A program made the position numbers and the translations under genes. Shown here one piece after another: positions 1 through 64,000 of a stretch of 64,000 nucleotides of DNA (within the stretch, counting starts at the first letter, position 1; each line of letters begins with the position of its first letter). The DNA is from Acetobacter ascendens (GTDB taxonomy: Bacteria; Pseudomonadota; Alphaproteobacteria; Acetobacterales; Acetobacteraceae). Under the pieces are notes generated by a model that was given only the letters and a program-made list of their open reading frames with translations, was not told where the DNA came from and did not search any database. The stretch is taken from positions 1,411,501 through 1,475,500 of the forward strand of contig NZ_CP015164.1 of the NCBI RefSeq assembly GCF_001766235.1. Reading direction: 5' to 3'.

Positions 1-798
1 CAGATCACGCAGTTGCGCAACAGAACCACCAATCTGCAACGCATAGACTTTTTGGCCCTGCGGATCTGTGATGGACCCATCTATATGCGCCATCCCGGCA
101 GGATGACCATTAACGGTAAGGGAAATTCTCAGCTGCATTGGCAACTGGGCAGACATTGGCAACAAAGGCCCTGTTTGCCCTGTAAGCGCTAACTGCCCAA
201 CTCCTTTACGCAGCTTTATGTCAAAGTCAGGTGCGTTACCTGAAAGCCCCTTAACCTTACCCTCGGCAACCTGAAACGCGCCAGAACGATGATGCACTGC
301 ATCATGCCAAGCAACCTGTGCCTGCGTGAGTGATAGATCTGAAACCGTCAGATTCCAGTGCATTTTACCGGAGCTGGAAGACGAAGAGCCACTACTGCTC
401 TGGCGCTCCTGCGGTGTGAAGTGCCAGTCTGCCCGCCCATCTGCCAGCCGTCGCAACTGCATCTGCGGGCTGATAAGGCTGACATCTTCAAACGCAATGC
501 GATGAGAAAACAGTGGCAACAATGCCAGTCGGGCACGCACTTGCCCGATATCCAGCATGTTCACGCCATCTTCCGCCACGCTGGAAAGTTTTACATCCTT
601 TGCTTCCACCCACGGAAAAGGCAGAATCCACACATGCAACTGGCCGATGGTCAGGTGGCGGCCTGTGCTGCTTTCCACTGCATCGGCCAACCGTGTTTTA
701 AGCCAGTCTGCATCCTGCGTGGCAGATACAATCATGGCACCGCCCAGCGCCAGAACAGCGGCCCCCGCCAGCAGGCCGATTTTCCATTTCAGACGCAT
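1..798 (-). CDS. AsmA family protein, N-terminal part (cut by window edge)
   Basis: The N-terminal 266 residues are visible; the rest lies beyond position 1. One membrane anchor (about residues 5-25, rich in Gly/Ala/Leu) is followed by the AsmA-type opening in which the protein runs into the periplasm (DADWLKTRLADAVESSTGRH, then LTIGQLHVWILPFPWVEAKD). AsmA-family proteins are inner-membrane-anchored periplasmic proteins linked to outer-membrane lipid and protein homeostasis (family knowledge). A Ser-rich spacer lies near residue 140. ATG at 798 is 32 bases after the rluC stop, so it is probably the last gene of the rarA-rluC-asmA run. The family is fairly certain; the exact paralogue is not. 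Confidence 0.8.
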   Translation of the reverse strand, partial: MRLKWKIGLLAGAAVLALGGAMIVSATQDADWLKTRLADAVESSTGRHLTIGQLHVWILPFPWVEAKDVKLSSVAEDGVNMLDIGQVRARLALLPLFSHRIAFEDVSLISPQMQLRRLADGRADWHFTPQERQSSSGSSSSSSGKMHWNLTVSDLSLTQAQVAWHDAVHHRSGAFQVAEGKVKGLSGNAPDFDIKLRKGVGQLALTGQTGPLLPMSAQLPMQLRISLTVNGHPAGMAHIDGSITDPQGQKVYALQIGGSVAQLRDL

Positions 799-830
799 GT
801 GCGTTTCTCCTGTTTCAACTTAAACCGTCC

Positions 831-1817
831 TTATCCTTGGCCACCACGGCGTAAGGGTGGCGGGGTAGTGCCCGGCACAAACCCAAGAGTTCGGAAGGTT
901 TCACGCATATGAGGCGGCAATTCGGCACTGACGGTTAAGCGACCACCTGCTGGGTGCGGCATATCCAGCGTACGGGCATGCAGATGCAGCCTATCTGTAA
1001 AGCCAGAAGGATGTGTTGCCGCCCCACCATATTTGGGATCACCCAAAATAGGTGTGCTTAAAGATTCGCAATGCACACGGAGCTGATGCGTACGCCCGGT
1101 AAGCGGTGAAAGCTCCAGCCAAGAGAACTTACGCGCAGCCGAATCCAGCACTTCGTAAACAGAACGTGCAGATTGCGCATCGGCATCCTTACGGTCAGCC
1201 GCCACGGTTATGGAACCGGGACCAGCCCCCAAACGGGCCAATGGCTGATCTATCTCGCCCGAAAGGGGATCAGGCCGCCCGACTACAACAGCCCAGTAAA
1301 TTTTTTTTACGTCTCGACCACGGAAAGAGGCCGCAAGCTTGGCCGCCACACCGGGGGTGCGCGCCAACAGCAGCAAGCCGGAGGTATCTTTATCAATCCG
1401 GTGCACCAGCCGCGGGCGCGGGTCGTCCTCCTCACGCAGGCCATCCAGCATCATATCAATATGCTTGGTAATGCCGGGGCCACCCTGCACAGCAAGCCCT
1501 GCGGGCTTGTTGAGAACAATAACGTGCTTGTCCTGATACACCACCATCTTGCGGATTTCGCGCGCCAGTTTTTCATCCAGCGGGCGGAGCACATCACGCG
1601 CAGGCTTGGCGGCCATGGGTATGGGGGGTACACGCACCGTTTGCCCCGACTCCAACCGGGTGGAGGCTTCTACCCTTTTGCCTTCAACACGAATCTGGCC
1701 CGTGCGGCACAGTTTTTGGAGAGCCCCCTGCGTAAGATGCGGGTAATGGCGGCGAAAATAGCGATCCAGACGAATACCAGCTTCGTCTTCGCTTACGGTA
1801 CGATTGACAACACTCAT
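831..1817 (-). CDS. rluC: RluA-family 23S rRNA pseudouridine synthase (RluC-like)
   Basis: 328 residues. An S4 RNA-binding domain spans roughly residues 12-70. The catalytic domain contains the RluA-family signature HRIDKDTSG at 139-147, with Asp142 as the expected catalytic residue, and the GRTHQLRVH motif near the C-terminus. The family isomerises uridines in rRNA or tRNA; the RLVHRIDKDTSGLLLLA context resembles RluC (positions 955/2504/2580 of 23S rRNA in E. coli), but RluD or RluA activity cannot be excluded. The C-terminus ends in a Pro/Arg/Gly-rich tail. The start ATG lies 16 bases after the rarA stop, suggesting co-transcription. Confidence 0.88.
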   Translation of the reverse strand: MSVVNRTVSEDEAGIRLDRYFRRHYPHLTQGALQKLCRTGQIRVEGKRVEASTRLESGQTVRVPPIPMAAKPARDVLRPLDEKLAREIRKMVVYQDKHVIVLNKPAGLAVQGGPGITKHIDMMLDGLREEDDPRPRLVHRIDKDTSGLLLLARTPGVAAKLAASFRGRDVKKIYWAVVVGRPDPLSGEIDQPLARLGAGPGSITVAADRKDADAQSARSVYEVLDSAARKFSWLELSPLTGRTHQLRVHCESLSTPILGDPKYGGAATHPSGFTDRLHLHARTLDMPHPAGGRLTVSAELPPHMRETFRTLGFVPGTTPPPLRRGGQG

Positions 1818-1833
1818 GCGCCGATATTCACGA

Positions 1834-3195
1834 CTAACGCCGATCCCGCAAGCGGGACCATGTTTCTAGCCTGTGACGAACCTCCCGTTCATAGCCTCTG
1901 CCCGTTGGATTATAGAAGTTCTGCCGCTTCATGCCGTCGGGAAAATAATTCTGCCCAGAAAAGCCTTCTTCCGCATCATGATCATACTGGTAGCCCTTAC
2001 CGTAACCGATATCCTGCATCAGCTTGGTGGGGGCGTTTAGAATATGTGCTGGTGGAATCAGGCTGCCTGTAGCTTTGGCAGCGCGGCGGGCTGCGCCATA
2101 GGCTTTATAAACCGCGTTGGATTTTGGGGCGGTAGCCAGATGCACCACCAGTTGTGCCAAGGCCAACTCGCCCTCCGGCGAACCCAAACGCTCATATGTT
2201 TCCCACGCGGCCACGGCCAATGGCAGGGCGTGCGGGTCTGCCATACCAACATCTTCTGCGGCAAAGCGTGTCATACGGCGGGCCAGATAACGTGGATCTT
2301 CCCCACCTTCCAGCATACGGGCAAACCAGTAAAGGGCGGCATCCGGGTCTGATCCGCGCATGGATTTATGCAGAGCTGAAATCAGGTTGTAATGCTCTTC
2401 CCTATCGCGATCATACAAAATGGCGCGTTTTGCCAACAGGCGGGAAAGAGCCTGCGCATCCAGTGGCTTTTCTGTTTTCAGGCTTAAAAGCTGCTCCACC
2501 ATGTTCAGCAGATAGCGACCATCACCATCTGCCATGGCGCGAAGGGTCACACGTCCATCTTCCGTCAGTGGTAAGGGCCTGCCGGTTTCTTCCTCCGCCC
2601 TTACCAGAAGCGCTTCACAAGCTGGGTCATCCAACCGGTTGAGAACCATAACCTGACAGCGTGAAAGCAAAGCCGAGTTGAGCGCAAAAGAAGGATTCTC
2701 GGTTGTGGCACCAACCAGCACAACAGTGCCATCTTCTACAACCGGCAAAAAGCCATCCTGCTGCGCGCGGTTGAAGCGATGGATTTCATCTACAAACAGC
2801 AGCGTGCCGCCACCCACTTCCGCCTGCCTGCGCGCGTTCTCGAAGGCTTTTTTCAGATCCGCCACGCCAGAAAACACAGCAGAAAGCTGCACAAACTTTA
2901 GCCCGGCAGCCTGCGCCAAAAGGCGGGCGATAGTGGTTTTACCAACACCCGGCCCTCCCCACAGAATTAAACTGGCAAGAGAACCACGTTCCAGCATGCG
3001 TGTGAGCGCACCCTCTGGCCCCAGCAGATGCGCCTGCCCTACCACATCTTCCAACCGCTGCGGGCGCAAACGGTCTGCCAACGGCTGCATGGGCGCTGGC
3101 TTTTTACGTGCGTCCGCATTTCTTCCCTGCGGCTGCTCGGGAGGAAGCCCAAAAAGATCATCACCCATTATCGGGGGTTCACGCTCTGCGGCCAT
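1834..3195 (-). CDS. rarA: Replication-associated recombination protein A (RarA/MgsA)
   Basis: 453-residue AAA+ ATPase, normal length for the family. Walker A is GGPGVGKT at 80-87 and Walker B is LLFVDEIHRF near 132-141, followed by a sensor-1 region (VGATTENPSF) and the C-terminal MgsA/RarA oligomerisation part (PPAHILNAPTKLMQDIGYGKGYQYDHD). RarA acts at stalled replication forks and interacts with SSB (family knowledge). The N-terminus DDLFGLPP is typical. An inner ATG nine codons downstream (MGDDLFG) could also be the start; 3195 is kept because AGGC precedes it. It is followed closely by rluC. Confidence 0.93.
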   Translation of the reverse strand: MAAEREPPIMGDDLFGLPPEQPQGRNADARKKPAPMQPLADRLRPQRLEDVVGQAHLLGPEGALTRMLERGSLASLILWGGPGVGKTTIARLLAQAAGLKFVQLSAVFSGVADLKKAFENARRQAEVGGGTLLFVDEIHRFNRAQQDGFLPVVEDGTVVLVGATTENPSFALNSALLSRCQVMVLNRLDDPACEALLVRAEEETGRPLPLTEDGRVTLRAMADGDGRYLLNMVEQLLSLKTEKPLDAQALSRLLAKRAILYDRDREEHYNLISALHKSMRGSDPDAALYWFARMLEGGEDPRYLARRMTRFAAEDVGMADPHALPLAVAAWETYERLGSPEGELALAQLVVHLATAPKSNAVYKAYGAARRAAKATGSLIPPAHILNAPTKLMQDIGYGKGYQYDHDAEEGFSGQNYFPDGMKRQNFYNPTGRGYEREVRHRLETWSRLRDRR

Positions 3196-3252
3196 AGCCT
3201 GCGTGCCTCACTTCAATCTGTCTCAATCTGTGTGAATATATCGGCCTGCACG

Positions 3253-3287
3253 GCAGCTTTTTCCAGAAGAAGCACGGAAAAAGCTGC
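3253..3287. terminator. Strong hairpin between lolA and rarA
   Basis: A perfect 12-bp inverted repeat (3253-3264 with 3276-3287, 11-base loop) lies just past the lolA stop. The T-run is inside the stem rather than after it, so it is not a textbook intrinsic terminator in either direction. It could stabilise the lolA mRNA 3' end, attenuate read-through into rarA, or terminate weakly. Confidence 0.5.
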
Positions 3288-3299
3288 TTTCAACACAGT

Positions 3300-3968
3300 T
3301 TAGTTGTCCTCGGCAGGCAGGACGAAAGTGCTTGCCGGAATGTCTGCGCCCGCATGCACATCAAACAAGGTTACGCGGGTTTCGCGCCCCTGCGCGTCCA
3401 GCACACTCCATGACCGCAGAGCAACTGGTGTTTCATAAAAAACCAGTGTCAGGCTGCCATCACCGGGGGAGGATGTGCGCACAAGTGTGACCTGCACCAA
3501 CCCGTTATCATGCTGAAAACCCGTAACTGTTACATCATCTGTCAGACTAACATGGGGACGCAGCAAAAGGCCCAACGGCGTGCGCTCAATAGGAATAACC
3601 GTGGTTTGGTCTAGCTGATTATCCCGGAACACAACCTTGCCTCCGTTGGCTACCAAAAGCAGCGGTGAAGGCGGATCATACGCCAGACGCATCTGGCCGG
3701 GGCGCTTCATCCACACGGTGCCAGTTGTGCGCTTTCCTTCTGCGTCAAGCTGCTGAATACGGGCCTGAAAGGTTTTGGACTGGTTAAGCGCCTGCTCAAT
3801 CCGCTTCAGCCATACTTTATCGGATGCAGAAAGCGCCACAGCAGCCGGTGCGGAAGAAGATGCCACGGGAATAGGCGTTTCACCGGCATCGTCCTGTGCA
3901 TAAGCCTGGCTGCCAGCCAGAACCAACCCCATAGCCGCTGGAAGAACAGCCCGGAAAATGGATTTCAT
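3300..3968 (-). CDS. lolA: Outer-membrane lipoprotein carrier protein LolA
   Basis: LolA is the periplasmic chaperone that receives lipoproteins from LolCDE and hands them to the outer membrane. The chosen start (ATG at 3968) gives 222 residues beginning with a signal peptide (MKSIFRAV, hydrophobic core, then AQAYA-type cleavage before QDDAGE). The mature part has the LolA pattern: QSKTFQARIQQLDAEG, GTVWMKRPGQMRLAYDPP, and the paired beta-strands around VFRDNQLDQTT. An upstream ATG at 3995 would add nine residues before the signal peptide, which is less likely; AAAGAAA sits about 9 bases before the chosen start. A strong hairpin follows the stop. Confidence 0.85.
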   Translation of the reverse strand: MKSIFRAVLPAAMGLVLAGSQAYAQDDAGETPIPVASSSAPAAVALSASDKVWLKRIEQALNQSKTFQARIQQLDAEGKRTTGTVWMKRPGQMRLAYDPPSPLLLVANGGKVVFRDNQLDQTTVIPIERTPLGLLLRPHVSLTDDVTVTGFQHDNGLVQVTLVRTSSPGDGSLTLVFYETPVALRSWSVLDAQGRETRVTLFDVHAGADIPASTFVLPAEDN

Positions 3969-4001
3969 GAACGTGGTTTCTTTCATCTGAAGCATGCAGG
4001 C

Positions 4002-4919
4002 TTATACAGCTATCAACCCGGCAACCAGCGCCAGCGCTACGGCCAAGCCAATTTCTCGATTAGCCCGAAATTGGGCCAGACACAAAGCGGGGCTTGTGGG
4101 GTCTACCTTACGAGCCTGCTGCCACAACAATATGGCAGGCAACACCAAAGCCACCCAGAACAACGGGCCAGCACCTGCAAAAACAGCCGCCACAGCCAGC
4201 AAAACAAGCATCAGCCCGTAACAGGTGCCAATAAACCCACGCGCCCGCCCCACCATAAGGCGAGATGTGGATTTCACACCAATACGGGCATCATCTTCCA
4301 TATCCTGAAAGCCGTAAATGGTATCAAACCCCAGTTGCCATACAATGGTTGCCGCATACAAAGCCGCCTGCGCCCAAGATAAATGTCCGGCAGCCGCCGC
4401 ATACCCCATGGGCGCGCCAAACCCGAAGGTAAACCCCATGACAAGCTGGGGCCACCATGTAAACCGCTTGGCCAATGGGTAAAGCGCCACCAACAGCAGG
4501 GATGACACACCCAAAACCCATGAAAGGCTATTTAACTGCACCAGAACAGCCAAGCCAGCTAGCAGAAGCAGCACCAAAAACAGTGTGGCCTGCTTCATGC
4601 TTAACGCGCCAGATGCTAGTGGCCGCCCAGCCGTGCGCGCCACCTGCCGGTCTATGTCCCTGTCCCACATATCATTCACAACGCAGCCTGCGGCACGCAT
4701 AACAAGGCTACCAATACCAAACAGCACAATCAGCCGAATACGCTCTGAAGTAGCAACTCCTTGAGGCAGCAAAATACCCCATATGCCCGGCAGCCATAAA
4801 AGCCACGTGCCTATGGGCCTATCTAACCGCGCAAGCAAAGCATAGGCCTGCAATGCCGGAGGCAGATGGTCAATCCACCCTGTAATGCGGATATCTGTAT
4901 GGCTGGAAGAAACTGACAC
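4002..4919 (-). CDS. ubiA: 4-hydroxybenzoate octaprenyltransferase UbiA
   Basis: 305 residues with about eight or nine membrane helices. It attaches the polyprenyl chain to 4-hydroxybenzoate in ubiquinone synthesis, in the inner membrane. The first Asp-rich, Mg-prenyl diphosphate motif is NDMWDRDIDRQV at 82-93 (followed by ARTAGRPL) and the second is around YGFQDMEDDARIGVKS near residue 205. The start codon is GTG at 4919; no ATG is available nearby in frame. It ends 33 bases before the lolA start chosen here and may share a transcript with it. It is divergent from rsmE. Confidence 0.93.
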   Translation of the reverse strand: MSVSSSHTDIRITGWIDHLPPALQAYALLARLDRPIGTWLLWLPGIWGILLPQGVATSERIRLIVLFGIGSLVMRAAGCVVNDMWDRDIDRQVARTAGRPLASGALSMKQATLFLVLLLLAGLAVLVQLNSLSWVLGVSSLLLVALYPLAKRFTWWPQLVMGFTFGFGAPMGYAAAAGHLSWAQAALYAATIVWQLGFDTIYGFQDMEDDARIGVKSTSRLMVGRARGFIGTCYGLMLVLLAVAAVFAGAGPLFWVALVLPAILLWQQARKVDPTSPALCLAQFRANREIGLAVALALVAGLIAV

Positions 4920-5027
4920 GGCTGTTCACGTATCCTGTTCAGAAAGGCATATGGTGTTAAGGGCTGGTGTTCTATGCCACAAAGCTGAAACCACTTACAC
5001 CTTTCAGCTCAGACAGACCCGGTAACC

Positions 5028-5801
5028 ATGGTTGTAACAGATGCCACTGCGCACCTTCCGCGCCTTTATAATGCTCCAGAAATACTGGGGGACGCTCAAA
5101 CAGGCCTAACGCTACAAATTGCGCCAGATCAGGCCCGCTATCTGGGCACTGTGCTGCGCAAAAAAGCCGGAGACCACGTACGTATCTTCAATGCAGAAAG
5201 TGGGGAGTGGCTGGCACGCATTACGGAAATCCGGAAGGATAAAGGCTTTTTTGAGCTGGAACGCCAGCTCCGCCCCCCCACGCAGCAACCTGCCTTGATT
5301 TTGGCCTTTGCCTTGCTCAAGCGCGATGCCACAGATCTGGTTTTACGTATGGGCACAGAACTGGGTGTTACGCACTTTGTGCCCCTTATAACCGAACGCA
5401 CCAATACACACCGCATCAACCCAGACCGTCTGCACGCCATTGCCACTGAAGCCACAGAGCAATGTGAGCGCTTTGATGTGCCAGAAATAGAGTCTCCGCG
5501 GTCATTCACAGATTTTCTGGCAAGCTGGCCGCAAGAACATCGGCTGTTTGCCGCCGTAGAGCGTGGAGAGAACCGGGCAATACATACCCCCACCTTGCTG
5601 CCCAATGCGCATGCAGGTGATGGTTTTTTGGTTGGCCCTGAAGGTGGCCTAAGTGATAGGGAATGCCAGATGATGCTAAAATATTCTTGCATCACCCCAA
5701 TATCCTTAGGCCCATTGGTGCTGCGGGCTGATACAGCCGTGGCTGCCGGGCTTGCTCTTCTCGGCTGCGGCTTGCGTTCGGCTGCTGTTTTGTCACAATA
5801 A
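5028..5801 (+). CDS. rsmE: 16S rRNA m3U1498 methyltransferase RsmE
   Basis: 257 residues, the usual length. The C-terminal SPOUT knot is recognisable from FLVGPEGGLSDRE and the SAM-binding segment SLGPLVLRADTAV followed by AAGLALL; the N-terminal PUA-like part includes HVRIFNAESGEWLARI. RsmE methylates N3 of U1498 in the 30S decoding centre. ATG at 5028 is preceded by an upstream region shared with the divergent ubiA. It is followed by gshA after 68 bases, on the same strand. Confidence 0.92.
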   Translation: MVVTDATAHLPRLYNAPEILGDAQTGLTLQIAPDQARYLGTVLRKKAGDHVRIFNAESGEWLARITEIRKDKGFFELERQLRPPTQQPALILAFALLKRDATDLVLRMGTELGVTHFVPLITERTNTHRINPDRLHAIATEATEQCERFDVPEIESPRSFTDFLASWPQEHRLFAAVERGENRAIHTPTLLPNAHAGDGFLVGPEGGLSDRECQMMLKYSCITPISLGPLVLRADTAVAAGLALLGCGLRSAAVLSQ

Positions 5802-5869
5802 CGCTTCATATCTTCGCTTTGCTGGCGCAGAGTGCGATTTCTCTGTTTTTCAAGGATCTGTGATACCCC

Positions 5870-7279
5870 ATGTCCAACCCCGGCGCATCAGATGAAACCC
5901 CTGCCCGCACCGTTGCACAGCTGGCCGAAGTGCTTGCGCAGGGATGCAAGCCGCGTGCCGCATGGCGGATTGGCACGGAACACGAAAAATTCGGCTTTCT
6001 GCGCCCAGAAGCCGTAAAGGAAGGGCAGAAAGCCTATTCTGCCCCACTTTATGCCCCCAATGGCATTGAAGCCCTGCTCAAAGGTCTGCAGAAGTTTGAG
6101 CCAGATGATTGGACATCTGTTCTCGACAATAACAACATCATCGGCCTGAAGGGGCGTGGCGATGCCGCTGGTGCCGCTATCTCCCTTGAGCCTGCTGGGC
6201 AGTTTGAACTTTCTGGCGCCCCTTTGCGCACCCTGCACGAAACAGCAGAAGAACTGACAGCGCATTTTGATGCCGTGCGCCCGATTGCGCGTGAACTGGG
6301 GCTGGGCTTTGCACCTTTGGGCTTTCACCCCACGGCCACGCGGGCAGAACTACCGTGGATGCCCAAATCCCGCTACGCCATTATGCGCGAATACATGCCC
6401 AAAGTTGGCTCAATGGGCTTGGACATGATGCAGCGTACCTGCACCGTGCAGGTTAATCTGGATTTTGGGTCTGAGCAGGACATGGTGCGCAAAATGCGTG
6501 TTTCCATGGCGCTGCAACCTGTAGCCACAGCCCTGTTTGCCAATTCTCCTTTTGTGGAAGGCAAGCCCAACAACATCCTCTCCAACCGCGCACAGGTTTG
6601 GACAGATACGGATAACGCACGTTCTGGCATGCCTGCTTGTGTGTTTGAAGATGACTTCAGCTTTGAACGCTACGTGGAATGGGTGCTGGATGTGCCCATG
6701 TATTTCATTATGCGTGATGGCAAAATGCGCAATGTGGCCGGCCGCTCCTTCCGCGCATGGATGAATGGTGAACGGCAGGACGGGCTGGAAGATGTAACCC
6801 CCACCATTGGGGATTTTGAAGACCATATTACAACAGCCTTCCCCGATGTGCGGCTCAAGCAATTTTTGGAAATGCGCGGCGCAGATGCAGGCTCACCAGA
6901 AATGATGCTGGCTCTTTCCACTTTGTGGACGGGTGTTTTGTATGATGATGCTGCGCTAGAATCCGCTTGGGGACTCGTAAAATCCCACCCTTGGGAAGAC
7001 TACGTAAAGCTGCGCGAGATTGTGCCACTTATGGGGCTGGATACGCCTTGGGGTGAAGGCACTGTGCGCGATCTGGCCGCACAGATGATTGCCATTGCCA
7101 TGGACGGCCTACAGGGCCGGGACATGACGGATGAAAGCGGACAGACAGAATGGGTTTATCTTGCCCCCCTCACCTCTTTGGTGGCAGGCGCACCCACACA
7201 GGCTGAACGTTGGCTGGAACGTTATTATGGCGCGTGGATGGGGGATGTCAGCCGCATCTTCCTTGAAGCGGAAGTCTGA
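5870..7279 (+). CDS. gshA: Glutamate-cysteine ligase, plant/alphaproteobacterial type
   Basis: 469 residues. It makes gamma-glutamylcysteine, the first step of glutathione synthesis. The sequence follows the plant-type (GCS2-like) family: RIGTEHEKFGF near 32-42, ISLEPAGQFELSGAPLRTLH, YMPKVGSMGLDMMQRTCTVQ and NSPFVEGKPN. SD-like CAAGGA sits about 11 bases upstream of ATG 5870. A strong bidirectional terminator begins some 25 bases after the stop. No gshB is visible in the window. Confidence 0.93.
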   Translation: MSNPGASDETPARTVAQLAEVLAQGCKPRAAWRIGTEHEKFGFLRPEAVKEGQKAYSAPLYAPNGIEALLKGLQKFEPDDWTSVLDNNNIIGLKGRGDAAGAAISLEPAGQFELSGAPLRTLHETAEELTAHFDAVRPIARELGLGFAPLGFHPTATRAELPWMPKSRYAIMREYMPKVGSMGLDMMQRTCTVQVNLDFGSEQDMVRKMRVSMALQPVATALFANSPFVEGKPNNILSNRAQVWTDTDNARSGMPACVFEDDFSFERYVEWVLDVPMYFIMRDGKMRNVAGRSFRAWMNGERQDGLEDVTPTIGDFEDHITTAFPDVRLKQFLEMRGADAGSPEMMLALSTLWTGVLYDDAALESAWGLVKSHPWEDYVKLREIVPLMGLDTPWGEGTVRDLAAQMIAIAMDGLQGRDMTDESGQTEWVYLAPLTSLVAGAPTQAERWLERYYGAWMGDVSRIFLEAEV

Positions 7280-7302
7280 ACAACCGCACATAATGCGACC
7301 AA

Positions 7303-7332
7303 TAAAAAAAGCAGCCTCAGGCTGCTTTTTTT
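7303..7332. terminator. Bidirectional intrinsic terminator (gshA / MFS gene)
   Basis: The stem AGCAGCC...GGCTGCT is flanked by seven A on the left and seven T on the right, so it can end transcription from both sides. The stop codon and last codons (Lys-Lys-Ala-Ala) of the convergent MFS gene lie inside the hairpin. Confidence 0.9.
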
Positions 7333-8708
7333 GTATTCAGAAACAAACGGCTTGCACTTAGCGTGGCAGCAAACAGCGCCACGCATCCGGCCATAAGCAA
7401 GCACTTTTGTGTGGCCCCTTGTGCAAACCACGTAAAAAAGGCCGCAACCCCCATAGCCCCCAAAGTCTGCCCAGCTTGGCGTGCAACCTGCACCATGCCA
7501 CTGGCACCACCAGCCCGTGTATGAGGCGCAGCCACCATCATGGCCCGATTATTAGGGGGCTGAAAAAAACCAAACCCCCAACCCGCTACGCCTGTGCGCC
7601 ATGCAATATCCCACACAGAAGGATGAGCAGGCAGAAGCCACAGCAAAAAGAAACCCAGTGCCGTTGTGCTCAACCCAATGGAAGACAGCACACCTGCAGA
7701 AACCTTATCTGCCACGCGCCGGATCAATGGCGCTGCACACATAATACCCAACGGCCACGGCGTAATAAGCAAACCCGTGGCGGCCGAACTAAGGCCAAGA
7801 GTGTTGTGCAACGTAAACGGCATAGAAATGATGTAAAAATTAGAGGCCACAAAGCCACAGAACCCGGTGATAAAGGCCACTGCGAATTCTGGATTTTTCA
7901 GCAGATCAACAGGCAAAATGGGCTGAGGAGCTTCTGCCTCACGCCGCACCAGCAGCACTCCGGCGGCAAGCCCTGCCAACAGTAATGCACAAGAAATGGC
8001 TGTATTTTGGGAATGTGCCAGCCCATCTCCCCCCATTACGGAGGCCCCAAAAGCCAGCATGCACAATATACTGCCTGTAATATCCAACGAGCCAGAAGTG
8101 CGTGGCACTTTAGGTAACGCATAAAAGGCCATGCCCAGAGCCAAAGCCCCAAATGGCAGGTTAATCCAGAACAGCCACGGCCAAGACCCTATGGTGAGAA
8201 TAGCCGCAGCAGCCGTTGGCCCCAAGGCCACCCCAAGCGCCACCACAACACCATTGAGAGCAATACCGCGCCCAATTTCTGCATGAGGGTAAATAAACTG
8301 CACCAGCGCGATATTCACACTCATAATGCAGGCGCCGCCAATACCCTGCAACACACGCGCACCTGCCAAAATAGGCAAGCTGGTGGCCGTGGCGCAGAAC
8401 AGGGATGACACCATGAAAATGATGATTCCAACCTGACAAAGCCGGGCAAACCCCACCCGGCTACCCAACGCTGCCAGCGGTAGCAGAGAAACCAGACTGG
8501 CCATCTGATAGGCATTTACAACCCAGATGGACGAAGATGAGGAAGCGTTTAAATCCCGCGCAATATCGGGCAGCGCAACGTTTGCAATGGCGTAATCCAG
8601 CAATGCCAGAAAAACAGAAAGCGCCACAGCCAGCATGGCCATATTGCGGGCCGCTCCATGAAGCCCATCCACCACGGGTGCAGACTGAGAAGTGGGGAGC
8701 TGTGTCAT
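7317..8708 (-). CDS. MFS drug/metabolite exporter, DHA2 (EmrB/QacA-like) family
   Basis: 463 residues with about 13-14 hydrophobic segments. The first helix pair carries the family pattern LDYAIANVALPDIARDL, followed by WVVNAYQMASLVSLLPLAAL and the motif-A-like GSRVGFARLCQVG. Motif C-like ARVLQGIGGACIMSVNIALV is present. Members export drugs, dyes or organic acids by proton antiport (family knowledge); the substrate cannot be read from sequence. ATG at 8708. No adjacent membrane-fusion (EmrA-like) partner or regulator is visible. Its 3' end overlaps the terminator shared with gshA. Confidence 0.88.
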   Translation of the reverse strand: MTQLPTSQSAPVVDGLHGAARNMAMLAVALSVFLALLDYAIANVALPDIARDLNASSSSSIWVVNAYQMASLVSLLPLAALGSRVGFARLCQVGIIIFMVSSLFCATATSLPILAGARVLQGIGGACIMSVNIALVQFIYPHAEIGRGIALNGVVVALGVALGPTAAAAILTIGSWPWLFWINLPFGALALGMAFYALPKVPRTSGSLDITGSILCMLAFGASVMGGDGLAHSQNTAISCALLLAGLAAGVLLVRREAEAPQPILPVDLLKNPEFAVAFITGFCGFVASNFYIISMPFTLHNTLGLSSAATGLLITPWPLGIMCAAPLIRRVADKVSAGVLSSIGLSTTALGFFLLWLLPAHPSVWDIAWRTGVAGWGFGFFQPPNNRAMMVAAPHTRAGGASGMVQVARQAGQTLGAMGVAAFFTWFAQGATQKCLLMAGCVALFAATLSASRLFLNTKKAA

Positions 8709-8983
8709 GGAGCAAAACGTCCTTCTGTCTGCAAAGCGTTACATGCCTGCTTTTTCTGGAAATCCAGAACGCACACAGGCCTGTTTCTGCCACCCACCTT
8801 GCACAGCCAATGTATGGGCCGTAACCGCGCACGCCAATTTATACGCCATAGGCAAAACAATATGGGCACTACCTGATGCAGTGCCCACACAAAAAACCTA
8901 TGCTCATCTCCTTTACCGCCAGAGCACCCCTGTCATCACTGGCAATAGTGCTCTGGGAGGAAGACGAAACCGCACTTACCAGA

Positions 8984-10423
8984 TCAGGAATCTGCGTAAG
9001 GGTTTTTGGTGCCGCGCGTTTGCAAGCGAATAGGCACACCCGGCAGATCAAACGTTTCACGCAGGCCGTTTACAAGGTAGCGCTTGTAATCATCCGGCAG
9101 TTGCTCAGTCCGTGTGCCGAAAATAACAAACGTTGGCGGGCGAGATTTAACCTGCGTGATATACCGCAGTTTCAGCCTGCGCCCCTGCACCAATGGCGGC
9201 TGATGGCGTTCCAGCATTTCCTCAAACCAACGGTTGAGGGCACCTGTGGGCACACGTGCGTTCCAGACTGTCCATGCATCACGCACTGCTGGCAGCAGCT
9301 TGTGAATGGAAGCGCCGGTAAGTGCGGAAAAAGTAACAACTGGTACGCCACGCATCTGGGCCAGAGAAATGCTCAAACGGTCCAGAATCGCATTGCGCGT
9401 GGCTGTCCGATCCTGCACGGCATCCCATTTGTTCAGGGCCAATACGCAGGCACGGCCTTCACGCTCAATCAAACGGGCAATCTGCAAATCCTGCTCATGC
9501 ACGCCCAATGTGGCATCCAGCACCAGCACGGCCACTTCTGCCATTTTCAGTGCTTCAATAGCAGCCGAAACGGACATTTTTTCCAGAGATTCATCGATGC
9601 GCGCTTTTTTGCGCAAACCAGCCGTATCTACAATTTCAAACGTATCATCGCCATCTTTCAACGTAACGGCAATGGAATCACGCGTAAGTCCTGCTTCTGG
9701 GCCGGTAATCATACGCTCTTCACCCAACAGGGCATTCATGAGCGTAGATTTGCCAGCATTGGGGCGGCCCACAATAGCCACACGCAACGGGCCTGTTGGG
9801 CGCGGAGGTTCTTCCCCTTCTTCCACAGCAAAATCATCTGCTGCTTCAATTTCAGGTTCTGCCTCATGTTCCGGCTCTGCGGGCAGCCTATCGGCAATTT
9901 CCCACATCAGATCCGTCACACCTTCACCGTGTTCGGCAGAAAGTGCCAGAGGTTCACCCAAACCCAGAGCATAGGCTTCCATTGCGGAAGCTGCGCCAAG
10001 GCGCCCTTCGGATTTATTGGCAATCAACAACACAGGGTGGTTCTGACGCCGGATCCACTGTGCAAAATGCTCATCGGCTGGCGTAATACCGGCACGTGCA
10101 TCTACGCAAAACAGCACCAGATCTGCTTCACGCACAGCACTTTCAGAAGAAAAGCGCATCCGCCCAAATAGGCTTTCGGGGGCTGCTTCTTCCAACCCTG
10201 CTGTATCAATCAACCGCACGTAGCGTCCACGAATAAGGGCCACACCTTCCTTGCGGTCTCGAGTTACACCGGGCGTATCTGCCACAAGTGCCTGCCTGCG
10301 CCCAACAAGGCGGTTAAACAGCGTGGATTTACCAACGTTTGGCCGACCTGCAATAACAACAACAGGCATATCCCCCGTAGGAAGCGGCGGAGGTGGGCGC
10401 ATGGATTTGCGGCGATCAGCCAT
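8984..10423 (-). CDS. der: Ribosome-assembly GTPase Der (EngA)
   Basis: 479 residues with two tandem GTPase domains and a C-terminal KH-like domain, as expected for Der, which matures the 50S subunit. P-loops are GRPNVGKST at 26-34 and GRPNAGKST at 219-227; G3 motifs are DTAGL in both; G4 is NKSE in the first and NKWD in the second. An acidic linker (about 183-207) separates the two G domains. ATG at 10423 overlaps the end of bamB by 8 bases, so translation is probably coupled. The 275-base gap downstream holds two hairpins but no convincing gene. Confidence 0.96.
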   Translation of the reverse strand: MADRRKSMRPPPPLPTGDMPVVVIAGRPNVGKSTLFNRLVGRRQALVADTPGVTRDRKEGVALIRGRYVRLIDTAGLEEAAPESLFGRMRFSSESAVREADLVLFCVDARAGITPADEHFAQWIRRQNHPVLLIANKSEGRLGAASAMEAYALGLGEPLALSAEHGEGVTDLMWEIADRLPAEPEHEAEPEIEAADDFAVEEGEEPPRPTGPLRVAIVGRPNAGKSTLMNALLGEERMITGPEAGLTRDSIAVTLKDGDDTFEIVDTAGLRKKARIDESLEKMSVSAAIEALKMAEVAVLVLDATLGVHEQDLQIARLIEREGRACVLALNKWDAVQDRTATRNAILDRLSISLAQMRGVPVVTFSALTGASIHKLLPAVRDAWTVWNARVPTGALNRWFEEMLERHQPPLVQGRRLKLRYITQVKSRPPTFVIFGTRTEQLPDDYKRYLVNGLRETFDLPGVPIRLQTRGTKNPYADS

Positions 10424-11813
10424 AAGAGCAAAGGTTCCCGTCGTTTGTCACGATCAGCATCTGGTTATCTACGATAATTGGCGGCACGAAAGAAACGGCA
10501 TCCATGCTGTCTACTGATATAATTGCACCTGTTGTCGGGTTAATCCGCACCATACCATTTTCTGGCAGAGAGCTCAGACAAACCAGTTCGCTGCCCACCA
10601 GCATGGGGCCAAACCAGGTTACGATATCTTTGTGCACATCCACCCGCCGGAAGCGGCGTAGCTGTGTAATCCAGCGTACATGGCCAGAAAGACGGTCAAT
10701 ACATGCAATCTGCTGGTCTAGCGAGACCACAAAAAGCCAATCCCCCACGCATAGCAGGTTGTTCTGGCTGGCAACCGAGCGTTCCCACACACGGCGGCCT
10801 GTGCGGATATCAATGGCAGCCAACACCTGCGCCATGCTTACGGCATACACAATGCTATCAACAATAACAGGCAACCCACGCACACAGGACAGATCCAGCG
10901 TGCTGGCCTGACTGTTGACGTTACCCATCATGTCACTCCAGACAACCTCACCACTTTCCACTCGGAAAGCAACAAGATCGCCCCCACCAAACCCGGCCAC
11001 CACAATGCCGTTATCTACAGCAGGGGCAGGCTGGCCAAACACGGTGGTTTCAACAGATGTGGCCGTATACGTCCACAACTGGCGGCCTGTGGCGGAATCC
11101 AACGCGAAAAACCGCTCATCAATTGTGCCAAAGAAAACACGCCCGCCAGCAACTGTTGGAGCAGAACGCCCCGGTGCGCCATTGGTGGTTTTCCACTTTA
11201 CCTTACCGGTTGCGGCGTCCACCGCCATGGTCTGGGAAATGCCGTCTACAATGTAGACCACACCGCCATCTACAGCCAAACCGCCACCCATATTGGCAGA
11301 GTAAGATTTTCTGGGGCGTGGATTATACGTCCAGATATGACGCATGCCGGGCCAGGAAAAAGCACGCACAACGCCTTGGGCATCCATAACAAACAGGCGG
11401 CCATCCTGCACAACAGGTGGTGCAGGAATAAGCCCGCGGCCCAAAGTGCCCAGTGCAGCCCATGCCATGAAATCTGGCTGGGAGATACCGGCCCCGATAT
11501 CCTTGCTCCACCTTTTATGCAGCCCGCCCCAAGCATAATTGCTGCCGGTATGGGCCGAAACACGCCCACAAATAGGCCATTCCGAAACACTAATGGTAGG
11601 TGGGATTGTAATGGGCGTATGATCGTCCGGGTCAACCATCAGCCCAGAGCCGGAAGACAGAATATCCGTGCGGTGCCCGGCCAGAATGGGCTTTCTGTCA
11701 CTCTCAAACATGGTGCACCCGGCCAGCGCAGGGGCCAATGCGGCGCCTCCTAGCAGGGCTCGGCGTGAAAGTCCGGAACGTCTGGTTGCGCTGGATTTCT
11801 TGTTGCTGCTCAT
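10416..11813 (-). CDS. bamB: Outer-membrane assembly lipoprotein BamB (beta-propeller)
   Basis: 465 residues from the ATG at 11813. A twin-arginine-like N-terminus (RRSGLSRRALLGGAALAPAL) ends in the lipobox LAGC, so it is probably an outer-membrane lipoprotein. The body is a PQQ-type WD40-like propeller with repeated GxVxWKxxxG blades (AATGKVKWKT, SATGRQLWTY, ESGEVVWSD, RTGRRVWERS). BamB scaffolds beta-barrel insertion by BamA. A longer reading frame from a TTG at 11837 exists but would overlap the upstream gene; the ATG lies 4 bases after that gene's stop. The order YfgM-like, BamB, Der matches E. coli. Confidence 0.9.
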   Translation of the reverse strand: MSSNKKSSATRRSGLSRRALLGGAALAPALAGCTMFESDRKPILAGHRTDILSSGSGLMVDPDDHTPITIPPTISVSEWPICGRVSAHTGSNYAWGGLHKRWSKDIGAGISQPDFMAWAALGTLGRGLIPAPPVVQDGRLFVMDAQGVVRAFSWPGMRHIWTYNPRPRKSYSANMGGGLAVDGGVVYIVDGISQTMAVDAATGKVKWKTTNGAPGRSAPTVAGGRVFFGTIDERFFALDSATGRQLWTYTATSVETTVFGQPAPAVDNGIVVAGFGGGDLVAFRVESGEVVWSDMMGNVNSQASTLDLSCVRGLPVIVDSIVYAVSMAQVLAAIDIRTGRRVWERSVASQNNLLCVGDWLFVVSLDQQIACIDRLSGHVRWITQLRRFRRVDVHKDIVTWFGPMLVGSELVCLSSLPENGMVRINPTTGAIISVDSMDAVSFVPPIIVDNQMLIVTNDGNLCSYG

Positions 11814-11817
11814 TCTA

Positions 11818-12513
11818 TTAGCCTGCTGTCGGATCAAGGGCCTGCATCATATCCTGCGCCCGGTTGCGTACGCCCTGAGGAACATCCTGCGCAGCCTGTA
11901 GCGCTGCAAATTTCTGCCGGGCCTCTGCCACATGCCCTTCGCGCACATCCAGAACAGCCAAGGCTTCCATGGCCAGACCATTCCACGGCTTGCCTTTGCC
12001 TGTAAGCAGCGCAAGACGGGAGCGCAGTGTAGCGGGCTCTCCGGTATCCAACTGTTTTTGGCACCACAGCAAGGTTGCCAGATCACGCAGCGCAGAATCT
12101 GCGTTGGGGTCTTTCTGCACGGCATCCCATGCAGCCAGTGCACCTTTTACATCACCCCGCGCCGCCTGCACGCCACCTTCCTGCAAACGGGCCAGAACAG
12201 CCACGCCTTTTGCATCGGAAGATGCCAATTTCTGTAACGAGGCCAAACCCGCCTGCGCGGTAGTGGTGAGATCTACCGTGCCTGATGAAGGAGTTGAGGG
12301 CAGATGATCTGTCTGCCGCAAGGCCGTAAGATACGTTCCTGTAGCTTCCAATGCCTGAGATTTCTGGCTGGAAACATGCCAAGACCACGCACCAATGCCC
12401 GCAAGCACGGCCACAATCAGCCCAATACCCGCACCGGCATAGCGTTTTGCGGCCATACGCAGACGCTCGGCCTGCATTTCCTCATCAACTTCCTTGAAAA
12501 GATCCTCTGCCAC
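11818..12513 (-). CDS. YfgM-like tetratricopeptide membrane-anchored protein
   Basis: 231 residues starting at GTG 12513. A cytoplasmic N-terminus (EDLFKEVDEEMQAERLRM) precedes one membrane helix (about residues 25-47, AGIGLIVAVLAGIGAW), then a periplasmic helical, Ala-rich TPR-like region (LAALRQ, KGVAVLARLQEGGVQAARGD, ALAVLDVREGHVAEARQKFA). YfgM-type proteins associate with the Sec translocon and periplasmic chaperones (known for E. coli). It sits directly before bamB, 4 bases apart, supporting a shared job in envelope biogenesis. Confidence 0.82.
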   Translation of the reverse strand: MAEDLFKEVDEEMQAERLRMAAKRYAGAGIGLIVAVLAGIGAWSWHVSSQKSQALEATGTYLTALRQTDHLPSTPSSGTVDLTTTAQAGLASLQKLASSDAKGVAVLARLQEGGVQAARGDVKGALAAWDAVQKDPNADSALRDLATLLWCQKQLDTGEPATLRSRLALLTGKGKPWNGLAMEALAVLDVREGHVAEARQKFAALQAAQDVPQGVRNRAQDMMQALDPTAG

Positions 12514-12669
12514 GGTCTGGCCTGTTCCTGTCTGCTGGCGTTCTGCCTGACGGCTTTGTGTTACCGTCTATCTGCCCCAGCCGGGGGTATCATACAAGTC
12601 ATGCAGGCAATCAGCCTGATGGCGGCTCATTTCCTGCTGTCCCAGAAAACAGCCGCCCTGCCGAAAATT

Positions 12670-13065
12670 TTAATGCTCTGCCTTCTGTAATTTGGCCCCT
12701 CCGGCCTTAAGGGCCGTGGTCAATTTGGTGAAATTACCGGCAATACGCTTTTGCACGGTGCTGCTGCCTTCATGGATATGGGCAATTTTTTCACGCGCTT
12801 CGTTGCTGATAGCCGTTTCTTCTTTAACAGCAGCCTTGGCCACACAGCTGTTATAGGTGCGTGCTGCTTTTTCGTAAGCACTTACCTTATCAACACTGGC
12901 GTTATATTTATCAACGGAAGACACTTCCACAGAAGGTGCTACAGGTTCTGCACCGCAGGCGCTGGCTGTCCACATCTTGTCTGCGGCCTGCGCAGGCATG
13001 GCAACACTGCTGCACAACTGGGCGGCTGTAAGCCCGGCGATAAGATAAAAACCTTTCCTAATCAT
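12670..13065 (-). CDS. Small exported protein of unknown function
   Basis: 131 residues. A clear Sec signal peptide (MIRKGFYLIAGLTAAQLCSS, cleavage probably after PAQA) is followed by about 100 mostly helical residues rich in Ala, Lys and Glu, with two Cys (CGAEP and YNSCVAK) that could form a disulfide. No known motif is recognised. GGGGATACAGGA stands directly before ATG 13065. It is separated by 156 bases from the YfgM-like gene and reads in the same direction. Probably periplasmic (inference). Confidence 0.7.
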   Translation of the reverse strand: MIRKGFYLIAGLTAAQLCSSVAMPAQAADKMWTASACGAEPVAPSVEVSSVDKYNASVDKVSAYEKAARTYNSCVAKAAVKEETAISNEAREKIAHIHEGSSTVQKRIAGNFTKLTTALKAGGAKLQKAEH

Positions 13066-13214
13066 TCCTGTATCCCCGATTCAGAGCAGAGATATTTCTT
13101 CTGCCCAGTTTATAACTTTACCATCAGCAAACGCTTCTTGCACAGGCAGCGCAAATGTCCACACCTGCGCGCACTGGGTTGGAAAAAAAACCGTAAGACA
13201 GTATAGGCGCGATA

Positions 13215-14120
13215 ATGCGCATTCTTTTCATCACGGCTACACGTCTGGGCGATGCCGTGCTTTCTACGGGCCTGCTGGCATATCTGCACCAACGCTGGCC
13301 AGATGCGCGGTTCACCATTGCATGTGGGCCTGTTGCTGCTGGACTGTTTAGCGCATTTCCCGGACTCGAACGCACCATTGTAATGGAAAAGCGCCCCTAT
13401 GATCAGCATTGGCTTGATCTGTGGAAAGCCTGCGTGCCTTTAAAATGGGACATCACGGTAGATCTGCGCGGTTCAGCCGTCACATTTCTTCTACGTTCGG
13501 GCCGCCGGTTTATTATGCGCGGCGGGCGGCGGGCTGGCGCGCGCATTACGCATTTGGGAAATGTTCTGAACCTTTCTCCGCCTCCACTCCCGACTGTTTG
13601 GGTCAGCCCGGCTGATCGCGCAAAAGCACAGCAGATTATTCCTGACACCTCGCCCATTATCGCCTTCGGCCCTACAGCAAACTGGACAGGTAAAATTTGG
13701 CCAACAGAGCGTTACCTGCCCCTGTGGCAACGTCTATATGCTGCATACCCCCAGATTCGGCCTGCCATTTTCTATGGTCCGGGTGAGCAGGAAGCAGCAC
13801 TCGCCCGCCCTGTTCTGGCGGCACTGCCCCAGGCTATTGATGCCGGGGGCCATTTTTCCCTTACGGAAGTGGCCGCCATGCTGGCCCGTTGCCGCCTATA
13901 TATCGGCAATGATTCGGGCCTGATGCATCTGGCTGCCGCAGCAGGCACGCCCACTTTGGGACTTTTTGGGCCATCTCGCGCATCGGAATATGCACCCTCT
14001 GGCAAAAACGCACGCTGGATTGCGGCCCCCGGCCCAGAAGGTGAAGCCCCCATAGCTGGGCTGGATGTTGCAGATATAGCCACAGCAGCGCTCTCCCTTC
14101 TCAAGGAAACCGGCATATGA
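13215..14120 (+). CDS. Glycosyltransferase family 9 (heptosyltransferase-like)
   Basis: 301 residues with the ADP-heptose:LPS heptosyltransferase fold pattern: RLGDAVLSTGLLAYL near the N-terminus, DITVDLRG, FGPTANWTGKIWPTERYLPL in the linker, and the nucleotide-sugar site with NDSGLMHLAAAAGTPTLGLF then GPS near residues 235-257. It likely adds a heptose or related sugar to the LPS core. It heads a tight operon: its TGA overlaps the ATG of the next glycosyltransferase (ATGA). The exact donor and acceptor cannot be read from sequence. Confidence 0.88.
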   Translation: MRILFITATRLGDAVLSTGLLAYLHQRWPDARFTIACGPVAAGLFSAFPGLERTIVMEKRPYDQHWLDLWKACVPLKWDITVDLRGSAVTFLLRSGRRFIMRGGRRAGARITHLGNVLNLSPPPLPTVWVSPADRAKAQQIIPDTSPIIAFGPTANWTGKIWPTERYLPLWQRLYAAYPQIRPAIFYGPGEQEAALARPVLAALPQAIDAGGHFSLTEVAAMLARCRLYIGNDSGLMHLAAAAGTPTLGLFGPSRASEYAPSGKNARWIAAPGPEGEAPIAGLDVADIATAALSLLKETGI

Positions 14121-15178
14121 TGGATGGCACCGCCCACCGGAAAACTACGCAGCCCTTGAAAGTTGCACACATTATGGCCGGAGCCCCTACTGGTGGGGCA
14201 GAGCTGTTTTTTGAACGCCTGTGTATTGCACAAGCTGCGGCGGGGCTTTCTGTGCTGCCTATTATCCGCACAAACCCGGAACGCGCCCAACGTTTACATG
14301 CAGGCAGCCTTGCGCCCGTTGAACTGCCTTTTGGCAACATGCTGGATATACGCACCCGCATGGGCCTTCGTTCTGCCCTTAAAGAGTTCTCTCCCCGTGT
14401 GGCCGTTGCATGGATGAACCGTGCCGCACGTTTTACCCCTCAAGGTAACTGGGTGCTGGCTGGGCGGCTGGGGGGATTTTATGATCTTTCCTATTATCGC
14501 CGCTGTTCTCATCTTATTGGCAATACACATGGGCTGGTGCGCTGGATGCGTGAGCAAGGTTGGCCGGCCAATGCTGTGCATTACCTGCCCAATTTTGCCA
14601 CGGATTTGGCCGCCACCCCGCCCGTTTGGCCCGATTTTTTGCAGCACGGTACCCCTTTCCTGCTGGCGTTAGGGCGGCTGCATAAGAACAAAGCTTTTGA
14701 TGTTCTTATCCGTGCCATGAAGCATGTGCCACACATCCCGCTTGTTATTGCCGGAGAGGGGCCAGAACGCGCAGCGCTGGAAGCACTTGCCCAGCAGGAA
14801 GGTGTAGCCGAACGTATATTTATGCCCGGCTGGGCCAACCAACCCGGAGGCTTGCTACGCGCCTGCTCCGTCATGATATGCCCTTCCCGGCACGAGCCAT
14901 TGGGCAATGTTGTGATTGAAGGATTTTCTGCCTGCAAACCGGTGATTGCCACAGCCTCGCAAGGCCCTAGTGAACTCATCCGTAATGGTGAAAACGGCCT
15001 TCTCGCTCCGGTAGAAGATGCAAATACTTTGGCCGCACAGATCTGCACTGCACTGGAAACACCAGAACTGGCTGCCCGTATGGCGCAGGCGGGCCGTAGG
15101 GATTATGAAACAACCTATGCTGTCTCACCCGTTCTGGATGCGTGGCATAAGTTTTTATCCACGGTGGAGGCCGGGTAA
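14117..15178 (+). CDS. Glycosyltransferase family 4
   Basis: 353 residues. GT-B fold: N-terminal AHIMAGAPTGGAELFFERLC, C-terminal LALGRLHKNKAFDVLIRAM, LVIAGEGPERAALEALAQQE and the EPLGNVVIEGFSACKPVIAT segment (E-x7-E type motif). Retaining transferase acting on a cell-surface glycan (family knowledge). Overlaps the GT9 gene by four bases (ATGA) and its TAA directly abuts the ATG of asnB, so the three are very probably translated together. Confidence 0.88.
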   Translation: MMDGTAHRKTTQPLKVAHIMAGAPTGGAELFFERLCIAQAAAGLSVLPIIRTNPERAQRLHAGSLAPVELPFGNMLDIRTRMGLRSALKEFSPRVAVAWMNRAARFTPQGNWVLAGRLGGFYDLSYYRRCSHLIGNTHGLVRWMREQGWPANAVHYLPNFATDLAATPPVWPDFLQHGTPFLLALGRLHKNKAFDVLIRAMKHVPHIPLVIAGEGPERAALEALAQQEGVAERIFMPGWANQPGGLLRACSVMICPSRHEPLGNVVIEGFSACKPVIATASQGPSELIRNGENGLLAPVEDANTLAAQICTALETPELAARMAQAGRRDYETTYAVSPVLDAWHKFLSTVEAG

Positions 15179-16939
15179 ATGTGCGGCATTGGGGGGCTGA
15201 TTTATACACCCGGCACGCAACCATGTTCCGAATCGGTTCTGGAACGTATGGCGCAGGCCTTAGGCCATCGTGGCCCCAATGGCGTACATATTGCCCGGTT
15301 GGGCCGTGCCGATATGGTGCATACACGCCTTGCCATTATTGACCTGCAAGGTGGAGACCAACCCTTAACCAGTGGCGATGGCACGCTTGTTGCCAATGGT
15401 GAAATCTATAACGATCCGCACATTCGCCAGCAGATCGGACCAGAGTATTTTCAAACCGGAAGTGATTGCGAATCTCCCCTGCTTTTATGGGAGCGTAAGG
15501 GCTGCACCTATACGCGCGGGCTGCGCGGCATGTATGCCATTGGTTTGTACGATAAAGCCCAGCAGGAACTCCTGCTCTCGCGTGATCCGTTTGGTATCAA
15601 ACCACTTTATTTTACCGAATTTTCAGGCGGTATTGCCTTTGCATCCGAGCCCGCACCTTTAATTGCCTCTGGCCTTGCCCCCCGCGCCATTGCGCCTGCT
15701 GTGCGAGATGAACTGCTGCAACTTCAGTTCACCACAGGGTGGGAAACAATCTTTCCCGGCATTCAGCGCGTCATGCCGGGGGAAACCCTGCGCATTAACC
15801 AAGGGCGCATTCTAGACAGGCAACGGCAATCACCCATTCCAGCCCACGCCCCTTTATTTACCTCTGAAGCTGAGGCCCTGAACCATCTTGATGCATCCTT
15901 GATGAACAGCATGCATGCGCATGAACGTGCAGATGTACCATTTGGGCTGTTTCTTTCTGGCGGCATAGATAGCGCCTGCCTGTTAACCGCTATGAGCCGC
16001 CTGCCCCGCACAACGCCTTTGCGCACATGGACAGCCATTTTTGACGCCCCCGGTGCTGCGGATGAAGCAGAAGCTGCCAATGCCTTAGCCCAGCATGCCC
16101 GCGCAGAGCATGAAACCTTGCGTATTACGGCAGACATGGTGTGGCAGAACCTGCCTGCCATTGTGGCCTGCATGGATGATCCGGTTGCAGATTACGCCAT
16201 TATTCCCACATGGTTTTTAGCCCAGAAAGCCGCGCAGGATGTTACCGTCATTCTCTCCGGCGAAGGGGGAGATGAACTGTTTTGTGGCTATGGGCGTTAT
16301 CGCTCAGCCAGCCGCCCGTGGTGGAAAGGCAAGCGGCGTATGTGGCGGCGCGGTATTTTTGATAACATGAATATTCTGCGCCAGCACCCAGCCCATTGGC
16401 GTGATGGCATAGCCGCGGCGGAAATGGCCGCCGCAGATGCAGCAACGCCACTTTCCCGCCTACAAGCTGTAGATATTGCAGAATGGTTACCGAATGATCT
16501 GCTTATCAAGCTGGATCGGTGCTTGATGGCGCATGGGCTAGAAGGCCGCACACCGTTGCTAGACCCCATTGTGGCCCAAACAGCATGGCGCTTACCCGAT
16601 TCCATGCGTTTGCGTGATGGCAAGGGAAAATGGCTTTTGCGCAAATGGTTACAGCAACACAATTCTGCCGCGCGCCCCTTTGCCCCCAAGCAAGGTTTTA
16701 CTGTACCAATTGGCACATGGATCAGGCAGCAAGGTGCTTATCTTGGTGAATTGGTAGCGCGGCAAGAATGTATTGCAGAAATTGCCCGACCAGACCGCGT
16801 AAAGGCCCTGTTTCGCGCAGCAGATAACCGCAGAACGGGTGCTGCCGCATGGACACTTCTGTTTTATGTTCTGTGGCATCGCACACATATTCGCAATTTG
16901 CCGCCAGAAGGCGATGTGTTTTCTGCCTTAAGCCAGTAA
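15179..16939 (+). CDS. asnB: Asparagine synthase (glutamine-hydrolysing), AsnB family
   Basis: 586 residues. The N-terminal glutaminase begins MCGIGGL, so Cys2 is the nucleophile after Met removal; RLAIIDLQGG and NGEIYND follow. The synthetase half has the PP-loop GLFLSGGIDSACLL near residue 260 and LSGEGGDELFCGYGRYR. The general reaction is ATP- and glutamine-dependent amidation of Asp. Because it is the third gene of a glycosyltransferase operon, it may instead amidate a sugar acid or surface glycan, as some AsnB relatives do (inference). The start ATG abuts the preceding stop. Confidence 0.9.
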   Translation: MCGIGGLIYTPGTQPCSESVLERMAQALGHRGPNGVHIARLGRADMVHTRLAIIDLQGGDQPLTSGDGTLVANGEIYNDPHIRQQIGPEYFQTGSDCESPLLLWERKGCTYTRGLRGMYAIGLYDKAQQELLLSRDPFGIKPLYFTEFSGGIAFASEPAPLIASGLAPRAIAPAVRDELLQLQFTTGWETIFPGIQRVMPGETLRINQGRILDRQRQSPIPAHAPLFTSEAEALNHLDASLMNSMHAHERADVPFGLFLSGGIDSACLLTAMSRLPRTTPLRTWTAIFDAPGAADEAEAANALAQHARAEHETLRITADMVWQNLPAIVACMDDPVADYAIIPTWFLAQKAAQDVTVILSGEGGDELFCGYGRYRSASRPWWKGKRRMWRRGIFDNMNILRQHPAHWRDGIAAAEMAAADAATPLSRLQAVDIAEWLPNDLLIKLDRCLMAHGLEGRTPLLDPIVAQTAWRLPDSMRLRDGKGKWLLRKWLQQHNSAARPFAPKQGFTVPIGTWIRQQGAYLGELVARQECIAEIARPDRVKALFRAADNRRTGAAAWTLLFYVLWHRTHIRNLPPEGDVFSALSQ

Positions 16940-17022
16940 GGTTTTGAACAGTTTCTGTTCCTTATCCCAAAAGCCCTCTATCTTCCTGCGGGAAACCTTT
17001 TTTCTTTTATGGGAGAATGTAA

Positions 17023-17898
17023 ATGCCTTCCCCAACACACATGACCCGGCTTGAAAACCGCACGGTTCTCAAGCTTTCTGGCGCTGACCGCGTGCGTTTT
17101 CTGCAAGGTTTGGTAACAGCGGATATTGCTGCGCTGGAACCGGGAGACGCCACATGGAGTGCCTGCCTGACACCTCAGGGGCGCTGGCAAGCAGACTTTT
17201 TTGTGGTTTCAGACCCCGATGATACCTGCTTGCTGCTAGATTGCGCCACAGAACAGGCAGAAAATTTAAAAACCACGCTTCAACGCTTCCGCCTGCGCTC
17301 TGATGTTCAGCTAGATATCACCGCCCTGCCCGTGCATGTAGCATGGGGAAATCCACCGCCAGACAGTGTGTTGGAAAACGCCATCAGCTTTCGGGATCCT
17401 AGATTAGAAGAAGCCGGATGGCGGCTGATTGATGCCGCACCAGATACCCCCATAACGGCTACAGAGCAGGACTATAACCTGCACCGCCTGATGTTGGGCC
17501 TGCCAGATGGCGTGCAAGATTGTGAGGTTGGCCGCACTCTGGCTGCCGAAGCTAATCTAGATCTTCTGGGTGGCGTATCCTGGAAAAAAGGCTGCTATAT
17601 GGGGCAGGAAATTACAGCCCGCATGCATTACCGCACACTGGTGAAGCGTCGCCTCATGCCCGTTGCTGCTACATCTCCCCTGCCCGCACCCGGAACCCCC
17701 GTGCTGTGCGATGGTGTGGAAGTGGGCACGCTCCGCTCCTCTCAAGATCATATTGGGTTGGCATTACTAAAAACAGATGCTGCCAATAACCAACTGACCT
17801 GTGCCGCGCATCCGCTCGTGGTGCGCCTGCCTGCTTGGCTGGAAACCGCACTTAAACCTCAAACGCCTTCTGATTCTAATCCTACGGAAAAATCATGA
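17023..17898 (+). CDS. ygfZ: Folate-binding protein YgfZ (Fe-S cluster maintenance)
   Basis: 291 residues, GcvT-like fold. The diagnostic KGCYMGQE motif (K-G-C-Y-x-G-Q-E) is present near residues 187-194, and DRVRFLQGLVTADI lies at the N-terminus. YgfZ proteins use tetrahydrofolate to help maintain Fe-S enzymes such as MiaB (family knowledge). GGGAGAATGTAA precedes ATG 17023, a good SD. Its end overlaps hisI by four bases (ATGA). Confidence 0.9.
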   Translation: MPSPTHMTRLENRTVLKLSGADRVRFLQGLVTADIAALEPGDATWSACLTPQGRWQADFFVVSDPDDTCLLLDCATEQAENLKTTLQRFRLRSDVQLDITALPVHVAWGNPPPDSVLENAISFRDPRLEEAGWRLIDAAPDTPITATEQDYNLHRLMLGLPDGVQDCEVGRTLAAEANLDLLGGVSWKKGCYMGQEITARMHYRTLVKRRLMPVAATSPLPAPGTPVLCDGVEVGTLRSSQDHIGLALLKTDAANNQLTCAAHPLVVRLPAWLETALKPQTPSDSNPTEKS

Positions 17899-18314
17899 CT
17901 TATATTGCCCCACCAGCAGCAGAGCTGGATGCCATGCTGGATGTTGTAAAATTTGATGCCTCTGGTCTGGTGGCCGCCATTGCCCAGCAGCATGACAGTG
18001 GCGAAGTGCTGATGATTGCATGGATGACGCGTGAAGCCCTGCGGGAAACGTTGGAAACTGGACGCGTCTGCTATTACTCCCGCAGCCGTCAGAAACTTTG
18101 GCGCAAGGGCGAAACATCTGGCCAGATCCAACACCTTATTGAAGCTCGGCTGGATTGTGATGCCGATGCCATACTTGTGCTGGTCAACCAGATTGGTGTG
18201 GCATGCCACACGGGCCGCCGTAGCTGTTTTTACCGCGCCTTTACGCCAGATGGCTTAAAAGAACTGACAAAGCCGGAAATTGATCCCAACCAGCTTTATC
18301 ACAAACACAACTAA
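17895..18314 (+). CDS. hisI: Phosphoribosyl-AMP cyclohydrolase HisI
   Basis: 139 residues, the single-domain form without HisE. It opens the purine ring of PR-AMP in histidine synthesis. The signature block is CDADAILVLVNQIGVACHTG followed by RRSCFYR, containing the Cys and Asp residues for Zn and Mg binding; MIAWMTREALRETLETG and YYSRSRQKLWRKGE also match. It overlaps ygfZ by ATGA and converges on lpxB with only 6 bases between stop codons. Confidence 0.95.
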   Translation: MTYIAPPAAELDAMLDVVKFDASGLVAAIAQQHDSGEVLMIAWMTREALRETLETGRVCYYSRSRQKLWRKGETSGQIQHLIEARLDCDADAILVLVNQIGVACHTGRRSCFYRAFTPDGLKELTKPEIDPNQLYHKHN

Positions 18315-18320
18315 ACACGT

Positions 18321-19508
18321 TTAGCCGAGTGTCTTAGCCGTATTTTTACGGTTAAGAACCTCCAGAACAGCTTCTGCTGCGGCATCGGCTGGCAGTTGGC
18401 CCTGTGGCCCTTCCAGCCCGTGCAAAACCGTAGCAAAGGCCTGTTTCTGGGTCTGTGCCACTTCCTTATCTTCAAACAGAATTTGCACTTCACGCGCCAG
18501 CACATCTGCGCGGCACTGTTCCTGCAAAAGTTCAGGCACAATGGCACGGCCAGCCAACAAGTTCACCATGGCGACAAATGGCACTTTAATAAGCCTGCGG
18601 GCAAAAAAAGCCGTTATGGGGTTAACCCTATACGTCACAGCCATTGGCACACCCGCCAAAGCCAGTTCCAACGTAGATGTGCCAGATTTGGTTAATGCAG
18701 CCCCAGCAGCAGCAAACGCATCATGCTTGTCATGAATATCCGTAACAATAACTGGCTTTACCGGCCAATCCTGCGTGGCGCGTTCCACTACACTTGCCAC
18801 CACCGGAGAAACCGGCACCACGGGCACCACGTCTGGCATGTTTTTTTTAAGCAGGCGCAACATCTGGCCAAAAACCGGCAACAAGCGCGGCGCTTCTGAA
18901 CGGCGGCTACCGGGCATTAATACCAGTATCTTGGCACTCTCTGGCAGACCATGACGATCACGAAAGCGGGCCGCATCACCATCCTTTGCGCCAGATTGTA
19001 AAACCGGGTGCCCTACAAAGCGGGTTTTTAGACCATGCTTACCAAAAAACTTTTCCTCAAAAGGTAAAAGGCACAACAATTCTTCCCACAGGCCGGGAAA
19101 CTCCTTCACCCTTTTCTGGCGCCATGCCCAAACCTGAGGTGCAACATAATGCACACGGGCAATACCCAAGCCGCTTATTTTTTTAAGAAGTCGGAGGGCA
19201 AAGCCAGGGCTATCTATAGTGATCACCAAATCCGGCTTTTGGGCTGCAATATCCTGCGCGGCCTCTTCCAGCCGAGCAGAAAGCTGGCGTACACGGGGCA
19301 AAACCTCCACCAATCCCATAACGGCCAGATCCCGCATGGGAAACAGGCTGACTAGCCCTTCCTCCTGCATACGCACACCCCCTACGCCTGCGAAGCGCAT
19401 ATTGGGCACGCGGGCGCGCAAGGCATGCATCAGGCGAGCGCCCAAGACATCACCGCTGGCCTCACCAGCCAGAATCCAGACAAGAGGAGAGGAAGAAGGA
19501 AAAACCAT
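18321..19508 (-). CDS. lpxB: Lipid-A-disaccharide synthase LpxB
   Basis: 395 residues, standard length. It condenses UDP-2,3-diacylglucosamine with lipid X to form the lipid A disaccharide at the inner membrane. Typical segments are LVWILAGEASGDVLGARLM, LVITIDSPGFALRLLKK, HYVAPQVWAWRQKRVK, LPFEEKFF, FVGHPVLQS, LMPGSRRSEAPRLLPVF and ALTKSGTSTLELALAGVPM. It stands alone here, without lpxA/lpxD/fabZ neighbours. ATG 19508 is divergent from the SulP gene over a 185-base gap. Confidence 0.95.
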   Translation of the reverse strand: MVFPSSSPLVWILAGEASGDVLGARLMHALRARVPNMRFAGVGGVRMQEEGLVSLFPMRDLAVMGLVEVLPRVRQLSARLEEAAQDIAAQKPDLVITIDSPGFALRLLKKISGLGIARVHYVAPQVWAWRQKRVKEFPGLWEELLCLLPFEEKFFGKHGLKTRFVGHPVLQSGAKDGDAARFRDRHGLPESAKILVLMPGSRRSEAPRLLPVFGQMLRLLKKNMPDVVPVVPVSPVVASVVERATQDWPVKPVIVTDIHDKHDAFAAAGAALTKSGTSTLELALAGVPMAVTYRVNPITAFFARRLIKVPFVAMVNLLAGRAIVPELLQEQCRADVLAREVQILFEDKEVAQTQKQAFATVLHGLEGPQGQLPADAAAEAVLEVLNRKNTAKTLG

Positions 19509-19693
19509 GCCTCACGCATAAAACGCAGCAACACAGAGCACAATCATCTTATCCGTGTAGCGCGGTAGGATAATCCCTGATAAGGCATGTATATCTTGCA
19601 AATAATGCCTCAAAAGTCTTTCCTGCCCCGAAACACTTTTGGTGCCCGATTAATGCGCCTTTTCACACTCAACTAAGGGACACCCAGTTTCTC

Positions 19694-21151
19694 GTGACAG
19701 TTAAAACCTATATTCATGAATGGACAGACCAGCCCGTCCGCAATGTTCTGGCTGGCATGGTAGGCACTTTTGCACTTATTCCAGAAGTTATCGCTTTTTC
19801 ATATGTGGCTGGGGTTGCGCCCTCTGTGGGGCTATTTGCCTCATTCGTTATCAGCATTGCCATTGCCATTACGGGTGGTAGGCCGGGCATGATTTCCGGG
19901 GCTGCTGGGTCTGTTGCTTTGGTTGCGGCAGAACTGGTGCATAGCCATGGCCTGCAATATCTGCTACTGGCTACATTATTGGCGGGTGCATTCCAGATTG
20001 TCTTTGGCATGCTGCGTTTGCAAAGCATGATGCGCTTTGTCTCGCGCGAGGTAGAAACCGGGTTTGTAAACGCGCTGGGTATTCTTATCTTTTCAGCACA
20101 GGTGCCGCAGATGTTGCATGTTACGTGGCATACATATGCGCTTATCGCGCTGGGGCTGGCTATTGTTTACCTCTTGCCACGCGTTACCACGGCTGTACCT
20201 TCCCCTTTAATCTGTATTCTTGTGCTTACAGGCATTACCTTTGCTGTTCCTATGCCTGTGCATGTGGTGTCTGATCTGGGTGATCTGCCTTCTGGCCTGC
20301 CGCATCTGACTTTGCCAGATGTGCCTTTTTCAGCAGAAACTTTTAAAATTGTGCTGCCATATGCGTTTGCTATGGCCATGGTGGGGCTTCTGGAATCCCT
20401 CATGACAGCCACTGTGGTGGATGAATTAACAGACACACACAGCAATAAACGCATGGAATGCACCGGGCTTGGTTTTTCCAACATCATGGTGGGGCTGTTT
20501 GGCGGTATGGCTGGTTGCGGTATGATTGGGCAGACAGTCGGCAACTTGCGTTATGGCGGCCGTGGCCGACTTTCTACCTTTACGGCTGGAGCATTTTTGC
20601 TGCTATTGCTGGTTGTGTTGCACCGCTTTGTTGCCCAAGTGCCTGTTGCCGCTCTGGTAGCCATTATGATTATGGTGTCTGTCAGCACATTTTCATGGTC
20701 TTCCCTGCGCGATTTGGTAAAGCACCCGCGCCTTTCTTCCACCGTTATGCTGGCAACAGTTTTGGTGGTGGTGTTAACGCATGATCTGGCAGCAGGCGTT
20801 GCTTGTGGTGTGCTGCTTAACGGGCTGTTCTTCTCTTTTCAGGTTATGAAACTTGTTCAGGTTAGCAGCACGTTTTCAGAAAACAGCAATACGCGCACCT
20901 ATTACGTGCATGGGCAAATCTTCTTTGCCTCTGCCAGTGTTCTTGCTGATGCCATAGATTTTCAGGATACAGCTTCAAACATCGTGATCGATCTTGAAGA
21001 CGCACATATCTGGGATATCAGCGCAGCAGACACGCTGGAAAAAATTGCATCCCGCCTGAAAACACGCGGAAAAACAGTTGCCATTATTCATGCAGATCAA
21101 CGTGCAGAAAAGCTTCTGGCCTCTTTGGGCCATGATACATTGCTAGCCTAA
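19694..21151 (+). CDS. SulP family anion transporter with STAS domain
   Basis: 485 residues. About 10-12 membrane helices cover residues 15-390, opening with ALIPEVIAFSYVAGVAPSVG (SulP consensus) and including ISGAAGSVALVAAEL. A cytoplasmic STAS domain follows (about 395-480, IVIDLEDAHIWDISAADTLE). SulP members carry sulfate, bicarbonate or dicarboxylates (family knowledge); the substrate is unknown here. The start is GTG 19694, with AAGGGA about 13 bases upstream. A strong terminator lies after the stop. Confidence 0.9.
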   Translation: MTVKTYIHEWTDQPVRNVLAGMVGTFALIPEVIAFSYVAGVAPSVGLFASFVISIAIAITGGRPGMISGAAGSVALVAAELVHSHGLQYLLLATLLAGAFQIVFGMLRLQSMMRFVSREVETGFVNALGILIFSAQVPQMLHVTWHTYALIALGLAIVYLLPRVTTAVPSPLICILVLTGITFAVPMPVHVVSDLGDLPSGLPHLTLPDVPFSAETFKIVLPYAFAMAMVGLLESLMTATVVDELTDTHSNKRMECTGLGFSNIMVGLFGGMAGCGMIGQTVGNLRYGGRGRLSTFTAGAFLLLLLVVLHRFVAQVPVAALVAIMIMVSVSTFSWSSLRDLVKHPRLSSTVMLATVLVVVLTHDLAAGVACGVLLNGLFFSFQVMKLVQVSSTFSENSNTRTYYVHGQIFFASASVLADAIDFQDTASNIVIDLEDAHIWDISAADTLEKIASRLKTRGKTVAIIHADQRAEKLLASLGHDTLLA

Positions 21152-21176
21152 ACAATTTACAAAACATAATGGCATT

Positions 21177-21216
21177 AAAAAAGGAGGCATGAGAGAACAT
21201 TCATGCCTCCTTTTTA
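21177..21216. terminator. Bidirectional intrinsic terminator (SulP gene / msrQ)
   Basis: A perfect 10-bp stem (21183-21192 with 21201-21210, GGAGGCATGA / TCATGCCTCC) with an 8-base loop is flanked by six A and five T. It serves two convergent genes. Confidence 0.92.
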
Positions 21217-21218
21217 TT

Positions 21219-21839
21219 TCAGTTTTTTTTAAGCCCCGGCTTTGGCACAAACCGCAAACCCAGCACACATGCCGCTACGGCTGCATATACAAAAGGTTCA
21301 ATGTACCACTGCTTGAATGCAATGGCGTAATGGATACACGCCAGAACCATGGCAACATAAACCAGACGGTGCAAACGCGCCCATTTTTTACCAAGTTGTA
21401 TAATAGATTTGCGCGTGGATGTTGCTGCCAAAACCGCCAGAATAGAAAACGCTATCAGCCCGAAGGTGAGGAATGGACGCGTTAAAAAATCTTTCCATAT
21501 CCGCTGGATATCAAACCCGCGTGCCCACCAAAAGTAGAGCGTAACGTGCAAAGCTGCATAACTGAAAGCCAGCAGACCAAGCGGGCGACGATAAACCATT
21601 AAATCAATTTTCAAAAACCGTTTGAGTGGTGAAATCATAAGTGAGACAAGCAAAAACCGAAACGCATAACGCCCAAATTCATGCAAACATGTCTTGAATG
21701 GATTTGGCCCCAGATCACCCGAAAAAGCACCCGCCAGATAAGATACGGCTGGCAGCATGAACAACACATACAGCAATACCTGCCGCGTAAGGGGAGAGAG
21801 GCGAAACCGCCGGCTTCGGTCTGGGGTGGGCGATGGCAT
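21219..21839 (-). CDS. msrQ: MsrQ-like heme-binding membrane subunit of methionine sulfoxide reductase
   Basis: 206 residues, about six membrane helices, ferric-reductase-like fold. Features seen: TGRYAFRFLLVSLMISPLKR-like block (GRYAFRFLLVSLMISPLKRF), RRPLGLLAFSYAALHVTLYF and LHRLVYVAMVLACIHY, containing the His pairs expected to bind b-type heme. MsrQ passes electrons from the respiratory chain to MsrP, a periplasmic molybdoenzyme that repairs oxidised methionine (family knowledge). No msrP is adjacent, which is unusual. ATG 21839 follows a 225-base divergent promoter region. Confidence 0.88.
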   Translation of the reverse strand: MPSPTPDRSRRFRLSPLTRQVLLYVLFMLPAVSYLAGAFSGDLGPNPFKTCLHEFGRYAFRFLLVSLMISPLKRFLKIDLMVYRRPLGLLAFSYAALHVTLYFWWARGFDIQRIWKDFLTRPFLTFGLIAFSILAVLAATSTRKSIIQLGKKWARLHRLVYVAMVLACIHYAIAFKQWYIEPFVYAAVAACVLGLRFVPKPGLKKN

Positions 21840-22064
21840 TGGGTTTTCTGTTCTCCGCTGTTTAAAGCACTGCAGCCACGCATGCTGAGTGCATGATTAC
21901 ACTTACAAAATCAGCCTTATTGCGCAAGAATACTGTGCAATCGTAACAAATTACGCAACGCCCAGACACGTAAACGCGAACAGTGTTCCCCAAACCTGCC
22001 CAAGACATATCTTGTTATTCAGGTTTATAATTCTGTGAATACAAATCAAAAAGGTTCATTCAGC

Positions 22065-22940
22065 ATGACAACTCAGCAGACTATTGGTTTCATTGGGTTT
22101 GGTGCCATGGCCAGCCGCATGGCCGCTCATCTGGAAAAAGCCGGATATGCCACCCTTGCCTATACTCCTTCTGGCAAGGGTGGTGATGGCGTAACCCATT
22201 TTCTACCTACTCCAGCAGAAGTTGCCAGCAAAGCAGATATTGTTTTGGCCTGCGTACCGGATGACGAGGCCCTTGCCGCCAGCATGTATGGGCCGCAAGG
22301 CGTTCTGGCCGGCATAAAAGCAGATAGTTTACTGCTGAACACTAGCTCTGTTTCTCCAGAAGCCGCAGATGCCCTGCAAAAGGCTGGGCAGGAAAAAAAG
22401 ATTTGCGTCATAGATTGTCCGGTATCTGGCAGCACGCCAGAAGCAGCTTCGGCCAGTCTGGTTATTCTCGCCGGTGGGGATGATGCCGCTATTGCACGCG
22501 CCCAGCCCATTTTTGATAAAATTGGCCGCATTACCATTCATGCTGGGCCATCTGGCAGCGGGGCACGTCTTAAGCTGGTTATCAATGGCATTATGGGGGC
22601 CGGGCTGGCTGCTGTGGCAGAAGGCATAGCTTACGGACTGGCTGCCGGGCTGGACCGTTCTATGCTGTTTGATGCGTTGGATGAAATGGCTGTTATTTCT
22701 CCGCATCACAAGCGCAAGATCAAGATGGCCAAGGCAGGAGATTTCTCTCCTCAGTTCCCTGCCCGCCTTATGCAAAAAGATATGCGCCTGCTGATGGATG
22801 CCGCAGCCCGCCTAGCTGTGCCCGCACCTACGCTGGCAGCCGTAACGCAACAACTTTCCCTTGCCCGCCGTGCGGCAGAAGATGCTGATTATTCGGTTCT
22901 GATTGGCGTTATGGAAAAAATTGTAGCCAACGACGCCTGA
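22065..22940 (+). CDS. NAD(P)-dependent beta-hydroxyacid dehydrogenase
   Basis: 291 residues from ATG 22065 (AAGG about 11 bases upstream; an earlier in-frame GTG at 22035 adds ten residues before the fold and is less likely). The Rossmann start is GFIGFGAMASRMAAHL, followed by the 3-hydroxyisobutyrate dehydrogenase pattern: LNTSSVSPEAAD, VIDCPVSGSTPEA and GSGARLKLVINGIMGAGLAA. The catalytic Lys is expected in the last block. Members oxidise 3-hydroxyisobutyrate, tartronate semialdehyde, glyoxylate and similar; the substrate is unknown. The last 52 bases overlap the convergent squalene-synthase-like gene. Confidence 0.87.
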   Translation: MTTQQTIGFIGFGAMASRMAAHLEKAGYATLAYTPSGKGGDGVTHFLPTPAEVASKADIVLACVPDDEALAASMYGPQGVLAGIKADSLLLNTSSVSPEAADALQKAGQEKKICVIDCPVSGSTPEAASASLVILAGGDDAAIARAQPIFDKIGRITIHAGPSGSGARLKLVINGIMGAGLAAVAEGIAYGLAAGLDRSMLFDALDEMAVISPHHKRKIKMAKAGDFSPQFPARLMQKDMRLLMDAAARLAVPAPTLAAVTQQLSLARRAAEDADYSVLIGVMEKIVANDA

Positions 22941-23743
22941 ATACCGGCATGGCACACAGCAAGCCTGTCCCCTATTCCACGGGGCAGGCCAGCTTGCTCG
23001 CTCCCACGTGCCAGATCACGCTTTGCCAATACGACCGGTAACACGGCTTTACGGCATCGAGGCTCCAAAGCCTCAAAATGACATTCTTGCAGAAATGTCT
23101 TTCCAACCTGTCTTAATTGCTCCTGCGTGCCGGGGAACAAAAAACGGCCACTCCCTGCAAGCAATGGCCAATGCCGCAGCATGGTGCCCGCCCCGTAAGC
23201 TGCCCCTCCGGCTGCCAAACGTTGCAGCGTAACTTCATCGTGCACACCTAGCAGCTCTCCGATCGCTTGCTGGAAGGTACCGGCGCCATCACGCATCATT
23301 AGCATCCAGTGCTCTACATCTTGTGCTGCTTCCAGCTCCATTTCCCGCGCAGCAACCATTCTCAGGCATGTATCACGTTGCACTTGGCCAGATTGCACAA
23401 GCGCCATAAGTGCTGGAGCCAAAATATGTTCTGGCTTACGCTGCCCTTCCAACACCTCTCGCCACCATTGCAGGCGAATATATCCAGCCATTGGCCCTGC
23501 CACAGCAACGGAACGAGCGGGCGCCAAAGCGCGAATCAGTTCATTATGAAAAGCCAGAAGAACATAAGCGGCATGACGCACAGATGAGGGCAAAAACCAC
23601 AGGCACAACGCCCGATCTGGGTCTGCCTGCACAGCTTTTTGCACCTCCATTGCAAGAGGCTGATGTTCCTGCGCCGCCATTAACCCCAGTGTCTCCCTAA
23701 CCCAAACGTAGCTTAATGTGCGGGAAACCCGTGCATGGTTCAT
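22889..23743 (-). CDS. Squalene/phytoene synthase-like protein (NDUFAF6-type), probably non-catalytic
   Basis: 284 residues with the all-helical trans-isoprenyl fold pattern (RALCLWFLPSSVRHAAYVLL, GYIRLQWWREVLEG, GAGTFQQAIGELLG). The two Asp-rich diphosphate-binding motifs of real squalene or phytoene synthases are absent: the first is replaced by LAFHNELIRALAPARS, and the second region reads VLAKRDLARGS. That matches the family that includes mitochondrial NDUFAF6, a complex I assembly factor (family knowledge). It is not a hopanoid HpnC/D pair. ATG 23743; the 3' end overlaps the convergent dehydrogenase by 52 bases. Confidence 0.78.
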   Translation of the reverse strand: MNHARVSRTLSYVWVRETLGLMAAQEHQPLAMEVQKAVQADPDRALCLWFLPSSVRHAAYVLLAFHNELIRALAPARSVAVAGPMAGYIRLQWWREVLEGQRKPEHILAPALMALVQSGQVQRDTCLRMVAAREMELEAAQDVEHWMLMMRDGAGTFQQAIGELLGVHDEVTLQRLAAGGAAYGAGTMLRHWPLLAGSGRFLFPGTQEQLRQVGKTFLQECHFEALEPRCRKAVLPVVLAKRDLARGSEQAGLPRGIGDRLAVCHAGIQASLATIFSITPIRTE

Positions 23744-23853
23744 GCGTTTGAATGGTCCCGCTTTCCTAACGGAAGGCCCTCATATTACGCCCTGCTGGCA
23801 AGGCAAGTTTCCGTGAGTATGGCTGCGCAAGGCACTTGTCATGCGCCTTTCCC

Positions 23854-23882
23854 TTGACGCATCTGCCCCGCGCCCATAGCTC
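23854..23882 (+). promoter_or_regulatory. Possible sigma-70-type promoter of sodB
   Basis: TTGACG at 23854-23859 and TAGCTC at 23877-23882 are separated by 17 bases, about 55 bases before the sodB ATG. The -10 box is weak. Prediction only. Confidence 0.35.
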
Positions 23883-23937
23883 TGGAACTCAGGTGTGTTC
23901 CCTCACACGCCCCGCCTTTAGAATACGGAGTATTAAA

Positions 23938-24546
23938 ATGGCTTTTGAACTGCCTGCCCTCCCCTTTGCTCCCACCGCACTCGCCCCACGTGGCATGTGC
24001 CCAGAAACGCTTGAATACCATCATGGCAAGCATCATCTGGCCTACGTCAACACCCTGAACAAGCTGCTGGAAGACAAGCCCGAATTTCAGGGCAAGTCTT
24101 TGGAAGAAATCATTCTGGCAGCTCACGGCAAAGCAGACCTGACAGGCCTGTTCAACAATGCCGGCCAGCATTGGAACCATTCCTTTTTCTGGAACTGCCT
24201 CTCCCCCAATGGCGGTGTGATGCCAGAAAAGCTGGCTGCAAAAATTGCCAGCGATTTCGGCAGCATTGACACCTTTAAGGAAGAATTCCGCAAGGCTGCT
24301 GTTTCTCAGTTTGGTTCTGGTTGGGCATGGCTGGTTCTGGGTAAAGATGGCAAGCTGGCTATCACCAAAACCCCTAACGGCACCAACCCGCTGGCCGAAG
24401 GCCAGGGCAAAGCCCTGCTGACCGTGGACGTGTGGGAACATTCCTACTACCTGGATTTCCGCAACCGTCGTCCGGACTATGTCACCAACTTCCTGGACAA
24501 GCTGGCGAATTATGAATTCGCTGAAGCCCAGCTGAACGCGGCATAA
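23938..24546 (+). CDS. sodB: Superoxide dismutase, Fe/Mn family
   Basis: 202 residues from ATG 23938, preceded by ACGGAG; longer in-frame starts are not supported. It dismutates superoxide in the cytoplasm. Metal ligands are visible: His28 (LEYHHGKHH), a His in NNAGQHWNHSFFW, and Asp/His in the DVWEHSYYLDFRNRRPDYV signature. The residues near the metal do not settle Fe versus Mn by eye; the overall form resembles alphaproteobacterial Fe-SOD. A strong terminator follows. Confidence 0.95.
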   Translation: MAFELPALPFAPTALAPRGMCPETLEYHHGKHHLAYVNTLNKLLEDKPEFQGKSLEEIILAAHGKADLTGLFNNAGQHWNHSFFWNCLSPNGGVMPEKLAAKIASDFGSIDTFKEEFRKAAVSQFGSGWAWLVLGKDGKLAITKTPNGTNPLAEGQGKALLTVDVWEHSYYLDFRNRRPDYVTNFLDKLANYEFAEAQLNAA

Positions 24547-24570
24547 GTTTTTCCTTATAGGGAAAACACA

Positions 24571-24603
24571 AAAGGCAGCACCTTAACGGGTGCTGCCTTT
24601 TTT
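24571..24603 (+). terminator. Intrinsic terminator of sodB
   Basis: A 9-bp perfect stem (GGCAGCACC 24574-24582 / GGTGCTGCC 24589-24597) with a 6-base loop, followed by a T-run (with A-rich DNA upstream). Confidence 0.92.
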
Positions 24604-24678
24604 ATTGGAAACCGTGCCATTTCAAGGATGTTCTGCCTGCACCACTTACCACCTATGCACGAAAACGTATCACGCCCC

Positions 24679-24709
24679 CTTGATTGTCTCTCTCAACATT
24701 CCAATCTCA
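24679..24709 (+). promoter_or_regulatory. Possible sigma-32 heat-shock promoter of clpB
   Basis: CTTGAT at 24679-24684 preceded by CCCC, a 16-base spacer and CCAATCTCA at 24701-24709 resemble the sigma-32 boxes (CTTGAA and CCCCATNTA). The site lies about 115 bases before the clpB ATG, and clpB is a classic sigma-32 target (established for enterobacteria; inferred here). Confidence 0.4.
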
Positions 24710-24739
24710 ATTTATGAAGAATGAGACCACGCTGACATT

Positions 24740-24783
24740 GCCTGCATGGGATGCCGGCAGGGCCTGCATGGGATGCCAGCAGG
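24740..24783 (+). repeat. 22-bp tandem duplication in the clpB leader
   Basis: Two adjacent 22-bp units, beginning GCCTGCATGGGATGCC, at 24740-24761 and 24762-24783, differ at a single base; a partial third unit (GCCT) follows. It lies in the 5' untranslated leader between the proposed promoter and the clpB start. Confidence 0.9.
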
Positions 24784-24824
24784 GCCTTCAGTCGCCTGAT
24801 GTAAAAGGGACAAGAGGGATTATA

Positions 24825-27440
<2,616 letters not shown>

Positions 27441-27469
27441 TTTCTGCCTTTGCAGAGTGTGTTACACAA

Positions 27470-27502
27470 AACGGGAAGGCCCAGTGCCTTCCCGTTTTTT
27501 AT
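27470..27502 (+). terminator. Intrinsic terminator of clpB
   Basis: An 11-bp perfect stem (27471-27481 AACGGGAAGGC / 27487-27497 GCCTTCCCGTT) with a five-base loop and a T-run. Confidence 0.93.
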
Positions 27503-27529
27503 GAAACTTGGTTATAGAAGGACTACAGA

Positions 27530-28162
27530 ATGTCGGAACCTGTTTGGCTGGTATGGGCCAGAGAAATTCAGGCCATTGCCCAGACAGGGCTTACCTATGT
27601 GCAAGACCCGTTCGATAAAGAACGCTATGAAATGCTGCATAATTTGGCCGCACAAATGATGGCCGAAAGCAGCAATGTCGATGTGCAGAAAATAGAAAAC
27701 CTGTTTAGCCAGCAATCTGGTTACGCCACCCCCAAGCTGGAAGTGCGTGTTGGTGTTTTTGATGCGCAAAACCGCCTGCTGATGGTGCGCGAAGTGCTGG
27801 ACAGCAACCGCTGGACCGTGCCCGGCGGCTGGACTGATGTGAACCTGACAGCATCTGAATGTGCAGCCAAAGAAGTATGGGAAGAAACTGGCTATACAGT
27901 GCAGATTACCAAATTGGCCATGGCGCTGGATCGGGCACGCCAAGGGCATATGCCACCAGAACCTTTTTCTATCACCAAGCTGTTCTTTCTGGGGGAAATA
28001 ACTGGGGGTGAAGCAACCACCAGTATTGAAACAAGCGAGGTTGGTTTTTTTGCGCAGGAGAATATCCCGCAGGACATTTCAACCGGACGGATTACACCGC
28101 ACGAAATAGCCCGGCTTTTTGCACATCATACAAATCCGGAACTGCCTACAGATTTTGACTGA
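27530..28162 (+). CDS. Nudix hydrolase with N-terminal Nudix_N-type domain
   Basis: 210 residues. An N-terminal helical region (LVWAREIQAIAQTGLTYVQD, FDKERYEMLHNLAAQMMAE) is typical of ADP-ribose pyrophosphatase-like Nudix proteins carrying a Nudix_N domain. The Nudix helix core EVWEETG is intact, but the consensus first Glu is Leu (GGWTDVNLTASE) and the Arg is Lys, so the box is degenerate at two positions. Members cleave nucleoside diphosphates linked to another moiety; the substrate is unknown. ATG 27530. A terminator shared with hflX follows directly. Confidence 0.85.
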   Translation: MSEPVWLVWAREIQAIAQTGLTYVQDPFDKERYEMLHNLAAQMMAESSNVDVQKIENLFSQQSGYATPKLEVRVGVFDAQNRLLMVREVLDSNRWTVPGGWTDVNLTASECAAKEVWEETGYTVQITKLAMALDRARQGHMPPEPFSITKLFFLGEITGGEATTSIETSEVGFFAQENIPQDISTGRITPHEIARLFAHHTNPELPTDFD

Positions 28163-28170
28163 ATAAGAAG

Positions 28171-28224
28171 TCTGACATCAGGATAGATATTCTCAAAATC
28201 CTGATGTCAGAGCTTTTCTTTTTT
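28171..28224. terminator. Intrinsic terminator between the Nudix gene and hflX
   Basis: A 14-bp perfect inverted repeat (28171-28184 TCTGACATCAGGAT with 28198-28211) and a T-rich tract (CTTTTCTTTTTT) on the right. It serves plus-strand transcripts and may also stop hflX transcripts. Confidence 0.88.
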
Positions 28225-29569
28225 AAGCAATCATCGGTTGGATGTGGGAAAACTGACGCTCAAACCGCGCACGGTCTTCTGTTGAAAGACGAACCGTAAT
28301 ATCTGTCTGTTCATCCTTGTCTTCCCGCGCGACCACTTCGCCGTGCTGGTAAAGCCAAGCTGAGGCTGCTCCGTCTGCCAGCGGCAAACAATAGCGCACC
28401 GTTTCCATCCCTTGGGTAATACGCGCATCAATACGCGCCAGAAGTGTTTCCAGCCCCTCCCCCGTAATGGCGGAAATGGCAATGGTATCTTCTGTTTGTG
28501 GAATAGCTTCGGGGCCACCCAGCAGATCAACCTTGTTCAGCACTTCAATGATGCGTTCCGGCCAATCCTGTTCCAGCATGTCATCCTTTGCCATGCCTTC
28601 CAGAACGCCCAGCACATCTTTTTTCTGGGATGCGCTGTCTGGATGCGCCACATCGCGCACATGCAGGATAATATCTGCCTCTGCCACTTCTTCCAACGTG
28701 GCACGGAAGGCTGCAATCAGTTCCGTTGGCAGATCACTGATAAATCCTACCGTGTCAGACAGAATAACCCTGCGGCCAGAGGGCAGATCAATCGCACGCA
28801 TGGTGGGGTCTAGCGTCGCAAAAAGCTGGTCCTGCGCATATACGGTGGCACCAGTTAGCGCATTGAACAGTGTGGATTTACCTGCGTTGGTATAGCCCAC
28901 CAAAGCCACCACCGGAAAAGGCACGCGCTTACGCGCCTGCCGGTGCAAGCCACGTGTGCGCCGCACTTGCTCCAGATCTTTTTTAAGCCGCACGATACGA
29001 TCACCGATCATACGCCGGTCAGCTTCAATCTGGGTTTCACCGGGGCCACCAAGAAAGCCAAAGCCACCACGCTGGCGTTCAAGATGGGTCCACAACCGCA
29101 CAAGGCGGGAACGCTGATATTCCAGATGCGCAAGTTCAACCTGCAAAGTGCCTTCTTTTGTGGCGGCACGGGCACCAAAAATATCCAGAATAAGGCCGGT
29201 ACGATCTATAACCTTACAACCGCACTCTGTTTCCAGATTACGCTGCTGGGCTGGGCTGAGCTTTGCATCCACCACCACCACATCAACCTGATCTGCCTTA
29301 ACGGCAATACGCAGGGAATCTACCTGCCCCTTGCCTAACAAAGTGGCGGAACGTCTGCTGCGCAGAAGCAATACATCCTTGCGCACAATAACCAGCCCAA
29401 TAGAGGCTGTAAGCCCCACGGCTTCTTCCAACCGTGCTTCTGCGGCCCGCACATCCTGCCCATGAGCAGAACGCTCCCACGGCAGAATAACTGCCGCACG
29501 GGTTGCTACTTTCTTTTTCTTTTCAGAGAAACTCGTCGCCAAGAGAAAGGTCCCTGTCTGCCTGCGCAT
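28223..29569 (-). CDS. hflX: Ribosome-associated GTPase HflX
   Basis: 448 residues. An N-terminal HflX domain ([20 protein letters not shown]...), a Gly-rich GGLGGP-like linker ([20 protein letters not shown]), then a GTPase domain with P-loop [29 protein letters not shown] and NKVD. HflX splits stalled or 100S ribosomes under stress (family knowledge). The first 47 bases overlap the 3' end of hfq in another frame, so translational coupling is likely; a TTG ten codons downstream is an alternative start. Last gene of the ntr-hfq operon. Confidence 0.93.
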
Positions 29570-29807
29570 CGGCAGTGTTGGAATCGGAAATATTGACAGG
29601 AATGCTGGGCATTACCGTGCTGATGGCATGCTTGTAGATAAGCTGGGTTTGTTCATCACGCCGTAAAAGAACAACCTCATCATCAAACCATGTAATAAAT
29701 CCCTGTAACTTAACGCCGTTCACCAGAAACACAGTAACAGCCGCGCGTGAGCGCCGGATCTGGTTCAGGAACGCATCCTGCACGTTATATGCACTCTCTT
29801 TTTCCAC
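29523..29807 (-). CDS. hfq: RNA chaperone Hfq
   Basis: 94 residues, hexameric Sm-like protein that pairs small RNAs with mRNAs. Sm1 ([20 protein letters not shown]) and Sm2 ([11 protein letters not shown]) are clear, and [10 protein letters not shown] carries the proximal-face Gln. The C-terminal tail is short and acidic. The start is GTG 29807 with no obvious SD upstream (the preceding bases are CCTCCACT), so initiation may depend on coupling or structure. Overlaps hflX at its 3' end by 47 bases. Confidence 0.95.
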
Positions 29808-29883
29808 AGTGGAGGCCCTATTCCGTTCTCATTATTATATTTTAGCCGGACTGCCTGCCTAAAGCCTGCAACCTTGAAACATG

Positions 29884-31275
29884 TCAGCCCGCGCCTCGTT
29901 CCTCAGATGTTACACCAAGCTGCTTAAGTTTGCGATGCAAAGCGCTGCGCTCCATGCCCACAAACAGCGCCGTGCGGCTAATATTGCCACCAAAACGCAA
30001 AAGCTGGGCTTGCAGATACTGGGTTTCAAACAGATCGCGGGCTTCTCGCAAAGGCAAGGCCATAACATCTGTTGAGGCATCAAACTTCAGCAATGCAGGT
30101 GCACTTTCACCCACAGTAGAAGGTAGCATATCTGCCCGAATGGGTTCCTGGCTGCTACCGGGCTGCATAATCAGCACGCGTTCCATCAGATTACGCAGTT
30201 CACGCACATTGCCCGGCCAGTCATAGGCCTGAAGGGCTGCAACGGCATCGGGAGAAAGTTCACGCGTGGGCAAACCAGCCATTTCTGCCGCCCGGCGCAA
30301 AAACATTGCAGCCAGACCGGGAATATCATCCCGCCTTTCTCGCAGCGCGGGCATACGCAGCGGCACAACTACCAGCCGATAATACAGATCTTCCCGGAAA
30401 CGCCCGGCCATAATTTCGGCCTGCAAATCACGGTTCGTAGTGGCCAATACGCGCACATCCACTTTAACGCGGGCATCACCGCCCAGACGTTCAAATGTCT
30501 GATCCTGCAAGGCTCTTACAATCTTGCCTTGTGTTTCCAGCGGCATGTCTGCCACTTCATCCAGCAGCAGCGTGCCACCATGCGCACGTTCCAGAACCCC
30601 TGTGCGACGGCCCACACCTTCCGTGCCGCCTTCAAGCCCAAAAAGTTCTTCCTCAAACCGTCCCGGTGCCAGAGTGGCGCAGTTAAGCGCAACAAAGGGC
30701 CCATCTTCCCGCTTGGAGCGGGCATGAATCATACGGGCGGCAACTTCCTTGCCAGAACCCGGCCCTCCGCTAATCAGCACGCGCGAACCTGTGGGCGCCA
30801 CTTTTTCTATCTGGTTTCTCACGGCGGCAATCTGGGCACTGTTTCCATACAGTTCCGTATCCTGCCCGGCCTTTATGCGCAGTTCTTCATTCTCACGCGC
30901 CAGCCGCGAGGCCTCCAACGCGCGCCGCACAATAACCAGCAGACGGTCTGCCTGAAATGGCTTTTCTATAAAATCGTAAGCACCATGCTGGAGCGCTGCC
31001 ACGGCTGTTTCAATTGTGCCATGGCCAGAAATCATGACAACCGGAACAGAAGGTTCCTCGGCCTTCATGGCTTGCAGTATAGCCAAGCCATCCATATCCG
31101 AACCCTGTAGCCAGACATCCAGAATAACCAGTGATGGCCTACGCGCCCTAAAAGCAGCCAATGCCGTATCTGCACTGGCGGCTACACGCGTTTCATAACC
31201 TTCATCACTCAGAATGCCTTCAATCAGCATTCTGATATCGGGTTCATCATCAACAATCAGGATTTCATGCGCCAT
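29884..31275 (-). CDS. ntrX: NtrX response regulator (sigma-54-activator family, no GAFTGA)
   Basis: 463 residues. Receiver domain (DDEPDIRMLIEGIL; phosphoacceptor Asp in LVILDVWLQGSDMDG), an AAA+ domain with Walker A-like GGPGSGKE and LLLDEVADMP, and a C-terminal Fis-type helix-turn-helix (GGNISRTALFVGMERSALHRK). The usual GAFTGA loop is replaced by FGLEGGTEGVGRRTG, as in other NtrX proteins. It partners NtrY in controlling nitrogen and respiratory genes (family knowledge). ATG 31275 overlaps ntrY by 11 bases. Confidence 0.94.
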   Translation of the reverse strand: MAHEILIVDDEPDIRMLIEGILSDEGYETRVAASADTALAAFRARRPSLVILDVWLQGSDMDGLAILQAMKAEEPSVPVVMISGHGTIETAVAALQHGAYDFIEKPFQADRLLVIVRRALEASRLARENEELRIKAGQDTELYGNSAQIAAVRNQIEKVAPTGSRVLISGGPGSGKEVAARMIHARSKREDGPFVALNCATLAPGRFEEELFGLEGGTEGVGRRTGVLERAHGGTLLLDEVADMPLETQGKIVRALQDQTFERLGGDARVKVDVRVLATTNRDLQAEIMAGRFREDLYYRLVVVPLRMPALRERRDDIPGLAAMFLRRAAEMAGLPTRELSPDAVAALQAYDWPGNVRELRNLMERVLIMQPGSSQEPIRADMLPSTVGESAPALLKFDASTDVMALPLREARDLFETQYLQAQLLRFGGNISRTALFVGMERSALHRKLKQLGVTSEERGAG

Positions 31276-33529
31276 GGTTGTCTTTCACCGACAAAATCAG
31301 AGTAGCCACAGTTCCTCTTTCTCCCGCTTTGTCTTCCAGACGCACTGTTCCACCATGATCTTCCATGATCTTTTTCACAATAGCCAAACCTAAACCAGTA
31401 CCCTTGGCTTTGTGCGTCACATAAGGTTCCGTCAGACGATTTCTGTCATCCGATGGAAGCCCAACTCCGTTATCTGCCACTTTTATGGCGATATCTTCTG
31501 CCCCTTCTATAATCCGAACCGATACTTCACTCTTGGTTGCAGGTGCCTGATCTGTAGCTTCGCCCTGTCTGGCTGTCATGGCAATGGCATCCGCCGCATT
31601 CTGCAAAAGATTAATAAGTGCCTGACTTATCAATCTTCTATCACATCGTGCTTTGGGGCCTCTGTCTGGAATATCAAGATGATAGGCGATTTCCGGGTGT
31701 GCGTTTCTTTGCAGAACCAGCACCTCACGCACAATACGCGAAATATCCTCATCTTTCATGACAGGCTGCGGCATGCGTGCAAAGGCCGAAAACTCATCCA
31801 CCATACGCCCGATATCCCCCACCTGCCGCACGATTGTATCTGCACATTGCGAAAATGTATCGGGATCGGAAGTAATTTCTTTTAGAAAACGCCGCTTTAG
31901 CCGTTCTGCAGCAAGCTGGATGGGTGTGAGTGGATTCTTGATTTCATGCGCAATACGCCGCGCCACATCGGCCCATGCGGCCTTACGTTGCGCCTGTTGC
32001 AGGGCCGTAATGTCATCAAATGTCATCACATACCCTTCAGTAATCGTACCTCGCAGTTCTGCCCCCAAACGTACCAGCAAGGTACGCTGGCTGGCCTGCT
32101 GGCCTATCTGAATTTCCCGCGTAAGCACGGCGTCTGGCGTTGTACGCGCCTCCTGCAAGAACTCGGCAAACTCCGGTACGCGTTGGGCCAACGGTTCACC
32201 AATGGCATCCATTAGATCAGTTTGTAGCAAAACACAGGCGGCGCGGTTTGGTAGTTCGATGTTCTGCTTCACATCCAGCCCGATCACACCGGCTGAAACA
32301 CCAGAAAGCACGGCCTCCGTAAACCGCCGACGCTCATTGATCTGCCCATATGCAGCCATCAGTTCCGAACGCTGGCTGGCCAGTTCTTCTGTCATGCGGT
32401 TAAAGGCGCGGGAAAGACTGGCGACTTCATCATCCCTGTCATTTTCAGGCACATGAACACCTAAATCCCCCTCACTCACCCGGCGCGCAGCTACACTCAG
32501 CAAACCCAGCGGACGGGCTATCTGGTTTGCCAATGCCAGCCCGATCAAGGCTGCGGCAGCAAGCACCAGCAACGCCACCAACGCAAAGATCATGACAAAT
32601 GTCAGCTGGATCTTGGCGCGGTTGTTGCTCAGCCGCTTGTAATCCGACACCACCTTTTCCGTACGGTGCATGTGCTCCAGAATGGTTGGATCAACCAGCC
32701 GGGTAATCACCAGCATAAGCGCTGGCGTTTGGGAAAGTTCCACCACAGCGCGCACTGTGCGTTCATCTGGAGAATCCAGAATAGCTACATCGTTGGAGCG
32801 CGCCATAACCGTGGCAGCAGGAGGAGGCAGCTCCTGCAAATATCCGGTGCGGCTCATCAACCCGCCAGCCGCCACAACTTTGTTGGTGATGGGATCATAC
32901 ACCAAGGCTTCTGTCAGCCCGCGCATGGTGGCCTGACTGTCCAGCATTTGCGCCAAAGCATCGTGATCCTGAAACAGATCCATACCACTGGCTGCTAGTT
33001 CGTTCTGGGCGCTCATGATGTAATTGGCCATCGAGAACGCATCTGTGCGGATATTGGCGTTATGCTCCACCAGATAACCGCGAGAAGCCTGCAAGGCCTC
33101 ATTCAGTGCGGTATTAACCCGGTCTGAAAACCAGATCTGAATTCCGTAATGGAAAAACAGCGTTGCAAACGCACCCACCACCAGTGTGGGGGCCACAGCC
33201 ACAATACCAAACAGCGTAACCAGCCGCACATGCAACCGTGCCCCTGCCAGCCCTTTCCGATGCTCGCGCACCATGGGGCCGATACGAATAGCCAAGGCCA
33301 CCACAAGCAGGGCCAGCACCATACCGTTTAAAAATAAGAGCAAGGGTTCGATCAGGGAATAATGCCCAAAGGACATTCCACCCGAAAGCACTACAAACGT
33401 GGCAAACCCCAAACACAAAGCCAATGTAGCAAGTGTAATGGCAACGGTTTTACGTTCCAGAGAACGCAAAAGCCAATGCAGGCGTGTGCGAGAAAGGAGG
33501 TGCCTGAGGGAGAACAGAAACTGCTTCAT
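31265..33529 (-). CDS. ntrY: NtrY membrane sensor histidine kinase
   Basis: 754 residues. About three or four N-terminal membrane helices (30-110), a periplasmic region, another helix near 315-340, HAMP (RPLGLLSVAARRVSEGDLGV), a PAS-like segment, then the kinase core with H-box ARRIAHEIKNPLTPIQLAAE, N-box NLLQNAADAI and G-boxes DNGVGLPSDD and GTGLGLAIVKKIMEDHGG. Senses nitrogen or redox status and phosphorylates NtrX. ATG 33529 lies 9 bases after ntrC. Confidence 0.95.
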   Translation of the reverse strand: MKQFLFSLRHLLSRTRLHWLLRSLERKTVAITLATLALCLGFATFVVLSGGMSFGHYSLIEPLLLFLNGMVLALLVVALAIRIGPMVREHRKGLAGARLHVRLVTLFGIVAVAPTLVVGAFATLFFHYGIQIWFSDRVNTALNEALQASRGYLVEHNANIRTDAFSMANYIMSAQNELAASGMDLFQDHDALAQMLDSQATMRGLTEALVYDPITNKVVAAGGLMSRTGYLQELPPPAATVMARSNDVAILDSPDERTVRAVVELSQTPALMLVITRLVDPTILEHMHRTEKVVSDYKRLSNNRAKIQLTFVMIFALVALLVLAAAALIGLALANQIARPLGLLSVAARRVSEGDLGVHVPENDRDDEVASLSRAFNRMTEELASQRSELMAAYGQINERRRFTEAVLSGVSAGVIGLDVKQNIELPNRAACVLLQTDLMDAIGEPLAQRVPEFAEFLQEARTTPDAVLTREIQIGQQASQRTLLVRLGAELRGTITEGYVMTFDDITALQQAQRKAAWADVARRIAHEIKNPLTPIQLAAERLKRRFLKEITSDPDTFSQCADTIVRQVGDIGRMVDEFSAFARMPQPVMKDEDISRIVREVLVLQRNAHPEIAYHLDIPDRGPKARCDRRLISQALINLLQNAADAIAMTARQGEATDQAPATKSEVSVRIIEGAEDIAIKVADNGVGLPSDDRNRLTEPYVTHKAKGTGLGLAIVKKIMEDHGGTVRLEDKAGERGTVATLILSVKDNHGA

Positions 33530-33538
33530 GCCTGAGGT

Positions 33539-34981
33539 TCAGACTACGCCACGAACGACAGGAATCTCAAGGTCTCGAATTTTTTTACGCAATGTATTTC
33601 GGTTCAGCCCGAGCATGGCGGCGGCTTTGATCTGGTTGCCCCGTGTTTCGGCTAGTGTCATCTGGATAAGCGGTCGTTCAACTTCCGCAATAATCCGGGC
33701 GTGCAGATCATGCAGCGGCACGCCATCCCGCCCTGCTTCCAGATAACGTGCGATATGGCGAGAAACAGATTCAGACAAAGGCTCCGCCGCCATCACGCTA
33801 TTGGGAATCGGATCATGCGCCAAAGGCTCGGCCAGTTCCGCATCAATCACGTCTCCTGTAATGGTTTCCTGAGAATACAGGGCCACAATACGGCGGATAA
33901 GGTTTTCCAACTCGCGCACATTACCCGGCCAGCGCCAGGCCTGAAGCCGTGTGATGGCACTTTCATCCAGAATTCTATACGTTCCACCTTCATCCCGGCA
34001 CTGAGAAAGAAAATGCCGCGCCAGTAGTGGAATATCTTCCAGCCTTTCCCGCAAGGGGGGCAGACGCAGGGGCACCACGTTCAGGCGGTAATAAAGATCT
34101 TCACGGAAAGTACCGGCCTGAATGGCCTGCCGCAAATCTCTATGCGTGGCGGCGATAATGCGCACATCTGCACGCAAGGGCGTTGTGCCCCCTACTGTGG
34201 TAAATTCACCTTCCTGCAAAACACGCAGCAAACGAGTTTGCGCTTCCTGCGGCATGTCTCCAATTTCATCTAAAAACAGCGTACCGCCTGTAGCCTGCTC
34301 AAACCGCCCGGGCATACGGCCCTGTGTGCCCCCGCGTTCATACCCAAACAGTTCACTTTCAATCTGTTTGCGTGGAATAGCTGCCATATTAACGGCCACA
34401 AAAGGCCCGCTTCTGCGCCGCCCATACTCATGCAATGCGTGGGCTACCAGTTCCTTACCCGTGCCGCTCTCACCCGAGATCATCACTGTGAGATCAGACG
34501 TGGTCAGGCGGGCAATGCTACGGTAGATCCCCTGCATCACAACAGATTGCCCGATTAAAGGCAGGCGCTCTTCCGGCGGTTGATCTGCTGCTGGTTTTTC
34601 GGTTTCCTGCACTGGCGTTGTCAGCGCTCTTGCCACAACCGCCAGAAGTTCCTTCAAATCAAACGGTTTGGCCAGATATTCAAACGCACCCCGCTGCGTG
34701 GCTTTTACGGCTGTTGTCAGGGTTGATTGAGCACTCATGACAATAACGCGCAGATCGGGCCGAAATTGGCGAATACGCGTTACCAGATCCAACCCACTGC
34801 CATCTGGCATGATTACATCCGTAATCACCAGATCACCCTCACCTTCCTGCACCCATTGCCAGAGTGTGTTGACGGAAGGCGTGGTTTGCACCTGATAGCC
34901 TGCCCGACCCAATGCCTGCCCCAGCACAGTGCGAATAGAACGATCATCATCAGCAACAAGAATGGTGGGCAGCGGTGTCAT
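33539..34981 (-). CDS. ntrC: NtrC nitrogen response regulator lacking GAFTGA
   Basis: 480 residues. Receiver ([16 protein letters not shown]; Asp in [13 protein letters not shown]), AAA+ with Walker A GESGTGKE and Walker [12 protein letters not shown], and a Fis-type HTH ([20 protein letters not shown]). The sigma-54 contact loop is abnormal: [20 protein letters not shown] is about three residues short and has no GAFTGA. The Rhodobacter capsulatus NtrC, which works with sigma-70, shows the same loss (known). Follows ntrB after 57 bases in the ntr operon. Confidence 0.94.
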
Positions 34982-35038
34982 AACGTCTCAAACCAGATAA
35001 AAAGCTGAAAAAACAGAACTGTTGAGCAAAGGAGCGCA

Positions 35039-36148
35039 TCACCCCGAATGACTCATATGATCGACAATCGGCAGAAATAAGCTGATTTCTGTGCAGCCGG
35101 GGCGGCTTTCCACTTCGATAACGCCACCGTGGTCGTCCATCACCTTGCCAACCAAAGCCAGCCCCAACCCACTTCCGTTTACCTTTGTGGAAACAAATGG
35201 TTCAAACAGATGTGGGCGCACTGTTTCGGAAATACCTGGCCCCGTATCCCGCACAGTGACCACCAGCGGAAGATGCCGCCATTGCGCGGTGCCAGGCACA
35301 GCCACCCGAATACCAGGGCGATAGCTGGTAAGCAGCGTGATCTCCCCATCCTGACCCGTGTTGCGTATGGCCTCGGTCGCATTTTTCACCAAGTTGAGCA
35401 ACACCTGCACCAACCTGTCTCTATCCCCCCATACATGGGGCAAAGATGGATCATAACGCTCGACAATCTTGATGCCCTTGGCAAAACCGTTGCTGGCTAG
35501 CAGGCGCACATGCTCCAGTATTCTGTGAATATTGAGCGCCCGGAAATCGAGCTGCGCTTCACCAAACATGCCCATGCGGTCAACCAGCGCGTCAATCCGG
35601 TCAACTTCATCACAAATCAGGGTGGCTAGGTCACGGTCTGCATCCGTTACGGCCTGCTCCAGCAACTGCGCGGCCCCTTTAATGCCAGATAAAGGGTTAC
35701 GCACTTCATGCGCCAACATGGCCGCCAGCCCGGAAACACTGCGCGCCGCAGAACGATACGCAAGCTGCTGGTCCAACATACGGGCGGCGGAGGGTTCATG
35801 AAATGTCAGCAGAATGATGTCTGGATAATCTGGCACATCCGCAGCCTGAACGCTTACACCCTCATGATGAAAGCGCGGGGAACTAAACAGCAGTTCATGC
35901 TCTGTCACGCTCCCACCACGGGTGCGCACATGCTCAAGCAGCAGATAAACCGGGTGATCCTGAGCAACCACCTCTGCAAAGCCGCCGTGCCGCAACTGAT
36001 GGCGAGACATGCCAAAAAACTCTTCCGCCGCCATATTGGCCGCAAGAATTGTATTTTGTGGTCCTATTTCCAAAACCGGAACGGGCAGACTGTCCAAGAC
36101 AAGCGCCGCATCGGGCTGGTTGGCCCCATGCGCTGCTTTTGGCTTCAC
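35039..36148 (-). CDS. ntrB: NtrB nitrogen sensor histidine kinase
   Basis: 369 residues, soluble. A PAS-type domain at about 15-80 ([20 protein letters not shown]), then H-box [21 protein letters not shown]-box [12 protein letters not shown] and G-boxes RDTGPGI and [18 protein letters not shown]. NtrB phosphorylates or dephosphorylates NtrC under control of PII. The start is GTG 36148, overlapping the dusB stop by four bases, so it is translationally coupled with dusB. Confidence 0.95.
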
Positions 36149-37215
36149 GCCGCCTGAACCTGATCTTGCTGTTGCGCCATAGCGTGGCGAGAAACACGTG
36201 GTTCTCGCACGGCACCTGCCGCAATTTGCTGATCGTAAAAATCAGCAATCATGGCAATGGCCTCATCTGGCGTTTCTACCCGGTTAAACGCAGCCCGGAA
36301 TGAGGCCGAGCCATGCAGCCCTGCCGAATACCAAGACACATGCTTACGTGCCAGACGCAGGCCGGGGCGCTGACCAAAGTGCTCCAGCATCATATTATAA
36401 TGTTCCAGCACAATGGCTTTTTCTTCCGGCAATGCGGGGTCTGGAATTTCCTGCCCCGTACGCAAAGCGTGTGCCACCTGTGCCAAAAACCACGGTCGCC
36501 CGTAACAGCCACGTCCAATCATCACCCCATCTGCACCAGATTGAGCCAAGGCTTCCCGCGCATCTCCAACGGTAAGAATATCACCGTTTACGATAACGGG
36601 CAGATCTACCGCTTCCTTTACATTTTTTACAAAGGCCCAGTTGGCAGTGCCATTGTAAAACTGCTGGCGCGTACGGCCATGCACCGTAATCATGCGGATA
36701 CCCACATCCTGTGCAATCCGGGCCAGCACAGGTGCATTCAGGTGCTCATGGTCCCACCCCATGCGCATTTTAAGGGTAACCGGCACAGGCACAGCCTTTA
36801 CCACCGCCGCCAACAAACGCTCGGCAGCACCTTCGTCCCGCATAAGGGCAGAACCGGCCATTTGGCCAACGGCTACTTTTTTAACCGGGCAGCCAAAGTT
36901 GATATCAATAAGATCTGCCCCACGGCCTACGGCAATACGTGCGGCCTCTGCCATGGCATCCGGATCACACCCGGCAAGCTGCACGGCATTGGGGCCGTCA
37001 GCATCCGCCACCTCTGCCATGCGCAGGGTGGTATCGTTTTCACGCACCATCGCCCAGGAGGCGATCATTTCAGAAACAACAAGACCAGCCCCCAACTTAC
37101 GTGCCAGACGCCGGAACGGCAGATCTGTTACGCCAGACATGGGGGCCAGAATGACGGGGGTATCCAAAACAATACCGCCCAGATTAATGGGACGCAGGGT
37201 GGGTTGCGTATGCAC
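36145..37215 (-). CDS. dusB: tRNA-dihydrouridine synthase DusB (NifR3)
   Basis: 356 residues. An FMN-dependent TIM-barrel enzyme reducing uridines in tRNA. Motifs: [31 protein letters not shown] with the catalytic Cys of [26 protein letters not shown] and [23 protein letters not shown]. The start is GTG 37215, with ACGGAAAT about 8 bases upstream. As in many alphaproteobacteria it leads the ntrBC-ntrYX-hfq-hflX operon. Confidence 0.94.
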
Positions 37216-37299
37216 TGTTATTTCCGTTTGCCTATGATTTAGGCAGAAATACAGCCACCTTGCGCCTTACGCAACATAAGAAACTGTAATGGCGCCCAC

Positions 37300-38454
37300 T
37301 TATGGCACCAGAACAGAAACTGTGGCCGTGCAGGCAATACCTTCTTCACGCCCGGTGAAGCCCAGACGTTCGGATGTTGTAGCCTTAACGGAAATCCGAT
37401 CTACATCCACTTCCAGCAAATCTGCCAGACGCTTGCGCATGGCTTCGGAATGGGGGCCAATTTTGGGGCGTTCACAAATAAGGGTGAGATCAGCATTCAC
37501 CAGCATACCGCCACGTTCACGGATGCGCTGGCCTGCATGCACCAGAAAGCGGGCGCTATCTGCGTTTTTCCACTCATTCTGGCTGGGGGGGAAGTGGCGG
37601 CCAATATCCCCTTCAGCCAACGCACCATAAATGGCATCGCACAGCGCATGAATGCCCACATCAGCATCGGAATGCCCCGCCAGCCCTTTGGTATGTGGCA
37701 CCGTAATGCCGCACAGGATGAGCGGACGCCCTTCCTCAAACGCATGTACATCGTAACCCAGCCCTACGCGCGGCAGAAGCGTGGGGCCGATCAGTCGTTC
37801 CAGACGCACCAGATCACCCTCATATGTCAGCTTGATATTGTCTTCATCGCCAGCCACCAAAGCTACGCTGAACCCTGCATCTTCCAGCAGTTTGGCATCA
37901 TCCGTTGCACTTACGGATGCCGCACCACGGTGGAGATCTAAAAACAGGCCAAAGCGAAAGCCCTGTGGCGTTTGGGCACGATAAAGATGATCCCGCGGCA
38001 CGGTGCCATCAATCACACCATCTTTTTCCCGCTTGAGCGTATCCGCCACCGGTACCGCCGGAATAGCACCCGGATGCTGCTCCAGCGCAGAAACCACATT
38101 GCTGATCACCTGCGCTGTCACATATGGGCGAGCGCCATCATGCACCAGCACGATATCCGGCTTTTCAGCTTCTGGCAGCTTGTCCAGCGCTTCCAACCCG
38201 GCCCGCACGCTGGCTTGCCGGGTTTCACCCCCAGCAACTGGCGGCAGAATCTTCAGCCCTTCCAGCGCCTCGTTCAAGGATGCAGGGTCTCCGACCGGCT
38301 GAATAGAGGTGACATGAGGCAATAAGGCTTGCGCTGCATGACGGATTACGGGTTGTCCAGCCAGCAGTACGTACTGCTTGGGAATGGAAGAACCCGTGGT
38401 GGCGGCATAACGACTGCCCGTACCGGCAGCCAAAAGAATGGCGGCTACTCGCAT
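37300..38454 (-). CDS. ispDF: Bifunctional IspD/IspF isoprenoid enzyme
   Basis: 384 residues from ATG 38454; a TTG at 38490 with TGAGG nearby is an alternative start adding 12 residues. N-terminal IspD (residues 1-225, [30 protein letters not shown]) forms CDP-methylerythritol; C-terminal IspF (226-384, [60 protein letters not shown]) forms the cyclic diphosphate. The fusion is characteristic of many alphaproteobacteria and links the MEP pathway's two non-consecutive steps. Reads in the same direction as dusB, 84 bases upstream. Confidence 0.95.
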
Positions 38455-38515
38455 GCACGAAGCAATGCGGCGGGTAGCCTTGTCCGTCAAGCCTCAAAAT
38501 AGGCAGGGCACGGCT

Positions 38516-39490
38516 TTATGCTTCAGGCGTGCGCTCTTTTTCCTGCGCGGGGCGATAGGCTTCTACCAGATAAAGCGGGCGTTTTTTAGTTTCATTAAAA
38601 ATACGGCCCACATATTCGCCTATCAGGCCCACCGTCATAAGCTGAATACCGCCTAAAAACAGGATAACCGCCATAAGGCTGGGGTAACCCGCCACCCGGT
38701 TACCAAATAACAAGGTGCACCCCACAATCCAGATACCGTAGCATACAGCCAGTATGGAAATACCAAGCCCCATATATGTGCTCAACTGAAGCGGTAGCAC
38801 TGAAAAAGAGGTAATGCCCTCTAGCGCAAAGTTCCATAAAGACCAGTAATTGAAACTGCTCTTTCCCGCAGAACGTGGGGCACGGTCATACAGAACGGCG
38901 CGGGATGGAAAGCCAACCCAGGCAAACAGTCCTTTCATAAACCTGTGGCGTTCACGCAGCAGCAACAGGCTGTCCACCAGTCTACGGCTCATCAGACGGA
39001 AATCCCCAGTATCTGGCGGAATAACCACCTTATTGCCCAGCCGTTTCATAACACGGTAGAACATCCATGCTGTCAGCCGTTTGGAAATACTCTCCCCTTC
39101 CCGCGTGTTGCGACGGGCGTAAACGGTATCAACATCATCTGTCCAAGCGGTAACCAGATCTGCAATAACTTCTGGCGGATCCTGCAAATCGGCATCAATC
39201 ACGATAATGCCGCGCGTACCCCGCGCATGATCCAACCCTGCTGTTAGGGCTATTTCCTTACCAAAATTGCGGGAGAGATTAACAACACTTACGCGCCCAT
39301 CCTGCTCTGCCAAAGCATACATGCCCGCCAGCGTTTGATCCCGCGAGCCATCGTTGACGTAAACCACCTCCCACGGCGCACCAATACCTTCCATAACGGC
39401 AGATAACCGCTGGTGAAAAATTGGCAGAACTTCCTGTTCATTATAACAGGGCACAACCACGCTAAATGCTGGTGAAAAACCAGATGGCAA
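38516..39490 (-). CDS. Polyprenyl-phosphate glycosyltransferase, GT2 (GtrB/DPM1-like)
   Basis: 324 residues. GT-A domain with VVVPCYNEQEVLPIF, YVNDGSRDQT and VIDADLQDPPEVIADL (DxD-like Asp residues), then two C-terminal membrane helices near 230-300 (ISILAVCYGIWIVGCTLLF). This class loads a sugar on undecaprenyl phosphate for glycan decoration (family knowledge); the sugar is unknown. The start is TTG 39490 with GAGAGG 8 bases upstream; there is no good ATG. Divergent from the galactofuranosyltransferase-like gene. Confidence 0.87.
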   Translation of the reverse strand: MPSGFSPAFSVVVPCYNEQEVLPIFHQRLSAVMEGIGAPWEVVYVNDGSRDQTLAGMYALAEQDGRVSVVNLSRNFGKEIALTAGLDHARGTRGIIVIDADLQDPPEVIADLVTAWTDDVDTVYARRNTREGESISKRLTAWMFYRVMKRLGNKVVIPPDTGDFRLMSRRLVDSLLLLRERHRFMKGLFAWVGFPSRAVLYDRAPRSAGKSSFNYWSLWNFALEGITSFSVLPLQLSTYMGLGISILAVCYGIWIVGCTLLFGNRVAGYPSLMAVILFLGGIQLMTVGLIGEYVGRIFNETKKRPLYLVEAYRPAQEKERTPEA

Positions 39491-39767
39491 AATTTTTCCC
39501 TCTCATTCAGCACTGAACAAGACTATCTCAACCCAGCAAGCCATCAGGTTTTGAGGCTTGCCACAGGTGGTCAGTTTATACAGATACCAAAGCACAAAAA
39601 GCTTAAATATAAGTGCGACACATTTTGCCTGAAGCCTGTTGTCAAATTCGCAACACGACGCAAGAAATTCCTTCCCACGGGGCATTCTCGGGTTTGCATC
39701 CCGCTTGCGGGAAACTAAAAGAGCCCTTATGGCGCTTTATATCTTCTTTCAGGGATAATATTACCTC

Positions 39768-41594
39768 ATGGCCACGCAAGAAATATTAAAAGAACATGTA
39801 AAAGGTGCACCAATGGTGCTCCAGAACATTATTTTCCCGGCTCTTCAGTCCGTTATCCCGGAAGATCTGTATTTTCGAGCACTGAATGAAAAAGTTGAGC
39901 TTTTTCGTGCTGCACCAGAAACACTTTCATTTCATGCAGGCGGACGCGCCGCCTTTGATACATATTTTAACAGCATTACTGTTGAACGGTGGCGGGAACT
40001 CTGCGCCATTGAGAACCTGAACCTAACGCTGGCAGGCAACGGCAAGTTTATTATCCGCTTTGGGCTGCATCAGCTCGGTCTGCCCCACCGCTGGCTGTTT
40101 GAACAAACAGTAGAACTCAAAGAAGGTACGCCCGTTTCACTGGAGCTGCCATTCTGGGCTGGGCTGGAACGTGGCCTGCTGTATATGTGGGTGGAAGCGC
40201 TGGAAGATGGTTACCTGCGCGGCGGCAATGTTTCCACCACCCAGCGGCCTGTGCGTGATGCCCGTATGGCTATTGTTATCACGCACTTCAACCGCAAACC
40301 GCACCTGCTTCCGGCCCTGCAAAAGCTTGAAGCCGACCTGAATAGTGCACCGCAGTGGAAAGACCGCGTGCAGGTTATTGTGGTTGATAACTCCCAAAAT
40401 GTTACCCCTGATGAAGCAGGGAGCGCGCTGATTATACCCAACCGTAATCTGGGTGGTGCGGGCGGCTTTACCCGCGGCCTGCTTTACGCAAAGGACCACG
40501 GCTTTACGCACTGCCTGTTTATGGATGACGATGCCAGTTGTGACTTTGAGGCCGTTTGCCGCGCCTACATGCTGCTGAGCTACAGCACGGAAGATCGTGC
40601 CGCCATTGTAGGCAGCCAGTTGCGTGAAACTGTACCGTGGCAGCTGCACGAAGCCGGTGCGCGTTTTGTAAAAGGCCGGTGGATTGCCCGTAAGCACATG
40701 CTGGACATGCGCAACGTCCACCACCTTCTGCTTGCAGAAATGGATGATTCTGCTGCCAACTATGGTGGCTGGTGGTTCTTTGCCTTCCCCATTTCTGCCG
40801 TACGCCACTTCCCCTACCCCTTCTTTGTGCGTGGGGATGACGCGGAATTCTCACTCCAGAACAAGTTCCCGCTGGTGACGATGAACGGCATCTGCTCCAT
40901 GGCAGAAGATTTCAGCGTCAAGGAAAGCCCGATGACGCGGTATCTGGGTCTACGCGCCACCATGGTACTGATGATGCTGAACGGGGAAGAAAAATCCAAA
41001 CCCTATCTGGATGTCTTTCTGGTCTGGTTCCGTGGCGTTCTATTCTCCTACAATTACGCTAGCGCCAAAGCCCTGATTATGGCGATGAAGCATGTGATGG
41101 AAGGGCCAGAGTTCTTTGTACGCAACATGGATATGGCCAATGTGCGCGCGCAATTGGGTGCCCTGACACCCAGTGAAAAAATGGTGCCTTATGATCTGAA
41201 AGATATTGAGGTGCTGCACCATCATCATCATGATGGGCGTATCCGCCGTTTGGCACGGCTTGTCACTCTAAACGGTACACTTCTACCAGCCGTATTGATG
41301 CGTGATGATGTGCGCTTCCAGTTCAAAGACTTTAATGCGGCATTCCGTGATATCTTCCGTTTCAAACACGTGCTTTACTATCACGAAGCCACACGCACGG
41401 GTTACGTAGCCACCCAGAACAGAAAGCTGTTTTTTGAACTGTGGAAAGAAGGTCTGGCACTTTGTGCAAAATTTGCACGCGCCATGCCCGCCCTACAGCA
41501 AGCCTATGTAAAGGCGCTGCCAAATATGACAACCGAAGATTTCTGGCGCCATGTTTACAAAAATGAACTGACAACAGAAAAAGAAAATAGCTGA
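39768..41594 (+). CDS. GlfT2-like galactofuranosyltransferase (copy 1)
   Basis: 608 residues. An N-terminal beta-rich domain (1-160, PETLSFHAGGRAAFDTYFNS) precedes a GT-A domain: VVDNSQN, NLGGAGGFTRGLLYA, the metal-binding triad in LFMDDDASCDFEAV (DDD at 253-255), GGWWFFAF at 333-340 and FVRGDDAEF at 353-361. These match mycobacterial GlfT2-type galactofuranosyltransferases (family knowledge). A five-His run (VLHHHHHDGRI) lies near residue 485. A paralogue is encoded at 45296-47062 on the other side of glf, supporting a galactofuranose polymer. A strong terminator follows. Confidence 0.87.
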   Translation: MATQEILKEHVKGAPMVLQNIIFPALQSVIPEDLYFRALNEKVELFRAAPETLSFHAGGRAAFDTYFNSITVERWRELCAIENLNLTLAGNGKFIIRFGLHQLGLPHRWLFEQTVELKEGTPVSLELPFWAGLERGLLYMWVEALEDGYLRGGNVSTTQRPVRDARMAIVITHFNRKPHLLPALQKLEADLNSAPQWKDRVQVIVVDNSQNVTPDEAGSALIIPNRNLGGAGGFTRGLLYAKDHGFTHCLFMDDDASCDFEAVCRAYMLLSYSTEDRAAIVGSQLRETVPWQLHEAGARFVKGRWIARKHMLDMRNVHHLLLAEMDDSAANYGGWWFFAFPISAVRHFPYPFFVRGDDAEFSLQNKFPLVTMNGICSMAEDFSVKESPMTRYLGLRATMVLMMLNGEEKSKPYLDVFLVWFRGVLFSYNYASAKALIMAMKHVMEGPEFFVRNMDMANVRAQLGALTPSEKMVPYDLKDIEVLHHHHHDGRIRRLARLVTLNGTLLPAVLMRDDVRFQFKDFNAAFRDIFRFKHVLYYHEATRTGYVATQNRKLFFELWKEGLALCAKFARAMPALQQAYVKALPNMTTEDFWRHVYKNELTTEKENS

Positions 41595-41629
41595 GTTTAC
41601 CAACGTATTTTTCTTGATCTGATGTAACA

Positions 41630-41664
41630 AAAAAGCCCGGCAAAAATATTTCCGGGCTTTTTTA
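41630..41664. terminator. Bidirectional intrinsic terminator
   Basis: AAAAAGCCCGG (41631-41641) pairs with CCGGGCTTTTTT (41653-41664) around an 11-base AT-rich loop. Located between convergent genes, with A and T runs on both sides. Confidence 0.92.
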
Positions 41665-41667
41665 GTA

Positions 41668-43842
41668 TCAGCGCATTTGCAGAATAAGCTGTAATTTTCG
41701 TTCTCGGCTCAATTGCCACAAAAATATAACCAGCCCTAACATTCCCACCAGCAAGCACCCCAAAGCCAGCGGCCATGTGTGCGGGAAGTAGGAAACCGTC
41801 AGCTTACCAGCACATCCTGCTGGCACATCAACCTGCACCAAAACATCCTGAAAACTGCTTACGTTGACTTTGCAATTCAAACCACGTGCCGTGTAACCTG
41901 GCCACCATTGGCGGGACAAAACCATCTGCACCGGCGCTGTATGTGCTGGCACAGAGAACGTCATGCTATTTGCCGTCTCACGCTCCACTTTTACGCCTGT
42001 CTGTGTGGAATACGCCAGATTGGATGGATAGGCTTTAGGCGTAGAAAGATACAACATGCCAGACTGTGCTGTAGCCACTTTATGATACCCACAAGCCAGC
42101 AAATCATGATGATATTTCTGATAAGTATCGGAAGATACTACCATGCTGCTTACGGCAAAAAGATCAAACAAGCAGGGGTTACCGGGCAACATAACCGCAG
42201 ATGCCAATTTGGGAATAATATCATCCGGTTTGAAAATGGTATGAGACGTATCATGCGTTAAAATGGCATCGGTATAATCCTGCCCATTGGGAGAATAGCC
42301 ATTGATTGCACGAATATTGTAATACCCAAACAAGCTGGATTGCAGATCTGCTGCTTCCTTCGGGTGCTCCCTACTCCATGGCACAAATGAGAGCAGATTA
42401 CCCTGCATGTTCACTGCGGCTGGCACAGAAACATGAGCAGGCAGCACATTCACCGGCAAATAAATTCTGCCCAGAGAAGGCATGCTGGCAAGCATCAGCA
42501 ACAAAGAGAATGCTGGAATGGCGGCAGGAACAATAAGCCCAATGTCTTTACCGCTTACTTTCTTGCTTCTGGCATACAAAAACCACACAGCCACCAGTGC
42601 TATGCTTGTTAAAAGCTCCAACGCAACAACTTTGGGCCGTTCAAATACGTTTTTGGAAGCCGAAACAACAAATAGCAAAGTGGTGATTCCAAAAAATACA
42701 TTCCGCCTAAAAGAACTTTCAACAACATCCCTTTTTGAAAAAACATAGAATGTTGTAATTGCTGCAAAAACAGAAACATACGGCACAAAGCGCAAAGGCC
42801 AGCGCAAAATACCCATTTGCGAAGGCATAAGAGCCAAAGCCGTTGTCATGCCTAAAATAACCAAACAAGCCGTCAGCACACGATCATGCACAGAAGAACG
42901 GAAGAAAATTGCAACCGGCAATGCAAACAGCGTGGAAAACCCGACAGGTATAAAAACAGACTTATACCCACCAAAATAATTCATGAATTCATAATAGGTT
43001 GGAGAAAACGTTACCAATAGCTGGGAAAGGCTGGGCACCATAAAGTTATCTGCATTCTCCCACCCTGTTGCACGGTTAAGCAGCGGATGCAGAAACACGT
43101 ATTCTGAATACACAGGAATGGCGGCTATGCCTGCCAATAACAAAGGCACACAACGCCGGAAAACAGTTTTTAAGGGATCTCCATACGCCAGATCCACACA
43201 GCTAAAACCTGCTACAACAGCCAGATAACCAATAAACCCATGTGGCCAGCCAGAGGCCAGAAGTACAAGTGTTGTGGCAAAATTAGCTATAACTCCGCCT
43301 GTGGTAATGCGCTGGCGCAATTGGCAATATGTTGCAATGGCCAGCAAAGACCATGCATGTCCATTAGCAGCGTTCCACCACGGCCCAGCATATTGGTATA
43401 AAAACACTGGATTGATTGCGATTGAAAATCCAAGCAACAAAGAAATATCACGCGATATTTCCAGACTACGGCCAATAAGGTAACCGGAAATGCAGCAGAT
43501 AAAAACGTTGCATAAAGCATAGCACCAGCCCGTAATAAGCGGGTTGGTTGTAAGGCACGTTACCAAGGATGCCAGAATATTCTGCGGCGCAAAAATACCA
43601 CGCTGCAGCTCAACCATTGCGTTATCACCAATAAAGATATTTTTGGTGATGAACGGAATTTCTCCAGATAGCCATGTCTGCCCATACTGGCGCAGAAAAC
43701 CCAGATACTCGTTCTGGGAATCATCTATGGTGAAAAAGGATGGAAAGCGAACTTCGCATACCCCCACCACAAAGCACGACACCAGCAAAGCATAAAAAAC
43801 GGCTAAAAAACCGTTCTTAACGAAACTATTGTTTCTTGACAT
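41668..43842 (-). CDS. Large multispanning membrane protein, YfhO/GT-C-like
   Basis: About 724 residues from ATG 43842 (a TTG at 43881 is less likely). About 13 hydrophobic segments in the first 500 residues, a periplasmic-looking C-terminal part (MQGNLLSFVPWSREHPKEAA, DYTDAILTHDTSHTIFKPDD) and a final helix (LGLVIFLWQLSRE). Acidic residues after helix 1 (FTIDDSQNEYLGFL) suggest a GT-C-type transferase using lipid-linked sugars, with a YfhO-like layout. Sandwiched between glf and the GlfT2-like gene, it is likely involved in surface polysaccharide assembly or glycosylation (inference). Confidence 0.7.
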   Translation of the reverse strand: MSRNNSFVKNGFLAVFYALLVSCFVVGVCEVRFPSFFTIDDSQNEYLGFLRQYGQTWLSGEIPFITKNIFIGDNAMVELQRGIFAPQNILASLVTCLTTNPLITGWCYALCNVFICCISGYLIGRSLEISRDISLLLGFSIAINPVFLYQYAGPWWNAANGHAWSLLAIATYCQLRQRITTGGVIANFATTLVLLASGWPHGFIGYLAVVAGFSCVDLAYGDPLKTVFRRCVPLLLAGIAAIPVYSEYVFLHPLLNRATGWENADNFMVPSLSQLLVTFSPTYYEFMNYFGGYKSVFIPVGFSTLFALPVAIFFRSSVHDRVLTACLVILGMTTALALMPSQMGILRWPLRFVPYVSVFAAITTFYVFSKRDVVESSFRRNVFFGITTLLFVVSASKNVFERPKVVALELLTSIALVAVWFLYARSKKVSGKDIGLIVPAAIPAFSLLLMLASMPSLGRIYLPVNVLPAHVSVPAAVNMQGNLLSFVPWSREHPKEAADLQSSLFGYYNIRAINGYSPNGQDYTDAILTHDTSHTIFKPDDIIPKLASAVMLPGNPCLFDLFAVSSMVVSSDTYQKYHHDLLACGYHKVATAQSGMLYLSTPKAYPSNLAYSTQTGVKVERETANSMTFSVPAHTAPVQMVLSRQWWPGYTARGLNCKVNVSSFQDVLVQVDVPAGCAGKLTVSYFPHTWPLALGCLLVGMLGLVIFLWQLSRERKLQLILQMR

Positions 43843-43933
43843 ATCAGACCAAAAAAAATGGAATACCTGTCTCTTTTTCAACAGAAAGCACCAAAATTAT
43901 CAATAAAAACTGAATAAATTTTACGAAAGCACA

Positions 43934-43972
43934 TAAAAAAACGCCCACGCAAATATATTGCACGGGCGTTTC
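43934..43972 (-). terminator. Intrinsic terminator of glf
   Basis: On the minus strand a CGCCC...GGGCG stem with further inner TGCAA/TTGC pairing is followed by seven T. Positioned 25 bases after the glf stop. Confidence 0.8.
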
Positions 43973-43996
43973 ATAAAATATTACAGAAAATTACTA

Positions 43997-45148
43997 TCAG
44001 GTAGGGTCAACAAAAAACGCAGGAAGTGTGGGTTCCGAAGCCTGCAATGCCGTATCAATAACATCGCACGCAGCCAAAGCTTCCTTAATCGTCACATCCA
44101 TATCCAGATAACGGTACGTGCCCAAACGTCCCATAAAGGATACGCCTTTTTCTGCACGTGCCAGCTCGATATAGCTTTCGAGCATCTTCTTTTCGTTCAC
44201 CAGGCGGATGGGATAGTAGGGAATATCGTTTTCACCTGCCAAGCGGCTGTATTCACGAAAACAAACAGTTTTAGAGAACTTGTCCTGTTCCCACGGGGCA
44301 AAATGCTTGTGTTCAGAAATGCGCGTGTAAGGCACTTCTTCATTACAGTAGTTAATAACTGCCGTGCCCTGATGATCACCATCATCTACAAAACGTTCAA
44401 AATCCAGCGTTCTGTACCCCAACCGGCCCAGACGGAAACCAAAATACCGATCAATCGGGCCTGTATAGAATACGTGCTGGAAATCTTCTTTTAGGCTCTC
44501 AAAAGAACAACCCAGCCGCACATCAATACCTTCAACATTCAGGATATTCTGCACAATGGCAGTATATCCTTCTTCCGGCATACCCTGATACGGATGGTTG
44601 AAGTAGTTATCATCATAATTGAAGCGCAAAGGTAGGCGCTTGAGAATAGAAGCCGGAAGCTGCGTAGGCTCTAGCCCCCACTGCTTGCGCGTATATCCAT
44701 AAAAGAATGCCCGATATAGCTCCGGGCCAATCATGCTCAATGCCTGTTCTTCAAAGGACTGAGGGTTTGTAATGCTTTTATCTGCCTTGCTTTCAATAAA
44801 AGCCCGCGCTTCCTTCGGCCCCATTGTTGTACCGAAGAATTGGTTAATGGTTAGTAGGTTAACAGGCAGCGTGTAGACATGCTCGTTAGAAATGGCCTTC
44901 ACACGGTTTACATAAGGCTTGAACGTGCCAAATTTCTGCACACAAGCCCATGTCCGCTCATCTGCTGTGTGGAAAATATGGGGCCCATATTTGTGCACCA
45001 TAACGCCAGTTTCGGCATCACGCTCCGTATAGCAGTTCCCACCAATATGGGAGCGTTCATCCACAACCACCACTTTATGACCACGCTCTGCCAGATGGCG
45101 GGCAATAACGGCACCACTAAATCCAGCGCCCACAACACAGAAGGTCAT
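43997..45148 (-). CDS. glf: UDP-galactopyranose mutase
   Basis: 383 residues. FAD enzyme interconverting UDP-galactopyranose and UDP-galactofuranose. Rossmann start VVGAGFSGAVIARHLAERG, RSHIGGNCY, and the active-site block YGPHIFHTADERTWA; FYGYTRKQWGLEPTQLPASI and ARAEKGVSFMGRLGTYRYLD follow. It supplies the donor for the two GlfT2-like proteins on either side. ATG 45148 is preceded by a 147-base gap with no further gene. Confidence 0.96.
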   Translation of the reverse strand: MTFCVVGAGFSGAVIARHLAERGHKVVVVDERSHIGGNCYTERDAETGVMVHKYGPHIFHTADERTWACVQKFGTFKPYVNRVKAISNEHVYTLPVNLLTINQFFGTTMGPKEARAFIESKADKSITNPQSFEEQALSMIGPELYRAFFYGYTRKQWGLEPTQLPASILKRLPLRFNYDDNYFNHPYQGMPEEGYTAIVQNILNVEGIDVRLGCSFESLKEDFQHVFYTGPIDRYFGFRLGRLGYRTLDFERFVDDGDHQGTAVINYCNEEVPYTRISEHKHFAPWEQDKFSKTVCFREYSRLAGENDIPYYPIRLVNEKKMLESYIELARAEKGVSFMGRLGTYRYLDMDVTIKEALAACDVIDTALQASEPTLPAFFVDPT

Positions 45149-45295
45149 ACGTTTTACAGCCTTTTTTCTCAGTGTTTCCGCACGGAATGCCGCTTAGCCT
45201 TACCGCGCTCTGTTCTATTGCTCTTTGATAAACAATCTACTGAATAGAGGCCATAGCGCAGCACACGAATAGCCGTGAAAGAATAATTAATGGTC

Positions 45296-47062
45296 TCAAT
45301 CACTCTTAGGCTGTGCGTGATAAACCTTTTGCCAGAACGCTTTGCTTGTCAGTATTGGCAGGTTTTTACGGTAAGAGCGCCTGATAGCTGGACCCCGCAA
45401 AACAAAAGAGAGGCTTGTTTTTACAAACGCGTCCAAAAGGCTGAAAAACTGCGGCCTGTTCAGTTCAGCCTCAAAAATATCCGAGCTTTCATATTTACGA
45501 TAAACAATATGCTGATGGCGGAAAGTAAGCCCCAGCAACCCACGCGTATATTCCCCAACATATGCCGGTGTTTTCCGTAAACACCATTGCGGCAACAAAT
45601 GCCCGTTCAGGCTAACAAGCCTGATATACTTTCGTACACGTGTTTCTGGCCTGCCTTCATAACGGAAAGGCTCCGCTTGAAAATATGTTGGTTCTTTACG
45701 TTGCGCTGCTTCTTTTTGAATACGCTTGGCAAGGGGCATAAAATCCAGATTCAGTCGCCAGAAATCTGCCCCTTGGCTTACATCTTGAAATGCCAGCAAA
45801 ATAGCCTGCGCACTTTGATACCTGCATGACAGCGCACACCATAAAAAGGCCAGCCCCATCATTTTTAAAGCCGGTAAAGTGCGCCCCTGCCCCACCATAA
45901 GGTAAATAGCCAAGGATGCACGCATACCCAAGTAACGGGTAAAAGCGCTTTCCTTGCTCAGAAAGTGTTCAGAAAAACAGGCAATGCCGTTTACCGTAAT
46001 AATATTAAAACGATTCATCAGACCAAAGAGTGCATCATCCCCCCTTACAAAAAAGGGAAATGGATAGGCTGACACGGCATCTAACCGGAACGCAAAAAAC
46101 CACCAACCACCATAAACAGGCTTACCAACATCCTGCTCCAACTGCAGGAGGTTTTCTACAGGCCTGACATCTGCACCTTCATGCAAAGGCCGAAACACCC
46201 CACCTGAGAATTCAGCACCTTTTTCCTGCACACTCCATGGTTTTTGATCATCTAGCAAAGTGCCAGCCAAGCCTATGTGCTTATCTACGCTGTAGGCCAA
46301 CATAGCGTAGCAGCGCCGGATGGCTTCAACCTCGCAGGAAATATCATCATCCATAAACAGGCAGTGGGTGAATGCGCCCTGCTCATGCAGATATAAGAGG
46401 CCGCGCGCAAAACCACCGCTGCCGCCATAATTATGGTTTTTGATAACCTTAGCCCCCGGAACCTCCGCCGGATCAAGGTTGGCTGAATTATCTATAACAA
46501 TAAAATGGATCACATTCTGATAGGCAGGATCTTGCAAAAGCGCCTTTTGCACCCGCTGGATGGAATTACGCACATATTGCTGCCGATTAAAATGCGTGAT
46601 GACAACACCCAACTGCGGCGCCTGCACCATGGGTGAGGATGTTGCAAAATATGCGGCCTCTACCGTGCACTCTGCCTTGGCTGTTACACTAAAATACAGC
46701 AGACCTTCAGATAATGCAGGCCACGCTGGTATTTCCTCCGTGCTGCGTATTTCGCCCTCAATTTCTTTGCTCCAAAGAGATGTGACAACACCAGCTTGGG
46801 AACGATGAAAAAGCGTAACCTCACCTTGCCCGCGTATGTGCACACTCAATGATAAGCAGCTTACGCCACCAGCCTGCTTCCATTTTTTGATGGAAAACGC
46901 ATTGTAAAACGTATCAAAGGTAAATGCCTGCCCGGCCTGCAGCCGAAAGGCTTGGGAAGATGTATCTGCCACACGCTCTGGCAACGCAGGGCGCGCATAC
47001 ATTGCATCGCATTGCTCCAGCCCTTCAGTTGGCAGGATAAGACGATGCAAAACCGTAAGCAT
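45296..47062 (-). CDS. GlfT2-like galactofuranosyltransferase (copy 2)
   Basis: 588 residues from ATG 47062 (a TTG at 47116 would add 18). Same architecture as the protein at 39768: beta-rich N-terminus (FRLQAGQAFTFDTFYNAFS), VIDNSAN, NYGGSGGFARGLLYLH, LFMDDDISCEVEAIRR (DDD), YGGWWFFAFRLDAVSAYPFP and FVRGDDALFGLMNRF. Divergent from copy 1 but clearly homologous; two transferases of this kind usually split initiation and alternating-linkage elongation (known for mycobacterial GlfT1/GlfT2; inferred here). Downstream of tRNA-Arg on the same strand. Confidence 0.87.
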   Translation of the reverse strand: MLTVLHRLILPTEGLEQCDAMYARPALPERVADTSSQAFRLQAGQAFTFDTFYNAFSIKKWKQAGGVSCLSLSVHIRGQGEVTLFHRSQAGVVTSLWSKEIEGEIRSTEEIPAWPALSEGLLYFSVTAKAECTVEAAYFATSSPMVQAPQLGVVITHFNRQQYVRNSIQRVQKALLQDPAYQNVIHFIVIDNSANLDPAEVPGAKVIKNHNYGGSGGFARGLLYLHEQGAFTHCLFMDDDISCEVEAIRRCYAMLAYSVDKHIGLAGTLLDDQKPWSVQEKGAEFSGGVFRPLHEGADVRPVENLLQLEQDVGKPVYGGWWFFAFRLDAVSAYPFPFFVRGDDALFGLMNRFNIITVNGIACFSEHFLSKESAFTRYLGMRASLAIYLMVGQGRTLPALKMMGLAFLWCALSCRYQSAQAILLAFQDVSQGADFWRLNLDFMPLAKRIQKEAAQRKEPTYFQAEPFRYEGRPETRVRKYIRLVSLNGHLLPQWCLRKTPAYVGEYTRGLLGLTFRHQHIVYRKYESSDIFEAELNRPQFFSLLDAFVKTSLSFVLRGPAIRRSYRKNLPILTSKAFWQKVYHAQPKSD

Positions 47063-47149
47063 GGCAGCACTTTCAAACGAAGCGTGAAAAGACACACCCG
47101 GCTTTAGCGCACACAAACGCCTACTGCACCCTGTATTTTAGGAAAAAAT

Positions 47150-47226
47150 TGGCGCGCCCTGCTGGATTCGAACCAGCGACCCACAGCTTAGAAGGCTGTT
47201 GCTCTATCCAACTGAGCTAAGGGCGC
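47150..47226 (-). tRNA. tRNA-Arg (anticodon TCT)
   Basis: 77-base cloverleaf including an encoded CCA. Acceptor stem GCGCCCT/AGGGCGC, D-arm CTCAG..., anticodon stem ACAGC/GCTGT with loop CTTCTAA, and T-arm GCTGG-TTCGAAT-CCAGC. The anticodon TCT reads AGA/AGG. Confidence 0.96.
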
Positions 47227-47262
47227 TTTACGCCCTACGCATAATAGGGAAAAGCGAGAAAA

Positions 47263-47568
47263 TCAATGCGTCCAGTTTTGGATGCGATCATAACGGAAGT
47301 TATCTGCATACACTTTTGGACGACGCATCCGCGGTGCAGCTTCCTCCACCACATACGCAATGCGCTCGCGCTGTGCATAAGCTTCTGCGGCTTCGCAGCT
47401 ATCAAAATACAAATGTATTTGAGATTGCGGATCTGCGCTGCCAGTCCACCCCATAAGGGCACTCTGCTTGCGTTGTGCAGATTGACCGTATTCAAAAACC
47501 CATTCTCTGGTGCCAGCTAAACCGGACTGACCAGCAGGCTTTGACTGTCTATAAATACGCGCCGGCAT
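47263..47568 (-). CDS. ETC complex I subunit region protein (NDUFS4-like)
   Basis: 101 residues from ATG 47568, behind an excellent GGAGGCAACATC SD. The sequence matches the NDUFS4/ETC_C1 domain: MPARIYRQSKPAGQSGLAGT, EWVFEYGQ, LMGWTGSADPQSQIHLYFDS, AEAYAQRERIAYVVEEAAPR, YADNFRYDRIQNWTH. In alphaproteobacteria it is an accessory subunit of NADH dehydrogenase on the peripheral arm (family knowledge). It is far from any nuo genes here and flanked by two tRNAs. Confidence 0.9.
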   Translation of the reverse strand: MPARIYRQSKPAGQSGLAGTREWVFEYGQSAQRKQSALMGWTGSADPQSQIHLYFDSCEAAEAYAQRERIAYVVEEAAPRMRRPKVYADNFRYDRIQNWTH

Positions 47569-47591
47569 GATGTTGCCTCCCGCTTTATTTA

Positions 47592-47668
47592 TGGTCGGGG
47601 CGCCCGGACTCGAACCGGGGGCCTCGTGTACCCAAAACACGCGCGCTACCAGGCTGCGCCACGCCCCG
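47592..47668 (-). tRNA. tRNA-Pro (anticodon TGG)
   Basis: 77-base cloverleaf with an encoded CCA. Acceptor CGGGGCG/CGCCCCG, anticodon stem CGTGT/ACACG with loop TTTGGGT, T-arm CCCGG-TTCGAGT-CCGGG. The anticodon TGG reads CCN, chiefly CCA/CCG. Confidence 0.96.
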
Positions 47669-47726
47669 AACTGAGCGCTTGTTTAAGCGTCTATTCGGAG
47701 TATGGCAACCCTCTGATTGTAAAAAA

Positions 47727-48212
47727 TCAGTCAACCGTGCTTTTTTTGCTTTTTGCCAGCGGCGGCACAAACAAAGGTGCTGTATCCCACGGGAACAAAA
47801 CCCAGGTATCCTGCGGCACTTCTGTAATGAACAGGTCTGTCAGTTCCTTTCCTGCAGGCTTGGCATACAGGCACGCAAAATAGGCTTTGGGCAGTTTTTC
47901 ACGCACCACCCGGGCGGTTACGCCAGAATCAACCAGATCATCAATAATCAAGAAGCCTTCGCCATCTCCTGCGGCAACGGGTTCCTTAATAATCTGGGGC
48001 TTGCCCATATTTTCTTCATCATATGTCACAACAGAAATAGTTTCTATCAGACGGCATCCCAGTTCACGCGCCGCAATGGCTGCGGGAATCAAACCTCCGC
48101 GTGTTACCGCCACAATGCCTTTAATAGGCATTTTAGGCATCAGTGCCTCTGCCAATGCACGCGCATCACGATGCAGCTGATCCCATGTTACCGTGGCATA
48201 ATTCACAGCCAT
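47727..48212 (-). CDS. gpt: Xanthine-guanine phosphoribosyltransferase
   Basis: 161 residues. Purine salvage: attaches ribose-5-phosphate from PRPP to guanine, xanthine or hypoxanthine. The PRPP-binding loop is FLIIDDLVDSGVTARVV, and GIVAVTRGGLIPAAIAAREL is the N-terminal PRTase signature. The close of the hood domain (PQDTWVLFPWD) matches Gpt. ATG 48212. Confidence 0.92.
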   Translation of the reverse strand: MAVNYATVTWDQLHRDARALAEALMPKMPIKGIVAVTRGGLIPAAIAARELGCRLIETISVVTYDEENMGKPQIIKEPVAAGDGEGFLIIDDLVDSGVTARVVREKLPKAYFACLYAKPAGKELTDLFITEVPQDTWVLFPWDTAPLFVPPLAKSKKSTVD

Positions 48213-48271
48213 TCAAGCGTTCCCTTTTCCATCCATTCCGCAAACAATGCTTCTGTCGTGCCGTCGGGCCA

Positions 48272-49657
48272 TTACATGACTGCTTGCCACAAGGTCTTTG
48301 CTGCATGTCTCCAGCTAGTCGGCTGAAAATGTGCCTTTATCTGCTGTTCCATAGCTGCCAGACGCTGCGGCTGATCCAGAACGTTACGTACAAGCTCCAA
48401 TGCCTGCGATGCGTTATCAGGGTCAAACATTTCTGTCAGCCCCATACCTGCTTCTGGCAGGGAAGACGCCGAAGAGGTTAGGCTGGGTTTTCCCCAATAC
48501 AGGCTTTCTGTCACCGGCAGGCCCCAGCCTTCGTAAAATGAGGGGAAAATCGTAAACTGCGCCTGCTTATAAAGCTGCGCCATACAACTATCAGATGGCC
48601 GATCTATCCACACAACATGGCCATTCAGCCACGCGCTATTTTTAAGCTGCTGCAACAGGTCGTCCACCAGCCACCCCTGCCCGCCAGCAATCACCAGCTT
48701 CGGCACAGTATTGGCTGGGCGTTCCTGCAATAACCGCCGCCAGATCCTGACTAACAGCGCATGATTTTTGCGCACTTCCAGCGTGCCTGCACACAAAACA
48801 TAAGGCCCAAGCTGTTTTATGTGCTCTTGAACAAAGGCAGAGGCACTTGCTGGATCTGCTTTAGAAAACCCACACCCCATAGGCACGACAATAACGGGAA
48901 CAGAAAGTGGCTTGCCGCTTTGTTGCGCATAAGACAGCACATCTTTCTGGGTAGATTCGGAATTAGCAAAAATAACATCGCATTCCGGCACAACCTGTTC
49001 ATACCAACGCCGAAATACTGCGGGCAAACCCGACTGGCACCATTCTGGCCACAAAAGCGGCACCAGATCATGCACCAAAACCCCAATACGCATGCCATAT
49101 TGCTGTCGACACTGCCGCAACAGCTTTTGATACATAGCATGAGACCATGAAGCCCCCAGAGAAAGCAGAATATCCCCCTTTTGAGGAGAAAAGACCTGCC
49201 CCTGCACGTTCAGATCATCTTTTTTGTGCAAAGTGTGAGACGCCAGCCCCCACAAGCCACGCACCAGCGCACCTCCGGCCTGCACCGCACTTTGGGTATT
49301 TCGGATAAGCTTACCGGCAGGAACGCGCACAGAAACGGGTACATGCTGTCCGCATTTTTGCAACAGACCTTGGTTTGTAAGGTGTGAGGTAGAAAGGCTG
49401 CGTATCTGCATCCTTTCCGGCTGCTCTGCATCTTGCCCACTTAGAGCTTGCCACACCGCCTGCACTTGCGCCCAAGACACCACCACAAAACCGGTGCCCT
49501 GAACATTGTGTCGCACAAAACCGACGTGATCAGCCATATGCGGATCATCCATAAAAGCCGCGCAGATTTCCAGCACAACGCGTTGTATACCCGTAAGCCG
49601 TGCACCTGCTTGCGCAAAGGCAAACAGATCTTCCACATCCATCCAGATACGCTTCAT
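48272..49657 (-). CDS. Glycosyltransferase family 4
   Basis: 461 residues. N-terminus MDVEDLFAFAQAGARLTGIQ followed by RVVLEICAAF, typical of GT1/GT4-type transferases in polysaccharide loci; the C-terminal half has VLCAGTLEVRKNHALLVRIW, LVIAGGQGW, FPSFYEGWGLPVTESLYWGK and SSASSLPEAG. Retaining GT-B enzyme, substrate unknown. Located between gpt and upp on the minus strand, 59 bases from gpt; likely part of the surface polysaccharide functions of the region (inference). Confidence 0.85.
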   Translation of the reverse strand: MKRIWMDVEDLFAFAQAGARLTGIQRVVLEICAAFMDDPHMADHVGFVRHNVQGTGFVVVSWAQVQAVWQALSGQDAEQPERMQIRSLSTSHLTNQGLLQKCGQHVPVSVRVPAGKLIRNTQSAVQAGGALVRGLWGLASHTLHKKDDLNVQGQVFSPQKGDILLSLGASWSHAMYQKLLRQCRQQYGMRIGVLVHDLVPLLWPEWCQSGLPAVFRRWYEQVVPECDVIFANSESTQKDVLSYAQQSGKPLSVPVIVVPMGCGFSKADPASASAFVQEHIKQLGPYVLCAGTLEVRKNHALLVRIWRRLLQERPANTVPKLVIAGGQGWLVDDLLQQLKNSAWLNGHVVWIDRPSDSCMAQLYKQAQFTIFPSFYEGWGLPVTESLYWGKPSLTSSASSLPEAGMGLTEMFDPDNASQALELVRNVLDQPQRLAAMEQQIKAHFQPTSWRHAAKTLWQAVM

Positions 49658-49759
49658 GATGGCCTTCCTTTTCCTCTATCCGCACGATCTGGATAAAACA
49701 TATTCTGCATCTGCAAGAAAACGTGGCAGACCCGCTTTTCCATGATTATAGAGGGTTGC

Positions 49760-50410
49760 ATGACAAGTCATGCTGTTACTCCCCTCCCTCCCCTTGTGCT
49801 GGATCATCCGCTTATCAAGCACAAATTGACGCATTTGCGGCGCGCAGAAACCTCCACAGCCGGTTTTCGTCGCTTGGTGCGCGAACTGAGCTTGCTGATG
49901 TGCTACGAAGCCACCCGTGAGCTGCCATTAGAGCCGGTAGAAATTCAAACACCGCTAGAACCCATGCAGGGTGAACAACTGGCTGGCCCCGATGTTTGCT
50001 TTATTTCCATCCTGCGGGCTGGCAATGGGCTTTTAGATGGCATGCTGGACTTGGTGCCATTTGCACCTGTTGGCCATATTGGTTTGTACCGCGACCCTGA
50101 AACACTGGAAGCTGTAGAATATTATCTTAAGCTTCCCTCTCAGGTTTCTTCCCGCCGCTGTATTGTTGTTGATCCCATGTTGGCAACCGGGCACAGCGCA
50201 GCAGCCGCCATTACACGACTGAAGGAAAAAGGGGCTCGCAAGCTGCTGTTTACTTGCTTGCTCTCCACCCCAGAAGGCATTGCTTGCTTGCAAAAAGCGC
50301 ATCCAGATGTGCAAATCATGACATGCTCTATTGATCGTGGTCTGGATGAACACAGCTACATCGTTCCCGGCTTGGGTGATGCTGGTGATCGCCTTTTTGG
50401 CACACGTTAA
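49760..50410 (+). CDS. upp: Uracil phosphoribosyltransferase
   Basis: 216 residues from ATG 49760, with GAGGG 6 bases before it (an earlier ATG at 49742 is less likely). Salvages uracil to UMP with PRPP. Motifs: [56 protein letters not shown] (PRPP loop) and [20 protein letters not shown] at the C-terminus. Followed by a small lipoprotein gene 39 bases downstream. Confidence 0.95.
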
Positions 50411-50449
50411 GCGCTTGCCACTTGGCACGCATTTTTGTGGATCCGTGAT

Positions 50450-50701
50450 ATGAAACTGAAATCCGCTACCGTTCTTGCTGGTCTTCTGCTTGCTCTTACT
50501 GCATGCCATGAACAGCCAGCATCAGATAGCAGCCCCTTGTTCCATGACAAGGCGCACCAGAAGGCCCCTCCGCCTATTATTGAGGACGAGGACGAAAACC
50601 CACATGGGGGCCCGGCCTTAGATGAAAATGATGGCTACCGGCCTGATACATCCAAGGCAAGCGGACCTTATCTGGGAACGGGTGCTGGCGGCTCACCGTA
50701 A
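50450..50701 (+). CDS. Small putative lipoprotein
   Basis: 83 residues from ATG 50450. Signal peptide MKLKSATVLAGLLLAL with lipobox LTAC (Cys about residue 19), then a short hydrophilic, acidic and proline-rich segment (PPPIIEDEDENPHGG). Likely anchored to the outer or inner membrane by lipidation. No homologue recognised. Follows upp on the same strand. Confidence 0.65.
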   Translation: MKLKSATVLAGLLLALTACHEQPASDSSPLFHDKAHQKAPPPIIEDEDENPHGGPALDENDGYRPDTSKASGPYLGTGAGGSP

Positions 50702-50801
50702 TATCTCACCACTTTACCCCGCATCTACCACACTTTGTATAATGCCCTATTCCTGTAAGTTTTGTGGCTTGCAGAAATAGGACTTTCATTTAGCGCCAAA
50801 C

Positions 50802-51047
50802 TTACTCATCCATTTCTGGAACACTACCAATACGTTCCAAAAATTCTGGTTCTCCATAATCACCAGCTTCTTCATCAACCTGCATACGCACCACCAGCGC
50901 TCCGGCCACAGAAAGAATACCCGCCCGCACTTTTTCTATCCGACGATGCGCATCTTCCGGATTACGGCACAAAATGGCGGCCCCACCTTCTAACTTGGTA
51001 CCCCGCCAGACAAATGGCTGAAAAACAATACGTTCAGACAAAGACAT
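50802..51047 (-). CDS. Conserved-looking small protein of unknown function
   Basis: 81 residues from ATG 51047, chosen because GAGGAGGGTCTC is an excellent SD; upstream codons lack support. The composition is a normal soluble protein, with FQPFVWRGTKLEGGAAILCR, HRRIEKVRAGILSVAGALVV and acidic end VPEMDE. No motif recognised. Lies downstream of ugd on the same strand, separated from it by a terminator. Confidence 0.6.
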   Translation of the reverse strand: MSLSERIVFQPFVWRGTKLEGGAAILCRNPEDAHRRIEKVRAGILSVAGALVVRMQVDEEAGDYGEPEFLERIGSVPEMDE

Positions 51048-51120
51048 GAGACCCTCCTCAGCTTTTTCTTGTTCTATATTTGTTCGTATAAAAATTGCAA
51101 GCTCAATTACAATGGGTTCC

Positions 51121-51160
51121 ATAAAAAAAAGTCGTGGACCTTTGCTCGGCCACGGCTTTC
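51121..51160 (-). terminator. Intrinsic terminator of ugd
   Basis: On the minus strand an imperfect 10-bp stem (AAAGCCGTGG / CCACGACTTT, one mismatch) is followed by eight T, 25 bases past the ugd stop. Confidence 0.85.
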
Positions 51161-51184
51161 TAGGCATTGCGCTGCTTTGTGGCG

Positions 51185-52510
51185 TTACGGACGCCCAACA
51201 GACAAATACGAAAAACCAGATTGGCGCATAACTGCGGGATCAAAAATATTGCGCAAATCTACAATAATTTTGTTTTGCATACGCTGCGCCAAGTCTTTTG
51301 GTGAAATGGAACGAAACTGTTCCCACTCCGTCAAAACAACCAGAACATCCGCACCCTGCGCGGCCTCTAACGCGTTTTCACAATATGTCGTTTCTGGTGG
51401 TAGAAGCGATTTGGCCGCATCCATACCAACCGGATCATAGGCCTGTAAGTGGGCCCCAGCCTCAGCCAAACGATGCAAAATGGGAATGGACGCAGATTCC
51501 CGCATGTCATCTGTTTCTGGCTTGAAGGTCAGACCCAGCACAGCCACAATCTTATTGTTTACCGAACCACCGCATGCCGCAATAATTCGGCCCGCCATGG
51601 CTGCTTTACGGGCTTCATTAACCTGCACTGTCGTTTCCACTAAACGACACCCACTTTGAGCTTCCTGCGCAATACGGGAAAGAGCCAGCGTATCTTTGGG
51701 GAAGCAGGAACCACCATAACCGGGACCAGCATTTAAAAAGCGGCTGCCAATGCGATCATCCAGCCCCATCCCGTAAGCCAGCTCCTGCACGTTGGCCCCT
51801 AATTTTTCACACAGATCGGCCATTTCATTGATGAAGGAAATCTTCATAGCCAAAAAGGAGTTAGATGCGTATTTGGTCAGTTCTGCCGTTTCCAGACCGG
51901 TAAAGACCAATGGAGCATCAATCTTCTTTAGCGGTTCGTAAACCCGCTGCATAACGGCTTCTGCTCGGCGTGCACGTTCTGGCTGTTTTTGATCCAACCC
52001 GATAATCACCCGATCAGGGCGCATACAATCATCAATAGCGCTGCCCTCACGCAGGAACTCAGGATTGGAGGCCACATCAAAATCCAGATCCGGTCGGGTG
52101 GCACGAATAATCTCTGCTATTCTGCGGCTACTGCCTACTGGCACTGTAGATTTGGTAACAATAACGGCATAGCCTGTAAGAGCCTGCGCAATCTGCCGGG
52201 CCGCTGCGTGCACATATTGCAGATCTGCCGCACCATCTCCATTCCGCGGCGGTGTGCCTACGGCAATAAAAACAGCCTCTGCCCCGGCTACAGCCTGCGC
52301 AATATCATCTCCAAAAGTCAGCCGTCCGGCACGTGCATTGGTTTCAACCAATACATCCAAGCCCGGTTCATAAATGGGGATACGACCTTCGCGCAAAGCA
52401 GAAAGGCGATCTGGATTTGTTTCCACTACGGCAACATGCAGCCCAAATTCAGCAAAACATGCGCCGGAAACCAGTCCAACATACCCGCCACCAATCATGG
52501 CTATCCGCAC
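51185..52510 (-). CDS. ugd: UDP-glucose 6-dehydrogenase
   Basis: 441 residues from GTG 52510, with GGAGAG six bases before it. Rossmann start RIAMIGGGYVGLVSGACFAE, substrate and catalytic motif GYGGSCFPKDTLAL with the catalytic Cys, ASNPEFLREGSAIDD, ELTKYASNSFLAMKISFINE and LGLTFKPETDDMRESASIPI. Makes UDP-glucuronate from UDP-glucose for acidic polysaccharides. No dependent transferase is adjacent. The small ORF at 52564-52707 may precede it in the transcript. Confidence 0.95.
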   Translation of the reverse strand: MRIAMIGGGYVGLVSGACFAEFGLHVAVVETNPDRLSALREGRIPIYEPGLDVLVETNARAGRLTFGDDIAQAVAGAEAVFIAVGTPPRNGDGAADLQYVHAAARQIAQALTGYAVIVTKSTVPVGSSRRIAEIIRATRPDLDFDVASNPEFLREGSAIDDCMRPDRVIIGLDQKQPERARRAEAVMQRVYEPLKKIDAPLVFTGLETAELTKYASNSFLAMKISFINEMADLCEKLGANVQELAYGMGLDDRIGSRFLNAGPGYGGSCFPKDTLALSRIAQEAQSGCRLVETTVQVNEARKAAMAGRIIAACGGSVNNKIVAVLGLTFKPETDDMRESASIPILHRLAEAGAHLQAYDPVGMDAAKSLLPPETTYCENALEAAQGADVLVVLTEWEQFRSISPKDLAQRMQNKIIVDLRNIFDPAVMRQSGFSYLSVGRP

Positions 52511-52563
52511 GAGCAACTCTCCCATTCTGCCATTAAGGTCACACCCTGCTTTATGTACAAACA

Positions 52564-52707
52564 TCAGGCCAACTCAATTGCGGCATCAATGCCCTGTGCA
52601 GCCAACATACGCAATGTGAAAAGGTGAATATTGATTTTTGCGTGGTATTTTGACCTATTGATGGCCGCAGAATTCAAAAGCGAACGCCTATTTGTTACTC
52701 TGAGCAT
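52564..52707 (-). CDS. Short ORF upstream of ugd (uncertain)
   Basis: 47 residues, starting MLRVTNRRSLLNSAAINRSK and ending FTLRMLAAQGIDAAIELA. The last 20 residues look like a real protein end, but there is no good SD and no recognised family. It ends 53 bases before the ugd start. The TnpB element lies 10 bases upstream, so this may be a leftover of a gene interrupted by the insertion, or chance. Confidence 0.25.
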   Translation of the reverse strand: MLRVTNRRSLLNSAAINRSKYHAKINIHLFTLRMLAAQGIDAAIELA

Positions 52708-52810
52708 TCATATTTACCTTATGAAGACTTAAAGATCCCAACCTTCGGATCGGAGCTATCAGGCTTATGGGATTGCATTTGTTTCCTTAATGTTCTACAA
52801 TTCGTAAGCA

Positions 52811-54028
52811 ATGAAAGTCCAGCGCGCGCATGTTGTAAAACTTTATCCCGACGCGGGGCAGGAAGAATTCCTGCGCCAGATCGGTGGTGCAACACGATTC
52901 CTATGGAATCTTGCTCTGTATCAGCGCCAAATTTGGGGCAGACGACATGAGCTAAACCGGTTCAGTCAGTCGAAAGAACTGACGCAACTACGTGCTGAGG
53001 TAAACTGGATGACGGCTTGCCCTTCCCAAGTTCTACAGCAGGTTCTGAATGACCTAGAAAAGGCCTTTCAGAACTTTTTTGCCCAACGAGCCAGATTCCC
53101 GCAATCCAGAAAGAAAAACAGAGGGGATTCCTTCCGGTTCCCGGATGGAAAAAATACGCTATATGAGCGCCTGACCGGAAAAGGTGGCCGCCTAAAACTT
53201 CCTAAGCTTGGGTGGGTACGCTTTCGAGGTTGGCGGCCATTACCTGGTCAGATCAGGAATGTCACGGTACGCTGTGACGCAGGCCAATGGTTTGCCGCAA
53301 TCCAATATGAATATGAGATTACCGATCCAGCACCACGCACTCTACCCGCTATTGGGATTGATCGCGGCGTTGCTGCTACGGTTGCGATCTCTGGACAAGG
53401 CCGGATCAAAGGCCCAGAAGCATACCGGAAAGCGCTAAAGAGATTACAACGGGCACAACGTATTGTCGCCCGCCGTAAAAATGGTTCGCAAAATCGTCAC
53501 AAGGCTGTACTGCGGGTGGCCCGTCTGCACCGCACGGTGCGCCGGGTCAGAGCGGATTTTCTGCATAAGGTTTCTCATTGGCTTGCCAAAAACCACGGCA
53601 CGCTGGTGTTCGAATATCTGAAAATCCGTAATATGATCAGGTCGGCTGCGGGCAGCCTCGCAGAGTTAGGCCACAACGTCCGGCAGAAAGCCGGACTGAA
53701 CCGCTCCATCCTAGATCAGGGTTGGGGCATGCTCCATACGTTCTGTCGCTATAAAGCTGCGGAACGTGGCGGACAGTGTCTCGACGTTTCCGCAAAGAAC
53801 ACCAGTCGGGAGTGCTGCAAATGCGGGCACATAGCGGTAGAAAATCGGGGTAGTCAGGCACGGTTCTTGTGTGTTCAATGTGGACACACGGAAAATGCCG
53901 ATGACAATGCGTCAGTAGTTATATTGAAACGAGCCGTGGACTGCGGCCTACTGCCTGTGGAGGCGTTGCATTATCTCGCCAATAAAGCAGGAAACACTGT
54001 TGGTCACTTCCCGACCTCATGTCAGTAA
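52811..54028 (+). CDS. tnpB: TnpB-family RNA-guided endonuclease (OrfB transposase)
   Basis: 405 residues. RuvC-like catalytic triad visible: Asp184 in IGIDRGVAAT, Glu268 in LVFEYLKIRNM and Asp364 in ENADDNASVVIL. A zinc ribbon lies at 335-357 (CKCG with its neighbouring Cys, and CVQCG). The N-terminal half (AHVVKLYPDAGQEEFLRQI) is the wedge/OrfB_IS605 domain. TnpB proteins cut DNA next to a TAM using an omega RNA from the element's right end (established). The frame and triad are intact, so the protein could be active. ATG 52811. Confidence 0.92.
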   Translation: MKVQRAHVVKLYPDAGQEEFLRQIGGATRFLWNLALYQRQIWGRRHELNRFSQSKELTQLRAEVNWMTACPSQVLQQVLNDLEKAFQNFFAQRARFPQSRKKNRGDSFRFPDGKNTLYERLTGKGGRLKLPKLGWVRFRGWRPLPGQIRNVTVRCDAGQWFAAIQYEYEITDPAPRTLPAIGIDRGVAATVAISGQGRIKGPEAYRKALKRLQRAQRIVARRKNGSQNRHKAVLRVARLHRTVRRVRADFLHKVSHWLAKNHGTLVFEYLKIRNMIRSAAGSLAELGHNVRQKAGLNRSILDQGWGMLHTFCRYKAAERGGQCLDVSAKNTSRECCKCGHIAVENRGSQARFLCVQCGHTENADDNASVVILKRAVDCGLLPVEALHYLANKAGNTVGHFPTSCQ

Positions 54029-54071
54029 GTGACCAACAAAATCTCCCCCTTTAGGACGGAGAGAAGGTCAA
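54000..54071 (+). ncRNA. Candidate omega-RNA 3' scaffold / right end of the TnpB element
   Basis: Overlaps the last codons of tnpB. A perfect 10-bp stem (54000-54009 with 54027-54036, TTGGTCACTT / AAGTGACCAA) is followed by a TCTCC...GGAGA hairpin (54042-54062) and the conserved-looking AAGGTCAAG end. In known TnpB systems the guide begins right after this point, here from 54072 (GCTCACCAAATATTCGCC). Inference by analogy with IS605 elements. Confidence 0.55.
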
Positions 54072-54158
54072 GCTCACCAAATATTCGCCTAGCGCAAGCT
54101 AATTTAATATGTCACTATCGAAACGGAATAGACGGACATTTAATGGAGTAAAGAGCGC

Positions 54159-54497
54159 ATGAAACTGGTTACTGCGATTATCAAGCCTTTCAAACTTGAT
54201 GATGTGCGCGAGGCTCTGGCCCCTTTAGGTATTCAGGGGTTAACAGTTTCTGAAGTGAAAGGCTTTGGGCGACAACGTGGCCAAACCGAGATTTACCGTG
54301 GTGCAGAATATCGCATCAGTTTTCTACCCAAAATCAAAGTTGAAATTGTCATCAAAGATGACATGGAAGACATGGTTGTAGAAGCCATTGCCACAGCAGC
54401 GCATACGGGCAAAATTGGTGATGGTAAGATTTTTGTAAGTGATATTTCACGTGCAGTGCGCATTCGCACAAAGGAATCTGGAGAAAGTGCTCTGTAA
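54159..54497 (+). CDS. glnB: Nitrogen regulatory protein PII (GlnB/GlnK)
   Basis: 112 residues. Trimeric sensor of glutamine, 2-oxoglutarate and ATP/ADP. The uridylylation site Tyr51 is in the T-loop RGAEYRISFLPK; C-terminal PII signature TGKIGDGKIFVSDISRAVRI is complete. It reports to NtrB, GlnE and AmtB in relatives. No glnA or amtB follows, so GlnB versus GlnK cannot be decided from context. GGAGTAAAG precedes the start. The TnpB element ends 87 bases upstream. Confidence 0.93.
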   Translation: MKLVTAIIKPFKLDDVREALAPLGIQGLTVSEVKGFGRQRGQTEIYRGAEYRISFLPKIKVEIVIKDDMEDMVVEAIATAAHTGKIGDGKIFVSDISRAVRIRTKESGESAL

Positions 54498-54533
54498 TTA
54501 AGTTTTCTTGCGCTACATTACTCTAAAAAGACG

Positions 54534-54572
54534 TTACTGAAGGAAAATATATTTCCTTCAGTAATTATCTTT
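54534..54572. terminator. Intrinsic terminator of glnB
   Basis: A 13-bp perfect stem (54534-54546 with 54552-54564, TTACTGAAGGAAA / TTTCCTTCAGTAA) with a 5-base loop and T-rich tail; also close to the cysE stop on the other strand. Confidence 0.9.
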
Positions 54573-54581
54573 TACTTCCAT

Positions 54582-55451
54582 TCAGATAATATAATCAATC
54601 GGCGGGAGAGTCTGATCCATGTTCAGGGCAGGCATACGCCCGGTATGGCGCACACCCACCTTACGGGCCGGATTACCTACAACCGTTGTAAAGGGTGGTA
54701 CAGGCTCCAGCACTATGGAACCAGCGCCAATTTTAGCACCCTCACCAATTTCAATATTTCCCAGCACCTTGGCACCAGCACCGATAAGCACACCGCGCCG
54801 CACCTTAGGGTGCCTGTCTCCTGAATGTTTGCCTGTGCCACCCAGTGTGACGTTCTGCAAAATGGAGACATCATCCTCGATAATGCAGGTTTCCCCCACA
54901 ACAATGCCCGTACCGTGGTCAAACAAAATACGCCGACCAAGGCGCGCTGATGGGTGAATATCCACAGCAAACAGTTCTGATGCACGGCTTTGCAGGTGTA
55001 ACGCCAGATGACGCCGCCCCTCCGCCCATAGCCAATGTGCCACCCGATAGGTCTGAACTGCCTGATAGCCTTTAAAGAACAGAAACGGCGTTACAAAATC
55101 CGGACATGCGGGGTCTCTTTCTCGAATCGCCAGCAAATCGGCAGCGGCAGCGCATACAATATCCGGCTCTGCATCCAAGCCTTCTTTAACAAGCTCCGCC
55201 AAAGCATCGGACGCCACAGACCGATCCCCCAACTTGCGCCCAATCAACGCCGCCAGCGCAGAAGAAAAATCTGAATGACTGCGCACCCCTGTTGCCAACA
55301 ACCCTTTCACCAACGGATCATGGCAAACACAGGCCTGCTGCGTCATCTGTTGCCACAGAACATTGAGCTGAGGCGCGCAGATTGAACTGTCTTCATCAAA
55401 ATGGCTGGCTTTGACGGCAGCTTGAGCGCCGTCATGCGTTGCTGCGTCCAT
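54582..55451 (-). CDS. cysE: Serine O-acetyltransferase CysE
   Basis: 289 residues. Transfers acetyl from acetyl-CoA to serine, first step of cysteine synthesis. N-terminal helical domain, then the left-handed beta-helix with hexapeptide repeats: VDIHPSARLGRRILFDHGTG, VVGETCIIEDDVSILQNVTL, GVLIGAGAKVLGNIEIGEGA and KIGAGSIVLEPVPPFTTVVG. Asp/His of the catalytic pair lie in FDHGTG. ATG 55451, 3 bases after the UbiH-like stop, so the two genes are probably co-transcribed. Confidence 0.94.
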   Translation of the reverse strand: MDAATHDGAQAAVKASHFDEDSSICAPQLNVLWQQMTQQACVCHDPLVKGLLATGVRSHSDFSSALAALIGRKLGDRSVASDALAELVKEGLDAEPDIVCAAAADLLAIRERDPACPDFVTPFLFFKGYQAVQTYRVAHWLWAEGRRHLALHLQSRASELFAVDIHPSARLGRRILFDHGTGIVVGETCIIEDDVSILQNVTLGGTGKHSGDRHPKVRRGVLIGAGAKVLGNIEIGEGAKIGAGSIVLEPVPPFTTVVGNPARKVGVRHTGRMPALNMDQTLPPIDYII

Positions 55452-55454
55452 TTT

Positions 55455-56705
55455 TTACAATCCCATAGCGTGCTTTACAAAGGCTTTACGCAGGCCGGGC
55501 AAACGGTTCACCCCCGCAATACCCACATCACGCGCAAACCTTAAAACTGGATTATTGTTACTGAACAACCTGTCCAGCACATCGGTTGCTGCAAGCATAA
55601 GCATATTGGCTGGGCGACATTCTGCCTGATAACGCGCCAGAAGCTCAGGGGCTCCCAAATCCTTACCGCGCTTGTGTGCCGTAATCAAAATCTTGCTCAG
55701 CGCAATAATATCACGAAAACCCAAGTTAAGCCCCTGCCCGGCTATGGGGTGAATACCATGCGCAGCATCACCAACCAGCACCATACGCGTATCCATGTAA
55801 CGCTGGGCATATTGAGCAGACAGAGGATACGTCCACCGCCGCCCCACAGGCTTTACCTGCCCTAAACGATTATTGCCCATCCGGCGCTGAAGCTGCATGG
55901 CAAACACATCGTCCGGCAATGCTGCAAAACGCTCTGCCAGGCCATCGTGATCGCTCCACACAATGGCGGACATGTAAGGATGTTCGTCATTGCCCGGCAA
56001 AGGCAGCTGCGCAAACGGCCCTGCCGGCAGGAAATGTTCGAGCGCGCTGTTGTCATGCGGGAATTCGTGCGCAATGGCGCAAACAATGGCAGTTTGACCA
56101 TAGGACAAACGGGCAAGCGGAATACCAGCCTGAGAGCGCAAACGGCTTTTACGCCCATCAGCTGCAACAACTAGCTTTGCCTTAAAGCTGCGCCCATCAT
56201 GCAGAGTTATAGTTGCCCCTTCCTTACACCGCACAATGGTGGCTTCAGCTGGAGCCAGCAGTGTAATTTCTGGCGTAGTGTGCAGGCTGGCGTTCAGTGC
56301 CACGCGCAAAGAACGTGCCTCAATCATCCACCCGAATGGTTGATTAGCGTCTTCCCGCGTGAATTCCAAAAACAACGGTGATGCAGGCTCACCCGGTCGG
56401 CCATCCGTTACAAGAATATCCTCAATCGGGCAGGATGGCAGAGGCAAAGCCTCCCACACACCGGCTTCTTCCAGATACGCTTTAGGGCCAGCAGCAATGG
56501 CATAGGCCCGGCCATCAAAATCTGGGTCTTCCATGGGCGGCAGATCTGCCTTGTCCACCACAGCCACCTTGATACCCGCCTGCGCCAAATGGCACGCCAA
56601 AGTTCCCCCAACAGGCCCAGCACCAATAATGCAGACATCTACATCTGAAATGGGCATCTGCGCGTGTGCTGCCGCTGCGGGTTCGGCATGGGCTGTCTGA
56701 TGCAT
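55455..56705 (-). CDS. FAD-dependent UbiH/UbiF/VisC-type hydroxylase
   Basis: 416 residues. FAD motifs CIIGAGPVGGTLACHLAQAG (GxGxxG), VAADGRKSRLRSQAGI (DG), and VLVGDAAHGIHPIAGQGLNL (GDAAH). Members hydroxylate the ubiquinone ring at C5, C6 or C1; which position is not readable here. N-terminus is extended and His/Ala-rich. Together with UbiA at 4002 it supports ubiquinone synthesis. ATG 56705; its stop is followed after 3 bases by cysE. Confidence 0.88.
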   Translation of the reverse strand: MHQTAHAEPAAAAHAQMPISDVDVCIIGAGPVGGTLACHLAQAGIKVAVVDKADLPPMEDPDFDGRAYAIAAGPKAYLEEAGVWEALPLPSCPIEDILVTDGRPGEPASPLFLEFTREDANQPFGWMIEARSLRVALNASLHTTPEITLLAPAEATIVRCKEGATITLHDGRSFKAKLVVAADGRKSRLRSQAGIPLARLSYGQTAIVCAIAHEFPHDNSALEHFLPAGPFAQLPLPGNDEHPYMSAIVWSDHDGLAERFAALPDDVFAMQLQRRMGNNRLGQVKPVGRRWTYPLSAQYAQRYMDTRMVLVGDAAHGIHPIAGQGLNLGFRDIIALSKILITAHKRGKDLGAPELLARYQAECRPANMLMLAATDVLDRLFSNNNPVLRFARDVGIAGVNRLPGLRKAFVKHAMGL

Positions 56706-56990
56706 GGGTTTCGTTCCTTAGCTCAAAAGCGCCATACTTTCTGGGCGCATCTTCTCCGATTAAGGAGCAGTCTATACACCAGCCCCCTACGCTTGTAATG
56801 AATTTGTATTAAACAACCAGAAAAGTCATGAAATTACAGTCAGTTATGCTCCCCTAAAAATCCTCACCCCAGCCATAATGGCTTAAGGTGCAAGCTTGCC
56901 ATGCACGAAAGCCACTAGCCCGCTTTTTTGGATTCCATCATGGTTTGCCAACTTTTTTACCTTCATCGCACACTCTAAGGATTATTCCCC

Positions 56991-57629
56991 CTGCTTGAGC
57001 ATCTCGACTATCTGCTGCAGCATTATGGATATGGAATTGTCACCATCATTGTCATGATGGAAAGCATGGGCCTGCCCTTACCGGCGGAAACCTGCATTAT
57101 CACGGCTGCACTTTACAGCCTTAAAACCCACCATCTGGGTATTGAGGGCATTACTGCGGCCGCTGTTCTGGGCGCCATTATCGGGGATAATCTGGGTTAT
57201 CTAATCGGGCGCCATGTTGGGCTACCCCTTTTACAAAAACACGGCGCCAAAATTGGCCTAACAGCTGACCGCCTCTTGGTGGGAGAATATCTGTTTCACC
57301 ATCATGGCGATGCCATTGTTTTCTTTGGCCGCTTTATCTCTGTTGCACGCGTGTTTGTGGCATTGCTGGCAGGCGCATGCCAGTTGCGTTGGCCGCGCTT
57401 TATGCTGTTTAATGCCCTTGGTGGTACTTGCTGGGCTGGTGGTTATGCTATCGGCACGTACATACTCGGCAATCAGATTACCAAATTGTCTGGCGCAGTC
57501 GGAACATGTGTGGGCGTTATAGGGGTTATCTTTATTATCGGAAGCGCCATCTTCCTCAAAAAGAATGAGAAGAAACTGATGCAGCGCGCCCTTGCCGAAG
57601 CAAAGACGGGACAGTTCCCACCAGCCTGA
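56991..57629 (+). CDS. DedA family membrane protein, probable CTG start
   Basis: 212 residues if started at CTG 56991. In this frame there is no ATG, GTG or TTG until ATG 57051, which would delete the typical LEHLDYLLQHYGYGIVTIIV N-terminus; TAAGGA lies 9 bases before the CTG, and a TAA stop precedes it. DedA motifs: SMGLPLPAETCIIT, GDNLGYLIGRHVGLPLLQ and FFGRFISVARVFVALLAGAC. DedA proteins are proton-linked lipid scramblases for undecaprenyl phosphate or phosphatidylethanolamine (recent family knowledge). Last core gene before the accessory region. Confidence 0.8.
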   Translation: MLEHLDYLLQHYGYGIVTIIVMMESMGLPLPAETCIITAALYSLKTHHLGIEGITAAAVLGAIIGDNLGYLIGRHVGLPLLQKHGAKIGLTADRLLVGEYLFHHHGDAIVFFGRFISVARVFVALLAGACQLRWPRFMLFNALGGTCWAGGYAIGTYILGNQITKLSGAVGTCVGVIGVIFIIGSAIFLKKNEKKLMQRALAEAKTGQFPPA

Positions 57630-57744
57630 ACAGCATATGCTGGCGCTGCCCTAGAAAATTATACATTTGTACCTTAAATGCCTTTCCCTCTGCTCGCTTT
57701 CCAAATTCCATTGGCAAACACGTAAGGTAAAGAAAGCACATAAG

Positions 57745-58245
57745 ATGAGATGGTTCAGATCCCGCCTGATATGCCGCCTTCTTGGCCACAAATGGTCACC
57801 TTGGCAGCGTGAAAATTCATGGGGCAACAAGACTGAATTTTTGCACCGCCACTGCCTGCGGCATGGATGTTTGGCTACTGAGAAAAAAACGCAAATATCT
57901 CATATGACGATTGCCTCACCAAACCGCCTGTCTAATCCTGAGGGGCGAGCATGGCTTCGCGCCGCTCTTAAAACAGTCAATGCTCCTTTACCTTCCGAGG
58001 CAACACCGGAAGATATGGTAAATTGCGTCCTTATGGATCATCATGACATTTCTTCTGCGCTCCTTGTGGCTGCATTGATCGACGAAGTGCCAGGAAGAAC
58101 TCTTGCAAATATCGTTAGTAAAAATGTTTTTAGTTATAATGAATTGAATATTGCAATGGAGCGTATCCGTTCTGTTGGCGTCGACGTAACGAATACAGAA
58201 AATGGTAAATGGATCAACGAAATGGCAGGATTTGAGATGGCATGA
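57745..58245 (+). CDS. Unknown protein with Cys/His N-terminal motif
   Basis: 166 residues from ATG 57745 (ATG 57904 would give 113). The N-terminus has C-x3-GHKW (CRLLGHKWSPW) and a second pair HCLRHGC, like the small phage DUF1660-type metal-binding proteins (tentative). Residues about 55-166 are helical and soluble, with PEGRAWLRAALKTVNAPLPS and MDHHDISSALLVAALIDEVP, of no recognised family. Upstream AAAG-rich bases but no strong SD. First gene of the accessory region. Confidence 0.55.
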   Translation: MRWFRSRLICRLLGHKWSPWQRENSWGNKTEFLHRHCLRHGCLATEKKTQISHMTIASPNRLSNPEGRAWLRAALKTVNAPLPSEATPEDMVNCVLMDHHDISSALLVAALIDEVPGRTLANIVSKNVFSYNELNIAMERIRSVGVDVTNTENGKWINEMAGFEMA

Positions 58246-58308
58246 TCTATTGTCTAAAGCAATCAGTATTCTTGATGCTGTCGGGTATAGCTTGCGTACA
58301 CAGAAAAC

Positions 58309-58449
58309 GTGGGTATCAACACTGCAAAAAACATCCCACGGCAGGCGGACAACACGCTGAAGCAAGAAGCATTGGAAGAGCTGCTTAACAACAGATTCAT
58401 CCCAGAACCATCGGCCTTCAGGCTGGGGAGCATGTCAGGAGGATCATAA
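58309..58449 (+). CDS. 46-residue ORF coupled to phosphatase by TAATG
   Basis: GTG 58309 opens a 46-residue frame ending ALEELLNNRFIPEPSAFRLG then SMSGGS, with a plausible helical, acidic pattern. Its TAA shares a base with the ATG of the next gene (TAATG). The last codons contain the strong SD (CAGGAGG) of the phosphatase. It may be a small partner protein or only a leader peptide that lets ribosomes reach the next start. No homologue recognised; no good SD of its own. Confidence 0.35.
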   Translation: MGINTAKNIPRQADNTLKQEALEELLNNRFIPEPSAFRLGSMSGGS

Positions 58450-59006
58450 TGGCGCTTCCATCTTTGATAGTCACGAATTTGAGCCGAGCGAAACGCCTTA
58501 AGCGACGTGGATTTAACGCGGTGCTGACACTTGAAGATCCGGCTTGCTTACAACGGTACCAATTACGTTTTCATAAGAAACCTGCCCCCGAACATCTAAT
58601 TCTTCGTTTTGAAGATATTGACGATGACGAGTATGATTATGCCTTGGCAACGGAAGATGATGTGAAGGCAATTATTAAGTTTGGGCGTAAGCATGTAGAA
58701 CACAGCTTGCTAGTTCACTGTTTTCATGGCGTAGGCAGATCCGGTGGTGCGGCATTGATAATTCTGACTGACAGACTTGGAAACGCGGAGGCTGCGCTGG
58801 AGACTTTGCTCGCAATGCGCCCCGAGGCAATCCCTAATTTACGTATCGTCCGATTGGCAGACGCGGTAATGAGGACGGATGGTGCTATGGTTGCAGCATT
58901 GAATGCCTGGACGGCAAGAACGCCTTCTGTAGCAGAGTTTAGACATCAGAAACGAGTGTTCTTTGAGGAAAACCGTAACCTTTATGCTAAAGTGGCAGCT
59001 TTATAG
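58449..59006 (+). CDS. Cys-based protein tyrosine phosphatase-like protein
   Basis: 185 residues. The phosphatase P-loop HCFHGVGRSGG (H-C-x5-R-S) is intact near residues 96-106, as in dual-specificity or PTP-like enzymes; an acidic region DIDDDEYDYALATEDD lies upstream. The family hydrolyses phosphotyrosine or related phosphate esters (family knowledge); the physiological substrate is unknown. Preceded by a strong SD (AGGAGG) and coupled to the 46-residue ORF. The small ORF at 59039 lies 32 bases downstream. Composition and context differ from the housekeeping blocks, so it is probably horizontally acquired. Confidence 0.8.
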   Translation: MALPSLIVTNLSRAKRLKRRGFNAVLTLEDPACLQRYQLRFHKKPAPEHLILRFEDIDDDEYDYALATEDDVKAIIKFGRKHVEHSLLVHCFHGVGRSGGAALIILTDRLGNAEAALETLLAMRPEAIPNLRIVRLADAVMRTDGAMVAALNAWTARTPSVAEFRHQKRVFFEENRNLYAKVAAL

Positions 59007-59038
59007 AATTGTTACATATCATATAGCAGGCGGGAGAC

Positions 59039-59185
59039 ATGGCAAAAGAAATGGCTATATCTCCAGATGGCTTTGTTGCAGAAATACAAGGAAGGGGTTT
59101 CCTTGGTGAAGCCAGTCTGATAGCTGGTTGTCATGAGCAAACCGCACCGCCTCCAGTATTAGACGACGCACTGGTTCACGCATAA
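59039..59185 (+). CDS. 48-residue ORF, possible gene truncated by IS debris
   Basis: Starts MAKEMAISPDGFVAEIQGRG behind GGCGGGAGAC, a good SD, 32 bases after the phosphatase gene, so it could belong to the same operon. The end (PPPVLDDALVHA) runs into insertion-sequence remnants, so the 3' part may be replaced. No family recognised. Confidence 0.35.
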   Translation: MAKEMAISPDGFVAEIQGRGFLGEASLIAGCHEQTAPPPVLDDALVHA

Positions 59186-59267
59186 TTCGGCGCTGAAGAA
59201 GCACGGTTCGCTGACGGTCTAGCACTACAGTTACATTTTATGGTGACTGCTAAATCTATGGGCAACC

Positions 59268-60400
59268 ATGCTTCAGGATTTCATGAACGGCGACGCCTCC
59301 GTTGAAGAGACGCTGGAATTACGGGCATCTGGGCTTCGGGCGGTCAAGGAGCGGATTATTCCGCTGTTTACGTAGAAGCGTGTTGCGGCTTCTGCATGTG
59401 CCTTCTTTGATGTCCTGATTGGCAATGAACCGTGCAAAACGGAATGGTGCGTGCGGAAGCGACTGGCAATCCCGGTCCGTAATGGCAACAGGCACTTCTT
59501 GGTCGTGGACAATGGGATGCCGATGCCCTTAGTGATGTCGTCAGGGATCATGTGATTGAGCATCTGGGCACTGAAGTGGCGTGCTGGTCATCGACGAGAC
59601 CAGTTTTCTGAAGAAACGTCACACATCCTATGGTGTAGGGGCGGCAGTATACCGGGTCTCCGGGCAAGATCACGAACTGGCAGATCGGGGTATTTGGCGC
59701 GTATGTATCGGAACGAGGCCATACTTTTATTGACCGTACCCTGTATCTTCCAAAATACTGGCCATCAAAACCTAAGCGCATGAAACGGGCTCAGATTCCT
59801 GCTGATGTGATGTTTGCGACCAAACCGGCGCTGCCCTCGAAGATGACCGAGCGAAGTATTGATGCTGGTGTGCCATTCCGCTGGGTTGCTGCGAATAGCA
59901 TTTATGGAGTGAGCGATGAGGAGCACACGCTTTGCCACGCAGGAATTAGCTATGTTCTGGCGATCAAGGGCAACCACTGGTTCGGATCATGGCAACAGAA
60001 CCACTAATTGCCGGAGAGGCGAAGGATATTACTGCAAAACAGCCAGATCAGGCATGGCATCGTCTGTCAGCGGGAAGCGGCACAAAAGGCAAGCGCCTCT
60101 GTGACTGGGCATATCTTCCGATGGCCGACCTGAATGCTGAAGAATTTGACTGTTCCAGCCCGAAACCGTGGACACGTGGTCTGCTAATCCGCCGGAACTT
60201 CGCCAATAAGGATAGTACATAATACTTTACGACATGGTTTCCAAAAGGAACGACCATGCACAAACTGGTGAACGTCGAAGGCACACGTTGGAGAATTGAA
60301 GAGGGATTTTGAGACGACCAAAAACAAATTCGGTCTTGATCATAACGAAACCCGTTCCTGACATGGCTAGCAGCCAAGCAGAATAATGACCGAGACGAAA
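59268..60400 (+). pseudogene. IS701-family transposase remnant
   Basis: Fragments in all three frames line up with IS701-type transposases: EETLELRASGLRAVKERIIP, VLVIDETSFLKK, FATKPALPSK-like text, WVAANSIYGV, VLAIKGNHWFGSW, WHRLSAGSGTKGKRLCDWAY, LIRRNFANK and EETTK-like end with GLDHNETRS. Several frameshifts and internal stops make it non-functional. Imperfect end motifs CACTACA (59223) and TGTAGTG (60449-60455) may mark the element's inverted ends. Spacing suggests an element about 1.2 kb long. Confidence 0.75.
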
Positions 60401-60496
60401 CGCACGACCGCGAGGAAGGTTGATTCCAGTTTATCGCAACATGTTGCATGTAGTGAAAAAACCGTTGATTTTATTGGATAATATATCAACAAGGTT

Positions 60497-61110
60497 TCAT
60501 TCCCTGTAATGGGTAAAGCCGGTTTCCCTTGATGCTGCCCTGTTACTTTTTGGCGGTATGACCGGGGTAATTCCGCGCTCTGTCAGGCAGTCGAACAATC
60601 TATCTGCATCATATGCCTTATCGGCCAAAAAGATATCTGGATCGATGCCGTCCAGCATCGGTTCCGACCAATGGATGTCCGCATCCTGTCCCGATGTGAT
60701 ATAGAACTCCACCGACTTCCCTAATGCGTTGCAGGTGGCCTAATCCGGTTCTCCTTTTTTAGCGCGCCCATGCTGTGCTAGTGAGCCCGGACAATCGCTC
60801 TGTCAACATCATGTATTCCCTGTCATGATCCGCGCCAGATGGCGTAATATCCTTTCGATCACGCCACTTTCGCACCAGCGGCGAAGACGTTGATGCACGT
60901 TTTTACCAGTCCTCGAAACGGGCCAGAAGACCACGCCAGTCTTGCTCCACGGTATCGGATGATTATCCCAAACGTGTCGTTTCTGGAAGACCGGATCGCG
61001 ATACTTGGCGTGATATTCCGTTGAGAGGCTTCCGCCTCTCCCCATCCCGATGAACTTGAAAGCACCAGCACGAACCGCTGCGAAAATTGCCACCTATCAT
61101 TCCTTCCTGC
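60497..61110 (-). pseudogene. IS5-family transposase remnant
   Basis: On the minus strand the 5' portion reads VHQRLRRWCESGVIERILRH, then a break near 60790 (DRAIVRAH, internal stop), and the 3' part EFYITSGQDADIHWSEPMLD, DIFLADKAYDADRLFDCLTE, RGITPVIPPKSNR. The block matches IS5 (IS427-like) transposases including an ADKAYDAD catalytic Asp region. The C-terminal third is missing after TGFTHYRE. Multiple frameshifts; inactive. Confidence 0.75.
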
Positions 61111-61221
61111 CATGCAAGAAGTAACATATTACCGATTACCCCTCCCTCTTCCGACTGCCCACCAGAAATCCAGCACAACATGATTTCCATTGAGTGCGCC
61201 GATGCACTACGCCGAGACTAT

Positions 61222-61497
61222 GACGATCTGAGTCGATAGACACAGGAATCCAGTCGCTATTCCGACCCACCAGCAGAGATGGTGACCTCTCCGTCCCTGT
61301 CCTCAATCAATCACTGGCAGATTACCCGGGTTCGAACATCGGCCTAGTTCCGGTCGGATGGGTTCAGTCTCATCTAGTCCTCGGCCCATTCGACTGCCTG
61401 TTCATTTCCACGCCGCTGGAACGCATCGACCTGACCGGAAAATGGACATGGTCAAAAAACTACCTGTCCTGTTGCTCCGACCGGCTGATCCACTGAA
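61222..61497 (+). other. Unrecognised coding-like fragment without start codon
   Basis: A stop-free frame of about 90 codons after a TGA, ending with TGA near 61497. It contains natural-looking text (SLADYPGSNIGLVPVGWVQS, HLVLGPFDCLFISTPLERID, LTGKWTWSKNYLS) and no ATG. It could be a fragment of a gene left between two transposon remnants. No family recognised. Confidence 0.3.
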
Positions 61498-61604
61498 AGA
61501 AGCCGAACGATAGGCCGGGACACTCAACAGTTCCCCGTGAAGCTACGTTCACCTCGGCTATCAGGTTAACTTTACCCACTCCATAACTTGAAAGATGATG
61601 TTTT

Positions 61605-61715
61605 ACCCTAAAAAAATTCGGCAAATGCGTAACCAAATTTTCGGAAGAGGCGTTACCAAACGTCGGAATCAACCCGTTACCAAATTTCGGAAGGTGCGCA
61701 ACTATTTTTCGGAAG
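61605..61715. repeat. Iteron-like 22-24 bp direct repeats
   Basis: Five degenerate units with the core TTCGGAAG, at 61619, 61642, 61664, 61688 and 61710 (spacings 23, 22, 24, 22), separated by GCGTTACCAAA-type text. Such helical-turn spacing resembles plasmid or chromosomal iterons bound by an initiator or regulator. They run directly into the G-tract. No rep gene is visible. Confidence 0.7.
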
Positions 61716-61718
61716 TTA

Positions 61719-61752
<34 letters not shown>

Positions 61753-61864
61753 CTCAACCGAGGTTCGAAACAAAGATTTTTTCAAACCGAATTTGAAACG
61801 ATTTCTACGCGATTTTTAGGTTCCTGATTTCTGCTTAAATGCAATTTAAGGCAGAATCCTAATG

Positions 61865-61881
61865 TATCGTACGGTACGATA
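61865..61881. repeat. 17-bp perfect palindrome
   Basis: TATCGTAC-G-GTACGATA lies between the G-tract block and the IS630 end. It could be an operator-like site or an insertion target. No associated gene. Confidence 0.6.
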
Positions 61882-61890
61882 TTGTACGCC

Positions 61891-61995
61891 TTATACAAGC
61901 TCGTTTAAATACTGACCTGTATCCTTGACCGGATGCCGATTGAGGTAATCCGTTCTGACTGATTGGCGAACCAGATCCCGGCGTTGGAACATACC
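61891..61995. repeat. Left arm of IS630 inverted pair
   Basis: About 105 bases match, as a diverged inverted copy, 63025-63130. Shared blocks include TTTAAATACTGACCTGTA, ATTGAGGT, ATCCGTTCTGACTGA, TGGCGAACC and TTGGAACAT. Both arms hold the 3' end of an IS630-type transposase and the adjoining element end. Confidence 0.8.
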
Positions 61996-62410
61996 GTGAC
62001 AATGTCTTCGTATGTGTCCCATACAATGCCTCTGGGCCTGTTCTGTCGCAGATAGTTCCAGACGTTTTCTATGGTGTTGAACTGCAGGCTATAGGGAGAG
62101 ATCGTGAGCAGACGGATGTTACCAGGGACGGTCAGCATCGTGCTGGACTGGTACCAGCTGCCCCATCACGAATGAGGACGGCCACAACTTCTGGCTCGAC
62201 TTGGGCGCTGATTTTCTGGAGATGAAGACTCATCATCCGCGTGTTCACTCCAGACGGCACCCCTGCTCAGGCAGATGGTCTCAAAAAGCCACGTAGACTA
62301 ACAACGATTGTTCTGCATCATTTCCGGACGCGAGCCGACAGGCGCCCAAAGGCGGGCGTGAGTTCCCTGCCCCCGGCCTTGCCCTGATACCGCATCTCTA
62401 TTGTCCTGCC
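61905..62410 (-). pseudogene. IS630-family transposase remnant, copy A
   Basis: The C-terminal part of a Tc1/mariner-like IS630 transposase: VPGNIRLLTISPYSLQFNTI, ENVWNYLRQNRPRGIVWDTY and the end QSERITSIGIRSRIQVSI. The N-terminal half is present only as frame-broken pieces (ETICLSRGAVWS). No intact frame; inactive. Confidence 0.75.
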
Positions 62411-62507
62411 GGCGGTGTTGATTTTCACCGAGAGAACTGATGGCGTAGACAACTCGCAGTGTCCTAAAAGGATACTAAAAAGTTGACTGTCCAGATGAAG
62501 GAAACCA

Positions 62508-62760
62508 TGATGTATCGCTTAGTCCGCATCGGCATGGATACCTCGAAAAAAGTGTTCCATATCCACGGCATAGATGCCGAAAAGCGGGGTGTGCTGAGCC
62601 GGAGACTGAGCCGACATCAGATGATCGGTTTTTTCGAGAAACGTCTACCGACAATGATTAGCATTGAAGCCTGTGGTGCCTCCCATCACTAGGCCAGAAC
62701 CCTTGGCGCACTCCGCCATGAGATGCGGGTGATGACGCCACAGCTTGTCAGATAGACTTG
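62508..62760 (+). pseudogene. IS110-family transposase N-terminal fragment
   Basis: Starts VRIGMDTSKKVFHIHGIDAE, then LSRHQMIGFFEKRLPTMISI, EACGASHH and, after a stop, ARTLGALRHEMRVMTPQLVR. This is the DEDD-type N-terminal domain of IS110 transposases (first Asp in GMDTSK). The rest is missing. Confidence 0.75.
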
Positions 62761-62820
62761 TAACGATTTTGTGCCGGTCGTCTGAGCGTTTTAAGCTCGT
62801 ATCAGGAGACCGACGAGACC

Positions 62821-63011
62821 ATGAAACATACGGAAGAATTTCGCAGTATCAGTCGACTGATCTGACAGCGCCTAAAGCACAGACGAACCTCGCTCGGAAG
62901 AATGAGCGCCTTCGTCTGGAAAACCGTGTCCTGTGGGAGGAAAGAGAAATATTAAAAACGATCTCGGGAGTATGCTCGCCAGTGCGGCATAGAAACAGGT
63001 CGTGCTATTGA
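62821..63011 (+). pseudogene. IS3-family OrfA remnant
   Basis: Starts at an SD-preceded ATG (AGGAGACCGACGAGACC) with MKHTEEFRS, then breaks; the coiled-coil end ARKNERLRLENRVLWEEREI, LKTISG is typical of IS3 OrfA. OrfB is absent. Confidence 0.7.
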
Positions 63012-63024
63012 TCCAGAACAGGAG

Positions 63025-63115
63025 GGCATGTTCCAAAGCCTGAAGCAGGTTCGCCACTCAGTCAGAACGGATCACCTCAATCAGCACTCGGTCGTAGGTA
63101 CAGGTCAGTATTTAA
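63025..63115 (+). pseudogene. IS630-family transposase remnant, copy B
   Basis: Encodes only the C-terminal tail, FATQSERITSISTRS, an internal stop, then VQVSI and TAA, equivalent to the end of copy A but in the opposite orientation. An earlier frameshift separates it from upstream text. Confidence 0.65.
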
Positions 63116-63130
63116 ACTAAGCTAGTATAA
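63025..63130. repeat. Right arm of IS630 inverted pair
   Basis: Diverged inverted copy of 61891-61995. The two arms enclose 1.03 kb containing IS630, IS110 and IS3 remnants, so two oppositely oriented IS630 copies, or an inversion, are likely. Confidence 0.8.
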
Positions 63131-63225
63131 GCACCTAGCGTTATTTTTATAAAGAGATGTAAGAGGAGCAAGAAATTTACCATACCTGAAAAAATGTCTA
63201 TTTTCTGCGCTTTTTCAGAATAATT

Positions 63226-63315
63226 TGGCGGATGGGGTGGGATTCGAACCCACGGTACGGTTCCCCGCACGCTGGTTTTCAAGACCAGTTCCTTAAACCA
63301 CTCGGACACCCATCC
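63226..63315 (-). tRNA. tRNA-Ser (anticodon TGA)
   Basis: 90-base class II tRNA with a long variable arm and encoded CCA. Acceptor GGATGGG/CCCATCC, anticodon loop CTTGAAA in stem CTGGT/ACCAG, T-arm GTGGG-TTCGAAT-CCCAC. Reads UCN codons. The 3' end faces the accessory region, a common insertion side, but no att duplicate was found. Confidence 0.95.
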
Positions 63316-63474
63316 TCATGTCATCCATCTGAGGACCTGCCGCCTTATAAACAGGATATGGCCACCCTGTCCAGCGGGAGAAAACACGATATATCAAGTG
63401 CAGCAAACTTGCTCTTCGGGCGTCAGGCTTGTACAAGCCCCATCCTTAATGGACATTCCTTTCAGGGACGAATT

Positions 63475-64000
63475 ATGAAACAGCAGGCAAACCTGATCCG
63501 CGCCGGTCAGGTGATTGAGCATGATGGCCGCCGCTGGACGGTGCTGAAACAGCAGATCATCACCCCCGGCAAGGGCGGAGCATTTATTCAGGTTGAAATG
63601 CGCGACCTGAAAACCGGCAACAAAACCAACGAACGCTGGCGTACCGCTGATAGCGTTGAACGCTTGATGACGGAAGACAAGGAATACCTGTATTCCTACA
63701 CCGATGGCGAACTGCTGGTTCTGATGGACCCCGAAACCTATGATCAGCTGACCGTTCCTGTGGATCTGCTGGGTGATCAGGCCCCGTTCATTCAGGATAA
63801 CATGACCATCAACCTGCATCTGATTGAAGGTGACCCGGTGGGTATTGATCTGCCGCCGCAGGTTACGCTGGAAGTTGTGGAAGCTGATCCGGTTGTAAAA
63901 GGCCAGACAGCATCTTCCTCCTACAAACCTGCAAAACTTTCCAATGGTGTAAAAACCATGGTGCCGCCCTTTATTGAATCGGGTGAACGTATTGTGGTTC
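63475..64000 (+). CDS. efp: Elongation factor P (cut by window edge)
   Basis: The first 175 residues are visible. Domain I (KOW-like) carries the modification loop TPGKGGAF with Lys33, the site for beta-lysylation or alternatives depending on the organism; domain II (EYLYSYTDGELLVLMDPETY) and the start of domain III (PPQVTLEVVEADPVVKGQTA) follow. EF-P relieves ribosome stalling at polyproline. ATG 63475, preceded by CAGGGACG. No epmA/epmB is visible. Confidence 0.95.
   Translation, partial: MKQQANLIRAGQVIEHDGRRWTVLKQQIITPGKGGAFIQVEMRDLKTGNKTNERWRTADSVERLMTEDKEYLYSYTDGELLVLMDPETYDQLTVPVDLLGDQAPFIQDNMTINLHLIEGDPVGIDLPPQVTLEVVEADPVVKGQTASSSYKPAKLSNGVKTMVPPFIESGERIVV

What the first reader, a model, noticed from the sequence alone, without database searches (positions are those of the whole stretch)
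52718..54071. Intact stand-alone TnpB element with a legible candidate omega-RNA right end
The protein keeps its full RuvC triad (Asp184, Glu268, Asp364) and zinc ribbon, and the sequence after tnpB folds into two hairpins ending in TCAA, as in RNA-guided IS605 elements. The left side has a TTAC site and a hairpin 16 bases inside. If right, the guide would read GCTCACCAAATATTCGCC, and the TAM would be TTAC or TTTAC.
Basis: partly seen in the sequence, partly recalled or inferred. Interest (0 to 1): 0.6.

Follow-up and report, generated by a model that had tools for sequence, protein, structure and literature searches.

The report
TnpB-only IS605 element, ends confirmed
A 1,354-base mobile element in an Acetobacter-type chromosome carries an intact RNA-guided DNA cutter (TnpB) with its guide-RNA region, and undisturbed copies of the same site in sister species show its ends exactly; it is a well-preserved but ordinary member of a known family.

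Summary
Four sister genomes hold the empty site, fixing the element at 52718-54071 (1,354 bp, no target duplication), exactly as proposed. The protein is a full-length TnpB with RuvC triad D184/E268/D364 and zinc ribbon, under purifying selection (dN/dS about 0.1). The omega-RNA claim gains two supports: fourfold codons in the tnpB tail are frozen at the third base across 18 TnpBs, and the right-end hairpin shows compensatory changes in 7 of 8 pairs across 25 elements. The RNA body is larger than the two hairpins named; it begins near 53950, inside tnpB. All five members of the close subfamily sit 3' of TTAC or TTAT. The ends match IS608 (TTAC, AAAG, TCAA), but no cognate transposase is in the element or evident in the genome, whose one TnpA belongs to a different element ending in TCAG. 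Three empty sites match predicted TAM plus 18-nt guide perfectly; the own genome has no such target. Verdict: new member of a known kind (TnpB-only, IS1341-type IS200/IS605 element). RNA expression and cleavage remain untested.

The parts
52718..54071 (+). complete TnpB-only IS200/IS605-type element, 1354 bp
   Evidence: empty sites in four other genomes of the genus
52713..52717 (+). TTTAC: insertion-site motif (C_L of IS608 type) and predicted TAM
   Evidence: present in empty sites of G025, G028, G031; TTTTC in G026; TTAY flank in all related insertions
52731..52734 (+). AAAG, same as the IS608 left guide G_L
   Evidence: sequence; IS608 values from PMC5934647; conserved position in relatives
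52734..52751 (+). left subterminal hairpin GATCC/GGATC
   Evidence: position shared with the relatives' CCCCG/CGGGG hairpin; not significant alone
52773..52801 (+). possible tnpB promoter TTGCAT-17-TACAAT, 9 nt before the ATG (near-leaderless)
   Evidence: weak by itself, not found by the scan; relatives have TTGACC-18-TATAAT in the same place; inference
52811..54028 (+). tnpB, 405 aa RNA-guided endonuclease, RuvC D184/E268/D364, zinc ribbon C335/C338/C354/C357
   Evidence: dN/dS 0.10-0.11
53951..53963 (+). conserved omega-RNA block CTGCCTGTGGAGG inside tnpB
   Evidence: third bases of P382 and V383 frozen in 17/17 and 17/18 TnpBs (alignment)
53962..53980 (+). stem A of the predicted omega-RNA (GGCG/CGCC)
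   Evidence: a hairpin folds here in all 18 elements compared, with changing sequence
53985..53993 (+). conserved omega-RNA block AAGCAGGAA inside tnpB
   Evidence: third bases of A393 and G394 frozen in 18/18
53998..54038 (+). stem B, 12-bp perfect hairpin holding the tnpB stop codon
   Evidence: z -5.8; hairpin at the same place in relatives
54042..54062 (+). stem C, right subterminal hairpin TCTCC/GGAGA
   Evidence: covariation in 7 of 8 pairs across 25 right ends
54068..54071 (+). TCAA, right cleavage site C_R
   Evidence: empty-site junction; same in the four closest relatives
54072..54089 (+). predicted guide GCTCACCAAATATTCGCC (host flank, not element)
   Evidence: follows the right end directly; occurs once in the own genome within 3 mismatches; TAM plus guide perfect in G025, G028, G031

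Best explanation
This is a TnpB-only (IS1341-type) element of the IS200/IS605 family with IS608-type ends. It was inserted 3' of TTTAC by a Y1 transposase acting in trans (inferred), between a UDP-glucose dehydrogenase gene and the P-II gene. tnpB is transcribed through its 3' end and the transcript is trimmed into an omega-RNA made of roughly 53945-54071 plus 16-20 nt of the flank (inferred from relatives). TnpB with that RNA would cut any copy of the locus that lacks the element and keeps TTTAC next to GCTCACCAAATATTCGCC, so that repair from a filled copy restores the element (inferred from ISDra2). Shown here: ends, intact reading frame and catalytic residues, selection on protein and on RNA-level sequence, insertion motif, absence of a TAM-flanked target in the own genome, perfect targets in three sister species. 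Not shown: transcription, processing, cleavage, transposition.
For: Exact ends from four empty sites. TnpB homology with active-site residues aligned to ISDra2. dN/dS 0.10-0.11. Synonymous freeze of four tail codons: 4 of 4 tail columns against 4 of 57 others at 0.93 or more, Fisher p 1.3e-4. Right-end hairpin covariation score 0.520 against shuffled 0.169 (sd 0.029), 0/500, and 0.05-0.14 when slid. Same ends and TTAY flank in four Acetobacter relatives, one with its own empty site CCCTTAC|TCTCCCC. Guide 18-mer unique in the own genome, where it follows GTCAA rather than a TAM.
Against: No RNA or activity data. The right guide G_R reads AAAT here against GAAT in the relatives and IS608, and the left and right hairpins no longer match each other, so TnpA recognition may be weakened. 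Covariation of the right-end hairpin also serves TnpA, so alone it does not prove an RNA. No cognate TnpA was found in this genome.
Confidence: 0.9

Rival explanations
1. A fresh fossil: the element is intact in sequence but no longer mobile or active here, and has simply not had time to decay.
For: No transposase in the element; single copy; the only TnpA in the genome is of another type (TCAG right end, different left end). G_R altered. The insertion is absent from the sister genomes, the nearest 93-95% identical over the flanks, so it is young.
Against: The lineage shows dN/dS 0.1 and frozen RNA codons over long divergence (dS above 1.2 against the relatives), so both protein and RNA were used until recently.
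Confidence: 0.25
2. The stand-alone TnpB has been taken over for a host role at this locus, such as control of the P-II gene 87 bp downstream.
For: Position and orientation upstream of P-II; no transposase.
Against: Nuclease triad intact, unlike the repressor-type TnpB relatives (own knowledge); present at this site in only one of the five species compared; the guide has no TAM-flanked target in the own genome.
Confidence: 0.03
3. The right-end structure is only a DNA hairpin for the transposase, or a terminator, and not part of a guide RNA.
For: IS608-type transposases do need this hairpin (PMC5934647); single-sequence folding of it is unremarkable.
Against: Constraint extends into synonymous positions 80-120 bases upstream of the end, where TnpA is not expected to bind; no terminator-like T-run follows the hairpin on the + strand.
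Confidence: 0.05

Closest known systems
Acetobacter TnpB-only elements (A. persici pAC1084_1, A. pasteurianus pAP22518-1, A. pomorum LHT 2458 two copies)
   Same: 77-79% protein identity, 1353-1354 bp, same end layout, no tnpA, TTAY left flank
   Different: 74-75% DNA identity; their left and right hairpins are near-identical CCCCG/CGGGG types, here the two have diverged
IS608 (Helicobacter pylori)
   Same: inserts 3' of TTAC, G_L AAAG, C_R TCAA, target retained in the left flank (PMC5934647)
   Different: carries its own tnpA; G_R GAAT against AAAT here
ISDra2 TnpB and its reRNA
   Same: homologous nuclease over residues 4-376; in ISDra2 the guide comes from the right flank and the RNA overlaps the tnpB 3' end (PMC8612924)
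   Different: TAM TTGAT; element has tnpA; sequence distant (E 3e-48)
SfaTnpB
   Same: TTAC TAM shown experimentally, NTAC tolerated (PMC12781874)
   Different: another, shorter TnpB (369 aa); direct comparison not made
TnpA+TnpB element of the same genome (C1:1511766-1513326)
   Same: about 53% identical TnpB, same two omega-RNA sequence blocks
   Different: has tnpA, right end TCAG, other left end and target

Membership tests
IS200/IS605 family element | inserts 3' of a short motif with no target duplication, subterminal hairpins at both ends | tested here: met
   empty sites; hairpins by comparison with relatives
IS200/IS605 family element | moved by a Y1 transposase (TnpA) | not testable with these tools
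   no tnpA in the element; only a different-type TnpA in the genome
IS1341-type (tnpB only) group | tnpB the sole gene | tested here: met
   only ORF of 80 aa or more within the fixed ends
IS608-like ends | C_L TTAC, G_L AAAG, C_R TCAA, G_R GAAT | tested here: inconclusive
   first three met; G_R is AAAT here, GAAT in the relatives
RNA-guided TnpB nuclease | RuvC D/E/D triad and zinc ribbon | tested here: met
RNA-guided TnpB nuclease | omega-RNA from the tnpB 3' end and right end | tested here: inconclusive
   constraint and covariation fit; no RNA data; no Rfam family matched
RNA-guided TnpB nuclease | TAM-dependent cleavage | not testable with these tools
   needs an assay

The most novel reading that the evidence does not exclude
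The stand-alone TnpB maintains and spreads itself without any transposase, by cutting empty alleles of this locus (perfect TAM plus guide in three sister species) and being copied in by repair, a homing-type life.
Probability: 0.1. Interest if true: 0.6.

Novelty: new member of a known kind. Interest (0 to 1): 0.27.

Why it matters
It adds a TnpB with exactly mapped ends, a predicted TTAC-type TAM, a predicted guide and ready-made natural targets in sister species. That makes it a clean natural test of whether a TnpB without its own transposase keeps its element in place. It also gives a comparative map of the omega-RNA body inside the tnpB tail for this alphaproteobacterial branch.

Tried and rejected
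Rfam scan: two sub-threshold chance matches only. Mobilisation by the genome's own TnpA: set aside because that element and its copies end in TCAG with another left end. Search for the subfamily's right end in 398 genomes sampled across the family: none, so the source of the transposase was not found. Exact 46-bp unit in viral contigs: none. Single-sequence folding of the two terminal hairpins: not significant. In alignment A1 the focal hairpin is out of register by one base, so the pair counts understate its pairing; its pairs (TCTCC/GGAGA) were set by hand. Phage and plasmid tblastn gave only more distant TnpBs apart from the two Acetobacter plasmids. No structure was predicted, since the sequence match to solved TnpB covers the whole nuclease.

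Full report
Check of the observation. The ORF at 52811-54028 is a 405-aa TnpB with the three expected Pfam domains, the NCBIfam guided_TnpB model at 1.2e-87 and an alignment over residues 4-376 to solved ISDra2 TnpB (8bf8, E 3e-48) that puts D184, E268 and D364 opposite D191, E278 and D361. Two CxxC pairs form the zinc ribbon.

Ends. A search of 49 genomes of the genus with the locus found the right flank starting exactly at window 54072 in G028, G025, G031 and G026. Read out, these are uninterrupted sites: ATTTAC|GCTCACCAAATATTCGCC in G025, G028 and G031 and ATTTTC|GCTCATCGAATATTCGCC in G026. The filled site reads CATATTTAC|CTTATGAAG ... GAAGGTCAA|GCTCACC. The junction letters do not overlap, so the element is 52718-54071 without ambiguity and without target duplication. 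The nearest of these genomes is 93-95% identical over the flanks, while the nearest known copies of the element are 74-75% identical in DNA, so the insertion is a fairly recent arrival from a source not seen here. G028 has also lost the neighbouring UDP-glucose dehydrogenase gene.

Relatives. Four close TnpB-only elements (77-79% protein identity) lie in A. pomorum (two), on A. persici pAC1084_1 and on A. pasteurianus pAP22518-1. Each is 1353-1354 bp with the same layout: TTAC or TTAT, 8 bases, a short stretch ending AAAG (AAAA in one), hairpin, tnpB, hairpin, TGTCAA. The A. pasteurianus copy has its own empty site in A. pomorum contig C136 (CCCTTAC|TCTCCCC). For the A. persici copy, G016 keeps CTTAT|AACGGAGGG on the right side but differs on the left, so that case is only consistent. 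IS608 inserts 3' of TTAC with G_L AAAG, C_R TCAA and G_R GAAT (PMC5934647); the relatives largely match, the focal element has AAAT for G_R.

RNA-level evidence. In a codon alignment of 18 TnpBs (47-100% identical to the focal one), conserved fourfold codons agree in the third base 61% on average, but P382 CCT (17/17), V383 GTG (17/18), A393 GCA (18/18) and G394 GGA (18/18) are frozen; 4 of 4 tail columns against 4 of 57 others reach 0.93 (Fisher 1.3e-4). These codons belong to two nucleotide blocks, CTGCCTGTGGAGG and AAGCAGGAA, that recur in the set. Between and after them three hairpins recur with changing sequence: stem A in the coding tail, stem B around the stop codon, stem C at the right end. 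For stem C in 25 right ends, 94.4% of cells pair, 7 of 8 pairs have changes on both sides, and the covariation score is 0.520 against 0.169 shuffled and at most 0.135 slid. Stem C is also a transposase site, so the codon evidence carries more weight for an RNA. The protein is under purifying selection (dN/dS 0.10-0.11 with dS 1.3-1.45).

Function. By analogy with ISDra2 (PMC8612924) the RNA would carry 16-20 nt of the right flank as guide. The 18-mer occurs once in the own genome, at the element itself, where no TAM precedes it; TAM plus 18-mer is perfect in three sister species. The predicted complex therefore spares its own chromosome and would cut an empty allele. This is inferred. No cognate transposase was found: the one Y1 transposase of the genome (C1:1512964-1513326) sits in a different TnpA+TnpB element with a TCAG right end and another left end, and the other Y1 hits of the genus are of that kind or remote.

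Verdict. The side finding of 46-bp end-units is described under Noticed in passing; a 52-bp counterpart made by recombination between the two terminal palindromes is already described in Haloquadratum (PMC3119063).

Noticed in passing
L086, L088, L089 (Acetobacter), L093, L096, L097 (Klebsiella plasmids), L094, L095, L098 (E. coli): The two ends of this element type occur fused as units of exactly 46 bp with one hairpin, always 3' of TTAC or TTAT (L093 and L096 are the same site). For L097 an unoccupied site CTTTTTAC|GTTCAG exists in many related Klebsiella plasmids. They are either mobile minimal units or scars left when the core is lost by recombination between the two like hairpins, as for the 52-bp PATE of Haloquadratum (PMC3119063).
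   Followed up: partly
plasmids and E. coli genomes collections: The 42-47 base left-end sequence is roughly 90-98% conserved between Acetobacter and more than 1,000 enterobacterial plasmid records, although the TnpB proteins are only about 40% identical. This suggests one transposase specificity shared in trans.
   Followed up: partly
L005, L094, L098 against other copies: Copies with left guide AAAA all sit at TTAT, copies with AAAG mostly at TTAC, as expected if the guide pairs with the target as in IS608; small numbers.
   Followed up: no
L010:1410-1478; L063, L069, L070: One A. pomorum copy is inserted at a TTTAC that ends a 66-bp repeat, which looks like the left end of a second TnpB family in the genus (G008, G031).
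   Followed up: no
G000:C1:1511766-1513326 (L057): Complete divergent tnpA-tnpB element in the same genome, 46 kb away and outside the window.
   Followed up: partly
G028:C75 near 66600 (L077): The UDP-glucose dehydrogenase gene beside the insertion site is missing in this sister genome, while the site itself remains.
   Followed up: no
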